In this document: piece by piece, positions 1 through 64,000 of the stretch
Position numbering within the stretch: the first letter of the stretch is position 1
How the letters are laid out: each line of letters opens with the position of its first letter
From: Galdieria sulphuraria
Lineage: Eukaryota > Rhodophyta > Bangiophyceae > Galdieriales > Galdieriaceae
Direction of reading: 5' to 3'
Length of the DNA stretch: 64,000 nt
Assembly (NCBI RefSeq): GCF_000341285.1
Contig: NW_005178468.1
Coordinates: forward strand, 204,243 to 268,242
Program-made: the position numbers and the translations under genes
Notes under the pieces: model-generated
Told to the model about the DNA's origin: nothing
Databases searched by the model: none
The model's input: only the letters and a program-made list of their open reading frames with translations

Positions 1-423
1 GAGAATGCCGTATTGAAATTTTGAAGCTGAAGCATATTTGTTCTGATACAGGTCTTCTTGCCACTTGTTTGTCTCGGATGAGTTTTCGTCAACTTTAAGG
101 AATTCACGTATATTATCGATTCCAAACCAAAACAGCAAGGCAGTTGCCACATAGTCGTCTATAGGAAGAGTATGTAGCTGGTTGGGAAACATGTGAAACA
201 ACTGTCCCAACAATACTGAAAGTATCGTCATAACAACGAGTGCCATCAAAGTTCCGAAGAATACTATTCGTTTGGAATATTTCATTGCCAATAGAGCTGC
301 AAGAAAAAAGGTTTTATCTCCGATTTCTGAAAACAAAATGAGAGAAAAACTTGAACCGATTCCCGAATAAAGATGAAACAAGCCTGAATCTTTTAAACCC
401 GAGAGAAAACCAGTTTGCATCAT
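1..423 (-). CDS. GDT1/TMEM165 family cation transporter, 3' part cut by window edge
   Basis: The reverse strand is open from an ATG at 421-423 (a second ATG lies at 418-420) to the left edge, giving the first 141 or so residues. A hydrophobic helix ends in SEIGDKTFFLAALLAMKYS, which is the E-x-G-D-K-T signature of the GDT1/UPF0016 family. A second helix (VFFGTLMALVVMTILSVLLG) and a third (YVATALLFWFGIDNI) follow. Known members move Mn2+ and/or Ca2+ in exchange for protons in Golgi, chloroplast or cyanobacterial membranes; the second signature copy would lie beyond the window. The mature start has no clear transit peptide, so the compartment is open. The gene is divergent from the NTMT1-like gene, 249 bp away. 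Confidence 0.85.
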   Translation of the reverse strand, partial: MMQTGFLSGLKDSGLFHLYSGIGSSFSLILFSEIGDKTFFLAALLAMKYSKRIVFFGTLMALVVMTILSVLLGQLFHMFPNQLHTLPIDDYVATALLFWFGIDNIREFLKVDENSSETNKWQEDLYQNKYASASKFQYGIL

Positions 424-672
424 ATTTGCTTTTAACACAAAACCTCGATGTGGCTGCCTGTAGATCTTAGCTTTAGTCTTTGTCATTCGACAAGAAACTA
501 TTCTTTTGCAACACCCAGGGAAGACTCGATAGTTGAACGACGTAGAGTGAGGCAACACAAAAGACAAACAACCTTTCAAGCGACTATATTCATTGCAAAC
601 ATCAAAGTTCATTCTTGTCATCCAGCAAATCACAACAAACTTTACGTATCTGAATTGGCATCATTTGTGGTC

Positions 673-1547
673 ATGTCAAGACAAAACAGAAAAAGGAAAT
701 CAAAAAGAGTTGGCAAGGCAACTTATAATAATGCTATAGGTTATGACACTAGAGGGAGACTTTATCAAAGTGTCGAAGAGGTTTGGTATTCCCACGCCTC
801 AAGGAAACAAGAAGACTGGTATTCTATTGCAGAGAGTTACTGGCATAAACAAAATCCTTCCGTGGATGGTATGCTTGGAGGGTATTCGAATCTTTCTGAT
901 ATCGATGTTCGTTCGAGTTTACAGTTCTTACAAGGCCTTCAACTACCTTCTACAAGGATTGCATTGGGTAAGTTATCATCAGTCGACTTTTTTTTTCGTT
1001 TGATCGATGATTAGACGTTGGAAGTGGCATCGGACGGGTAGCCACTGAACTTTTGACGAAAATGTTCGAACAAGTGGATCTATTGGAACCTAATGTACAT
1101 TTTTTGGAACTTGCGAAACAGAATGTGAGTGATTCTCAACTGGGCCGTGTATTCCGTTGTTCTATGCAAGATTTTATTCCAGAAGTCGATAGAAAATATG
1201 ACTTGATATGGATACAATGGTGTATTATTTATTTAACTGACGAGGACCTTGTTGAATTTTTAAAGCGTTGTAAAAGTTGTTTGAGTGCGAGCGGATTAGT
1301 AAGTATCCTTGCAACTGACAAATGATTGGAAATATTCAATTTGCTTTAGATTTGCATAAAAGATAATGTGAGCAGGAAGCACTTTGTTGTTGATACAAAC
1401 GATGCAAGTATTACACGAACCAGTAAGCAATATGAAGATTTGTTTAAGCAAGCTGGCCTTCATTTGGTATGTTGTCAGATACAAGAAAATTTTCCGAGAC
1501 AGTTGTTTCCAGTTTTTATGTATGCGTTGGGGCTCAAGTCATTTTGA
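673..1547 (+). CDS. NTMT1: Alpha-N-terminal protein methyltransferase (NTMT1/METTL11 family), three exons
   Basis: Exons 673-967, 1015-1298 and 1350-1547; both introns (47 and 51 nt) begin GTAAGT and end TAG. The joined protein has VDGMLGGYSNLSDIDVRSS, the AdoMet site LDVGSGIGR, created across the first splice, and IWIQWCIIYLTDEDLVEFL, all in the order and spacing of human NTMT1. The family methylates the alpha-amino group of proteins with an exposed X-Pro-Lys N-terminus after Met removal, such as ribosomal proteins. The C-terminus reads IKDNVSRKHFVVD, then a family-like end. The frame is open back to an ATG at 448, which would add a 75-residue Arg-rich leader; I chose 673 (MSRQNRKRK) as closer to family length. 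It ends 16 bp from the convergent membrane-protein gene. Confidence 0.88.
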
Positions 1548-1563
1548 GAAAGGCTGCATTTGG

Positions 1564-2442
1564 CTACAAATATCGAGCTGGATCTGGAACATATGCTTCT
1601 GTTGTGCGTTGGTATTCAAACATTGCACGACTATTGAAACCATCGCTCGTTAGTTGTCTCGACCAAGATGATGATTCTGACCCTTGTATTTGTGGAATAT
1701 TTTGATAAGGCAATATTGAAGGATTGTAATTATGAGTCATATTGCCTTGTATCGTCTCGGCTATCCGTGGAGGAATCCTAAGACTGTTCATCATCCATTC
1801 GGAATGATTGTTGGTGTTCGGATATGGGTGATTCCATAAGATTTGACGCTTCACTATTTGTTCATTGTTTTGTTGTGCACTTTTGACAATTGCTTGTTTC
1901 AAACGGTTGGCTTCAGCTGCAGACATGAAGATACTTGTAATCATGATGATGATGACTAGAAAGATAATAATACTCATAGCAAGCAAAAAACATCCCCAGA
2001 AGCCCATGAGTTTATATCCGTTTCCCGCAATATCTTGTACCAGTAAGACTAGATAAATTGCCAGTTCAATGCTATTCGCTAAGAATAGAACAAAAGGAGC
2101 CAACAAACAAATTCGTATCCTCCACTTGATTATCACTATGTCTTTTGTTTCTTGTTGTCTTACAACGAGGTCAACTGTTCTCAAAATAACGACAAAGCAA
2201 AAGCCCAAAACAGAGAGACCTAAATAGCAATAGAATAAAACATGTATTGTGTGCCTTTGTTTTAAATGATAAGATAGGACACGGAATCCATCAGCGTTTT
2301 CTATTATGCTATTTATAACAACTGTACACAGAAATGGTCCCATATGAGCACACGTCCACAATACTCCTAATAGCCAAACACTTTGTAGTTCATTTCCAAT
2401 TGTATTCTCTTCGTTGTCTTTCTTGAGTATCAACGAAGCCAT
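1564..2442 (-). CDS. Multi-pass membrane protein, function unknown
   Basis: An uninterrupted frame of 292 codons from the first ATG at 2442. It has about four strongly hydrophobic segments: near residues 22-47, 70-92, 110-135 and 148-178. The last is very rich in Ile (AMSIIIFLVIIIMITSIFM). A soluble Asn/Ser/Gln-rich tail of about 100 residues follows, rich in Tyr and Pro. The frame remains open upstream of 2442 to about 2540 without an ATG and contains another hydrophobic stretch (LFTGLFVMASLIL), so a 5' exon may be missing from this call. I do not recognise a family. It could be a sensory or tetraspan-like protein, but nothing in the sequence decides this. It converges on the NTMT1-like gene. 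Confidence 0.6.
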   Translation of the reverse strand: MASLILKKDNEENTIGNELQSVWLLGVLWTCAHMGPFLCTVVINSIIENADGFRVLSYHLKQRHTIHVLFYCYLGLSVLGFCFVVILRTVDLVVRQQETKDIVIIKWRIRICLLAPFVLFLANSIELAIYLVLLVQDIAGNGYKLMGFWGCFLLAMSIIIFLVIIIMITSIFMSAAEANRLKQAIVKSAQQNNEQIVKRQILWNHPYPNTNNHSEWMMNSLRIPPRIAETIQGNMTHNYNPSILPYQNIPQIQGSESSSWSRQLTSDGFNSRAMFEYQRTTEAYVPDPARYL

Positions 2443-2695
2443 TACAAACAATCCAGTAAACAATACATCAAGTAAATCACTGGAAATACTACAAGTCACA
2501 CGTGTCGAACTTTGGAAAGAATAGAAATGGAGTCGTGTCTAAGGAAGAAGCGACATGAGGCGAATTGGCCTTTTGGTTGGTGGCCAAATAATGAATAGAC
2601 AAGTTGTCAACGAGATCTTTCTAGCTATGGATATCTTATGAGATGGAATAGTATTGTACTTAAATAGCTCCTTTACATCCAACTTGAAATATCCT

Positions 2696-3214
2696 CTAGG
2701 TAGAAAGACAAGTAGTTATTTTGGCTGCGAGGATAAAGTCATTTATAGTTAAGTTATTAACTGCAAAGGTTTGAATAACCACTTCCAAACGGTTGAAACT
2801 TGTCAAGTGGATTTCTGGATGATGGTTTTCTTTCTATTAAACATATCGCACAGAATGTAAGACAAAATTGCAAGGACCCAAAAACTTCAACATACTTGAG
2901 CAACGTTTCGTATCTTACAAACCATGTCGACACCTACAAAGAAATTATTAGAATGAAAGAAACCTTATAATATACTCACAGTGGTTGAAATCTTTTCCAG
3001 TGAAAGTTCTCCGTAATCTAGGACTGTCTTGTTTACTCGTATCCAACTGCCACCCGGGAATCTACCGAAAACTCTAGCTTTCAACGTTGTTCCAGTATAA
3101 ACAGGGAAAATAATTCACCTGTGTAAGATATTCTTCTATTTTATGAATGGTTAAAACTTCTGTCTTGGAGTAACAAGGTTGACATTGAGCTGTCTCAAGA
3201 CGTACGACCTGCAT
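2696..3214 (-). CDS. Pterin-4a-carbinolamine dehydratase (PCD/DCoH), four short exons
   Basis: Reverse-strand exons 3119-3214, 2980-3061, 2896-2933 and 2696-2833, with introns of 57, 46 and 62 nt that all begin GT and end AG. Joined, they encode about 117 residues: MQVVRLETAQ..., IEEYLTQ, IPGWQLDT, RRTFTGKDF, RNVAQKENHHPEIHL and a tail with NDFILAAKI. This is the order of the PCD fold: the LPGW strand, the F-x-F-KDF strand, the VA-x-x-AE-x-x-HHP active-site motif with its His pair, and the DF-x-LA helix. Family members dehydrate 4a-hydroxy-tetrahydropterins so that the pterin cofactor of aromatic amino-acid hydroxylases can be recycled; plant and algal homologues lie in organelles. No long single-exon frame exists here. 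The start is divergent from the gene at 3279, only 64 bp away. Confidence 0.85.
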
Positions 3215-3278
3215 AGATAGATAGGAGCTTCAATGATAAATGAAGGTGGAATATTGGGATTTGAGGAATACTTAGCCA

Positions 3279-3686
3279 ATGGTAACGACTCGAAACGCCA
3301 AACGAGCTTCTTCAAGTGCTTGCTCAAGAAATGTGGAGAACTTAGACCCAAAAACAAACAATAGTTCAAATTTTTGTCCCTATACAAAGAGAAATGTTGT
3401 GAAAGAGCCTGTGAAACGACGAAAGAGAATAACAAGAACTCCTTTAAGCGAAAATGTTTTCATAGAAGGAGAAAGTGGCAAAATAGAAGAAAGGCGTTCA
3501 ATAGATGACGAAGAGAAAGGAACAAAGAAAGGCGGAGAGTTTGTTGAGAAGCATTTGAAGGATGCCGTACCGTTACTAGAACCTCAGTCTTTGCCTATTT
3601 GGGACCCTGTGGATAATTGGTTTGACGAAACAAAAACTTCCAACGTGAAGAAGACTTTTTCTCGAAAACAAAACTTGCTACGATAG
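3279..3686 (+). CDS. Small charged protein, function unknown
   Basis: One frame of 135 codons with an ATG start, closely divergent from the carbinolamine dehydratase gene. The product is hydrophilic. The N-terminal half is basic, with clusters KRRKRITRTP and RNAKRASSS that could be nuclear localisation signals. The middle is acidic (EERRSIDDEEKG), and there is a conserved-looking LPIWDPVDNWFDET near residues 103-116, followed by a basic tail. No signal peptide or membrane segment is present. I recognise no family. The position between two real genes, the good codon pattern and the nuclear-like composition suggest a genuine gene, perhaps a small chromatin or cell-cycle protein, but this is a guess. 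Confidence 0.5.
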   Translation: MVTTRNAKRASSSACSRNVENLDPKTNNSSNFCPYTKRNVVKEPVKRRKRITRTPLSENVFIEGESGKIEERRSIDDEEKGTKKGGEFVEKHLKDAVPLLEPQSLPIWDPVDNWFDETKTSNVKKTFSRKQNLLR

Positions 3687-3911
3687 TGAAAGTAGATTTC
3701 TCAAGGACTTGGAAAACTACCACAAAAGAACAGTTTTTCTAAAATTTTTGTTACTACACGAAGCCCAACAGTATAAATACAATAAAATTCTTTCATAATT
3801 GACTCTATTGCAAGTAGAAAAGTGGAAAACGAATGCTTTCAACCAATCCCAAGGAACAGTATTGACTCTTTTTACCGTGCTAATAATAGGTCTGTACATA
3901 TAAAAGCTTTA

Positions 3912-4178
3912 CTACATCTGTTCCATATCCTCTATCGTTCGCTCTGCGGGAGTCTTGAGACGCTGCCTATGTCTTTCACAAAGTTGTTTGTAGTTTTCTT
4001 GAAACACATCAGACTTCCACCAATTTCGAGACTTCAAAGGAGAGCTCCACATGAAACGCACCAATTCACTTTGCTCGTAGCGTCTATAGATTCTATCTTT
4101 GGCTTCTTGATCCGCCTCTTCTTCTGTGGGAGCTCGTATTTTTTCTATTAGCTTGCTTATCAAGTCGAATAAAACCAT
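3912..4178 (-). CDS. Small helical protein, function unknown
   Basis: An 88-codon frame with an ATG start at 4178. The product is charged and predicted helical: an amphipathic start (LFDLISKLIEKI), an acidic stretch (EEEADQEAKDR), then IYRRYEQSELVRFMWS and a Trp-rich KSRNWWKSDVF. Size and composition resemble accessory subunits of mitochondrial or plastid complexes, but I cannot assign a family. There is no canonical presequence. It lies alone between 3686 and the RPL4 gene with about 225 bp of uninformative DNA on the 3' side. Confidence 0.45.
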   Translation of the reverse strand: MVLFDLISKLIEKIRAPTEEEADQEAKDRIYRRYEQSELVRFMWSSPLKSRNWWKSDVFQENYKQLCERHRQRLKTPAERTIEDMEQM

Positions 4179-4490
4179 TCTGGGGCTTTCCTTTTGAAGG
4201 GCAAAACAAACGATAATCGATTTTGATGAATTTGAAGCACCCTCAAAATAAAAGGTTGAGGATATGTTATTATATTATCATTCATTGGCAATTTCGTATA
4301 TAGTTTGATTTTCCTATAGTTTAAGCAGTGATGGAACGTTTGTTGTTATGAGAATTACCACTTTTATCTCTTAAATAAAGTAGAAGATCTCTGTCATTGA
4401 TCATTTTCTTCAAAATGCTATAAGATAAAACTTATTTTTCATTTGCGTCGTCGGGGCCAAGTGGATCGTTATACTAATCATTTATTCTTC
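4179..4490. promoter_or_regulatory. Intergenic promoter region upstream of RPL4
   Basis: About 310 bp between two divergent starts with no convincing coding frame. The stretch is AT-rich (TTATATTATCATT near 4269 and further TATA-like runs to about 4310), consistent with a two-sided promoter. I see no conserved RNA or repeat. Confidence 0.4.
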
Positions 4491-5627
4491 ATGGTTAGCG
4501 TTGCGGTTGCACGCCCACTGGTTTCCGTTTTTTCTGTGGAAGGTGAAGGAACAGAAGGTGAAGTGGCCTTACCAGCAGTATTTACTGCGCCGATACGTTC
4601 AGATGTGGTCCGTTCAGTACATACGAGAATGGCGCTCAACAAGAGACAGCCATATGCCGTTAGCACCAAAGCTGGCATGCAGTCTTCTGCAGAGTCTTGG
4701 GGCACTGGTCGTGCAGTAGCACGTATTCCAAGAGTACCTGGTGGAGGAACTCATAGAGCTGGTCAGGGAGCTTTTGGAAACATGTGTCGAGGCGGTCGTC
4801 GTTTTGCGCCAACCAAGATCTGGAGAAGATGGCACCGAAAGATCACAAAGAACGAAAAAAGATATGCAGTCGCTTCTGCACTGGCGGCAAGTGCTTTGAC
4901 TTCTTTGGTAATGGCCAGAGGACATCGAATCGAACGAGTATCGGAGGTGCCACTTGTTATTGGGGATCAAGCCCAAACCATGAAAAAGACAAAGGCTGCT
5001 GTTGCGCTTCTGGAGAAGATTGGGGCATATGAAGACGTAATCAAAGTAAAGGAGAGTAAGAAATTGAGGGCAGGTAAAGGGAAGTTGAGAAATCGGAGGT
5101 ACACTCAACGGAGGGGTCCTTTGATTATCTATGAGAAAGATGAAGGAATAGTAAAGGCGTTTAGAAACTTGCCTGGAGTGGAACTTTGTCGTATGGACTC
5201 GCTTAACTTGTTACAGTTAGCTCCTGGAGGTCACTTGGGTAGATTCTGTATTTGGACAAAGTCAGCCTTTGAGAAGTTGGATGAAATATTTGGAACCTTT
5301 ACCCAACCTTCACAACAAAAGAAAGACTACACGCTTCCAAAGTCAATTTTGACAAATTGTGACATCAATCGTATTATCAATTCGGATGAAGTACAATCGG
5401 TTTTGCGTCCCAAGATCATTCAAAAACGAACTTCTACTAAAAAGAAGAATCCACTGAAGAATAAGAATGAAATGTTCAAACTCAATCCTTATAGCAGAAT
5501 ACTCTTGAAAGAAGCACGTGAAGCAAGCAGTAAACCATCTCAGAAGAAACAGAAAAGACTGCTCCGAAGAAAGAATAAGGAAGTGAAGAAGATAGGTCAA
5601 GAATATCGCAAGAGCATTCTTTCATAA
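4491..5627 (+). CDS. RPL4: Cytosolic large-subunit ribosomal protein uL4 (RPL4)
   Basis: Single exon, 378 residues from the ATG at 4491 ([13 protein letters not shown]). The start matches the ARPL-x-SV beginning of eukaryotic uL4. The core shows the uL4 loop and globular domain: [50 protein letters not shown] and [10 protein letters not shown]. These contact 23S/25S rRNA and form part of the exit tunnel. A eukaryote-specific C-terminal extension follows ([19 protein letters not shown], then a Lys/Arg-rich tail). Length is within the usual eukaryotic range of 350-430. The frame is open upstream to 4443 but without an ATG. The next gene starts only 41 bp downstream in the same direction. Confidence 0.96.
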
Positions 5628-5668
5628 TTAAAAAGTCGAAATTCTTTTTCTTTCTGTAGCAATTCATA

Positions 5669-6632
5669 ATGCATCCTCTTGTGGGTCGATTGACTATTCA
5701 TTGTACAAAAGTATCTTCACTTGTATTTCCTTTTGCAAGATTGATAAGACCTTTGTGCACTATTAGTATCGAGAAACCAAATAAAGAAGTTTATATTGAA
5801 GAACTCGAAGGTGAATACAAGGGAATAGCAGTGATAAACCTAAATAGACCAGCAAAGAAGAATGCTTTAGGAAGAGTTTTTTTGTCTGATTTAAACAACG
5901 TCATATCGCAGTTAGAATACTCATCTCCAAAAGCTGTACAAGTGGCTTTGGTTCGTTCCTGTGTCGACAATGTCTTCTGTGCGGGTGCCGATTTGAAAGA
6001 GAGAGCAGAAATGAGCGATGAAGAGACTTTGCCCTTTGTACGATATCTTCGGTCAACGTTTACTCGTTTAGAAGCTGTGCCTATGCCAACTATTGCCGTA
6101 GTCGATGGATTTGCTCTGGGTGGTGGTACTGAGTTGGCACTTGCTTGTGATTTACGAGTGGCAGGGAAAAATGCAGTGCTGGGACTACCTGAAACGACAC
6201 TTGCCATCCTACCTGGAGCAGGAGGAACTCAACGACTTCCTAGATTAGTTGGTATTGGGAAGGCAAAGGAACTTGTTTACACAGGAGCTAGATTAAAAGC
6301 AGATGAAGCAATGAAAATTGGACTTGTGGAAAGAATAGCTCAAGGCGAAGAAACTGCTTTCTCCTGTGCTCTGAGTCTAGCCAAGGATATGCTTCAAACG
6401 GGACCTGTTGCTCTTAGACTTGCTAAGCAAGCTATTCGAAATGGAAGCCAGGCAAGTCGGAACAATTCTAACGAGCTGAAGTTTGCTCAGAAATAACGTT
6501 TTATAGGTTGACCTTTTGAGAGGTCTCGAGTTCGAAGATGCTAGTTACGCAAGAGTCATACCAACTAAAGATCGTAGAGAAGCCTTGCGTGCTTTCGCTG
6601 AGAAACGTAAACCGCAATTTAAAGGAGAGTAA
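5669..6632 (+). CDS. AUH: Methylglutaconyl-CoA hydratase-like enoyl-CoA hydratase (AUH family), two exons
   Basis: Exon 1 is 5669-6451 and exon 2 is 6507-6632. The intron is of the rare GC..AG type (starts GCAAGT, ends TATAG). Unspliced, the frame stops at 6496 and loses the family end. Spliced, the protein ends [20 protein letters not shown], then KRKPQFKGE, which matches the AUH C-terminus residue by residue. The crotonase core has [13 protein letters not shown] (oxyanion-hole region), [17 protein letters not shown] and [22 protein letters not shown] hydrates 3-methylglutaconyl-CoA in mitochondrial leucine breakdown. The first 30 residues or so are basic and Ser/Thr-rich, a likely mitochondrial presequence. 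Confidence 0.92.
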
Positions 6633-6703
6633 ATTATTTGTTAGTCATCAATTGATAATAAAGTATTGTTAGATTGGTCGCCTGGTTTGTTTGTTTGCCT
6701 CAT

Positions 6704-8331
6704 ATGTATTGTGCAAGTGAGTGACCTTCCTTTGTACTGTTTTGTTTCTCATTATCTTTTGTAAAGTTTCCGGAGTTGTTCCCGACGAACCGGTAGTGTC
6801 CAAGAAGAGTGGACACCTTTTTGAGAAACGACTTATACTAAAGCACATTCAAACGACAGGAAAGTGTCCTGTATCTGGCGAAGACTTGACGGAAGACGAT
6901 TTGATAGCTGTTCAGGAAAATGTTGTTGTTCGACCAAGGACCTCGAGTGCAACTAGTATACCAGGTTTGCTTTCGTTGTTTCAGAGCGAGTGGGATTCTG
7001 TTGTGTCGGAACTGTACCAATTAAAAAAACAGTTGCACGATACCAAGCAACAATTAGCACAAACGCTTTATGAGAATGATGCTGCGAAGCGTGTTATTGC
7101 TCGGCTATTGAAAGAAAGAGATGAAGCTTTGGAAGTAGCGAAACAGGGAACTGCAAATACAGGAACAACGGCCAACGGTGCTTTGAATAATGAGGAAGCA
7201 GCTGAACAAGTCAACAAAGTCACTAATACTGAGAAAGACTGTAGTATGGAAGTTGAAGATACAGGAGTTGATCTACTTCCTCCTCAAGTTTTGGAGCAAT
7301 TTGACAAAACCTCACAAGAGCTTATTGCTTATCGAAAAAATAGAAAAGTGTCACCTTCTCTACTTTCAAAAGAAAAACTGGAATCTTTCAGAGAAGAGAA
7401 GCTTTTCAAAGTGCATACCGGAAAGGAAAAGGAAATCGTAGCACTTGCTCAGTCGCGGGAGGACTCCTGCTTATTATTTAGCGCCGGAAAAGACAAAACA
7501 GTTAAATTCTTCACATTAGATACAGAAAAGACACTTACCAGTTTTTCTGCACATAAGGCTCCGTTGACCGATCTAGTCGTGCATCCCAATGAGAATATAC
7601 TGATTACTAGTAGTATGGATAAGACAGCAGTAGTTTGGCATTGGGAAGATGGCGACAAACCGAAACCGAAGGCTTTCAACACTGTGAATATTCATGAAGG
7701 CGTTGTTACTCAAATTTTTCTTCATCCTTGTTTATCTTATTTTGGAACGGCCTCTGAAGATTGTACTTGGGCGTTTCATGACCTGGAAACTGGTGACTGT
7801 TTGAGTCGAACCACCAAAGGACCAACTGGCATTGCATCTATTGCGATTCATCCGGATGGTCTTATTCTAGGAACTGGCTTCAACAGTGGTGAATTGAATA
7901 TTTGGGATATAAGAGAAATGAAAGTGGCATTAAGTCTTTGTGAAAGGTCTTCATTTGAGGATACTAGTAAGATATGTTCATTGAGTTTTTCAGAAAACGG
8001 CTACCATATGGCGTCGATGAACAATAACCGCATTGACTTGTGGGATCTTCGTAAACCAGGCACTCCTGTAAGAAATTGGAATGTTGTTGAAGGTCGAAAG
8101 TGTTGTTTTGATTCTTCGGGTGTGTATCTTGGCTTACTTTGCGCACATGAAATGAAGATTATAGAAACCAAAAAAGGTGTAGAGTGCTTAAACATTGTTT
8201 CCAGTCGTGATCTATCCTCGAATGATAGTTTGACAACAATGTTATTATTGAAAGATATGGAACGCATCATACTTGGAGATGTGAAAGGATCCCTTCATGT
8301 GTTGAGTAATTCAAATTCATCGGCAGAATAA
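6704..8331 (+). CDS. PRP19: Pre-mRNA-processing factor 19 (PRP19) U-box/WD40 ubiquitin ligase
   Basis: Exon 1 is only 13 nt (6704-6716: Met-Tyr-Cys-Ala plus one base). A 50-nt intron with GTGAGT follows, then exon 2 at 6767-8331. Splicing gives MYCAISGVVPDEPVVSKKSG, the start of the PRP19 U-box (family: CSISNEVPEHPCVS). Next come SSATSIPGLLSLFQSEWDSV and the coiled-coil tetramerisation segment (LKKQLHDTKQQLAQTLYEND). After a linker with VEDTGVDLLPPQV, a seven-bladed WD40 domain covers about residues 235-530 (for example FHDLETGDCL, LNIWDIREM, IDLWDLRKP). PRP19 is the core of the NineTeen complex that activates the spliceosome. Confidence 0.94.
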
Positions 8332-8429
8332 CTCCAAGTGCAATGGAATGATATTTGAAAGCCAACTTGTGTAACTATTTGGCAAAACAACACGGAATGT
8401 TTTATTTCTATATTAGGATACGGCCACTA

Positions 8430-10626
<2,197 letters not shown>

Positions 10627-12071
10627 ATGCGCCATTTTTGGTCATCCAAGGGCGCTGGCGGAACTGTTTTGAAGCTTATCTTTTGCTTTCTAACTGTCTT
10701 TTATTTGACTTTTGCGTTTGAAAAAAGTTTCCGTTCACAAGAAGAAGACAGAAAACAGAGTATAGCTAAACCTCTTCTGTCATTGCTGTGGGCCTCAGAG
10801 TTTGAGGTTTGTATCTGAACTATATATTTTTTGGTGTCACCAGTATTGAAACGACATAGTCACAAACAGGTTTTGGCTCAGAAGCGTGGAGTTTTGTACA
10901 GGGTTTATTATCTTATCCAGTAAAACTTCGTCTGTGGCATATAGGTACAGAACCGTGGGACAAGAAAGCCAAGGTCTTGAGTGATGAAAGATCGAACCTG
11001 CTCCAGAGTTTATGGTGTGGCAAGGCTTGTTCTTCCAAAAAAGTGTCGTCTGAAGAGAAAGTAGACTTTCTAGTGCTTCATTCAGTTCCACCCGATTGGG
11101 TTTCTCCCTTGGAAAAGTGTGGTTTATGCAAAGCGGCAAAATTCAAAGTTGGTAGAGCCATGTTCGAAACCACCGGAGTTCCTGAAAAATGGGTCAAGTT
11201 GCTGAATGATACTGTTGACGAAATCTGGGTTCCTTCGCAGTTCCATAAGAAAACGTTTTCCAGTAATGGCGTTGTGAAGAGGAAGATAAGAGTTATTCCT
11301 CAACCAATTGATCAGGAAAGCTTTGGGAAGTTGCCTATTCCACAGAGAGTATCTCTTCTCGGTGATTGTGCGAATCGCTTTGTCTTTCTGTCTATCTTCA
11401 AATGGGAGGTTCGTAAGGGTGTGGATATATTACTGAAAGCATATATGCAAGAGTTTTCGGAGCGAGATGATGTGTGTTTGATTCTGTTGACTCGAGGCAA
11501 AGGTTTATCAGCTAATGAAATCAAACAGCGTGTCACCAAATTTTTAAAGAAGAATAATATTGTCGCTTCGAATCTTCCTCGACTTGAAGTTCTTGAGTCG
11601 AGCAAAAAGGACATGTTGAATTTGGCTACTTTGTATGTCTCAGTTGACGCATTCGTCCTTCCAACGAGAGGCGAAGGTTGGGGACGTCCTATAATGGAAG
11701 CAATGGCCTGTGGAACGCCTGTGATTGCAACCAATTGGAGTGGTCAAACAGAATATCTCAATGCGAAGACTGGCTTTCCTATTCCAGTTGAAGAAATTGT
11801 GACCTACTCAGAAGGTCCGGGTTTTGCAGAGTTATATAAGGATGAATTGGAAATTTCTGCAGCTTCATTTCGAAACCAACTTTGGGCCAAGCCCTCTGAA
11901 CAGCAATTTCGCAGTTTAATGCGTTGGGTATTTACAAACCCATCAGCAGCAAAGAAAATAGCATTGCAAGCAAGGAAAGAGATTTTATCGAAGTTTTCTC
12001 CTCGAGCAGTTGCCAGTCTGGTTGTTCGAAGACTTGTGGAACTGAAAGATGCTTCAATGAAAGTATCTTAA
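10627..12071 (+). CDS. Glycosyltransferase family 4 protein with N-terminal signal anchor, two exons
   Basis: Exons 10627-10810 and 10870-12071, with a 59-nt intron starting GTATCT. The splice creates CFGSEAWSFVQGL, a GT4-like glycine turn. A hydrophobic helix at residues 16-31 (LKLIFCFLTVFYLTFA) is a signal anchor, suggesting a type II Golgi/ER protein of 461 residues. The donor-binding half has the E-x7-E signature within TRGEGWGRPIMEAMACGTPV. A Rossmann strand precedes it (FVFLSIFKWEVRKGVDILL, GT-B fold). The family transfers sugars from nucleotide or lipid donors with retention; substrate is unknown, with protein glycan or glycolipid as options. The donor choice at 10811 is by frame; a weaker donor exists 7 bp earlier. 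Confidence 0.82.
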
Positions 12072-12344
12072 GTTGTGTATGAAAGAATGTATTCACATCA
12101 TATCTTATATTGAGAGAAGAGAAGTTGATATGGACTTTCATTTGAGAGTTGTTTCATTTTGATTTGGCAGCTTTTACAGACATTTTTCGTATATTCTATA
12201 ATGACCAATGTTATATCGAATACACTATATGGCGTTTTCAAAGTATCTAATTTTAGTCTGTGAAATAGGCTTTCATGGATTTCATTAAAATTTATTATTA
12301 CTGTTGATTGAGGGGTTGCTTGTTTTGTTTGCCTATTGGGTTTT

Positions 12345-14166
12345 ATGACTATTATATCCGTTTCAATATTGAATAGAAGTGGAAAAGGTACGTGAAAAGC
12401 TACTCTGTAAAAGAATTCATTCTTCCCCGAATGATAACAACTGTTCACTGGCGGAGCGGAAAGACCGCTTTGAAGAGTTTCTTTCTTGATTACCACCAAG
12501 ACCTCTGACGGTTTTAATATATTCGGAAATCATTACCCTATTGTCTATTCTAGTTCTAAATTTTTGTGTTTTAGTTTTATTGTCCCGGCAGTTTGTTGAA
12601 ATAAGTCGGATCCGAGTAGAAAGCTTGTTGTCGGCGTTTCCAAGGCTTATAGGCAGTAGTAAACAACACACTTATGTTGAAACCGAAAGCGTGCGATATC
12701 TGTATCAACCCTTGGAGTCCTTGTATGTGGTCATAATAACTACCAAAGGGAGCAACGTGGTGGAAGATCTCGAAACGCTTCGTTTGATTTGCAAACTTAT
12801 TCCGGAGTATCTGCCCATCTATGCAAGTCTTGATGAGGAAAGTATTGTTGAAGCCGCCTTCGAATTGATAGCTGCCTTTGATGAAGTTGTTGACTGGGGT
12901 GGTTTGCGTGAAAGCGTCGATGTTCAACAAGTGCATGCTTTGACGGAAATGTTCAGTCACGAAGAGAAATTAGCCAACATGATCAAAGAGTCAAAGATGT
13001 TGGAAGCCAAAGAAGTTGCCAAGAGACGAGCAGAAAGTCTCAGTCGAGAAAAGTCGGAAAGAGAAAAGCTGCACAAATTGGGTTCGGATTTTGGACGTCT
13101 CCAAGGCCGTTCGTTTGGAGGAATATCCGCAGAAACCTATCAAGCCTCGATGGCTATGCCAGAGACGGGATTCACTTTTACTGGTATGTCTAACTATGGA
13201 AATTTGGATAGTAAAAGTTTGCAGTCTTCGGCTGCTGTTGAAAGCAGTAAGGTCGTGTCTGCCGGTATTGGTGGGAAAGGCTTAAGTTTGGGTGGCAATC
13301 GAAAGCAAGATGCTGTTTTGGAAGCATTACAGAAAGAAGGCGAACTAGTGAAAAGTTCCAACTCCCAAACAGGAATTTTTTCTGAAGAAAGAAAGAATCG
13401 CAATCTTAATATCAACATGAAAAGTCCAGTCTTACAAGAAGCTGTGCATTTTGTTGCTCAGGAAGATATTGTTTTGGAAATGAATAGAGATGGCGTGATT
13501 CACAGCTTTGAAATCAAGGGCAACCTGATATTGCAAGTATCAGATTCGGCAAAAGCTTCTATTCGTATTCATACAAAGCTTGGAGATATGGAAGCATTTC
13601 AAGTTCGTACTCATCCGAATATTGATAAGAATCTTTGGACGTCTTCACAAGTCTTAGGTCTTAGAGACGCATCACGTGGTTTTCCTGTAGGAAGTCCACT
13701 GAGTATTTTAAGATGGCGTTTAACAAGTTCTGAAGAGAAAATGATTCCGCTTTCTATTAATTGTTGGCCTGCAGAATCGTCAACAGAGACCGTCGTTATT
13801 ATAGAATATGAACTTGTTGCTATTCGGGAATTGGAAAACGTGGCTATTCATATTCCAGTGCCTAAGAGTGCAAGTACACCAAAGCTACGAGGTGTGGATG
13901 GAGAATTTACTTTCAACTCTCGTTCAGGAATGGTGGAATGGAATGTGTCGATTATAGATAAGGATAAGCCTCAAGGATCTCTGGAGTTTGTTACAGAACC
14001 TGCTGCAGCTACCAGCTTCTTTCCTGTTCAAGTATCTTTTATAAGTAATGAAATATATGGTGACATTGGAATAGAGTCAGTAAGAGGTTCTTCTGATGAA
14101 TCGGAATATAAGTTTTCTTTTGAAAAATTATTGACTACGGAACGCTATTCCATTGTACATGATTGA
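12345..14166 (+). CDS. ARCN1: Coatomer subunit delta (delta-COP)
   Basis: Exon 1 (12345-12387) encodes MTIISVSILNRSGK. A 187-nt intron (GTACGT...TTTTAG) joins it in frame to exon 2 (12575-14166), which begins LLSRQFVEISRIRVESLLS. Together they give the longin-like N-terminus of delta-COP. Then come QHTYVETESVRYLYQPLES and YVVIITTKGSNVVEDLETLR, a charged helical linker (about 150-290), and the C-terminal mu-homology domain starting at VHFVAQEDIVLEMNRDGVI. At 544 residues it is close to the usual 510-550. Delta-COP is part of the COPI F-subcomplex in Golgi-to-ER transport. The intron is three times longer than any other in the window. Confidence 0.93.
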
Positions 14167-14212
14167 AGAGATTCCTTTTGGGAATCTATGACACTCCAAG
14201 TAAACAACTCAT

Positions 14213-16590
14213 ATGAAAATTGTTGCTTCTCTTCAAACCATATGTTTGAACGTTATTGTCTTTGAATGGGAGAATATTCATAGAGAGTTCGTTGAGAGAC
14301 TCCCAAAGGACCTCTTGAATATCCTTGTGGAAAAGTTCTCAACGGACAGAAAACTGTCTTTTCGGGTTCTCCAATGGTAAGAGTATAGATGCTCTAGGAA
14401 GCCCTTATTGTGTATCATTCGTGCTTAGGTTGGAAGGAACTGAGTTTCAACAGCTTAATTTGAGCAGTCAGGCGGGAAGAGTGAGTGATGATTGGATGAG
14501 CCCTATTTCCACTTTTTTGCTTGAAGCGCTTGTACTATCTTTTTGTGTACACTTGACTGATGAAGGTTTGTATAAGTTAACTTCTTCACAAGAAGACTTG
14601 CATAAAGACTCCCCCTTGACTTGTTCACTGAAACTATTGGACCTTTCCGGTTGTAGTCAACTTTCAAACGTAGGAATGGAAGCTCTTAGCTACTTTAGAA
14701 GTTTGGAAACCTTGGTTCTTGATCATTGTTCCTCGCTTGGAAACATATCGTTGTCATACATTCGTGACATTCCCTGTTTGAAGAGTCTGAGTATTGCTTG
14801 TTGCGATAAAATTTCTGGAAGTGGGTTGGAACAACTTTTTTACTTGAAGCGTTTGGAGTTTTTAAACCTTTCAAGTTGCTCTCGGATTACTTCCGATGCA
14901 TTATTGCACATTGGCAGCCTGAAGAATTTAAAGCATTTAAAACTACGTAACTGCGCTAGGGTTGACAATAGAGCTCTAGAACATATTGGAAATTTGACGA
15001 GTTTGGAGACCTTGGAACTCTATGAATGCGTCAAGATTGATGATAATGGTTTGAAATATCTTCAAAAGTGCTCTCAGATTCGTCATCTTTGTCTTTCTGG
15101 AACTTGTATCAGTGCAGATGGGATTGCATCTCTTGCTGATATATTTATGCCTCATTTAGAGAATCTCCATTTAACTCGTTGTTCAAATTTAGTGGGGTCT
15201 CAATTTTCAGTATCGTTGAGAAAACTTTCCAAGAATATGAAACGGTTGCAGTTGAGATATCTGCATTGTGTTGACGATGAGGTAAGAAAGAACTATCTAG
15301 AAGTGCATTTTTATTGAGAAATTGGGAGGTTCTTCAAGCAATAAGCGATTCATTTCCTCAATTAGAAAGTTTGAACTTGACAGACTGTCGATATGTGACG
15401 GACAGAGGAATTTCTTGGCTTGAGAAGTTATCCTCACTTTCTATGTTGAAACTTGGAGGAACGAGCGTTAGTGACTATGGAATTTTACGTATAAAAGACC
15501 TTTTGAAAAGGATATCGGAGCTTGATATATCATCTTGTATCCTATGTAGTGAAAAAATTACTAGTCATATTTTGAATAACGTAGAGCACTTGAAAGTTTT
15601 AGATATTTCTAACAATCCTCAATTGACGAAGAATTCTTGGAGTCTATCTTACCAAAATTTTCTTAAAAGGTTCGTTACTGTTATCTATGTTTGCAAAAGA
15701 TTTCTCGCCAAACTTGTTTAATAAGACTGCCTCTAAAAACCTTAGTAATTGAAGAAGGGGGCACACTGGGAAAAGACTTCTTGACGAGTGTTGCCTGTCT
15801 ATTCCCTAAACTGGAGACTTTATTGTTGTCAAAATGTCGCATTGACGGTGATGACTTCAAAGCATTTACAGATTTTGGCTGTTTGAGACATTTAAAGTTG
15901 TCTCATTGTGAGGTATCGAAACCATTCAAATTTGACTTTTTGATTTCTTTGAAGAACGCCTTGCAACATTTGAATTTGAGCAGTTGTCATTTTGTGACTG
16001 ACGACCTTTGTACCATTATTGGTGAACTTATCAATTTAGAAAGTCTCAATTTGAAGAATTGTCGCAACGTTACCAATCGAGCGCTCTTATCTTTATATTC
16101 CTTATCGCATTTATCCTATCTTAATCTCCGTGGATGTCCATTAAGTCAAGAAGCAGTTTGGTTACTTGAGCGAAACTTGAACAGTATTTCTGTACTAAAA
16201 TATGATATGACCAATTGCACTGGTTTTTATCAGATAACTCTTGGCTTACAACAACATTATTATTATTATTCGCGAGGTCTGAGTCCATCAAGTGATGATA
16301 TCTCAAATAGTTTTGTTGAACCAGCAAATATTTTAGAAAGAGAAGAACGAGCGAGTCGTCTAGGAATGGGATACTCCTCCTTTCCTCCTTTTGGTAAAGA
16401 TTGTTCGCAATCATTGGACTCTTGTAATGTAACAAAGTCAATTGGCAGTTTTCGAAGGAGAAGACGTAAGAATAGAGCTGAAGAGTCGTTTTCATTATCA
16501 CCTTGCAATGGAAAACAAGATACTCATTCCAAATTCTTTTTGTATATGGATAGTGTTCATCTTCTGGAAGAATTTGTAAAGCATTATTGA
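14213..16590 (+). CDS. F-box/leucine-rich-repeat protein (FBXL/AMN1 type), four exons
   Basis: Exons 14213-14376, 14429-15281, 15329-15669 and 15726-16590 join in frame across introns of 52, 47 and 56 nt (GTAAGA, GTAAGA, GTTCGT donors), giving 740 residues. Residues 30-55 (FVERLPKDLLNILVEKFSTD) look like an F-box. From about 60 to 640 runs a chain of cysteine-containing LRRs of the L-x-x-L-x-L-x-x-C form, for example LKLLDLSGCSQLSNVGMEAL, LEFLNLSSCSRITSDALLHI and LESLNLKNCRNVTNRALLSL. Such proteins select substrates for SCF ubiquitin ligases. The last 120 residues are low-complexity, with RRRRKNRAEE and a His/Tyr run. It ends 11 bp from the convergent methyltransferase gene. Confidence 0.85.
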
Positions 16591-16601
16591 TGATCCAATG
16601 T

Positions 16602-18458
16602 TTATAGTCTTTCTAAAACAACAATGCATTCCATATGTGGAGTGTGTGGGAACATATCCACAGGCTGTACACTTACTAGTCGATATCTTTGTACAAGACA
16701 CAAACTTTCCAAGTCTCTTACTTGGGTTGCAGGGTTGCAACTTACATACACTATTCTCTTTGGTTTGAGCCATCTAAGCCATTTTATCAATGTTGGATGC
16801 AAACCTCCTCGAGGAGGATCGACGATGACAACATTTGGAGACAATATACCATTTCTGTGAAAGAGTCTTTGAACTTCAGGATCTTGTAAGGAAGACTTTT
16901 CAAGATTCGCGAGGATAAATTCTGCATTTCCTACTCCATTGATTTCCGCATTGACTTTTGCCATTTGGATGGCTTCTTCAACCACATCGATACCATAAAC
17001 GTATTTACAATCTGCTGCGAGACACAATCCTATGCTTCCAATTCCACAAAAGAGATCTAATAAGACATCTTCCATTTTCAAATGGGCAGCTTCTCGTACA
17101 AGTTGATATAGTTTCTCTGTTTGCATTGGATTCGTTTGAAAGAAACAATTGGCCGTAAATCTCAAGGTTCGTCCCAATATATAGTGTTGAATATAATTAC
17201 AACCGTACAATACTTGTTCCTCCTCACCCTTTGATGCACCACCTTTGGATGTCGTAAAGTTCTGCACAATAGATCTAATACAAGGAAATTGCCTTCCCAA
17301 TTCCAGTGCAAGTGGCTTTAGTCGGTTGGAATCTTCACCAAAAGACGTTACGAAATTGACCATAACTTCCGTTTCATTCTGTTCATTATGTGCTGTTCTA
17401 ATTACCAAGTTTCTCAAAAAGCCTTGGTGAGAATAAACATCATAGGCAGTGGTATGCATTTCACTCGTTCGCTTCTGAACCAATTTCATTATATCGTTGG
17501 CTATGGTCTCCTGTATGTGACAATATTCTATTGGCAAAACTTTATCAAAATGTCCAGACGGTTTTAAACCCAACACAAAGTTTCCTTCATTTGTTTCAAA
17601 CACTGCTTCCTGTCTCCTCAATTTATTCTCTTCTATGACTAGCGAAACTCTCTCGCTTTCAGACAAATGGTCGCCAGGAATCCAACGCCTAGTACCGAAA
17701 CTAAATTCCTAATACTATATTATTTACTACTGCGAGGGTTGATCATAACTCACCATCTTATTTCGATATCCAAATATAATAGGAGAGCCAACGATTGGCT
17801 TCATAACATTCTCCACAGTATGATTCAAACGAGTCAATAAACTTTCAAAGTGCCAAAGTACTTGCTGATATTTTTGTTCCAGTTGCTTTTCATATGAAAT
17901 ATGTTGGAACTTGCAACCACCACAACCAAATTGCCCAAAGTGTTTGCACAAAGGTTCTACTTCATAAGGTGAGTGTTCGACAACTTGAGTAACTTTGGCG
18001 TTGGCATAGGAACTTCTCACACGTCCAACAACAACTTTGACTAGTTGTCCTGGGACGGAGTGTGGTACCATAACGACATATCTTCCTATACGAGATATAC
18101 CGTCTCCACCAGAAACCAAACTTTGTATTCTTAGTTCCAACTCTTCACCTCTTTTAAGCGGAACTTTTTGAGTATTTGATTCTTTGGATTGAGTTTCGTT
18201 GGTATGATTAGAAGCCTTCAGTGAGTGTGCAGTATTCGTACAAGACACTCTGACTGGAAGTCCCAAAAATCTAGTCGCACGATATTCTGGTATGCCTTCC
18301 AAAAAGCTTCTTTGTCTTATAAGGCTGACAGTATATATACTCTTACGAATATGTTTGCATAAAGTGGATGCGTATTGCTTGTATAAGAAGCCTGTCGATG
18401 AGTAGATAAAAGTGCAGTGCATCGATAATGAAATGAATGCTACAATATTTAGGATCAT
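16602..18458 (-). CDS. TrmA/RumA-type (uracil-5)-RNA methyltransferase with TRAM domain, two exons
   Basis: Reverse exons 17754-18458 and 16602-17708 with a 45-nt intron. The splice makes GYRNKMEFSFGTRRW, a conserved joint of this family. Order of parts: organellar-type leader of about 70 residues; TRAM domain near 100-165 (SLVSGGDGISRIGRYVVMVP); a CKHFGQFGCGGCKFQH cysteine cluster typical of the iron-sulphur members; then the Rossmann core with LLDLFCGIGSIGLCLA, VVIVDPPRGGLHP and YVSCNPATQ. The Cys of the last motif is the attacking nucleophile. It makes m5U in tRNA or rRNA; which one cannot be decided. The leader start (18458) overlaps the carotenoid isomerase start on the other strand, so one of the two may begin further in. 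Confidence 0.9.
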
Positions 18459-20317
18459 TTTGAAGATTGTGATAATGATGAATGCTTTTATTATTTGTAG
18501 CTCATTTAGGAGAAACTTTCATTGTAAAAGCTGTTGTAGCAAAGCTTTTTGGTTGCGTAGTGATAAGTTGCCTGTCAAGTATGATTGGTTTTCAGCTTAT
18601 CACTGGAAACAAAGTTCCAAACGAAATTTCTCTAAAAGAAAAATAGTGCTACTTGCTGTTTCCTTACCCAACGAGACAGATGTGGCTATTATTGGTTCAG
18701 GAATAGGAGGATTGGTAACTGCAACCCAACTTGCCAAAAAAGGAGTTCGAGTGTCAGTATTTGAAAAGTATCTTATTCCTGGAGGTAGCTCGGGTTATTT
18801 TACGAAGAATGGATTTACTTTTGACGTTGGTGCCAGTATGATATTTGGTTTGGGTAACAAAGGAACTACCAATACTTTGACACGAGCGCTTGCTGCAGTT
18901 GGAATAGAATTGGAGACTATTCCAGACCCTGTTCAGATACACTATCACTTACCTGATAATATTGATATCCGAGTACATAGAAATTATGAACAGTTTCTGG
19001 AAGAGCTACAAACACATTTTCCGCATGGTATGTAACTTGTTTCTTTGCTTTTGTTTAGTTGAAGTCTGCAATTCAGAAAGACAAGGAATTGAAAACTTTT
19101 ATGATGAATGTTGGAAAGTATTTCATTGTTTGAATTCGATTGAGCTTCTATCTTTGGAGGAACCCTATTATTTGTTTCGAGTATTTCGAGAGAATCCTTT
19201 GGCTTGTTTGGGACTGGCCAAATATTTACCATTGAATACTGGAGATATTGCTAGAAAATATATATCGGATCCTGTTGTTTTAGCATTTATTGACTTAGAA
19301 TGTTATTGTTGGTCTGTTGTTGATGCTAACAAGACTCCTATGATAAATGCTGGAATGGTTTTTGGCGATCGTCATTATGGCGGCATTCATTATCCAAAGG
19401 GAGGAGTTGGTAGTATTGCTCGTAACTTAGTCAAAGGTTTGGAGTCGCTGGGAGGCTCCATACATTATGGAGCTCCAGTCGTTGGCATTCTTTGTGACCA
19501 TTCGAAAGACTCTTTTGGAAGAAAGCTGACTTATACAAAAGGTATTCAACTTAAGAATCGACATATTGTAACTTCCCGATATGTAGTTTCCAATGCTACT
19601 CGTTGGAATACTTTTGACCAATTGCTACCTGATGGCTTTCTTCCAGTTATGGAACAAAGATGGAGAGAAAGTTATCAAATGTCTCCCAGTTTTCTAAGTA
19701 TTCACGTTGTAGTGGATGCGAATCGACTATCTTATCCTATCACAGATTGTCATCATATTGTGTTGGAGAGTTGGAAAGAAATGGAAACTGCCAAAGATGC
19801 ACAGGGAACTATATTCTTATCTATTCCAACTGTATTGGATGCTTCATTGGCACCTGTTGGATATCACATCTTTCATATATTTACTCCAAGTTGGATGGAA
19901 GAATGGACCGGATTATCTCCTGAAGCATATAAAGAAAAGAAACAAACTCTCAGCAACCATATTTTGGCTCGTTTAGAGAAGAAAGTCTTTCCTGGTTTGA
20001 CAAGTGCCATTCAGCAAACCACTGTTGGTACTCCAAGAACTCATCGTCGTTTTCTTTCCAGGCTGGATGGTACTTATGGACCCATTCCTAAAAGAAAACT
20101 ACCAGGATTGTTAACAATGCCTCTGAATAGGACAAGCATTGAAAAACTATATTGTGTAGGCGATAGTACATTTCCGGGACAAGGACTTAATGCAGTTGCA
20201 TTTTCTAGTTTTTCTTGTAGTCATCGCATTGCAGCAGATATGGATTTGGTACCTCATTTACCTGATTGGTTAGATCGTTGGTTGAGTTGGTGGATATCTT
20301 ATAGTCGGTTTTTATAA
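18433..20317 (+). CDS. CRTISO: Carotenoid (prolycopene) isomerase, two exons
   Basis: Exons 18433-19027 and 19059-20317; the intron is just 31 nt (GTATGT...TTTAG). Splicing gives PHVEVCNSERQGIENFYDEC and removes an in-frame stop. After a leader of about 75 basic, Ser-rich residues for plastid import comes the FAD dinucleotide fold TDVAIIGSGIGGLVTATQLA, then PGGSSGYFTKNGFTFDVGAS. Other family blocks are SLEEPYYLFRVFREN and LPLNTGDIARKY. The C-terminus has CVGDSTFPGQGLNAVAFS, the second FAD contact. The enzyme converts tetra-cis prolycopene to all-trans lycopene in the plastid. Start choice: 18433 is the first ATG; 18475 and 18478 are also possible and would avoid the overlap with the gene behind it. 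Confidence 0.93.
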
Positions 20318-20334
20318 GTGTAGAAATAAAGGAT

Positions 20335-20985
20335 ATGGTTGCCTCATACGAAGAAGAAGAGAAAGAATTGGGAAAGATTCTGAAGAGATATAGTGCTAGA
20401 AAGAGAAAATGTAAACGTTCTCTAATAGACGACGCTTCTGAAGAGGATGAAGAAGAAGCCGCTTATAGAAGGTAACAAGTAGCCTCATTTTGTTTTGTTC
20501 CGTTGGTTACTAGCTTTTCTTTTTAGAGAACGTATACGTGTCCTAAGAGAAGCACAGAAAGTGAAAGAGAAGAGTAACTGGTTGAATTGGGTGGACAACA
20601 AAGTGGACAACGTTCCAGAAGAAGAAAAAAAGGAAAACTCAGCCATGGAAGGCTTGAAATATAACTTTGCACAAGAACAGACAGATGTTCAAGATGAGCG
20701 TATGATTGCGTATATTGAAAAAGAAGTTTCCAAGAGATATCGCCGCGAAACAGAGCAAGAAAATGCGAATCAAGTTATCATTCCTTCACAGTGGGAACAG
20801 ATTCAACAACTGAAACGTCAGTTGGGAGTAAGTATTCTCTCAAGATTGAGTATGTGTCCTTCTTACTCATTTTTTAGCTTCCTTTATCCAAAAAGTCATA
20901 CCAGTCAGAGGCTATTCTTCCAGCGGGAGGTATGGAAGAAGTTTTAGTTGGTGAGAATTCTTCTACAAGCCGCAGTTATAAATAA
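20335..20985 (+). CDS. C9orf78/Tls1-like splicing-associated protein, three exons
   Basis: Exons 20335-20471, 20527-20827 and 20878-20985, introns 55 and 50 nt, product about 181 residues. The start is acidic and basic by turns (YEEEEKELGKILKRYSARKR, DDASEEDEEEA). The middle has FAQEQTDVQDERMIAYIEKE followed by VSKR, which matches the F-x-x-ET-x-x-x-DE-x-x-M-x-YIE-x-E-x-x-KR core of C9orf78/HCA59 and fission-yeast Tls1. The tail is LPLSKKSYQSEAILPAGGME. Those proteins associate with the spliceosome and influence splice-site choice; Tls1 also affects telomere silencing. It starts 18 bp after the carotenoid isomerase stop in the same direction. It is shorter than the human protein (289), so the C-terminal part is missing or diverged. 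Confidence 0.7.
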
Positions 20986-21040
20986 GTATGGGATGGTCTT
21001 CTCGTTTTATTATTCATGTACAATGAGAATATATTATCAG

Positions 21041-23424
21041 TCAGTTTACATTCTCTATCTTGGAATGTATATTACCATTTTCTAGAATAGATTGCGTAAA
21101 ATCATATTTTTGCCAAATATTGCTACTACAATTGTTGGATATTTCCTTTTGGTCCTGTACAAGTTCTTCATAGTCCATCAAGAAAACATCATTTTCTGAA
21201 AGCAACATTTGTAACTCTTCACTACTAACAGTTTCCTTCTCTATTAACATATTTGCCAATTTGTCCAATACATGTCGATTGCTTTCGAGAACATTTCTGG
21301 CTCTTTGATAAGCTTGTTCAACCAAACGAGTTACTTCTTGGTCTATCCATAATTTTGTTTCCCCACTTAAATAAACATTATTTCTCAAAGCAAACTCTCT
21401 TCCTAAAAATGGATGACTATTAGAAGACTGATCCACAAACATAGGACCAAGTACTGAAGACATCCCAAACTTGGTGACCATCTGACGTGCAATGTTAGTC
21501 ACATGTTGAAAATCATTAGCTGCTCCTGTAGTGACTTGATCTTCTCCAAAAACAATTTCCTCAGCAATTCGACCTCCTAAACCAACAGCTAGTTGGCTCT
21601 CCAAATATTGTCTCGAATATAAACCAGTCTCTATTCTACTTTCATCGATAGGACTAAAGAATGTTAATCCTCCAGCAGAACCTCTAGGAATGATAGATAT
21701 TTTCAGAACCTGATCATAATTGGGAGATAACGCTCCTACTAAGGCATGTCCAGCCTCGTGATAAGAAACCAAACGTTTGTAATAATCATTAAAAGTAAAT
21801 TGCTTCTTTTCAGGCCCTAACAGAATTCGATCCAAAGCATCCTCCAAATCTTCTTCCATAATAAGTTGATGTTCTCGACGTGCTGCCAGAATAGCTGCTT
21901 CATTCATTAAATTTTGAAGAGATGCACCTGAAAATCCTGGTGTTCTTCTTGCAATCTTTTCTAAATGAATAAAACTATCCAAAGCTTTTCCTCTTGCATG
22001 AACTTTTAAAATAGCAGTTCTTGTATTCATATCTGGAAACTCAATCATAATTCGCCTATCAAAACGACCTGCTCTTAACAAGGCTCTATCCAACACATCC
22101 GATCGATTGGTTGCAGCTAATACTATAATACCTCTATAAAGTAATTCTATAAGAATAAATAGTCATTGTTCATAAAGACTACAACTTACTTATTCTCATC
22201 AAACCCATCCATTTCCGTCAATAACTGATTCAGAGTTTGTTCTCTTTCATCATTCCCTCCAGCAACTCCTGCACCTCGTTGTCTACCTACCGCGTCTATT
22301 TCATCAATAAAAATAATACACGGAGCATTCTTTTTGGCTTGCGCAAATAAGTCACGAACACGACTAGCACCAACTCCAACAAACATTTCTACAAATTCTG
22401 AACCTGCAATAGAAAAGAAAGCAACTCCAGCTTCACCTGCAACTGCTCTGGCCAACAAAGTCTTTCCAGTTCCAGGAGGACCCTCCAAAATGACGCCTCT
22501 AGGCACTTTTGCACCAACTTGTGAGAATATTTCTGGATTGCGAACAAATTCAACTACTTCTTGAAGTTCTACTTTTACACTATCATAACCTGCTACATCC
22601 TGAAATGTTACACCGACAAGCATTCGTAATGAAACTCGTGCGTTGGCTTTTTGAAGATCAAATGGAGCCAAAGAACCACCTAACAACGACTTTTGTAAAA
22701 AATAAAGCAATAGAACAAAAGGTATCGGAAATAGGAGACCTTTGAGAAAATAAACGAGTCCACTCTCCTTATACTTTGGAAGGATAACGATATCCACCTT
22801 GTGTTTAGAAAGATAAGCAATCAGATTGGAAGAATGTGGTGGTAGTGCACGTAACTTGTATCTTCCACCATCTTTCGTAATGGCTATCAACTGTGACTGA
22901 TCAGCTGAAAAAATTACTCTCAACACTTGCCCTTGTTTCACTGCTTTCAGTAACTGTGAATATCTCCAAGACCAAACTGAAAAAGGAGTATTATTCTTAG
23001 CATGAGTGTTTCTGGTATGGATGAATGACCTCGACTGCCTAAGGGGAGCTGCGTATGTCATAGTAGTTTGAAAAGGCGCCACTGATAAACATAGAACAAT
23101 CGCAAAGACTATACGCTTGAGAGTTGCCTTCCATTTCTCCAGTAAAGTATTCCTTTCCAATCGATTATTACTTTGATTTCTATCTTCTGTACACTTATGG
23201 GAAGACTTCCAAGTGTCCAATTGGGAAACGACCACTGAAACAAGAGGACGGGATCCACTTGGAATACAACCACAGCCACAACAGTAATAAAACAACTTGA
23301 CTTTATCAACTCTACGCAAAGTGCAACTTGCTTTTCGTGTCCACAAGGTTTTATGGAATTGCTTTTTTAAAAGACAAGGTTTCCCAAAACAACACTGGTC
23401 ATCAACAAACGATAACAAAGCCAT
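21041..23424 (-). CDS. FtsH-type AAA+ zinc metalloprotease, organellar, two exons
   Basis: Exons 22190-23424 and 21041-22133 joined over a 56-nt intron (GTAAGT...TTATAG); the splice restores [19 protein letters not shown]. From the ATG at 23424 (775 residues) come a leader rich in Lys and Cys, a first membrane helix ([19 protein letters not shown]) and a second ([15 protein letters not shown]). The AAA domain follows: [19 protein letters not shown] (Walker A), [18 protein letters not shown] (Walker B) and the arginine finger region [11 protein letters not shown]. The protease has [11 protein letters not shown] (zinc and catalytic Glu). Hexameric FtsH removes damaged membrane proteins. Red-algal plastids usually encode an ftsH of their own, so this nuclear copy may be a second plastid form or mitochondrial. 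Confidence 0.93.
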
Positions 23425-23716
23425 GGAATCTAATAAACTATTCCAAACAACAAAATGTTCATTTTCCAAAACTTGGAAACAATCTTTATAGACTAGTGCA
23501 AACTATTTTCATGTTTATGTAAAATAAATTTCTTTTATAACTTGTATCATTCATTCTTTTCTCTATTCAGCTCTTCTTGATATTTCTCATTGAACTAGAA
23601 ACTTCCAAAATGAGGATGTAATAGCAAATGCCGTTGCATCAAGGCCGTCGATAAAATTTCCATTCCTATAGTTGTGTTTTAGACTGTTGGTGGGTTTAGG
23701 TGGTTTTGATTGTCAT

Positions 23717-25671
23717 ATGCAGAAAGGAACCAGACTCGTTTACAGTGCTACAAGAAATTTACTTGCAGGATGTAACATACGAGCGAATATTTCGTCTTCC
23801 GTCAAATATTGTCAGGTCCAATCGAAAGCAGCCTCCACTTTCAGTGCTCTTAAAATCGGTCACAATGAGAAACGTTCAATAATCGAATCATCCAAGTATC
23901 CTAGTTTATTTCTAACGAGGAATTTTGCAACTGGAAAGGATCTTCGATTTGCTACGGAAGCTAGGAATTTGATGTTGAAAGGTGTTGATTCTCTGGCAGA
24001 TGCTGTGGAGGTAAGAAAAGACAGCTGTTAGGGATATCAACTATAAACATAGTATAGGTTACTTTGGGTCCAAAAGGTAGAAATGTTATCATTGAGCAAT
24101 CTTTTGGGGCTCCGAAAATTACCAAAGATGGAGTTACTGTGGCTAAGAACATAGAATTCAAGGATAAGCATATGAATTTGGGAGCTCAGTTAGTTCGTTC
24201 AGTAGCCAACGCAACAAACGATATTGCTGGAGATGGAACGACTACAGCAACTGTACTTGCTCGAGCTATTTATGCAGAAGGAATCAAGGCAGTAGCTGCT
24301 GGAATGAATCCTATGGATGTGAAGAGAGGAATTGATCAAGCAGTGAAGGCTGTGACAGAGAAGCTAAGAGCCATGTCTAGGAAGATCAACTCTAAAGAAG
24401 AGATACAACAAGTGAGTATTTATAGGATTGGATAAAGTTGGATTGGTCAAAGTATAGTCGAATAGGTTGCCACAATATCCGCAAATGGAGACGAAGAAAT
24501 TGGCAGTTTAATTGCCAAAGCTATGGAAGCAGTTGGAAGAGAAGGCACTATTACTGTTTCAGATGGAAAGACTGTAGAGAATGAGTTGGAAGTAGTCGAA
24601 GGACTCAAGTTTGATCGTGGATATATTTCTCCTTATTTTGTTACTGATGCAAAGACTCAAAAGTGTGAATTTGAGAATCCAGTTATATTGTGTGTAGAGA
24701 AGAAGATATCTTCAGTTAATGCTATGCTTCCTTTACTTGAAAATGTTATTCGTTCACAACGACCTTTGCTCATCATAGCAGAAGATGTGGAGTCAGAAGC
24801 ATTGGCAACTTTGGTAGTAAACAAATTGAGAGGAGGCATCAAAGTTTGTGCTGTCAAGGCTCCTGGATTTGGAGAGAATAGAAAAGCCAATCTACAAGAC
24901 ATTTGTGTATTAACTGGTGGACAGTTGGTTAGTGATGACTTGGATGTCAAGTTGGAGAATGTGGACATGTCTATGCTTGGCCAAGCTAAGAAGATTTCCA
25001 TTTCAAAGGACGATACTATTATTTTGGATGGTCAAGGAGACAAACGAATGATTCAAGAACGTTGTGATATGTTACGAGACATGATTGACAAGTCCTCTTC
25101 TGAATATGAAAAGGAAAAGTTACAAGAAAGGTTGGCCAAGTTATCCGGTGGAGTTGCAGTTTTGAAAGTTGGAGGTTCTTCTGAAGTGGAAGTAAATGAG
25201 AAGAAGGATCGCATTAACGATGCGTTGAATGCAACGAGAGCAGCAGTTGAAGAAGGAATTGTGCCTGGTGGTGGAAGTGCACTTTTATATGCTTCTCGAG
25301 ATGCTTTAAAGGATGCTCAAGGAAAGAACTTTGATCAGAATGTTGGTATAGATATTGTACGCAGAGCATTAAGGAAACCTACTCTAGCTATTGCCAAGAA
25401 TGCTGGTGTAGAAGGTTCTGTAGTTGTTGAACGTTTATTACAATCCAAGGATATGATTGGTTATGATGCAGCCAAGGATCAGTATTGTGACCTGGTTCAG
25501 GCGGGAATTATTGACCCAACAAAGGTTGTTCGTACAGCCTTGGAAAGAGCTGCAAGTGTAGCAGGTCTAATGACTACCACTGAATGTATGGTAGTTGAGT
25601 TGCCAAAGGAAGAAGAAAACTCTCATGGCGCTGCTGGAGCAGGTGGCATGGGAGGAATGGATATGTATTAA
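23717..25671 (+). CDS. HSP60: Mitochondrial chaperonin HSP60, three exons
   Basis: Exons 23717-24010, 24058-24411 and 24466-25671; introns 47 and 54 nt with GTAAGA and GTGAGT donors. The first ATG is at 23717. The leader of about 70 residues is basic and hydroxylated, ending in [11 protein letters not shown], a classic matrix-processing context. The chaperonin body shows [48 protein letters not shown] and [15 protein letters not shown]. The end is [11 protein letters not shown], the Gly-Met tail of mitochondrial HSP60. It forms a ring that folds imported proteins. It lies 13.4 kb from the plastid-type chaperonin gene but is not a local duplicate: the two have mitochondrial and plastid sequence character. 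Confidence 0.95.
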
Positions 25672-25848
25672 TCTTATATAAGAAATCGATAGGATAACAA
25701 TAAAGAAGCTTCGTTATGCTTGTTCAAGTTGAACTAGTAATAACCTGTATTTTATAACTAAGTATAAGTCATATAACTAAAATGCTTGTGACTTATCTCA
25801 CACATTAAGTTTGGATTTCAATGAAATGATGGATGGATTGGGTTTGTG

Positions 25849-26226
25849 ATGGAAGAAGATATGATGGACAGGGAAGACGAGACAGGAGAAGAGTCTATGA
25901 AGGTTTCTGAAAGTGTTTCAGGGTTTCCTGGTGAGTTGGAGAAACCACATAGAATTCCAAACTTTACTCGACCAACCGAAGATGACTTTGACGAAGAGTA
26001 AGTCTTCATGTCTTCCCTTATTGCATTCTCTTTTTTAAGAGAAACTTTGCTAGTCTTTGGTTTTCAATTGAATAGAAGAACTGGTTGCTATTCTTTTGTT
26101 TTTTGGGAAAAAGATATCGAAACTTGTTGTTTAGTGTTGTTTCCCTTTTATTTGGTTGAGTTTCATCTCAAATATATATTTTTATCTCATTTTCAGAAAA
26201 GGTTTCCTTATCTTCCCTTGTTGTAG
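25849..26226 (+). CDS. Small acidic protein, two exons, uncertain model
   Basis: Exon 1 (25849-25997) encodes 49 residues starting MEEDMMDREDETGEESMK, with PHRIPNFTRPTEDDFDEE near its end. It stops at a good donor (GTAAGT). Exon 2 (26040-26226), after a 42-nt intron ending TTTTTTAAG, adds 62 hydrophobic residues (YSFVFWEKDIETCCLVLF) and a stop. The exon 1 frame looks like real coding DNA. Exon 2 is less sure: an alternative acceptor at about 26196 would give a short tail. I recognise no family. It lies between HSP60 and the dCMP deaminase gene, same strand. Confidence 0.4.
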
Positions 26227-26298
26227 AATGTAGAAGAATAAATAATATTATAGTTTAGAGTACTCAACAGTGTGTTCAAGAAACGCCTCTTTATATCA

Positions 26299-27370
26299 AT
26301 GATTATTGGAATCATTGGAACTACTTGTGCTGGCAAAAAGACTTTGGTGAAGATACTTGTGGAGGAGCATAAGTTTGTGAAATATGAAACTGACTGTGGC
26401 GTAGTTGATAAGTTGGTAAAGGAAGGTTGGAAAAAAGATTGCTTTATTGTTGTTGTTTTGAATTGTTGGCAACAAGTAACGTATATTTCTCGTTCCTGTT
26501 GAGAGTCGTAGTAAGACTTTATTGGATAGTTGACACTCTTGAGAAAGCGTCCTTTCTTTCTTCTCGTATCGATAGATGCACCTCTATGGTTACGGTTTAA
26601 AAGAGCTTCGGAGGTTTTATGTTGTACTTCTTTGGAAACTTTTGTGAAGGAACACGATCGAGAGCTTGTTGACACTAGTTTTTGTAGCTGTGGAAAACAC
26701 AAAGTATGTAGAATAAGCAAGTCATCTTTTGTATTTTTCACGTTTCTGTTAGTTGAACAAAACAAATCATCACTGGGAACTATCGAGACTTGGTAGTTTA
26801 ATGCGTTCTGCCGATATTCAGTTATTCAACGACGATACTTTGGATGTTTTGCGAAACAAAGTTATTTCTATTAGAATAGCAAATCCAGAAAGATTGCGAC
26901 CTTCTTGGAATACTTACTTTATTAGGATTGCATATTTGGCTGCCACTCGTAGTAACTGTATGAAGCGACGAGTAGGAGCATTGGTTGTTCGTGATAATCG
27001 AATAGTATCGACTGGATATAATGGAACTCCTATTGGAACTACCAACTGCAATGACTCTGGTTGTCTTCGATGCAATAGTTTTACAACTGCAGGACATAAC
27101 TTGGATGAATGTCTTTGTCTTCACGCGGAAGAGAACGCAATCATCGAAGCAGGAAGAGAACGTTGTAAAAATGCTACTCTATATTCCAATGTATTTCCTT
27201 GTCTTTCATGTGCCAAAAAAATCGTTCAAGCAGGCATTTCCAAAGTTGTTTATCATTCTGAATATTCCATCGATATTGCGGCAAAGAAACTTTTCCAAGC
27301 AGCTAATATTGAAGTTGTTCAAATCTTTGACGAGAGTTTGACTGCACTACCCGATGGAATATACTCCTAA
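26299..27370 (+). CDS. DCD1: Deoxycytidylate deaminase with N-terminal P-loop domain (DCD1 type), three exons
   Basis: Exons 26299-26475, 26530-26703 and 26753-27370 with introns of 54 and 49 nt. The C-terminal 200 residues are a cytidylate deaminase: PSWNTYFIRIAYLAATRSNC, RRVGALVVRDNRIVSTGYNG, the zinc site LHAEENAII (His, catalytic Glu) and FPCLSCAKKIVQ (two Cys ligands). It turns dCMP into dUMP, feeding thymidylate synthesis. The first 115 residues match the extra domain of fungal Dcd1 in order (KRPFFLLVSIDAP). They include GIIGTTCAGKKTL, a Walker-A-like glycine loop of nucleotide kinases. Its stop codon shares bases with the stop of the convergent NOC2 gene. Confidence 0.92.
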
Positions 27371-29502
27371 TCAGTAAGAACCAGTTCTTCTACCAAGTCT
27401 TCGTCGTTGGATATTGAATCTTTTCCATTTTCCCATGACTGTTCCTCTCTCTTCATTCTTTTCTCCTCCTTCAATGAAGTGGCATTTGATTGAATCCATG
27501 GTTCCTCCAAGTCTATAATGGTAGATGTTAAAAGTTTTTCCTCTTTGATTACTCTTCGTTGTTCTAAATCGAAGAACATTTCCATCGGTGTCTTTTCTTC
27601 AGAAGAAAACCCAAGTGGGGAACACAATGTTTCACTTTTCAATTGTGTTGGCCCACAATTTGACTGTCTTCGAAGTTTCCTAATCAAATTAGCATTCTCT
27701 TCCAATTGTTGTGTCAATTCCTTCATGATTTGACGAAACTTGGATACCTTGGTTTCCTTCATAAAGTCATTCAAAGAAATCATCGTTGGAACAATCAACT
27801 CGGGAAATGCAACATTTCTAGATAATATTGAAAAATGTTCTGCAAGTAAATAGACTACTTGAGAAACAACTCCATCACGAAAGGCTCTAGTATTTAATTG
27901 CCGTTGTGGTATTCTTAAAATAGTTCTCCAAATCAGTGGCTTATCTTTTACATCACTACTAGTTGGTTTCCTTTTCAATTCGGCACAAAAAAGCACACGA
28001 ACCAAACTACTTGAAAGAGGAATATAAAGATTGGATTGTTTCATTAAATCATTTAGAAAGTGAATGCAATGGAATAACAATCCAAACGAATGAGGTGAAT
28101 ATGAATATTGAACAACTCCCAATACAATTTGGACATAAGGATAAATAAGTGCTCTCAACTGATCTTTGCCTGGATACGAAGATAGAACCATTCCATATAG
28201 CCGAAGTTGATTGACAAACTGCCAATTTTCTACCAAATGACGAAATTCCTTTGCTTCCGAAGTAATGACTCGTTTCAAAGTAATGGCGAGCTCTCGCAAG
28301 TGAACAAATATGGAAGAGTAAGAAGTTCCCATATCCACTCCAAACAAATCAACCAAACTATTCGCAGCAAATAGAATAACAGGAAGTCTACGAAGGTTTC
28401 CTTGTTTACCAATTTCGTCCCTAAAAGATGACTGCATTTTCTTCAATATTCTTGATAAATATTTCTCAGAGTCATATAAAGACCAACAGTATAAAGTAAA
28501 GTATGCCATTCCTCTGGTGTTTTCCTCTTCTGCATACGCCCAAGTGGAAACGACAGTTTTGATCCAAGCGCGAGCAAATGGGACCAACTTGAGTAGATAA
28601 GGTGAACATCTTCGGGCAATCTTCAATAAATACCTCTTCATTCCTTCATTAGAAACAGTTTCTAATAACAATCTTAGATAATAGAAGAACACTTTCATTG
28701 GAGATCGTAGACTTTTCCATCTCTTAGAAGATGGAAACTTCCAGTGCTCCAAGTTCTTAGGTTCATTCAAAGCCATCTTGTCCAGTTTGTCTAAGCCTTC
28801 AATTCCTAATAAATGATCCAATGACTTTGGAATAAGCTCCAAGCATAGCTTCATACTATTTTGATAAACTCGCAAGTTGATAAAATGAATACCATGAGAA
28901 ATAAACCCAGTTTCAACCAAATGCATATCGTCTAGTGAATGAAGTTGACCTTTCCTATTCAAAAGAGTTGCTTTATTATCGCCGGTATTTGCTTCATTGG
29001 AAGTGGTTGAAGCAATCGTAGACAACTGATTCGACTCGATAATCGTACAAGCTGCACGAAAAATCTTAATCAAACAAGTTATATTGGCTCTTGAACACTT
29101 TTTGTGCTCAATTTGTTCCTGTAAAGTTTGTAGTAACTCACTGTCAACTCTAATGGCGACGTCTGACGAAGATACAATTTCTTCCATCTCCCCTTTTTCG
29201 TTGAGGTCCATATCAGTCAAATGATTGGAAAACTCTTCAGAAACTACGTTATTGTTCTTCACTTGAAAAGGTTGTTCTCCTTCTATCGAATTATTGTTGT
29301 TGACTTGAAGAGGAGGCTGTGAAACCTTTGACACCTCTTCTTCTGCTTTAGTTCTTTCTCTCGTATGACTAGAATTGGTAACGTCCTCACTACCTTGTAA
29401 AATATCAAAGAGTTGGTCCAGACTCATACTATCTATTTTACTCGATATAGTCGACTTATTCTTCTTCTTTGTCGTCGATGTCTTGGACATGGTTTCTTCC
29501 AT
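27367..29502 (-). CDS. NOC2: Nucleolar complex protein 2 (NOC2)
   Basis: Single exon of 711 residues with an ATG start. The first 130 residues are disordered and charged (TTKKKNKSTISSKID). The conserved Noc2 helical region runs from about 190 to 640: MGTSYSSIFVHLRELAITLK, VENWQFVNQLRLYGMVLSSY, YPYVQIVLGVVQYSYSPHS and FPELIVPTMISLNDFMKETK. NOC2 forms heterodimers with NOC1 and NOC3 that carry the pre-60S ribosomal particle through the nucleolus and nucleoplasm. The tail is acidic and Lys-rich. Length is close to the yeast protein (710). It converges on dCMP deaminase and lies in line with ChlH, 64 bp downstream of it. Confidence 0.93.
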   Translation of the reverse strand: MEETMSKTSTTKKKNKSTISSKIDSMSLDQLFDILQGSEDVTNSSHTRERTKAEEEVSKVSQPPLQVNNNNSIEGEQPFQVKNNNVVSEEFSNHLTDMDLNEKGEMEEIVSSSDVAIRVDSELLQTLQEQIEHKKCSRANITCLIKIFRAACTIIESNQLSTIASTTSNEANTGDNKATLLNRKGQLHSLDDMHLVETGFISHGIHFINLRVYQNSMKLCLELIPKSLDHLLGIEGLDKLDKMALNEPKNLEHWKFPSSKRWKSLRSPMKVFFYYLRLLLETVSNEGMKRYLLKIARRCSPYLLKLVPFARAWIKTVVSTWAYAEEENTRGMAYFTLYCWSLYDSEKYLSRILKKMQSSFRDEIGKQGNLRRLPVILFAANSLVDLFGVDMGTSYSSIFVHLRELAITLKRVITSEAKEFRHLVENWQFVNQLRLYGMVLSSYPGKDQLRALIYPYVQIVLGVVQYSYSPHSFGLLFHCIHFLNDLMKQSNLYIPLSSSLVRVLFCAELKRKPTSSDVKDKPLIWRTILRIPQRQLNTRAFRDGVVSQVVYLLAEHFSILSRNVAFPELIVPTMISLNDFMKETKVSKFRQIMKELTQQLEENANLIRKLRRQSNCGPTQLKSETLCSPLGFSSEEKTPMEMFFDLEQRRVIKEEKLLTSTIIDLEEPWIQSNATSLKEEKRMKREEQSWENGKDSISNDEDLVEELVLTD

Positions 29503-29566
29503 CAGGGGAAATTATCTTCACAATGGAAAAAGCTGTTTTATATTATATCATTGCACAAGGATTCAA

Positions 29567-32500
29567 TTACTCTATTCCTTCTATTCTATCTTCAACTTCT
29601 TGATAAAGCTCTCTCAATCTTGCTATATTCTCTTCTGATGTCTCCCAATATTGTCTACCATTTGCTTCCAATAAAGTGCTTATCATTTGACGAAAAGAAT
29701 TGGGATTCATATTCATCAATCTCTTCCGCATACTCTCATCTTTTACAAATGTATCGTTTGCCTCTTCATAAACCCAGTTGTCTACAGCTCCAGCTGAAGC
29801 AGACCAACCCATTGTATTCCTTAATCTCTTGCTTAGCTCTCTTGCTCCTTCATAGCCAGAAGAAAGCATTCCTTCATACCACTTTGGATTCAAAAGTTTC
29901 GTTCTTGTATCCAAACGAACCATTTCATCTAGACTCCTTACCTGAGCATTGGCTGTTGTGGTATCTGCAATGTAAGAAACTGGCTTCTTCTTGTCCGTTC
30001 TCAAACTTTGCACCAGTTTGGTAGGATCAGCATCAAAATAATGACTTACATCTGTCAAAGAGATTTCGGATGAGTCTAGATTTTGAAATGTTACGGAAGC
30101 ACTTTTTAAAACCGTCTCAAACAAGTCTTTTTTCTGTTCCATGATTCCTGGACGATCAGAATTGAATGCAAAACTTTTTCTTGAAATATACATATCGTGA
30201 AGTTGTTTCTCATCTTCCCATCCACCATTCTCTATAGCAATACCAATATTACTGGAATAAGAACCAGAAGAATTGGAAAATATTCGACTAGCAGCATCAC
30301 GAATGGAACAATTCCATTCCTTTGCTTGCATCAAAGCATGTTTTCGAATATAATTGGACTCCAAAGGTTCATCAGCTTCAGCTGCCATTTTAATACCGCG
30401 ATCAAGCAAAGACATTTGATTGATAAACAAGTCACGGAAAACTCCAGAACAATTCACAACAACGTCAATTCTTGGTCGACCCAACTCTTCTAAAGATACC
30501 AGTCTCAGTTTGTTAATTCTTCCCAACTGATCCGGTTCAGGTTGTACTCCTACCAACCAAAGAACTTGAGCAAGAGACTCTCCATATGTCTTAATATTAT
30601 CAGTTCCCCATAATACCATAGCAATAGTTTCTGGATAAGTTTCCTTATCTTCACTTTCCAAACGATAACGTTCCAAAAGACGGTCTACAACTATCTTTGC
30701 AGTCTTTATGGCTGCATTGGTTGGAATACTTTGTGGATCCAAAGCATGAATATTCTTTCCTGTTGGTAATACATCGGGATTACGAATAGGATCTCCTCCA
30801 GGACCAGGAATAACATATTCTCCATTTAATGCTTTAACAAGAGAAGAAAGTTCCTGATCAGATACCAACTGCTGTAAACAGAATTGCAAATATTTTACTA
30901 TGGGTTTCATATCTTCTTCAGAATAGGAACCAAACCCATACTTTTCAAGTATACTTTTCCAAGGAGACTGTTTCTTGGAAAACCAATCTGTGAGAAATCC
31001 AATGGCTACCTTTTCAACTCTTCCTTCTTCATTAACGGCATGATTAACTATGCTATGTACCGTTTCTCGACAAGCCAATGTAATAGTCTGAAGAAGCTCA
31101 ACATCATTTAAAACACCTCGGTCTGCATTCGAATATATCTCTTCAATATTTCTATCGATGGACTCGGCAAGTATTCTTGGGATGGACTTCATAGGTTCTT
31201 TTTCTTCTTCGGGTCTATCAATACATGCAATATTGACCAGAGTAGCTACAGCTTCTTCTGCAGTAGGAGGTCTTCCAATAGTATGCAAACCACAAGGAAG
31301 TAGTCGAGACTCAATTTCCATTAGTCTACGATATATTATTCCAACCAACTGATCTCGTTGTTCTGTGCTCAGATTATTTGCATCTGAGTCGTTAGTAAAT
31401 GCAATGTCCTTTTCAAAATTACATTGTTTTGCTTTCTCCAAAATACTGTTACATATTTGTGCTGCTCGCATAGATGAATTCTTCAAACTTTGATAGGAAG
31501 AAACCAATTCCGACAATTCTTTCAATCCCTTGTATAATCCTGCATTCTCTGCTGGTGGAGTGAGATAAGAGATACAACTAGCATATGATCTCCTTTTGGC
31601 GATAGTAGCTTCTGAAGGATTATTCGCAGCATAATAATAAATATTAGGAATGGAATATATTAGACGATCAGGATAACAAGAAGCTGCCATTCCTACTTGT
31701 TTTCCAGGCATGAACTCCAAAGAGCCATGTGTTCCGAAATGTAATACAGCATCAGCTTGAAATATTCTTTCTAAATAAGTGTAATACGCAGCAAAACCAT
31801 GATGAGGACTAGCACTTTTAGAAAATAAAAGTCTCATAGGATCTCCTTCATAGCCAAAAGAAGGTTGAACACCAACAAACACATTTCCATAGTGTTTGCC
31901 AAAAATCAACAAATGACGACCATCGGAATTCAAATAACCAGGAGGCTTTCCCCAATTGGCTTCCAAATCTTCAGAATATTCACAAAGTTGTCGATACTCA
32001 TCTACGCTCATTCGATAAGCTATATTCAATTCTGGAGAAGTTAATTGAGCTTCCTTGTCATGAACTATTTCATTCAATAATTCTACCGGTGAAGCTGGAA
32101 TAGGTCCAACATCATAGCCCTGTTCTTTTAGGGCTTCCAATACGCGATAAATACTGCCAAATACATCTAAATAAGCAGCAGTACCAACATTTCCTTTGTC
32201 AGGTGGAAAAGAAAACACTGTAATAGCCAACTTCTTTTGACAAGTAGGAATTTTACCAAGACGAGCCCATTTCAAGGCTCGCTGTGCAAGAATATTCACA
32301 CGATCATAAAGAGGAATAGAACGCCCAGTAGGTCCATCTCTTCCAGAATATATCAAAGGCTCTATTGCACCATCCAACTCAGGAAGGGAAATTTGCAAAG
32401 CTACTTGAATAGGATGAAGGCCAAGATCACTATCTTCCCATTCTTCTGTCGTTTGGAAAACTAAAGGAACCGAACACAAGTAAGGCCTATTTAACTTTTG

Positions 32501-33889
32501 TAACGCTTCAACTGCCTTGCGATGGTCTTGTCGAGCAGGTCCTCCAACTAGTGCAAACCCTGTTAGGGATACTACTGAATCCACCACAGGATTCGAAGTA
32601 CATTTTCCATTCATATCCAATGCATAAAAATACTTCTCTATAGGTATAGCAAAGTCTAAACCTCCACTAAACACGGGAATGATCTTTGCTCCAAGTGCTT
32701 CCAGTTCCTGACAGATAGAAACATAATGACAATCATCTCCAGTAATCAGGTGAGTTCTTTGCATAAGAAGACCAATTACGGGAGAAGAATTGTTGAGTCC
32801 TGCAAGTGGTGCATGTTCCTTATTATACCAATTCCAGTATTCTCTGGCATCTTCAAACATCTTTGGAGCTACAGGATGCCATATACCAATATCAGGATAT
32901 ACAACAGGATCCTGAACAACACCAATGGATATATTCTTAGTAGAAGAAACATATTGTCTAGCAATCATAAGAAGAAAATTTTCAATGTTCTCTGGAGAAC
33001 CTCCAAGCCAATATTGAAAGCTCAACATAAATGAACGTGCATCTTGTGCCTTATCACTAGGCAAATATTTAAGAACTTTGGGAAGAGTTCTCAACATTTT
33101 CAACATTCCTTCTTCAAAGGATGCACCACTCTCCTTACGTTTCTTTCTCATAAATTGGGCAATAGCTGACTTGCTCTGTCCTAAGCGAGATAGTGAAAAA
33201 GAACCCAATTTGTTTAGTCTCATCACTTCTGGCATAGAAGGAAAAACAATACAAGCATCCAGTTGATCTCTATAAGGCTGCACCGCTTCAACAACCTTTT
33301 CAGCCAACTCTTGAACAAATATTAAAGAACCAATAAAGATATTTGCAGAGGCTATATCTTTCTTAAACATTTCCAAATTTTCTGCTGACCTCAACTCTTC
33401 CAAAAGATAACCTGAAACTTGAAAAGAGATATTTCTATCGCTCGCATGAATAGATTTGACGGCAGCGGTGATAGCCGATTGATATTGTGACTCCAAGACA
33501 ACATAGACCAGTCTTACTATTTTTCTATCTGACACAGAAGGAGGTTCTACTCTTCTTACAGTGGGACTAGAACTCGTATAAAGCCCCGATTCTCCCAAGG
33601 AAGCTTTTACATTGTAAACAGAAACGTCACTTAACTCTCTTCGATCTGCTCGTACACTATGAACAGTGCATCTACTTGTTTTCAGTCCCTTCAAACCGAA
33701 GAAAGATGTTGCTACGAGGTTCTTGTCCTTGCCAACTGGTTGACAAAGTTGCCTTTGACAAGAGTGACAAGTCCACTTGGTACAAGTGGTAAAACTGAAA
33801 CAACTCAAAGGTTTCTCAAAAACAAACGAAACTTTTCTCCCTTGAAAAACATAAAACTCAACAGCCCCCTCATTCAAAGACTTTAACAT
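29567..33889 (-). CDS. CHLH: Magnesium chelatase subunit H (plastid)
   Basis: Single exon, 1440 residues, one of the longest frames in the window. After a leader of about 90 residues with basic and Ser-rich character for plastid import, the CobN/ChlH domain begins at [20 protein letters not shown]. Diagnostic blocks include [57 protein letters not shown] and [20 protein letters not shown]. The subunit binds protoporphyrin IX and, with ChlI and ChlD, inserts Mg2+, the first committed step to chlorophyll. In red algae chlI is usually plastid-encoded while chlH is nuclear, as here. Full-length families have 1300-1400 residues, so nothing is missing. Confidence 0.97.
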
Positions 33890-34159
33890 TCTCCTTTATA
33901 CACAACTTGAAGACCGTTTGGAAAAGAATATCCAAACTGCCCAATTGCAGCTCAGATGTTATTCAGATCACTGGGAGGAGAACGCATTTGAGCCAGTCGA
34001 TGGAATTTGGATAAGATTCTCTCATAGAAACGATCAATTACAAACTCCTTCTATGAAGAGGAAAAGCAAATGTAAACAAAAGTATTTTCATGATAGTTTT
34101 TAATATATTCTATAATTATAGAAAACAACTTTTGCAAAATAAATAGGAGGTGGGGGATG
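33890..34159. other. Intergenic region between ChlH and the next gene
   Basis: About 270 bp upstream of ChlH. A short open frame on the plus strand (33918-34103) has no start codon and no recognised family. An AT-rich stretch (TTTTTAATATATTCTATAATT near 34095) may be a promoter or polyadenylation region. No RNA gene or repeat was seen. Confidence 0.3.
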
Positions 34160-34441
34160 TTAGGGACTGCACTGTCTTCTCAGTGGATAGCAACCTTGGC
34201 AGTCTCTTGTAACAAAACATATATTTCTTATACTTGCAGAAAAATGGCTGAATAACAACAATTGGTTCGTTGTATCTCTAGAATAACCAACTAGAACATC
34301 CTCTGGAGGAGCTTTCTTCCGACATTTTGCCACGAGATTGCTGCATTCTACAATGGGTTGGTTGATTCGTTGATGGACAAGTATGAGATATTCTATCGTT
34401 CCTAATGGAAGGGCAAAAGTTTTCAAATGTTATCAACCCAT
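34160..34441 (-). CDS. Small unknown protein, possibly with a 4-nt first exon
   Basis: A reverse-strand frame of 80 codons (34160-34401) lacks its own ATG. A plausible model uses a 4-nt first exon (ATGG, 34438-34441), a 36-nt intron (GTTGAT...CATTAG), and then this frame, giving 81 residues from MGTIEYLILVHQRINQPIVE. The first half is a likely amphipathic helix; KCRKKAPPEDVLVGYSRDTT follows. I cannot name a family. The ATG-plus-G first exon resembles the one of RPS8 in this window, but the short intron makes the model tentative. Confidence 0.35.
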
Positions 34442-34470
34442 GAAAACATAGCGAGCTGATATTTGGACGA

Positions 34471-35190
34471 CTAAGCGTTGCTTGGTTGTGTCCAACATTG
34501 ACGATCCATTTTAGACATCGTGTACATATAATAGCCCAACCCGACTGGAATGGAATGAATAGATATCAAGTCCAAGCCATATGGATTCTCGTTTTTTTCC
34601 TCTTTCAATTTTCGCAAATATCTAGACCTAAAGAAAGGCTGAATAAATGAAATATGGAAATAAAAGCCTTTCGGGCGTAAAATTCTTTGAATTCCTGACA
34701 ACATAAGGTCCACGTCTTTTTTCGTCGTATCACTTGGATTCCAGGGATCTCCTTCATCAGCAATCAAAGACTCAAAAGTACCTTTATCAACAACTACATC
34801 GAACTGATCACACTCGAAAATCTGTGGCAGCTCCCGAACATCCCCAAGTACCCACTTCAAGCAAGGAACGGAGGCATAGCGCCGTTTCATATTATCAATT
34901 GCTACGTCACTAAAGTCAATAGAAGTAACTTTGTGATAACCTCTCTGATACAAATCGTAGGAAAGACTAGAACTCCCACAACCCAAGACCAATATTGAAA
35001 ACTCAGGTTCTAGCAACGAACAGAGGTCCGCAGCAAAAGCGTCAAAAGATCCCCTAAAACAAGTTTGTAAAGAAGGAGGAAAGCATTTTTAACAATATAC
35101 CCACATCCACTCGTAACTATCTTCGGTTTGAAAACGAGAGTTCCAGTAAGTTTGTGTTTTGTAATCTGCCGCTCTTTTTGGAATAGTCAT
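34471..35190 (-). CDS. EEF1AKMT4/METTL13-like lysine methyltransferase, two exons
   Basis: Exons 35105-35190 and 34471-35053 with a 51-nt intron (GTGGGT donor). The 222-residue product begins MTIPKRAADYKTQTYWNSRF; the spliced block YEWMGSFDAFAADL corresponds to the YDWFGDFSSFRALL motif of human EEF1AKMT4. Then come the AdoMet loop ILVLGCGSSSLSYDLYQRGY, the acidic strand VTSIDFSDVAIDNM and DQFDVVVDKGTFESLIADEG. The family trimethylates or dimethylates lysines on translation elongation factor eEF1A. The C-terminus has GFYFHISFIQPFFRSRYL. The donor was chosen over one at 35100 because only it keeps the frame. A tRNA gene on the same strand lies 86 bp upstream. Confidence 0.85.
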
Positions 35191-35245
35191 CCTAGTTGTT
35201 ACAGTAAAAATAATGTCATTGATTATTCTGTAGCCCAAAAACGTA

Positions 35246-35255
35246 GAAAAAAAAG
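35246..35255 (-). terminator. RNA polymerase III terminator of tRNA-Asp
   Basis: Eight T residues on the reverse strand (35247-35254), starting 23 nt past the discriminator base of the tRNA. Runs of four or more T stop pol III. Confidence 0.6.
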
Positions 35256-35276
35256 TAAGGAGCTACGAGAATTTGC

Positions 35277-35348
35277 CGCTCGCGCTGGGAATCGAACCCA
35301 GGTCTCTCGCACGACAAACGAGGGTACTTACCACTATACTACGCGAGC
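35277..35348 (-). tRNA. tRNA-Asp (anticodon GTC)
   Basis: A 72-nt cloverleaf without intron. The acceptor arms are GCTCGCG and CGCGAGC with discriminator G. The D-arm box reads AGTATAGTGGTAAGTA, as in eukaryotic tRNA-Asp. The anticodon stem CTCGT/GCGAG encloses the loop TTGTCGT, so the anticodon is GTC. The T arm is CTGGG-TTCGATT-CCCAG. Boxes A and B are internal. CCA is not encoded. It is the upstream neighbour of the methyltransferase gene on the same strand. Confidence 0.93.
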
Positions 35349-35516
35349 TCCTCTATAGGGGTGGAGAAATTATGACTAATCAATGAATTTAGATTGGCAA
35401 CTGGATTGTAGAAAACTGGATCCAACTAATCATCTTTCAAAGAAAGTCAAGTTGATTTTGAAAACATATATTACTCTTCTATATTTGTTCGAAGTTGGAG
35501 ATTGTTTTGCAAGACA

Positions 35517-36161
35517 ATGTCATTGATGGGATTCTTGTGTCACAACTGTATTGTTTCGGCATGGAACATATCTCTTCTCAATTCTTCCACTTGCGCTCGT
35601 TTATCCAAAAGTTTTCGTTCTTGGCAGATAAGACACCAAACTCGAATAAAGACTTGCTTTCCAAAACAGTGGGTTTGCTGTCAATCACCGGTTGATCCAG
35701 CAAGACCTCGGTTTCGTATCAGGGAAGAGGAAGATAATTCACCGAAGCAGCTCCAAGAAGATGAAATAGAATCAATCAATAGTCAGTTGAAAAAGGAGAT
35801 TGAAGAGACACGAAGAAGACTTGGGCTTGAAGAGAAATCTGGAAAGCCAAGAAAAGAACTGTTGGAAACGGACAAAGTGGAAGATGTGTCCCTGTGGAAC
35901 ATTTTGATTGCAAGTGTTATTGCTAGTTTGTTGGCAGTTTCACTCGATATGTTTGCTTTGAAAGTTTACAGTTACGTTGGCTCACATCCTAGGTCGCAAA
36001 CTGATATGTATATCGTTGAGAGACTGAGTGGTGTAATACGTTTGGTACTTGTCGGTTTCTCTTCACTTGCAGGTGGTATTGTATCTATTGTTGCGTTAGG
36101 CTTGTGCTTGCTTTTCTTACAGACAAGCTTGAAAAAGTTGATGGGTTTATTTTCTTCATAA
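35517..36161 (+). CDS. DUF3082 plastid membrane protein
   Basis: Single exon of 214 residues from the ATG at 35517. A basic, Cys/Ser-rich leader of about 55 residues suggests plastid import. A charged coiled stretch follows (DEIESINSQLKKEIEETRRR). Two membrane helices then surround a loop: LWNILIASVIASLLAVSLDM and LVGFSSLAGGIVSIVALGLC. The loop SHPRSQTDMYIVERLSGVIR and the pattern R-x-x-x-x-G-x-x-x-LA-x-G are those of the DUF3082 family of cyanobacteria and plants, of unknown role. It is divergent from tRNA-Asp and converges on RPS8, 37 bp apart. Confidence 0.7.
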   Translation: MSLMGFLCHNCIVSAWNISLLNSSTCARLSKSFRSWQIRHQTRIKTCFPKQWVCCQSPVDPARPRFRIREEEDNSPKQLQEDEIESINSQLKKEIEETRRRLGLEEKSGKPRKELLETDKVEDVSLWNILIASVIASLLAVSLDMFALKVYSYVGSHPRSQTDMYIVERLSGVIRLVLVGFSSLAGGIVSIVALGLCLLFLQTSLKKLMGLFSS

Positions 36162-36198
36162 ACAGGAAAGTATTGTGGTCAGCATATGAAAAAAATAT

Positions 36199-36935
36199 TT
36201 ATTGCTTGCCGGATTTCTTACGACGTTGCATCTGGCGTTGATAAAATTCTAGTTCTTTTGCTTCCAAAATATATCCATCGCATCGTCCACATTGGCCAGG
36301 CCTCGAAGTAACTCTAGCCAACAACTTTCCTGTTGAAAACTGATCTAACAATGCTTTTTCAACTGGTCGGCTAACAGCTGAAACTTTCTGCTTATCTACA
36401 GCCTTTGTAGTTGTCTGTGACTGTTCTTCTTGTTGTGCATCATCCTGAATGGCGTTAAGAATAGAAAATCAATAGACAAAGAAAAGACAGCATTACCTTC
36501 TTCTTCTTTCCTATTTCTATACCATAATGTTGCGAATACCATTGTCGGAACGGAGTAGCATCGATCTGAACGATGCAACCTTTGACTAGTGTATTGGTCC
36601 TTACAAGTTCATTATTTGACGCGTTATAGACGACGGCTACAATCCTCGTCTTCCTGCTAGTAGATTCAGATCCCCAAGAGAAGTTACCCGTGTCCAAACG
36701 AAGTGCTCGAAACTTGTAGTTGCCTCCTCTCACTCGAACAGGACGTACTGCTTTAGGACCCAACTTGGTGTTGGCAGGTTGTCGTCCCAAGTTATACTTT
36801 CGCTTCTTTCTCCATACTGCCTTTTTACCTCCTGTAAGGCGACGCTTATGGAGCGTGTCTCGAGTAATACCTAATCAAGAAAAGTGGATAGATATGAGTT
36901 TGATAAATGCTATTGCTCCTTTTCAACTAACCCAT
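36199..36935 (-). CDS. RPS8: Cytosolic small-subunit ribosomal protein eS8 (RPS8), three exons
   Basis: Exon 1 is only ATGG (36932-36935), followed by a 61-nt intron. Exon 2 (36497-36870) encodes [20 protein letters not shown] through [10 protein letters not shown] 52-nt intron then leads to exon 3 (36199-36444). The 207-residue product matches eS8 throughout: [60 protein letters not shown] and, at the end, [20 protein letters not shown]. Human RPS8 has 208 residues. The block before exon 3 is Gln-rich ([13 protein letters not shown]) and longer than usual. It sits in the body and 5' domain of the 40S subunit. Confidence 0.95.
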
Positions 36936-37114
36936 AAACGATCACACGCCGTATAACGACGATAATTCCCAGAAATTAATGCGTTTCACATTTGATAATA
37001 AACAACATTTATTGTACAGAAAAAAGAAGGAAAATTCCTTTCTATTAGAATATGATTAATTTTGATATAACCAAGAATGCTTATGTACAAATAGACAACA
37101 AAAAAGGAATGGTC
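36936..37114. other. Intergenic AT-rich region between RPS8 and bZIP genes
   Basis: About 180 bp with no coding frame. It serves as the RPS8 upstream region and the 3' region of the bZIP gene, both on the reverse strand. Confidence 0.3.
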
Positions 37115-37843
37115 TCAACCTCTTTTCTCATATTCTCGTAGTTTCTCTTCCAACTGACCAATTTTACACTTTAATTCTTCATTTTCCCTTTCAAGTTGTT
37201 GCAAGCGTTCTATGTGTCTTTTCCTTGCATTCGCAGCAGACTTGCGATTCCTCAAAATACGTCTGAGAGTACGTTGCTCTGGTGTCAAACTCTTTAGAGC
37301 CTTCAAATGTTGCTTTCTTTGCTCTCTCAGTTCTTCTTCTGACTTTCCAGCTGATGAATTAAAAATAGGAGATTGTCCAACAGTTTCTAAAATTTCGTCT
37401 ACCTGTGAAACTTGAATTCTTGAAGTCATGCACACTGCGGGAGCACTGGTGATGGAAGTATCAGAATATATAGCTTCATTTGTGACATTTGAACGAGCAT
37501 AGGAGAAACGATGCAAATCATTCGTTTCAGATATCGAAACTGTATGAAAGCTACCAGTACTATCCGATGGCAAGTTAGCCTTATTCTGTTTTCTCCTTTT
37601 GATTCCCTCATGCCTGGGTTGTGTACGTTGCGGACCCGAATTTTCTGCTTGTGAAGTTTCAGACCAAACTCTATCTTTAGTTTCTATTTCCTTCATATCT
37701 TCCCAGTTATGTTCTACCAGCTCGTATAACAAGGGAAACTTTTCTTCTTCTATACTAGAAGGACTATAAAAAGGAAGCTCCCAACTATCATGTTCTGACA
37801 TAATGCCTCCAGAGGAACACTTCTCTACAGATAAGCGTTCCAT
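37115..37843 (-). CDS. bZIP transcription factor
   Basis: A single exon of 242 codons from the ATG at 37843. The C-terminal end carries a full bZIP: basic region RRILRNRKSAANARKRHIER (with the N-x7-R pattern and Ala pair that read DNA), immediately followed by a heptad leucine zipper (LQQLERENEELKCKIGQLEE). The N-terminal part is acidic and Ser/Pro-rich, a likely activation region (SEHDSWELPFYSPSSIEEEK). The target is unknown; it has no transmembrane segment. The frame is open to an ATG at 38044, but a TATA-like box at 37866-37875 lies inside that extension. The true start is therefore probably 37843, or the Met at 37801. Confidence 0.88.
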   Translation of the reverse strand: MERLSVEKCSSGGIMSEHDSWELPFYSPSSIEEEKFPLLYELVEHNWEDMKEIETKDRVWSETSQAENSGPQRTQPRHEGIKRRKQNKANLPSDSTGSFHTVSISETNDLHRFSYARSNVTNEAIYSDTSITSAPAVCMTSRIQVSQVDEILETVGQSPIFNSSAGKSEEELREQRKQHLKALKSLTPEQRTLRRILRNRKSAANARKRHIERLQQLERENEELKCKIGQLEEKLREYEKRG

Positions 37844-37865
37844 AACAATCCAAACATGCGTCGAG

Positions 37866-37875
37866 TATTTATATA
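37866..37875 (-). promoter_or_regulatory. TATA-like element of the bZIP gene
   Basis: The reverse strand reads TATATAAATA, about 23 bp upstream of the ATG at 37843 and 65 bp upstream of the next Met codon at 37801. Position and sequence fit a core promoter. Confidence 0.4.
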
Positions 37876-38068
37876 CAACTGTTTCTTTCGTCTGTATTTT
37901 TGGAATCGACCATATGGCTCTTTTCGTTTTGAGTCGTGTAATGACTACACATAGGCAGATCGACGAGTCTGATTGGGTCATCGAATATTCGTTTGTCCAA
38001 TCAAAATCGAGCAAACAGAAATGTCGATTCCTCACGTGGACCATCCGATTTGATATGAAATAACGTGA

Positions 38069-39472
38069 ATGATGGCTTTTTTATCCTCACCACAACTTTT
38101 CTTTGGAAAAGCCAAGACTAAAAAGGGAATGAATGATCAAAAGGAAAGAATATTGAGAAAGCGAATACATCTTTCGAGACACTGCACTACATTTTCTATT
38201 TATCTTAAAGAGATGGTCACAACCTCAAGTGATGCAACTAGCCAAGAGAACAGTGCGTTGGATAAGGTTTTGAGTGACTTTGACAAGTATGTAGTGAAAA
38301 CATATAATAGACAGCCTTTATATTTCTCACATGGTAATGGTGCTTGGCTTTGGGATCAGGACGAACGCAAGTTGTTGGATTTTGTTGGAGGTATTGCCAC
38401 TTGTAGCGTTGGTCACTGTCATCCAAAACTCATCGATGCCGTCCAACAGCAAATGAATAGTGTCCATCATGTATCCAACTTATATTATATTCCTCAGCAA
38501 GTAGAATTGGCAAAGTGGTTGGTGGAACACTCTTGTGCTGACAAAGTTTTCTTTTGTAATTCAGGAACAGAAGCTAATGAAGCAGCTATTAAGCTGGCAA
38601 GAAAATATGGTAAAGTTCGTTGGAATTGTAAAGAACCGATCATTATCAGTGCAAACAAGTCATTCCATGGAAGGACTTGTGGTTCTCTAAGTGCAACTGC
38701 TCAACCTAAATATCAATCCCATTTTTTACCTTTGTTACCGGGATTCCTTTATGTGGATTACAACGATACGTCATCTTTCTTAGAATTGGTTGATAACATA
38801 AAGTCTTCGGATGATCGAAGAATTGTGGGGGTAATGTTAGAAGCTGTTCAAGGAGAAGGTGGAGTTATGCCTGGAGATGAAAAGTTCTTTCAAACTGTTC
38901 GACAAGTTTGTAGTCAGATAGGAGCTTTGATGATATTAGATGAAGTTCAAGTAGGAATGGGAAGAACTGGAAGACTTTGGGGATATGAGCATTATCGTAT
39001 TGAACCAGATATTTTCACTACAGCAAAGGGTCTTGCAGGTGGAGTTCCAATAGGAGCTATGTTGTGCCAATCTCACTGTGACTTGTTTGAACCCGGAGAC
39101 CATGCAGCAACTTTTGGAGGAAATCCTTTATCTTGTGTAGCGGCATTATCAGTTTGTCACATTATTGAAGAAGAACAACTTATCGAAAATGCCAAAGAGA
39201 GAGGAATGGAGTTACAAATAGGTTTGGAAAAGTTGAAACAATCATATCCACAGTGTATTTCTCAAGTACGAGGATTGGGTTTATTAATAGGATTACAACT
39301 TAAAGATGGTTATACAGCATCTCAAGTCATTGATAGAGCACTTGAACAAAACTTATTAGTATTGTCTGCTGGTCCTCAAGTTGTACGATTGGCACCACCT
39401 CTGGTCATTACTCAAGAACAAGTGCAATTGGCTTTACATATCTTGAACAACGTTTTCAAAGAGTTAATCTAG
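38069..39472 (+). CDS. ARGD: Acetylornithine aminotransferase (class III, PLP)
   Basis: Single exon, 467 residues. A basic leader of about 50 residues (SSPQLFFGKAKTKKG, KRIHLSRHCTTFS) suggests an organelle-targeted enzyme. The core has the class III fold: GGIATCSVGHCHPKLIDAVQ, FFCNSGTEANEAAIKLARKY (PLP phosphate loop), LEAVQGEGGVMPGD, LILDEVQ-like ILDEVQVGMGRTGRLWGYEH, and the PLP-lysine site TTAKGLAGGVPIGAM. The sequence HAATFGGNPLSC is typical of ArgD. It makes N-acetylornithine in arginine synthesis in plastids or mitochondria. Ornithine aminotransferase is a less likely reading. The gene is divergent from the bZIP gene and 14 bp upstream of the RlmH gene. Confidence 0.9.
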   Translation: MMAFLSSPQLFFGKAKTKKGMNDQKERILRKRIHLSRHCTTFSIYLKEMVTTSSDATSQENSALDKVLSDFDKYVVKTYNRQPLYFSHGNGAWLWDQDERKLLDFVGGIATCSVGHCHPKLIDAVQQQMNSVHHVSNLYYIPQQVELAKWLVEHSCADKVFFCNSGTEANEAAIKLARKYGKVRWNCKEPIIISANKSFHGRTCGSLSATAQPKYQSHFLPLLPGFLYVDYNDTSSFLELVDNIKSSDDRRIVGVMLEAVQGEGGVMPGDEKFFQTVRQVCSQIGALMILDEVQVGMGRTGRLWGYEHYRIEPDIFTTAKGLAGGVPIGAMLCQSHCDLFEPGDHAATFGGNPLSCVAALSVCHIIEEEQLIENAKERGMELQIGLEKLKQSYPQCISQVRGLGLLIGLQLKDGYTASQVIDRALEQNLLVLSAGPQVVRLAPPLVITQEQVQLALHILNNVFKELI

Positions 39473-39486
39473 TTGAAAGTAATAAC

Positions 39487-40084
39487 ATGGCATTTGTGGC
39501 CAATTTCTTGTCAAGTTATAATAATAAAATACGCAAGTCTTGGTTGTTCACCAGTCACTTGCAACAACAACATAGAGTAAGAAGTAACCTACAGACAAGT
39601 ATATGTTCACTATTACACGTTACTATTCTATCAACAGGAAAGACAAAAGAACGTTGGTTACAATTGGCGATGGAGGAATATATTTTACGTTTGAGACCTT
39701 TTATAACAGTAGATCTGTTGTCGACTCGTGATAATCAGCATCTTTCACAGTTAGTCTCTAGGCAAAAGGGTTGTTTATATTGTCTTGATTCCAGTGGATC
39801 AGTTATCAACTCTATAGAGTTTAAAAAACTGCTCTATGATTCTTTTGAGAAAGGAAAAGTAAACTTTGTTATTGGAGGTTCTTTAGGTCTACCAGAAACA
39901 CTGAAACGTAGAGGGAAACTCATAAGTTTATCATCCTTGACATTTACACATCAGTAAGTCAACAAAATATTCTATTGTAGTTTGGAAACTCAAAGTAGAT
40001 GAACAAAGAATGACAAGGTTAATACTTGTAGAACAAATATATCGTGCCACTCAGATACACAAGGGAACTGCATATCATAAGTAA
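39487..40084 (+). CDS. RlmH-type (pseudouridine-1915-N3) rRNA methyltransferase, two exons
   Basis: Exons 39487-39953 and 40009-40084, intron 55 nt (GTAAGT...CAAAG). Splicing makes TFTHQMTRLILVEQIYRATQ and ends GTAYHK, as in bacterial RlmH (family end: YRA...YH). The deep-knot SPOUT fold is shown by VNFVIGGSLGLPETLKRRGK and SLSSLTFTHQ. RlmH methylates pseudouridine in helix 69 of the large rRNA. A leader of about 45 residues with Ser, Arg and Gln points to an organelle, plastid or mitochondrion. The size without the leader (about 150) is that of bacterial RlmH. An earlier acceptor at 39980 would put the last exon out of frame. Confidence 0.88.
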
Positions 40085-40339
40085 GAGAACAGATAAGAAG
40101 ACCTTGATTTGCTCCATGAATGGCTCTTAAAAAGTCAACGATATCAAAACGTATTGGATCAATAGGCTTCATGTTCTGTTTTAATGACATTATGATGAGC
40201 AAGTGTCGTTATTGTTTGTGTAATACAAAAAATAAATGAAAATGGGTTGAGGAGACCAGTATATATGCAAAATAGGACAAAATGCAGTTTGCGATTTCTC
40301 AACAATCTCTTTTTTATCTTTTTAGCATTCATTATACTA

Positions 40340-41991
40340 TTATGCGTCTTCTGAAATGGTCTTTTCTCGAGAGGTTAGCACTTCTCTTTGACAAGTGAAC
40401 AAATGATGAGTGAAGATGACAATGAACATAAGAAATACACAAACTTCAAATGTCGTAGAAACGCTCCAGTCTGCTAATAAAACAACAAGCACAATAAAGT
40501 TAAGAGGAACTCTGTACAAGTTCATAATAGTGCTTCTATATTCATTCGGAATGGTTCTGGAAGAATAATAAAAAATTTCTATTAGCAACAAAAAAGGAAT
40601 TAATATATAGTCAAAATATACATACCTTGCACGTAATACAGCCATTGATGGAAAGAAAACTCCACAAATAGTTTCAAACAATACAAAACTGAAAAAGACT
40701 ATCCATAATACTGAAGAACTTATAGTTACTAAGAATACTATTGCAGTAACAATAAAGCATATTCTAAATACAAATCGGGAGTCAATGTTTCTTTTGTTAT
40801 CAGAAATAATACTAAATACCTTAGTAGCTGAACAACTTCCACATTTCCTTCTAATATTGTAAAGGTACAACTGCCAAGCATCAATGCAACCATAAAACAA
40901 GAAAATACGAGACCTCAAAAAATAGTTGTTGATAAATAAAAAAGCTCCGATAGGATAGAACAATATTATATTCTCACCATGTGGAATATTTGTGCTACTA
41001 GTCAACTGTAAAGCCGGAGTCCACATAAACACAAAAATATACATGACACTTTCAAAACAACTTTGAAATACACCCAATAGCCAAATGCGTTGTTCCGCAA
41101 ATAAAGATTGCAGTGCACAATGAAATCCAACTTTGCTATCTTTATGATTATCTCCATAATTTTCGTCCCTAGTCAACGAGCAACGGTATAAGAATGATTC
41201 CAGACAAACAACTCAACGAAATACCATTTCATGTAAATCACTAAAGACATGATAAAAAGAATTAGTATACTGGCATCAAATGGGGCAACCTTTCCGAAAT
41301 TGGATGCTAAAATATTAGCCACTTGTCCAGCTAAGATTGCCATCAAACCATTTCCAAATTGTGCCTTGGCGAATATTTCATTCAACAACCAACCAGGTAG
41401 TAATCGCTTGTTATGTTCACTAATTAACCAAGACTATAGAAAATATACACAAATCGTATTTAGAAACAGATCATGGCAAAGTTACCTCAAATGAAGAGAA
41501 TAAAATGGAAGTCGAAATGCCTCCCAATAATCTCCCAAGAAGAAGAATAGTAAAAATAGGAAAGTGTTTGGTTATACAAGAAATAGAGTAAAGTAACCCA
41601 TACACAAGGCAAAGCCTCTTTCTACCGAATCTATCTGCAGAAGAACCAACAAAGGTTCCAAAGATCCCAGAACTACCAAAACCTAAAGAAAGATCAAACA
41701 TAAACCAAAGAAAAGTAGAAAAGTTATACCAGCAACAAACAGAAATCCTATTTGAGCTTTCGAGAATCCATACTGTTCATATAACGCATAAACATAAGGA
41801 CCTTGAAGCCAGTCTGCAGAAACTGCAAGAAGATAGACTATCAGGTATTCTCCTTGCAACTTTCTTCCTTGTACCTCAAAGTTTTCTGAATCTATTTCCT
41901 TGGAAACTTGAGAAACTTTGTAAAGCCTTATATACACTCTGGCAATAATACAAAGCAGGGAAAGACTAACAAAATATAACCAAAACATCAA
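40340..41991 (-). CDS. Major facilitator protein, MFSD5/molybdate-anion transporter type, five exons
   Basis: Reverse exons 41730-41991, 41486-41682, 41225-41433, 40626-41168 and 40340-40556; introns 47, 52, 56 and 69 nt, all GT..AG. The 475-residue product matches human MFSD5 in order: VSADWLQGPYVYALYEQYGF, SSADRFGRKRLCLVYGLLYS (the first MFS loop), LGRLLGGISTSILFSSFES, SWLISEHNKRLLPGWLLNEI, and QSCFESVMYIFVFMWTPALQ. The C-terminal half has FFPSMAVLRARTIPNEYRST. About 12 membrane helices are expected. The algal homologue in Chlamydomonas carries molybdate at high affinity (MOT2). It has more introns than any other gene here. Confidence 0.88.
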
Positions 41992-42238
41992 AATTTGAAA
42001 AACTCAATATATCTAAATTTCTCATAATTATTTGCAATACATAAGAGAGCTTCATAAGATCTGTTTCTTTTATATTAGAGAATGACTGAATCATGAAAAT
42101 ACTCAAGTCAGCATAATTGATAACGAGAAGAAAGATACTGTTCGATCTTTATTTTATTTATTGTGAAACGAGAACGTTTCATATGAAAAGAAAAGGATAA
42201 GTTGGCATTTACAAACACTTTCAACCGAAAAAAGAGCT
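41992..42238. other. Intergenic region between MFSD5-like and XMAP215 genes
   Basis: About 250 bp of AT-rich DNA without a coding frame, at the 5' side of the transporter and the 3' side of the microtubule gene. Nothing else was seen. Confidence 0.3.
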
Positions 42239-45200
42239 TTAATTCAAATGAACGGATATTTCTCTACTATTGCTTCGGTGAAAGGAATCATCATCTTCAC
42301 GAGAGTTGACAGTTGCAAAACGATCTCGGTAACTGGAAGTACTTTTCCAATTGTCACTGCTGTTATTTGACGACACTTTAAGTTCTTCTAGCTTCTGCGA
42401 ATATATATCATGAGAGAGCGAAACATTGAAAGTCTCCTCCTGCGTTGTCTTTCCTCTCCTGTGTTGCTCTTCCAATGAAATACTTTCTAAACCCTTCTCA
42501 ATGTATTCTCGAAATACAAAACTGGTCGCGTCCAGATAAGGCGTCAAGTCCACATCAGGATATATTCGGCGAAACTCATATAGCTCTCGTAGACCATTCT
42601 TTGTATGTTCTTTCGTACTTATCCTTTCGAAAATCTTTTCGAGACTTTCACGAGATACCGTTTCAGGAGGTGCTCGAGGTTCCGTAGGAGACTCTAGTAA
42701 AACTTCCTTCATAAAGCCTTCAACTGGAGCTGTCTTGCCATCTAGAAACTCTTGTAGTAGACGACTCAACACTGGTTTCGTTTCCAATGGAATAAGACTG
42801 GTGAATTCCCATATTTGACTGCCATGAATCTTCACCAAATCACCCAGCAAAACTGTGACCATTTGAAATCCTGAATCTGAGCTTTCACTCGCAGTGTCTC
42901 CTTGAATACTTTGTTTTCGACCTTTCTTGGCACAACGCGCGGTTAAATATACATGAATATCTCTCAATAACATGGCGACATTAACTGACGAAAATCCAGT
43001 TTTGGAAAGTTTCGAGATACATTTCACTATCAGAGAAATCTTCTTCTTTGCTTGTTCAACACTTCTGCTATCACTTTCTCTCAATATAGAGTCTTCTTCC
43101 TTACTTAAAAGTTCAAATAAGACACTATACAACGATGTCCTATCTGAGTTTTCTAAAATTTTCAGTACCAATAAATTCAATGCCCGTACAACTTGACTTC
43201 CATCTTTCCACAAAGGTATTTGAGTAGACAATAGTCTTGTGAGTAGTTCATCCAGCAAACATAAGGAAATTTGTGGGTCCAACAAAGCAACAAAACTTTT
43301 TCTCAAGCAGATTTGCATCAAACCATTCAAAAAATACTTCAACTTTCTGATATTCATCTCATCACCAGCACAGGAATCAAAGACATTACGAATATGGTCT
43401 AGTAAAATTTGAGTAATAGTAGAAGACTCTGGCAAAAAAAGACTTTCACTAGAAGGACTCTGAAGAACAAGACAAAAACTTTTAACACCTTCGATTTGTG
43501 TATCTGTTTCACTAGTACAAAGCATATCGATTACTTGCGTCGGTTCCATTTGTCGCATCTTCGAAGATACTGTTGCTGCTACAGGAAAACTCTTATCATT
43601 ATCTGATGATATCGATGAACGATTTGTCACATTTTCTTCCATTTGAACTCCATTAGATAAAAGTTCTGAGTCCATTGCATTTTTTGTTTCATTGTTACCC
43701 GTTTCTAAACCCGTCAAAGCATCAAATGATTTGCTTCTACTTCTCCGATGATATCGAGCGTTCAAGGAGGCGACGTTTTCATTCTTCTGAGGGCTTCCCA
43801 TTTGTGTGAATTCTTTACTATCCGCAATAGTAACGTTCACGGGAGAATCAAGACCTTGTTCCAATTTGACAGCATCCATCATTTCTGTAGACTTCATTTT
43901 CTCGCTAAAATTAGGTGAATTTTTTGCTTCGCTTGAAGTTGATGCACGTCGAAACGAGGAACTCTTTGATATCACAGGAATTCTTGAAGAAGAAGACCCA
44001 ATGTTTGTGCCTTCCTTCGTATCAAGCTTAAATTCAGCAATGTTAGGTTCAGGTAGTGATGTCTGCATCGATTCACGAACATTATTTGGAGATTCTCGAC
44101 TTTGCCTTTCTTCATTGACAGTCCCGTGAGAGTTTTCTGAACGCTGACGTGACGAAAGTTTATTAGCAGAAGAAATTTTCGGCTTTTGAAGAGAACTGCC
44201 AGTAATCTGTCTGCTTATGCGCTTCTCCGGTGTCTTCAACTGATTCATTCCCAGTCTTTCCTCCAGTCCGTGTCGTTGTCCTTCTGATATATCCCCAACT
44301 CTCTTCCAAAACTGGCCAGGGTCATTAGAATAAATTCTATTCAAAATAGTCTGAGCAAGTCTGGAGATGGAAGAATCTTTATCAAAAACGTGTTCCACAA
44401 AATGAAAAACTGTCTCCATTGGAAAAGCTTCCATGTTGATTTCCTCCATAATGATCGAAATTTCTTCCAAGCATTCCATTCTAGAACGAGGATTCTTGGA
44501 CTTGAGACCGTCAATAAGATAAGGGATAAATTTCTCCCTTGACAATATCTTTTTTAGATATTGATAGGATCGTTTCACGTTGTTCCGAATCAATGGCTTC
44601 AGACTTCCAAACCTTAAAGTTTTTTGTCAGTGAAAATGTTGAGAAAGTGGCAATACATTATACTCACTTTTCACACAATACAGGTAAAAGAAAACTTGCT
44701 TCATAATCTGAAATGTAAAACTCATGTCGCTCGAGGATAGAACAAAGGTTTGCAATGAATTCCAAAGCTTTTAACATACTAGACGAGCTTCCTTCATCAT
44801 TAACGCGCAAAGCAACCCACCGGAATAATATGTCTTCATTATCCAAGGCTGCCATTTCGTCATCAGATATGGCAGAGTTCAACTCTTCGAGTGCTTCCAA
44901 GTGTTCTTTAAAATTAAAGCTTGGTGCGCTCATCTTGGAAAACAGCGATGCAGATACAATTTCCTTTAGTTCATTATGAACTGACTCAATAATAATTGTT
45001 GAAAATGTGTCAAACGCTGCACCAGGCTTCCTCTTGGGTGCTCTACTCTCTCGGTTTTTTCGTCCATCATTCCTTTTCAAAACACACTCCTTTGACTTTT
45101 CAGAAGTTGTTCGCTTCTTCGGAGTTCCGCCTACAGTATTCTCTCGAATCTTACCAATGCTATTGGAACTTTTCTGAACTCCCAAATTTCGTTTCATACT

Positions 45201-48200
45201 AGTAGTCACAACAGTAGATTGAGGTCTCCTCAGAGCACGTTCTCGAGAACTTCCAGAGCTTTGAGACTTGGATTGAGTTGACTCTGACTCTGATAATCCA
45301 TTCTCTAGCCTTTCCAAAATTGGCTTCACTTGCGTCAGTAGGTTTTCAGATTTGGCTTTGACTTGACGTTGCACAACTGATACACCGACTTGTTGTGATA
45401 CCCACTCAAGTAACTGCTCTCCAAGCTGACGAACTTCAAGTGTCTTACTCTGTATACCAACAGTTGCGCAGTCGACCCAGACAAGAACTTCAGTTTCCGT
45501 CACTTCCAAGGACTTGTAGTTTTCACATGATTTGAGATGTGGAAGAATCCACTGTAGAATTTCTTTTCGAAGTTGCGCATTGTCTTGTTGCAAAATCGGT
45601 GGCAAATTCTTCAACAGAAAAGCCAAACCCATTTCTGTTTTACAACGTTCCAAGCATGCCAAAGAAGCTTCCCTTACATTCTTCTTACTATCAGCGATAC
45701 CTATTGTGCAAACAGCAGGCAATATGTGCTTTGCTATATTAGAGCCACAGTTTCCCAATGATAAAAGCAGTTTTTCCAGTACACTCAATCCAAATGCTGC
45801 AAGGTTTCTATTTGTATCACTTATTCTACTTTTAAGTGCATTTACCAGTTCCATATTCACATTTGGTTCGATAGAAAATCTTGCATCTCGAAGTATACTT
45901 TCGACGCTGCTTAGAGCTTCCTGTCTTATCTTCCAGTTTTTATCACCAAGTTCATTTACAAGCTTTGAAGTCACTTTTGAAGTAATATCAGTTTTACAAG
46001 TCTTTTCGGAAAAAGATGAACCAAGATTATTTTCTACAGAATGAATGAAATCTATCTTGACATTGGAACGTATTGATCTCTTGGCAACTTCAGAGTCCTT
46101 TGGTAGTTTAGATAATTCACCTTCAATGTTCGCAATCAATTGCGACTTTACCCCATGCTGTTCTAATGCAGTACGGATAGATGAGTTTGGAAACTTGGAT
46201 TGAAGGACTGCAGCAAGTTTGGTTGCACCAGAGCGAACGAGTGGAGATGAATTCTCAAATAACGATGGAAGGAAAGACAATATGATATCCTTCGGGGTTG
46301 TCTCAACATTAAATTCTAAAACTAACTTCTCCAAGAAAGAAATGATGTTGGCTACTAACTTGGGATTCTTCGCATCCTTTAAAGCCTTTGATACATAAAT
46401 GTGAGCGACAGTAATTGGCATCACAATTTCGGCTGCTTCTAAGAGGAAATCAGTTGCTAATGATGAAAATTTGAGATCACCCAGCTTTTCAACAGAATTA
46501 ATACCAAACTCTTTTAGGAGCTCTGGTTGAATGTTATCACAGAACTGGCACACAATCTTCAAGATTTCTAGTTTGTTGCGAACGACAATAGCATTGGAAT
46601 CTTTCAGTCCCCCATTTTTTGATAACACAGCGCAGATAACTTTTGCGACATGATTGACATCAGTAGCACTACGAAATAGTTCAGGAACTGCATTCTTAAG
46701 TTCTTCTGTACCCGCCACTCTCTCTTTAAAGTCACTACTTGAGAAGTTTGAGATGGGAATGTTTGGAAAAAGCTGTTTCGCGTTAACCTCAAGCTCTTCT
46801 TCACTGAGTTGAGATTCTTGTTGTTCACTATATACGGCCGATGACTGTGGCTTGGCTACAGAAAGTTCTTGAGTAGAAGCTGACGCAATATTCTTCGTTG
46901 CAGTTGGAGTCGATGATGTTGATTTTGGGGGCTTTGAAGGCTTGGAGGAGTTCGAAGAACCTGAAGATATTGCCACAGAGTGACGTTTCGTCTTGGATGC
47001 AAGCCTTGGTCTTGTGCTCTGCAGTGACATTCGTTTGTCATCTCGTCGTTTGACCGTTCTTGAAGTAGAGGCAGTATGACTTTCACGTTGATGTTCTTTC
47101 GATGTCACCACATCTCTAGATTTATTGACTGATCCTCGTAATGCAGGTACTTCCGAAACATAATGTTGAAGTTTTTCTTTTCGTATGGTGTCCAGAGAGT
47201 CTATAAAAGAAGATAAAGCATTTTCTCCCACTAAGCATGTTAAAGCAGCCAAACAAGATAGAGCAGCGTCTCGCACTTCAGGAGTCGAATCTTCACTTGC
47301 TTTGATAAACAATGATGCTAGATCTTTTGCATTACTTTTAAAAGATGAACCAGGAAAAATATTGGAACGTAGACAACTGTCAATCCACTGCAGAGCCAGT
47401 GCTCGTGCTGTAGGAACCTTATTCGACACAGCAGTCGATATTTCTTCCTTAATGTCTACAAGTTGAATACACTTTTTACAGAAAAGAGTCTTCAATGTAG
47501 ACATAATTGCATCCACTAGGACCTTGTTCTTTTCCTTTAATCTTGATAGCAACTCTGCAATAATAAGTCTGCTATAAGTTGTAAAATTTTCTCGCAAGCC
47601 AATTGCAAGACTTTCAGCACATCTTGAGGCTGCCGCAGTTACATTCACATTCACTTCTTTGGCAAGAATTCTTTTCAATTCCTTTACAAGGGGAGTGAAG
47701 TCGCCATTGATGATCTTCTTTCCTTCACAGTTGGAACTAACGTCATCCAGAACTTGCTTCTTTACTGACCACTTTTTACAATTCAATGCACCATAGAAAT
47801 CAACTTTGTTGCCTTCATCTATTTCGTATTTCATGTGTGAAATTTTTGCAAGCAAATCAATTTCTGGTGCCAAATCTAGTACATTGTCAGTGGATTGTTC
47901 GACTTCCTCTTCATTGCCATCTTTTTCTTCATATTCCGTTGAACCATCCTGATTCATATCTTCTCCTTTCTCTTCTTTGCTCTTTGTAAGACGCTTCGGA
48001 CGAGGCTTTTCTCCTTTCCATTCATCAAATGTAGCTTCCAATTCTCGTTTAGTCACTTCCTTGAAGCTTTCAGTAATAGGTTTTATTGCTTCACCAAGCC
48101 ACTTATACATTTCGACAATCAAGGCTTTCGTAGCATTTCTAACATCTGCATTACTGTGTTCCATAAGAGGTGGGAGCAGTTTCGCGACAAATTTGACATT

Positions 48201-48739
48201 GATTGCGTTAATACCAAAAATGTCTACAGCTTCCCTAACTGAATCTACGCAAGCAGAGACCACCTTTGGCGTCTTATGGTTGAAACCAGTGGCGATGCCC
48301 TCTACTGCTTGTTCTCCAGCCTCAGCATAAACAAATGCTAGAAATGCTTCATGTCCTCTTTGCTTGTTGGTTGGTCTTCCGGTAAACGCTTTGTCTGCCA
48401 CAGCTTTGCAAACTTCTGCTGCACATTTTTTTACCTAGTTGCCGGTGATTCTAGCATTCGAAACATTGAGCTTGTTTAACTAACCATAACAGAAGGAGCT
48501 CTTTCTGCGAAGACAATAATAGCTTCCAGTCCTGAAAGCTGTGCTGCAGCGTTGGCATCTTTAGCAAGTTTTACAAGACAACCTTGGTACTCTTCAAAAC
48601 GTGCGCTTTCGTCGATTGAAAGTTTTTGAAGTAAAGAAGCCAAATCTTTATAGCTTTGCTCTCGTACCTTCCATAAATTATGGGACAGACGATCACTGAG
48701 CTTAAGTTTTAATGCCTCCTTTACTTCTTCTTCGGACAT
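42239..48739 (-). CDS. MOR1: XMAP215/Dis1 (TOG-domain) microtubule polymerase, three exons
   Basis: Reverse exons 48485-48739, 44668-48434 and 42239-44612 with introns of 50 and 55 nt, together 2131 residues. Each of several TOG blocks has HEAT-like repeats: TOG1 (HNLWKVREQSYKDLASLLQK), TOG2 (LNCKKWSVKKQVLDDVSSNC), TOG3 (SSDFKERVAGTEELKNAVPE), TOG4 (ELGDKNWKIRQEALSSVESI) and a fifth before residue 1500. Ser/Arg-rich linkers between them (for example around residue 500) would bind the microtubule lattice. Length is similar to plant MOR1 and human CKAP5. These proteins add tubulin dimers to plus ends and organise spindle and cortical arrays. The start at 48739 is the first ATG; the open frame goes further without one. 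Confidence 0.92.
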
Positions 48740-48889
48740 GAGTTCTGGTCCAAGACCTATCAAGCCCTGATGATTAGGATTGATTCGTTGCAAATGGAAA
48801 AGTTTGAATTGCCAACGTGTCTTTTCAAATTTACCCGCGTAAGGTCATTATCATATTTTATAACTTCAAAAATACTTTTTCTGTGACTA

Positions 48890-48979
48890 GATCCCGTGGC
48901 CTAACGGATAAGGCGCCAGACTTCGGTTTTGAAACAGGGAGATATCTGGAGATTGCGGGTTCAAGTCCCGTCGGGGTCG
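48890..48979 (+). tRNA. tRNA-Arg (anticodon TCG) with a 17-nt intron
   Basis: 90 nt with acceptor GATCCCG/CGGGGTC (one T-G pair) and discriminator G. Box A is GTGGCCTAACGGATAAGGC; the anticodon stem is CCAGA/TCTGG. The anticodon loop starts CTTCGG, anticodon TCG, then a 17-nt intron (48927-48943) after position 37, the canonical site. The T arm is GCGGG-TTCAAGT-CCCGT. CCA is not encoded. T-runs at 48987-48990 and 48997-49002 are pol III stops. It is divergent from the XMAP215 gene. Confidence 0.92.
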
Positions 48980-48996
48980 ATACTGATTTTGCCGTG

Positions 48997-49002
48997 TTTT
49001 TT
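48997..49002 (+). terminator. RNA polymerase III terminator of tRNA-Arg
   Basis: Six T residues 18 nt downstream of the tRNA end, with an additional run of four T at 48987-48990. Confidence 0.6.
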
Positions 49003-49971
49003 GTAGAAAACATTTTGTGAAATTTGGATGGTTTCTGTTCCTTTCAAATCTTCAGCGTGGTCTTCTTAGCATACATGAGCATGCTAGTTAGTTGCTCGGA
49101 TCTTTTAAGCATCCAGAGTTGTAAAGGTTTCATGTCCTATTTGTGAAAAGCTGCAGATAGTCCAAACTCCGTTGAAAGAAACTTTCTATTTGACGCAAAC
49201 AATTGCTCGAAATAAAACAAGCGTTACCTTTTACAAATGTTGACAACGTATTTCATTTAGAGTCGTTTCAACGTGGAGCTCTTTGAGAGGCTTTTAAAAA
49301 ATATCACTGTGTCAGTTTAGATACTGGTTCACCAAAGTGAGGTAAACAGGGATCCAGGCTCGTATAACAAAAGAAATTAGATTGACAAGCTCTTTCCACT
49401 CACTCATTCGAGAAAAATATTCTTTCTTAAGCGCTAATTACTGGTTAACGAAATTGTGTGATAGACCGTTGGATACGTCGTGTGATTGTTCAAAATCACA
49501 AAAAACTCCTTGGTTTGTCAAGTTCACCCAGTTAGTGTCAACTAGTCGGTGAAACCTCGTCTTAGAAAACCAACTTATTAGTTCTTTACCAGATGGTGGA
49601 AGAAGGCATCTCCTTTAAGACCTCAACAGGGCAATGAGTAAAGTTAAAAACTTAACAAGCGAAAGTACTGGTTTCGGTAAAAAGGCCAACTCAGAAAAGG
49701 TTTGTTACTCTATGTCAACAGACATTGAGAAAGAATAGAGTACTTTCTTCTTTCTAATAAACCAGATAGCAACGATTCCTAGTCAATCTATCAAATAGAC
49801 TGCAGGCACAAGAGTGTCTTAAGCATTCGTCAAAAAATTTTCTAAAGTGCTTGCCAAACAAATAGTTTCTAAGAATACAATAGTTTTTCAATAGATAAAG
49901 AAAGCAGTTTGAAGTTTGTGGCTTCTTACGTCATTCGTCAAACGAAATTGGAAAAGCTTCATTTTAGTATT
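49003..49971. other. Long intergenic region without a recognised gene
   Basis: About 970 bp. No open frame above about 40 codons gave a family-like sequence on either strand, and no snRNA, SRP or tRNA signature was found by eye. It has moderate AT content and no repeat that I could match elsewhere in the window. It is the upstream region of the UreE-like gene, which implies a long promoter for this compact genome, or an unrecognised RNA. Confidence 0.35.
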
Positions 49972-50751
49972 ATGGTCAGACGAATCATCAGGGTCTTAGA
50001 ACAGCGTCACGGAAGCCCACGCTTTTGGGCAACTTTACCCTTTTCTGCTAGAAGGGTTCATAAGGGACAGAGGTTTTTTTTAGATGACGGTGAAGAGGTT
50101 GAATTTGACTGCCCTTATAACAGTCTACTCACCCCAGGTCAGCAGCTGGAGACAGAACAAGGAGATATTGTGGAGATAATTGGCGAAGAGGAGGCAGTTT
50201 CTGTGGCTATGTTACGTCAAAGTCATCCTTTGTTATTTGGCAGGGCTTGCTATATTTTGGGAGTTTTTCATATACCCGTTGAGCTGGGTAGAGATTGGTT
50301 GCGATATCCAGTGAACAACCAAGTCGATAACAAACTGGCGGAACTTGGCTTAGAAGTACATACAGAAAGAGCTATTTTCTGTCCTGACAGGGATGCTTTC
50401 CTGTATCAAAATTTGATAGCGGCTGGCAGAAATCACGATGGTGCAGTAACAGTAAACAGTTCTTTGGTAGCGGATGGATATGCTCAAAGTTATACTCAAA
50501 ACGCACAGTATGCAGCTCCATTGAATAGGCCAGTCAATCCTTCAGGGTTTCCTAATGAATATCCTTATCAAGAAAACTATTCATATGACCCATATCGACC
50601 CAATCCTTCTTATGTTCAGCCAGTACCCGATTATAATGATGCCGTTTATGTTGTTCAAGACCCATATGGTTACGATCCTAATAATAGTCAATATTTACCC
50701 CCTCAATCTAATTCGGGAGGGTTTTTTAGAAGAATATTAGATGACTTGTAA
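49972..50751 (+). CDS. UreE-like protein without the nickel-binding histidines
   Basis: Single exon, 259 residues from the ATG at 49972. The first 150 residues align with bacterial UreE: N-terminal domain RVHKGQRFFLDDGEEVEFDC, middle TEQGDIVEIIGEEEAVSVAM, and the C-terminal domain from GRACYILGVFHIPVELGRDW to KLAELGLEVHTERAIFCPDR. In UreE the last block reads ACYHLGNRH-x-P...HHDHVLDDML; here His is Ile in YHL, and HHDHV is VNNQV. The bound-metal His is thus lost. The family's His-rich tail is replaced by 110 residues rich in Tyr, Pro, Asn and Gln (QPVPDYNDAVYVVQDPYGYD). UreE delivers Ni2+ to urease; eukaryotes normally use UreD, UreF and UreG without UreE. No intron, no clear leader. Confidence 0.8.
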   Translation: MVRRIIRVLEQRHGSPRFWATLPFSARRVHKGQRFFLDDGEEVEFDCPYNSLLTPGQQLETEQGDIVEIIGEEEAVSVAMLRQSHPLLFGRACYILGVFHIPVELGRDWLRYPVNNQVDNKLAELGLEVHTERAIFCPDRDAFLYQNLIAAGRNHDGAVTVNSSLVADGYAQSYTQNAQYAAPLNRPVNPSGFPNEYPYQENYSYDPYRPNPSYVQPVPDYNDAVYVVQDPYGYDPNNSQYLPPQSNSGGFFRRILDDL

Positions 50752-52359
50752 AACTTCTCCAGTCTTGTATCTATCAGGCATACTATGCTTTGAGATATTA
50801 TTCTAGTGAGGTTTTCTTATTCCAAAAATTTTTGTCTTCTTCAATTGCTATCACAGGGGAACATAATTTGTTTCAGGCATCTTTGAAATTTCTCAACAAG
50901 GAAAACATTCTTAAAGAAACCAATACAGAGAGGAATAATATTTATCATTTTTCATCTATTTGATTGTATATATACCAAGCTTTGTATCAAGATTCTGGAG
51001 ACATTCAACATTCAGCTTTTTGTAGTTTATCATCTTGTTGTAGCAAAAGCAAGGATTCATAAAGTTCGAACCCAATCTTCATTTTGAAGAATTTTTTTTA
51101 CTCATTATTTATTACAATGACCGGCAAAGTTACTGTGCTGTTTGGCAAGAACTTGGTTTTTGTCAGACAACAACTATGAGTGAAAAAAAGTTTTTAAAAT
51201 GGAGGAAAAATGCGTCGCCTTTTTAACATACCGTGCAAGAGAATATTGTCACAACTTCCACGGTTCTAACAGCCGGAACTCTCATGTGACTTTTGCACAG
51301 TAATAGATTCAGGAGGTTGTTGTAACTTTATCTAGTCAATCCACTTTATCGTTACTAAATTATCTATTTGTCCGTAGAAACGCAAGTAATCACGCCGTTT
51401 CATCAGTTTCTTAAAGTCAACCAACCCACAATACACCATTCGACTATTAGCAATGAGTACAGCCTTTCTTCTCCTTTGAAACCATAACCGAAAAGGGGTT
51501 TCCACCAAAGTGCTAATATTGCAAGGGAACAAAGTGTTTTGAGTTCAAATTCGACCTCGACTATTTTGTATTTTAGAGAAACTCTCGTTGACTTTGTTGG
51601 AATAAACGAAACTCACAAATGGACAACAAATCAGCGCTAATTCTCGCAACGCGTTGTTATTATTCTCATCACATAGTTTGGTTTAGTTAAATCTAACCAT
51701 ATTCGTCAGCTTTGGTGTCACACTTGCAAGTTGACAACAACTTTCCTAAGACACTAATATTCTCTTCTTGTAACGTGGTTATAATGAGATTGGTTTTAGT
51801 TAGGCTAAACATTGTCTCAATAGCTGAATATTTTTTAAAAGGGAGGCTTTCTGTAGAAACTCATCAGGTATACAAGAAACTATACCACTTGTAAAAGAAG
51901 CAAAGTTTACACTCAACAATACGTGATACTTTGTGGAAAGATCCAATGCTGAGAACTTTTTTGGACCCAGTTCACGCTTGATTATGAAACTTTTAGCTAC
52001 TCAAATTCCAGTGAGGATTTGGTTTAAGTTGTACAAATGAAGTTTCATCATTCAAGTTTCTCTTTGAATATCTTTCAAGCTGTGAATTATGTTGCAATAG
52101 TCCAACGATGCCTTGTGGAATTTAAGCTCCACATAACTTGTAGTGCCTTTTGCATTGTCCAACATTGAATAACTCTGTTACGTTTATATACTCTATATAC
52201 AAGAACTCTCTAAATTCTGGTATTCTATGTAAATAAGCTATTTGTGTTTCGAGGAGAAAGCAAAGGCGAAGGACATGGACTTCTAACTGTCTTGTAAATG
52301 AGCATATCCTTGTTGAGTGCTGTTTCAGGATATTTTTACTTTTATAGTTGCAGCACAGA
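50752..52359. other. Gene-poor region, nothing recognised
   Basis: About 1.6 kb after the UreE-like gene. A few short frames occur (such as 51332-51532, reverse, 66 codons without ATG), but no family was recognised. No RNA signature or clear repeat was found. It begins the gene-poor zone that extends to the window end. Confidence 0.35.
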
Positions 52360-53640
52360 ATCTTGTCCTGTAGGCTGTTGTTGAGAATCAGCCTTTGAGT
52401 TGATATTTTCATGTAGTTTTGCAGGAATCTAACCAGATTCTGCAATAGATCCTATGTTTATTGCACTTTTGATACTTTTCACACACACACACACACACAA
52501 TATATATATATATATATATATACTTTTCGTCTTATAAGAGACTCTTTTTAAAGAGGCAGATTGTAGCTCTGCGATCGCAAAAAACGCAAGACCATTCTGC
52601 CCATTTGTCATGATTTTTTTGATTGCTGTTTTTTTGGGTTGTTCATAGACTGGCATTTCCGACAAAGTCCATTATTACATAATGAGGACTGTTAGTAACA
52701 AGTTGACGACGCGTTTGATTCAGACTTTGACTAGAGATAGATAGATTGCCAAATATTCTAAAGAGCCAGAAAACGTCCAACCAAAATTGTATTGCAAATC
52801 ATGCTAGCATTGTCTAATTTCTCAATTCAAATATTCGTTACTGCCCATAAATGCCAATTCTAATTGAACATAGATGCAGAATTGGCAAATAAACCAAGTC
52901 AAAATAAAGAGAACAAAAAACAAAGCCTGGAAATTCTACCACTAAAAGAAGACAAAAAAACTTGAGCAACGAAGTAGTAAAACTAGAAACAAATGAAACT
53001 GATGATCATAAAGAAAAACAAGTAAAACGTTACAGGAAGATAAAATGCATGAATTGAGCTACGAGAAAGGGAAAAATTTAGTTTATTGCTAGAAGTGAAG
53101 TTTGAAAAAGGAAAAAAAGGAATAAAGCAACAGGTTGATAAATGAAACACAAAAACTGCAAGAAACTAAAGGACATGGGATTAAAGAATGTGCTAAGGAC
53201 ACTGTCAAATTATGGTTTTTCTGGGAAAATTTTGAATGAGATAGGTGACATAGAGTCGTGCTTTCAAAGAAAGTGGGTTTGTTCAGTTTGAGAAAAAATG
53301 TTTTGATTTCATAATATGTTCAAGCTGTTGTAACTAGGAGATAAAAGGAAAAAGGCAGGATTGAAAACCTAGGGTTGTGTTTCCTTGGTAAAAATTGTGA
53401 CACTGGTAGTTGTAGCTGCTACTGATTGGACCCTTTTTTTTGAAGGACTATTTTCTCTTTATGAAAGTAAAAGTGTAGAAGGGTGATATTATTCCAAAAA
53501 GCTATGTAGGTTGTGAGAGTAATAAAGGTGAAACTGTCGCCTTTGATGTTTCTGGAAGCCATCTGGTTAGAGTTGTCAATAGTCAAGGATATATAGATAG
53601 AGAGGAGGGTAGCATTAGTAGCCTGTGTGAAAGGGAAACA
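52360..53640 (+). repeat. Diverged direct repeat, copy 1
   Basis: Four blocks recur in the same order and direction at 53815-54570. Block A: TTGAGAATCAGCCTTTGAGT at 52381, against AAGAATCAGTCTTTGGGTTA at 53841. Block B: about 52525-52590 against 53950-54015 (both with GACTCTTTT and a CTCTGC near the end). Block C: 53290-53440 against 54222-54362 (GGTAAAAATTGTGAC against GGTAAAAGGTTGTGACGA). Block D: 53560-53640 against 54490-54570 (AGGGTAGCATTAGTAG against AGGGTAGCAGTAGTAG, then GGGAAACAAGGAGA in both). Copy 1 has about 500 bp more between B and C (about 52700-53250, A-rich). Identity by eye is 60-75%. Confidence 0.6.
52480..52522. repeat. Microsatellite (CA)n then (TA)n
   Basis: A run of about nine CA dinucleotides followed directly by about eleven TA dinucleotides, inside repeat copy 1. 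Copy 2 lacks it, so it arose after duplication or was lost there. Confidence 0.9.
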
Positions 53641-53814
53641 AGGAGAATCACTACTGGTATTTTATGGAAATTTGAGAGCTGTGTTGTCAAGAAAAGAGCA
53701 AAGACATTTAAGCTGTGGTTGAGTCTTAGTAGATTACTCAATGAGTTGTCTCGCAAGTCCATTTAGATTTAGTTTTACTGATCATTGTTAGAGCAGTTTT
53801 GCGTATTTATTAGC

Positions 53815-54570
53815 AATTGAAAGTCTTGTAGTCGATTGTTAAGAATCAGTCTTTGGGTTAATATTTCCACGGTATTCTACAAGAACAAGAAACCGGTCAG
53901 CCTCTCAGTTGAGTGTTTTGTCAGTATAAAGAGTTGTATTCCTTATGGTAGTTTTCTTTGTCGTTTATATGACTCTTTTCAATATAGAAAACTCGGTCTG
54001 TAACTCTGCAACAGGTTTTAAAGTGTAAACGATATTTGCACTTTTTGTAAAACCCATTCATTTTCAGGATAGCATAGGAATGTTTTGAGTCCATCATTGC
54101 ACATTTTTAATGATTGATGTCTTTTGAAATATTATTTGTGAGGCCTTAGAAAACGACACCCACGAGGTTTGACAGTTTTTGAAAACGAAAGCTGAATAAA
54201 CTGGCTTTTTGAAAGCAAGAAAAAATGTTTTCAATTCAAAATATACTCACATTGTTGGGAACCATGAAATAAGGCAAGGAAAATTGGCACTGCTGAAAGT
54301 CTTGGTTGCGTCCACCTGGGTAAAAGGTTGTGACGATGGCGACTGTAGCTATAGTCCGTTTTGAGAAACGTTTTTGTTTTTATGAATTACTGGGTTTACC
54401 GAGGGTGAAATATGTCTAAAACAACATGTGAGTAGTAAGAGTGATAGTGTTGGAACTAGTATTGATAGTGTTTCGAAAGGCATCTATTGCAAATCGTCTT
54501 TGGTTTCTAATATAGTTGGAACGGAGGGTAGCAGTAGTAGGAAGGTATGAATGGGAAACAAGGAGACTTG
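53815..54570 (+). repeat. Diverged direct repeat, copy 2
   Basis: The second copy of the unit described at 52360. It is shorter by about 500 bp between blocks B and C, and its block D runs into the open frame at 54551. In copy 1 block D, about 53485-53765 is open for over 90 codons; in copy 2 the homologous frame has a TGA just before the ATG at 54551. Confidence 0.6.
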
Positions 54571-55015
54571 TGTGAAACGTTACTTGCCTTGTCAAGAGTG
54601 CTGCCGATCTGTTTTTTCCCAACACACTGAAAGTCATGCTGTTGAAAGTAGTGGTAGTTGTAGCTGTCAAAAAGGTGAAAATGAGACACGACATTTTGTG
54701 CAAACAGGTTGCGTTTGGATAGTATACAAAGTAGCTCTGAAAGAAGCTCATGAAGGATTGGGAGAACTTCAACAATGTTACACGAGTGCATACATTGATG
54801 TCATCGTGTCCGACTGGAGTTTTTGGTTCGACTCTGAAAATAAAGTCCAACTTTTGGTAGATAATGCCTATAAAGCATACGCAGGCGAACAATTTGGTTT
54901 GCACAGTGACATGAACCCAAAACATTTTTCGACTATCACAGCAAAATCAAACCATTCGCCACTACTTGAAATTCAACCAGAACAGCAACAACAACAAATA
55001 AAGGCCCGATCCTAG
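54551..55015 (+). CDS. Hypothetical protein, 154 codons, doubtful
   Basis: An ATG-started frame beginning in block D of repeat copy 2. The product is mixed: a Cys-rich start (PCQECCRSVFSQHTESHAVE, SSGSCSCQKGE), then VWIVYKVALKEAHEGLGELQ and VSDWSFWFDSENKVQLLVDN, and a Gln run at the end. It has no membrane segment and no family I know. The middle has a credible amphipathic pattern, but the frame arises partly from repeat DNA and has an in-frame stop directly upstream. It could be the 3' exon of a decaying multi-copy gene. Confidence 0.3.
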   Translation: MGNKETCVKRYLPCQECCRSVFSQHTESHAVESSGSCSCQKGENETRHFVQTGCVWIVYKVALKEAHEGLGELQQCYTSAYIDVIVSDWSFWFDSENKVQLLVDNAYKAYAGEQFGLHSDMNPKHFSTITAKSNHSPLLEIQPEQQQQQIKARS

Positions 55016-56459
55016 TACAGTATGGCAGAGTCATCAATTCTACAAAGAGAATGACTTGTGTTTCTATCTTTTACTGTTTTCTTCGTTGTTGGCTTGACTG
55101 GAGAATTGCAACTGTTTTATTTACTTGGAATTGTAAACAGACAACAACAACAACAATAATAAGACAAAGTTATAGTTTATTGGTTAGTAGTACATGGAAT
55201 ATTAATAATAGTTTTCGTCATAAAAGTACGAATTTGACCTATTTTTTACCATACAGGAAAATTGCATTGTTGAGTTTACAAAATAAAAGGGCATCATTTG
55301 CACACTTACAGACTATTCTTGTACCTTGCTGTCGGTAGAACTACATACGGTTCTGATTTTGAACAACAAATAGAGCATCGAGTTGCTTTCTTCGTCGATT
55401 TTCGATTTTTCTTGTACCTGTTTGAGACTAATCTTTATCTTTTGATTCTTGAAACGAACTTATTTGTTAACTCATGATAGTATGATGAAGCGACTAGTCG
55501 TCATTTCTTTTCCGAAAACGTCGACGTACAACCTTTCAGAAGCTTTTTTCATTGGAAATCCCGATCACAAAGAATCTCTTTGTCCCGTGATAGTTGCATT
55601 GCATCTGGAGGGATGGGCAATTGATACTCCAAGTGATCAATTCGAGACAATTTCGTCAGTTGAAACAAGTAATCTTTGACAAGTGAACTTGCAGCATCAT
55701 GAAAGTGCACAACATACTGTTTTCTGTGATGTAGAATCTGCTACTAATTTATCTTGATATATTGTATTGTTCTTATGTCGAAACCATCTTACGATTATTC
55801 GTGCTCCAGAATATTTCCATCTTACTTGTTCGACCCTAAGACCAGCTTCATATGAAGTAGTCATCTAGTTAATAAGGATAAGATAATATCTCTATTTCGT
55901 TTTTTCTCTTCTTTATTGGCGTAATTGTAGAATGGTGAAGATCTTGTTTTTTAGAGTTGTAATATGTTGTAAAAACAGTTGAATGCTCATTGTACAAGAA
56001 AAGGGATGAAGATGATAGAAAGTAGTATTCGAAGACTGAGGTATGATGTAAAGTCAAAGAAAAAATCAACTAGATTGCAGTCAAAGTTCTGTACAAACTA
56101 TCTATTGGGAATAGAAATTGAACTTGTCCTAGTACGACCTACTGGTTGGTTTCCCTTATTCTTATGAATTGTTATAAAAAAGACAAAAATTTATGTTTTA
56201 CATAGTATATACTTTTCAGTGAAAGAATATAGAAAGGTCAGTCGAAAAAAATTCAAGGAAAAGAAGTTAAATGAATGCTTCCCTGGTTTCATGATTTAGA
56301 ATATCAGACATATGATGTACAGATTTTGAGGTTGATCCTCACAAAAAGCAAGCAAAATCAACTCTGTGATTTTTACACAAGTAGCAGCAAAACACAAACT
56401 AATAGTCATATGTTCTAATTTCAGGATCCTTTCGTATATCCTTTGATGTTTGAACCCTT
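55016..56459. other. Gene-poor region with microsatellites
   Basis: About 1.4 kb. A CAA/TAA microsatellite lies near 55140-55162 (ACAACAACAACAACAATAAT), with a similar CAACAACAACA run just before the region at about 54980. A 65-codon frame from an ATG near 55482 (MMKRLVVISFPKTSTYNLSE) has no recognised family. Otherwise nothing was seen. Confidence 0.35.
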
Positions 56460-58310
56460 TCGCAACCTTTGGTGGTTTTCATCCACCTCTTTATCTTGGA
56501 CTATTACCACAATTGATTCAAGTGATAAATGACAATGTATTTATGCCGTACCAATACCTTGTTTCTATTGATGAGTTGAATTTGAATCTTATTTCAGAGT
56601 GATATCCGAAACAATTCTGGTTACAACTGTATTGAAGGAAGTAATAATCACTTGCTTTAGAGTACTCTGAATCTTACCACTTCTAGTTAAATCTCAACGG
56701 GATATGGCACAATTATTCTAGTAGATACATAAGAAAAGGTCTATTTGATTTCTTTCTTCTCAACGTATTTAGAAACTGGTTACTGTTTTGTATTACTTGA
56801 ATCGTATGCTGAATTCAATGATTTACTGTTCAGTGGAAAGAAAGTAAGATATCTTTTGATACTGCTCATTTAAGATGACTTTTTGTGTAAGAATTAGTTA
56901 TTGATTGATTACTAGTCGAATATCTCATCAAGATGAAATTCTGTTTCATAAGTTCGAAAAATGTCCTCTATGGTTGATTCAACTTTTGAATTCTTAGAGA
57001 TTATACTGAATTTATCGAACTCATTTAGTCCTTATCCCGAGAAAAACGATTTGCCATATAGCACTAGTATTATTATCATTACTAAGGATACAGAGGCTTA
57101 GCTAAATGAATACTTGGTTTGAAAAAAACTTAGTAGTAGCAGAATGCCCAATTATTCCTCCGCGATACTTGCACTTTATTTGCGATACTGGATACTCTTT
57201 TCTTGATCGTTTCATCCTAGATAGCTTCACGAATCGACTCAAGCGATGAATCGCATTATATCTTTGCAGCGCCACGAATATGTTACTACTAGTTTATATA
57301 TTTTGACATTAACTTGTTGTTTGTTCAGATATAACTACGTTAACCTGTACTTGATTCAATTTGATTACTACTTGTTTTGAAGTGCTTTTAGTTATACTAT
57401 TTCGTTCCAACCAAGCATCACTGGGTACGCTATAGTCACTTTGCAGACAAGAATCAGATGTCAATCTTTTTTCAAGTATTCGCATCTAAATGCGTTGATT
57501 GTTAGAAACGTTCAAAGTTGGCTATTGAAATATAGCCCTAGTAATGAATGGAATCAATGTGTTAGACAAGATAACGGCACAATTCGATGCATACAAAAGT
57601 TGAATCAACGTTTTCATTCAAAACCAATTGTTTGATAGCAAGACTAATATACGTTGTTATCTTTTAGGGGGTATCTACGAGAGAGTTGGTTGAATTGTCA
57701 TTATGTGGACATTGGGTTATCCAATAGAGTTTCTGTTAGATGGTGTTTGTATAAGATGGCTTCCTTAAGGTAGAAATGATACTTTATTGACTGCTAGTTG
57801 TCGAGTTGATAAAGACTTTGTACCTTTCCACTTGAAATCTTGCTGTTGTATGTACAGAGTCTTTATATCCGAAGCAGTGTTTTATGTGGTCCTTAGGTAC
57901 CCTATATGCTTGATTCAGCGTCGAATTGTTGAAGATTATCTTGAATTGTCTAAAATAATTTAGTCTTTACTCTAAAAGGATGATTTACAGACTATTATTT
58001 GGATTACCTAAAATCAAGTCGAAGATCAATTCATTCGAGAATCACAGGGTGAGAATCCGAATTGCAGCAAAGCATCAATGTTTCCCTTGATATTTGTATG
58101 CTGTGTGCACTATTAGGGTAAGCCGTTGTCCATAATTCAATTAAGGTACATTTGTGGATTGACTTTCATATTGAATGACAATGTGTTTCTAGAATATTGA
58201 GAATATGTTACTATTGATGAGCATAGATCAATCAGCATCCACTATTCTTGTATCTGTACGGAATTCAATTAAACTTTGTTTGAATTCACTGATTCCTATG
58301 AGTATTGGTG
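56460..58310 (+). repeat. Three diverged copies of a dispersed repeat
   Basis: A core of about 65 bp recurs three times in the same direction at about 56510, 57230 and 58155. In the first, ATTGATTCAAGTGATAAATG precedes ACAATGTATTTATGCC and ends TTTCTATTGATGAG. In the second, ATCGACTCAAGCGATGAATC ends TGTTACTACTAGT. In the third, ATTGACTTTCATATTGAATG precedes ACAATGTGTTTCTAGAAT and ends TTACTATTGATGAG. Spacing is about 720 and 925 bp. Flanks are only weakly alike. The copies are old and probably remnants of a mobile or satellite unit. Confidence 0.45.
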
Positions 58311-61300
58311 AGAGCGTTCTCGCTTCACTGCCTTGGCACCAAGCTCAACTTGCGTCATAGAATCATTATTTTTTTTTGATAAAGATACTGTGTTAAAAGT
58401 CTATTGCTTGTTTCTATTGACTGGTCGGAGAGTAGTCATCATCTTGTTATCTTGTCTTTTCAAGAAAGTTGCAATTACTGAACACTAAAAACTGAACTTT
58501 AATTGAAATGAAGTATCACATCGATAAACTATACTATTCATATACTACAGAATCATTTGATTTAGAAGAAGACTCAACTAGATTGCAGACGATTGGTCAC
58601 AAAGGAGCTGCAAAATGAAGCAAAGTAACCTTGCTGATACAAGCTATTGAATCTCTTTTTTCATGTTTATATGTTATATAGTAAAAGATAAAGAAAATGA
58701 TTCCTTTCATTTCAACTTTTATACAACTCGCTAAACAAAAAATACACCAATTTGCTTTGGAAGAAAATAGATGATGAAAGATATAAGGTGGAAAAAGAAA
58801 GAAATGGCTTCCTAGTTCAATAGACTACAGAGATAGTGTTATGAGCCAAAAGTCTTGACTTCGATTCTCACTAGAAACATCAACGATATTCTGGTCGTCA
58901 TAAGTAGAAAAAGTATTCACTACCAGCACCTCCTACTTGTAACAGTAGAATGTTTATGGTACTTTGTTTTGTTTACCCATTCTACTGATATGCATGACCT
59001 GTATTTGAATAACATAAAGTAAGAAGTAGGCTGTTGAAACAATTTGTTTAATGTATGTTATTTCATGGCATATCTAATCGTTACAAATTGCCCAATGCTT
59101 CAAGGACCTGATTACTAAGGCATTCTTTATTCTTTTCACACGGACTTTATTCTTCTTCTTCCTTTTTTTTATCTAAAATGAATATCATACAATCTTCACT
59201 GATAGAAGCCAATCAAATTTCTATTCGAAAAGGCAAATTGTAGAATAAAGCAAGGAATATACAATCTTACTTGCAGAATCATTATTTGCATCTTTGTAGA
59301 TATTATTCTCTATATAGTTGTAACTTTCTTTACTGGTTTGGAAAGTTTGTGCAACAACCTTAATAGGAAGAACAATATCAAGTTTATGATTCAACTCGAT
59401 CTTGATACTAGTATTCCATGAAGAAGGATATCACTCCTCATCATACTCGACGAATGGTTTTAGATTCGAACTAATCAATCAATCTTATGTCAATCAACAA
59501 CTTGACCGGAAAAAAGTTGCTTGTATTTATTTCATTGCAATAATTATTGAGGTCTTGGTATAAACAGGCAGAGATGATTATAAAAGCAGAATTTACTATC
59601 TGATTTCCACACTTGACGACAACAATAACAGCAACTCTTAAAGGAGATAGGACAACACTTCTCACTACACCATTGTTCTCGAAGAGTCGTTAACATAGTA
59701 TTTCTTCTATAGTTCGTCATTTATTTAGAATTGTGAATAGTGTTTTACGACCACTCTCTTTCGCTATGTTGTGAATTCAATATATCTCTCAATTTTGGAA
59801 GGGATATATTTTTCTATCTAATCAACAAGACTAGAGACAATAGGAATATGAGCTAGTGTCCAGGAATCAGTTTGAATTCAACTGATTTCAAGAGATTAGG
59901 TTTTGGCTATGTTGAATCGAGTTTGAACTGAATTGAGTGGAAACAAGTAATTTTACAAAATAGGCAATCAGCTATTAAAAAAGAGAATAAGCTGAGTGTT
60001 TTGCTTGATAGAATCAGAACAATGTCATCGGATAAAGAGTTGCGTATTGTTTCTTTAAGCATCATTCATTCTCTTGTTCACTACGCCTTGTAGATAGAAT
60101 CGAACGAGTCGGTCATAAATAGAGTACGTTTGGTATTTATCATATCAGTTATGCCTAGTTACAAGCTCAATTTGGAGTTGTCGAGAGAGGGACTTCAATC
60201 TACCTTGGCTACTTTTGTATTGAACTTGGTGTCAAATAGAACGACTTGACCTTGTTCATATGAATTCATATTTTCTTATAAATACTGTATTTGAAGAGTA
60301 CCTATTATATGCTATTTGAATTTACCCTTAACTTTTTTTTCACTGTTTATCACACAGCAAATCATGTAACTTATTTTCTAAAAGCCTTGGTATCGTTGAG
60401 ACTATCAAGTTTTATGGCTATGAATTGTATAGTTTTGATAGAATTCACTTGACTCTAATCTGTCCCATCAAAGATCGATTTGATAATGGGACATGCATAA
60501 TGTCGCAGTTAACTACAGAATCATAGGCATACGAGGCAATTCAACTGTATTGGAAGGAACTGTATGCTCGGCAACCTTAGAGATCATTCCTATTTGAAAT
60601 AGAAGAAAGCAGACATTCGGTTTTATGTTGTTTGAAAGATTTGAATCCACATGATAACTTGAAAAGATTGAGGAAGAAGTACTTTGATCATAACCTTAGA
60701 TCGATAGTACTTCAAGTCTTGCTGAGATACATGGTTATGTTCGTTTACTTTTTTTGGTGAAAAAAGTTGTCTCTTATCTTTGTTATGTCAAGCTATTACA
60801 AAATCAAGTTGATCATCTGGTACAGCTTTCAGTGGGTCATGGTCATTTGCACAACAGACTCTTTGTCATCTTTTTGATAGAAGAATTGAGTTTGGCTTGT
60901 GTTGATTCATTGATTGAATGATTCATTGCTTTGTGTCATACTAGCCTATTTATTTATCAACTGACAAATAATTGCACTCGGATTTGTAAAATTGACTGAT
61001 TCCAGCATCTGAGGAATAGTAGCAGGACAATTCTATTTAAAAAGATGATTTAAGAATTCACTTTAGACAGATTGTTGATTTGCGAGTCAAAGACAAGTTT
61101 TAACCATTGAAAAAGATACACATACCAGGTAAGTGATATAAATAGGAGTAGTTTCATTTTGCATTCTCAAGCTGAATATTTATTGGATAGTGCTAATAGA
61201 ATGAAATGGGTTACTTGAACCACACTGGGTTGTCCGTCTATTATGAGTTCTTTAGCTCATGAAGGTCTTTTATCGTGACACTCGAAACCTCTCTGTCCCA

Positions 61301-61739
61301 TAAGAAGGGTCGTTATACCCTAGACTTTGGTTCATATAGTATTTATATACCCTTGATAGTTTATTTAATACCGATTGCTTCACGATTGTATGGATCTATT
61401 GGAAGAATTTACCCAAGTAGACTCGGCAGACGAAATACCAACGAGTACTAGTATTCTTTCGTTTAAATACACAGAGGACAATCTAGTTGATAGTTTGCTT
61501 TGCAAGAATCATAACGAGAGAAAATCCCGAAATTCCTTCCTGATAGTTGCAACTCACTTTCAAACTCTAAACAGATCGTTGACCTTAACTCGTTTGAATC
61601 CATTGTTTCCAGAATTGACCCAATATTGAATCATATTGGTATAATGTAGAATGAAAATTTTGTTGTTGCTATTGGGTCTGATTTTGCATAATAAGTTGAG
61701 CACCAATATACACACTTTTTACTGATTTTTCTGCTAATG
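58311..61739. other. Gene-poor, AT-rich region
   Basis: About 3.4 kb in which every frame is short and none resembles a family. A tRNA-like stretch lies near 58806-58875. A CAACTGTATTGGAAGGAACT fragment at about 60538 recalls CAACTGTATTGAAGGAAGTA at about 56625, so repeat remnants reach this far. A frame of about 80 codons (from an ATG near 61387, MDLLEEFTQVDSADEIPTST) is the only one with coding-like composition. Confidence 0.35.
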
Positions 61740-62060
61740 GGAAAGATGGGCAATTTGAAAAGAGTGGCCGATTTGGAATGGGCCCGCGCAATTTTGATTT
61801 GAAAGTTGTCATTATGGGTGTGAGGTGGGAAAGAATGGGTTAATTGGAAATGGGAAAGAGTGGGAAATTGCGATGGGGGAAATTGAGTGGGGAAAAGAGT
61901 GCAAGGAAATTGAAGAGGGGGCAACCCAAAGGCGATTGGGTTGATTTGAAAATTGTCATTATGGATGCGGGGAAGAATGGGTAAATTAGAAATGGGGGCA
62001 TTTGAAATTGAGGACAGTGTGCAAAGAGGACTGAGTGTGAATTGAAAATCTTGGGAGAAT
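61740..62060 (+). repeat. Subtelomere-like satellite, G-rich block 1
   Basis: G-rich on the plus strand with very few C. Motifs TTGATTTGAAAGTTGTCATT (61794) and TTGATTTGAAAATTGTCATT (61942) lie 148 bp apart. Between and after them are GGGAAATTGCGATGGGGGAA (61862) and AAATGGGGGCATTTGAAATT (61990). ATGGGGG occurs at 61873 and 61992. Confidence 0.8.
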
Positions 62061-62749
62061 CCATACAGGAAGAGTGTTTGAAAAATTCCAATTCGAGAAG
62101 CAAAAGAATGAAATTTGAACTTCAGTTATATTTTATGAGATAGTAGTAGTAGAAAGTTCAATTACATGCTGTCTACATAATGTTTCCATGCTTTCATAAT
62201 ACATTTTTACTCTAAAATAATCTTCTTATAAGATTACTAAAGAAAATATAATGACAATTTAATATAATTAATTGAAACATTGAAAACATTATTAAAAAAT
62301 TTTATGATTGACTTAATTTTTAACTGTTACAATTAAATGTTCAAAGTAAATATTATATAAACACAAAAAACTCAACAAAGCAAAAAAAGAATTAATTTTA
62401 AAGACTATATTTGTGCATTATCCACTAAATTGACAAAAATAAATAATTTTTAAATTAGTTTCAAAGCATTTACTAAAAAGATACACAACAAAAATAAAAC
62501 GATCAGCAAAATTTGATAGCGACCTTGACAAAAAAATATATACACACAATAAACGTAAAGTCTGTTCTTCAAAAATTAATAACATCGAAAGTGAAAACCA
62601 ACCTATAAAAAAAGAGGACATAGTCGTAGTATGTATAGAAATAAAAGTTTTTTATTCAAAGAAATAAATGTATCTAATGTGATTAAGTAAGATGGCGCAA
62701 AAAAATAATGAACGAACTGAAAAAAAACAAAGAATTGCATCTGGTAAAT
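62061..62749. repeat. Subtelomere-like satellite, AT-rich block 1
   Basis: Very AT-rich DNA. It aligns with 63260-63900: TGTCTACATAATGTTTCCAT at 62171 against TGTCCACGCAATGTTTCTAT at 63328, a distance of 1157 bp, and AATTGAAACATTGAAAACAT (62270) against AATTAAAACATTAAAAACAT (63424). No coding frame is credible here. Confidence 0.75.
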
Positions 62750-63245
62750 TGCCAATTGATGAGAGAATATGTATGGGGGAATGAGATGGTCGATTGCGGG
62801 TAAAGGATGGTAGTGCATCTTTGGTTTGAAAATTGTCATGGGGGAGTGTTGATGGAGGAAAGAAGGGGCCAATTGGAAGTGGAAGAAAATTGGGGGTCAA
62901 TTGTGATTTAGAAATTGCCATGGGGGAAAATGAGTTGGAGAAGGATTGGGGCCAAATTTGGAGAGGGGTCAACTCGAAATGTGGATAGCAATTGTGATTT
63001 TGAAATTGCCATGGGGGAAATGAGTAAAAGGGGAGGAAGGATTGGGGCCAATTGCAATTGGGAAGAAAGGGGGCCAACCCGAAGGTGGATTGTGATTTGG
63101 AATTTACCATTATGAATGATGGGGAAGGATGGGCAAATTTGAAATGGGAAGGGGCGTTGGAAACTGTAAGGGCAGTGTCTGAAAAGGACAGGGTGGTTTG
63201 AATTGAGGAATTTGGGAAAATACAAGAAAGGTGTTCGAGGAGTTT
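62750..63245 (+). repeat. Subtelomere-like satellite, G-rich block 2
   Basis: Inner repeats of about 65-98 bp with GAAATTGCCATGGGGGAAAA at 62911 and GAAATTGCCATGGGGGAAAT at 63002. ATGGGGG occurs at 62773, 62838, 62920 and 63011. Intervening text is like GGATTGGGGCCAATT and GGAGAGGGGTCAACTCG. Confidence 0.8.
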
Positions 63246-63900
63246 AAGTTCCAAAATTAGAAGAATTCAAGTTGACCTTGATTCATATTTTAGGAGATTT
63301 AAATAGTAGTAAACTTGACGACATACTGTCCACGCAATGTTTCTATGTTTTTATCATACAACCTGATTCAAAAACAATCTTTTTTAAGCTTGAAAAAACT
63401 ATGCTAAAAAAATTAATATAGTCAATTAAAACATTAAAAACATTTATAAAGAATTTTATTATTGAATTGATTTTCAACGCATATATTTCAATGTTTTCAA
63501 ATAAACTCTATATTAAGGCAAAAAGTTCAATAAAGCCAAAATAAATAATTTTTAAATTAAAAATTTACACAGTAGCTAGTTCATAAACAAGAGAAAATAA
63601 TTTTAGTTTTAAAATAATTACTAAAAACAGCAAAAACAAATATAAAACTTATAAGCAAAAATTAAAAGCAAGATAAACAGAAATAGATTACAATCGTACA
63701 ATAACGAGAAAATTTGTTTTTCAAACATCAGTAAATCGTAAAATAGATACCAATCTATGCGAGCGATAAGACACAATTTTGAATGATACACAAAACACAA
63801 AAAGAAGTTGCATTTAAGGAAAGAAAGATGTCCAAAAATATTGAAAAGGATACAGTGCAGAAACAAAAATAGACAAAATAACTCAAGAAAACAGACAAGC
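63246..63900. repeat. Subtelomere-like satellite, AT-rich block 2
   Basis: The second AT-rich block of the higher-order unit, aligned with 62061-62749 at an offset of about 1157 bp. No coding frame is supported; the reverse frame at 63621-63968 is compositional. Confidence 0.75.
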
Positions 63901-64000
63901 TTGATTTGGAGAATGCCATGGGGGAAAATGAGTAAGGGCAAAAATGGGCAAGTTTGGAGAGGGGTCAATTCGTAATGCGCATGGCCATTGTGATTTGGAA
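63901..64000 (+). repeat. Subtelomere-like satellite, start of G-rich block 3
   Basis: TTGATTTGGAGAATGCCATG then GGGGAAAATGAGTAAGGGCA, again with ATGGGGG (63918) and GGAGAGGGGTCAATTCG, as in block 2. The array continues past the window edge. Confidence 0.8.

Follow-up and report, generated by a model that had tools for sequence, protein, structure and literature searches.

A UreE-fold protein of Galdieria with a mostly replaced nickel site and a conserved tyrosine-rich tail

Galdieria sulphuraria carries an intronless gene whose product, judged from sequence profiles and a structure model, is UreE by descent and by fold, and from which most of the nickel-binding residues have been lost. No urease system was found in the genome. 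The protein is conserved across Galdieria and carries a new tail whose amphipathic end is conserved too. Together, the mostly vanished nickel residues, the urease genes that were not found and the conserved flexible tail suggest reuse for another job. We put the probability at about 0.5 that this protein serves as a scaffold or adaptor built on the UreE fold, with a tail-tethered docking or membrane motif, and not as a nickel carrier. A first-pass annotation of the same DNA had proposed a transferred UreE with its nickel ligands and histidine tail replaced, and a new role; its observations were confirmed in part, and its interpretation is partly supported.

The gene lies at 49972..50751 (+) of the window, the 64,000-nucleotide stretch of DNA analysed here, which forms the right end (204243-268242) of its contig, C8. 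It is a single-exon open frame of 259 amino acids plus a stop codon, with no intron, as had been noted. The ortholog proteins start at the same MVRR as the window frame, or at a near variant. The genome (12.0 Mb, 102 contigs) was searched exon by exon, a procedure that short exons could escape; this gene is its sole UreE_C match and the sole copy found. The NCBIfam UreE profile matches the protein with 72.4 bits (E 3e-20), which does not reach the equivalog cut-off of 144.

Profiles, a profile-profile match and a structure model give homology across both domains, which bears out the two-domain UreE plan described at first pass. The N-terminal-type domain comprises residues 1-75 (49972..50196, +); residues 3-78 are covered by a profile-profile match with a probability of 97.7. 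The C-terminal ferredoxin-like domain comprises residues 76-147 (50197..50412, +), and PF05194 (UreE_C) matches residues 81-143 with 33.6 bits. UreE_C is also above cut-off in three of four orthologs; P0002 reaches only 15 bits. The profile search proposed earlier was thus positive for UreE_C but not for UreE_N, for which the Pfam scan gave no match in the window protein. The two-domain UreE fold is present in the predicted structure, a model which drew its alignment depth from 56 bacterial rows; the alignment-free model is poor (pLDDT 41).

The nickel site was compared between six Galdieria rows and 123 bacterial UreE sequences (116 proteins and 7 of 16 loci), a sample skewed, like the query alignment, to Pseudomonadota-like sequences. 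Nine positions that never vary among the 123 bacterial sequences have been replaced in each of the six Galdieria rows: Leu47 by Cys, Arg49 by Tyr, His95 by Ile/Val, Asn98 by Val/Ile, Arg99 by Phe/Tyr, Val117 by Gln/Arg, Leu118 by Val/Ile, Gly141 by Asp and Tyr143 by Phe. The Asp115 position is Asn in five of the six. Cys47 and Cys137 are invariant in the six Galdieria rows and absent from all 123 bacterial UreE sampled.

The reference for the ligands is Klebsiella aerogenes UreE (PDB 1gmu, 1gmv, 1gmw). Its interface histidine, His96, is His in 123/123 bacterial rows and, according to the available text of PMC7055735, is a conserved residue that matters for urease activation. It aligns with His100 of the window protein (codon 50269..50271, +), whereas the other five Galdieria rows have Arg; the HLGNRH surroundings are replaced. 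The Klebsiella HHDHV segment was initially read as VNNQV. The segment is indeed replaced, but that register is one residue off: the alignment gives PVNNQ, residues 113-117 (50308..50322, +). His110 thereby becomes Val, as in all six rows, and His112 becomes Asn in the window protein and Asn, Ser, Lys or Asp across the rows. These two positions are His in 120 and 119 of the 123 bacterial rows, respectively, and are therefore not universal. The earlier statement that the ligands are replaced holds for most of the site but not for all of it. Because His100 is present, the alignment leaves room for a two-His site that may span a dimer interface in the window protein; this counts against the scaffold or adaptor reading.

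Eukaryotic urease maturation relies on UreD, UreF and UreG, and UreE is reported absent from plants and fungi (PMC10100864, in part). The Galdieria genome is the reverse: it has a UreE relative, and the others were not found. Exon-by-exon searches of the genome gave no match to urease alpha (two models) or to UreD, UreF and UreG (profiles), while control genomes gave matches; the partner search suggested at first pass thus came back empty. Unlike the Klebsiella protein, the Galdieria one has no urease found alongside it. A NicO transporter was not found in the genome search either. There are two cobW matches, about 1 kb apart on one contig (C38). The first gene (L002 1048-3054) scores best as ZigA/CobW-like and has an unusual domain order: residues 81-219 match the terminal part of the ZigA profile (positions 252-390) and precede a GTPase match near 337-520.

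Residues 148-247 (50413..50712, +) form a tail rich in Tyr, Pro, Asn and Gln and free of lysine, which composition, conservation and pLDDT (mostly below 50 from residue 155 on) mark as disordered. It is followed by a conserved C-terminal motif, SGGFFRRILDDL, at residues 248-259 (50713..50748, +), predicted to form a short amphipathic helix. Tails were compared among five proteins; P0005, which nearly duplicates P0004 but differs at the C-terminus, was excluded. All five tails (102-113 residues) lack lysine and contain 9-14% Tyr and 0-2 His; where Klebsiella UreE has a His tail, Galdieria has a Tyr/Pro/Asn tail with an amphipathic end, and the replacement described earlier is confirmed. Mean pairwise identity is 0.77 in the first domain and 0.70 in the second, drops to 0.37 in the linker, and rises again to 0.64 across residues 224-247 and to 0.86 over the final 12 residues, where 9 of 12 columns are invariant. 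For the final 11 residues the hydrophobic moment is 0.73; a helix is predicted at 251-258 with low confidence, the C-terminal block having a pLDDT of 51. Searched as an exact DNA pattern, GGFFRR has a single genomic occurrence, in this gene, against three for the reversed-pattern control, so the motif gives no lead to a shared partner.

A UreE relative in a eukaryote is not new, since a Galdieria UreE of horizontal origin, orthogroup OG0003777, has been published (Rossoni et al. 2019, PMC6629376, in the accessible text). It is probably this very gene, because one UreE_C match was found in the genome. In the excerpts available from that paper it counts as a urease accessory protein, with no mention of the lost site, the missing partners or the tail; the open-licence literature yielded no paper describing the lost nickel site or the tail of Galdieria UreE. 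The same text gives 42% single-exon genes among Galdieria transfer candidates versus 19.2% among native genes, a contrast which the intronless gene fits. Transfer from bacteria to the Galdieria lineage is plausible, as first suggested, but the tree placed no donor. In it, the five Galdieria rows group together with 100/100 support, their stem is 2.55 changes per column long and carries a long-branch warning, and the named bacterial rows are all Pseudomonadota; the tree therefore names no donor and proves no direction. Among the matches listed in word-limited or capped protein searches, Galdieria partita and G. phlegrea supply the nearest named orthologs, and neither another eukaryote nor a wide eukaryotic family is seen. 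Given these orthologs and a GC3 of 0.32, which falls inside the range of seven other window genes (0.26-0.34), contamination at this locus appears unlikely.

The upstream neighbours are an XMAP215/CLASP TOG-domain protein (44664-48401, -) and a tRNA-Arg (48890-48979, +); neither is urease-related. Downstream, the contig end (window 50752-64000) is gene-poor. Four ORFs tested there have no Pfam match, the GC content drops to 0.30 over the final 2 kb, and the G-rich word ATGGGGGA occurs six times from 61873 onward. The ortholog from G. phlegrea SOOS, P0006, is a model fused to a clathrin adaptor small chain; in the window genome, the best match to that chain is on another contig (C55). Gene models were probably merged here, in which case the gene's neighbourhood would vary between species.

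The main rival to a scaffold or adaptor is a protein that still handles nickel, copper, zinc or another metal with changed ligands, either His100 or Cys47/Cys137 with nearby acidic residues. We consider it unlikely, and it is kept alive by His100 in this species and by the two cysteines, invariant here and foreign to bacterial UreE. UreE proteins are capable of binding copper, zinc and cobalt (PMC7055735, in part), and the Galdieria habitat is high in toxic metals (PMC6629376, in part). However, five of six rows have Arg in place of His100, none has His at the His110 or His112 position, the His-rich tail is lost (though in Klebsiella it is dispensable, according to the available text of PMC7055735) and no NicO transporter was found in the genome.

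The UreE N-domain resembles the Hsp40 peptide-binding domain. Together with the fold retained in the model and a low-complexity, Tyr-rich tail, this would fit a chaperone that binds peptides or clients and retains the non-metal part of UreE function, with a tail that might recruit clients or form condensates; tail tyrosines are by themselves no proof of phase separation, and we rate this below altered metal handling. An ordinary nickel chaperone for a urease missed by the searches would agree with the published annotation and with the other urease genes reported in G. phlegrea DBV009, apparently unique to that species (PMC6629376, in part). It is very improbable: urease alpha, UreD, UreF and UreG are unmatched in the exon-by-exon searches, both cobW matches fall in CobW/ZigA-like genes (the first of them profile-scanned) and the nickel site is mostly lost. 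A decaying relic of a transferred gene is least credible of all. The long stem and the lost ligands would suit it, but it is contradicted by conservation across Galdieria: an intact frame, orthologs, domains at 70-77% mean identity and a strongly conserved C-terminus.

For the scaffold or adaptor, we infer a new role of the following kind. An ancestor of Galdieria would have taken up a bacterial-type UreE, which then lost its urease link and was retained as a UreE-fold protein in another role. The folded head would dimerise as UreE does, the lysine-free tail would be a flexible tether, and the C-terminal motif would dock on a membrane or on a partner protein; the whole would then act in the cytosol as a scaffold or adaptor instead of carrying nickel. 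A narrower version is more tentative: a metal-free, lineage-specific cytosolic adaptor unrelated to urease, in which the nickel interface was rebuilt with hydrophobic and neutral residues and a disordered, lysine-free tether and C-terminal amphipathic docking helix were added.

If the scaffold or adaptor reading is true, it would correct a likely functional misreading: this Galdieria gene has been reported to encode a urease accessory protein, and service to urease is unlikely in a species in which no urease was found. It would also offer a clean example of a bacterial gene whose fold survived transfer into a eukaryote, while the chemistry that defined it disappeared and new conserved parts were acquired.
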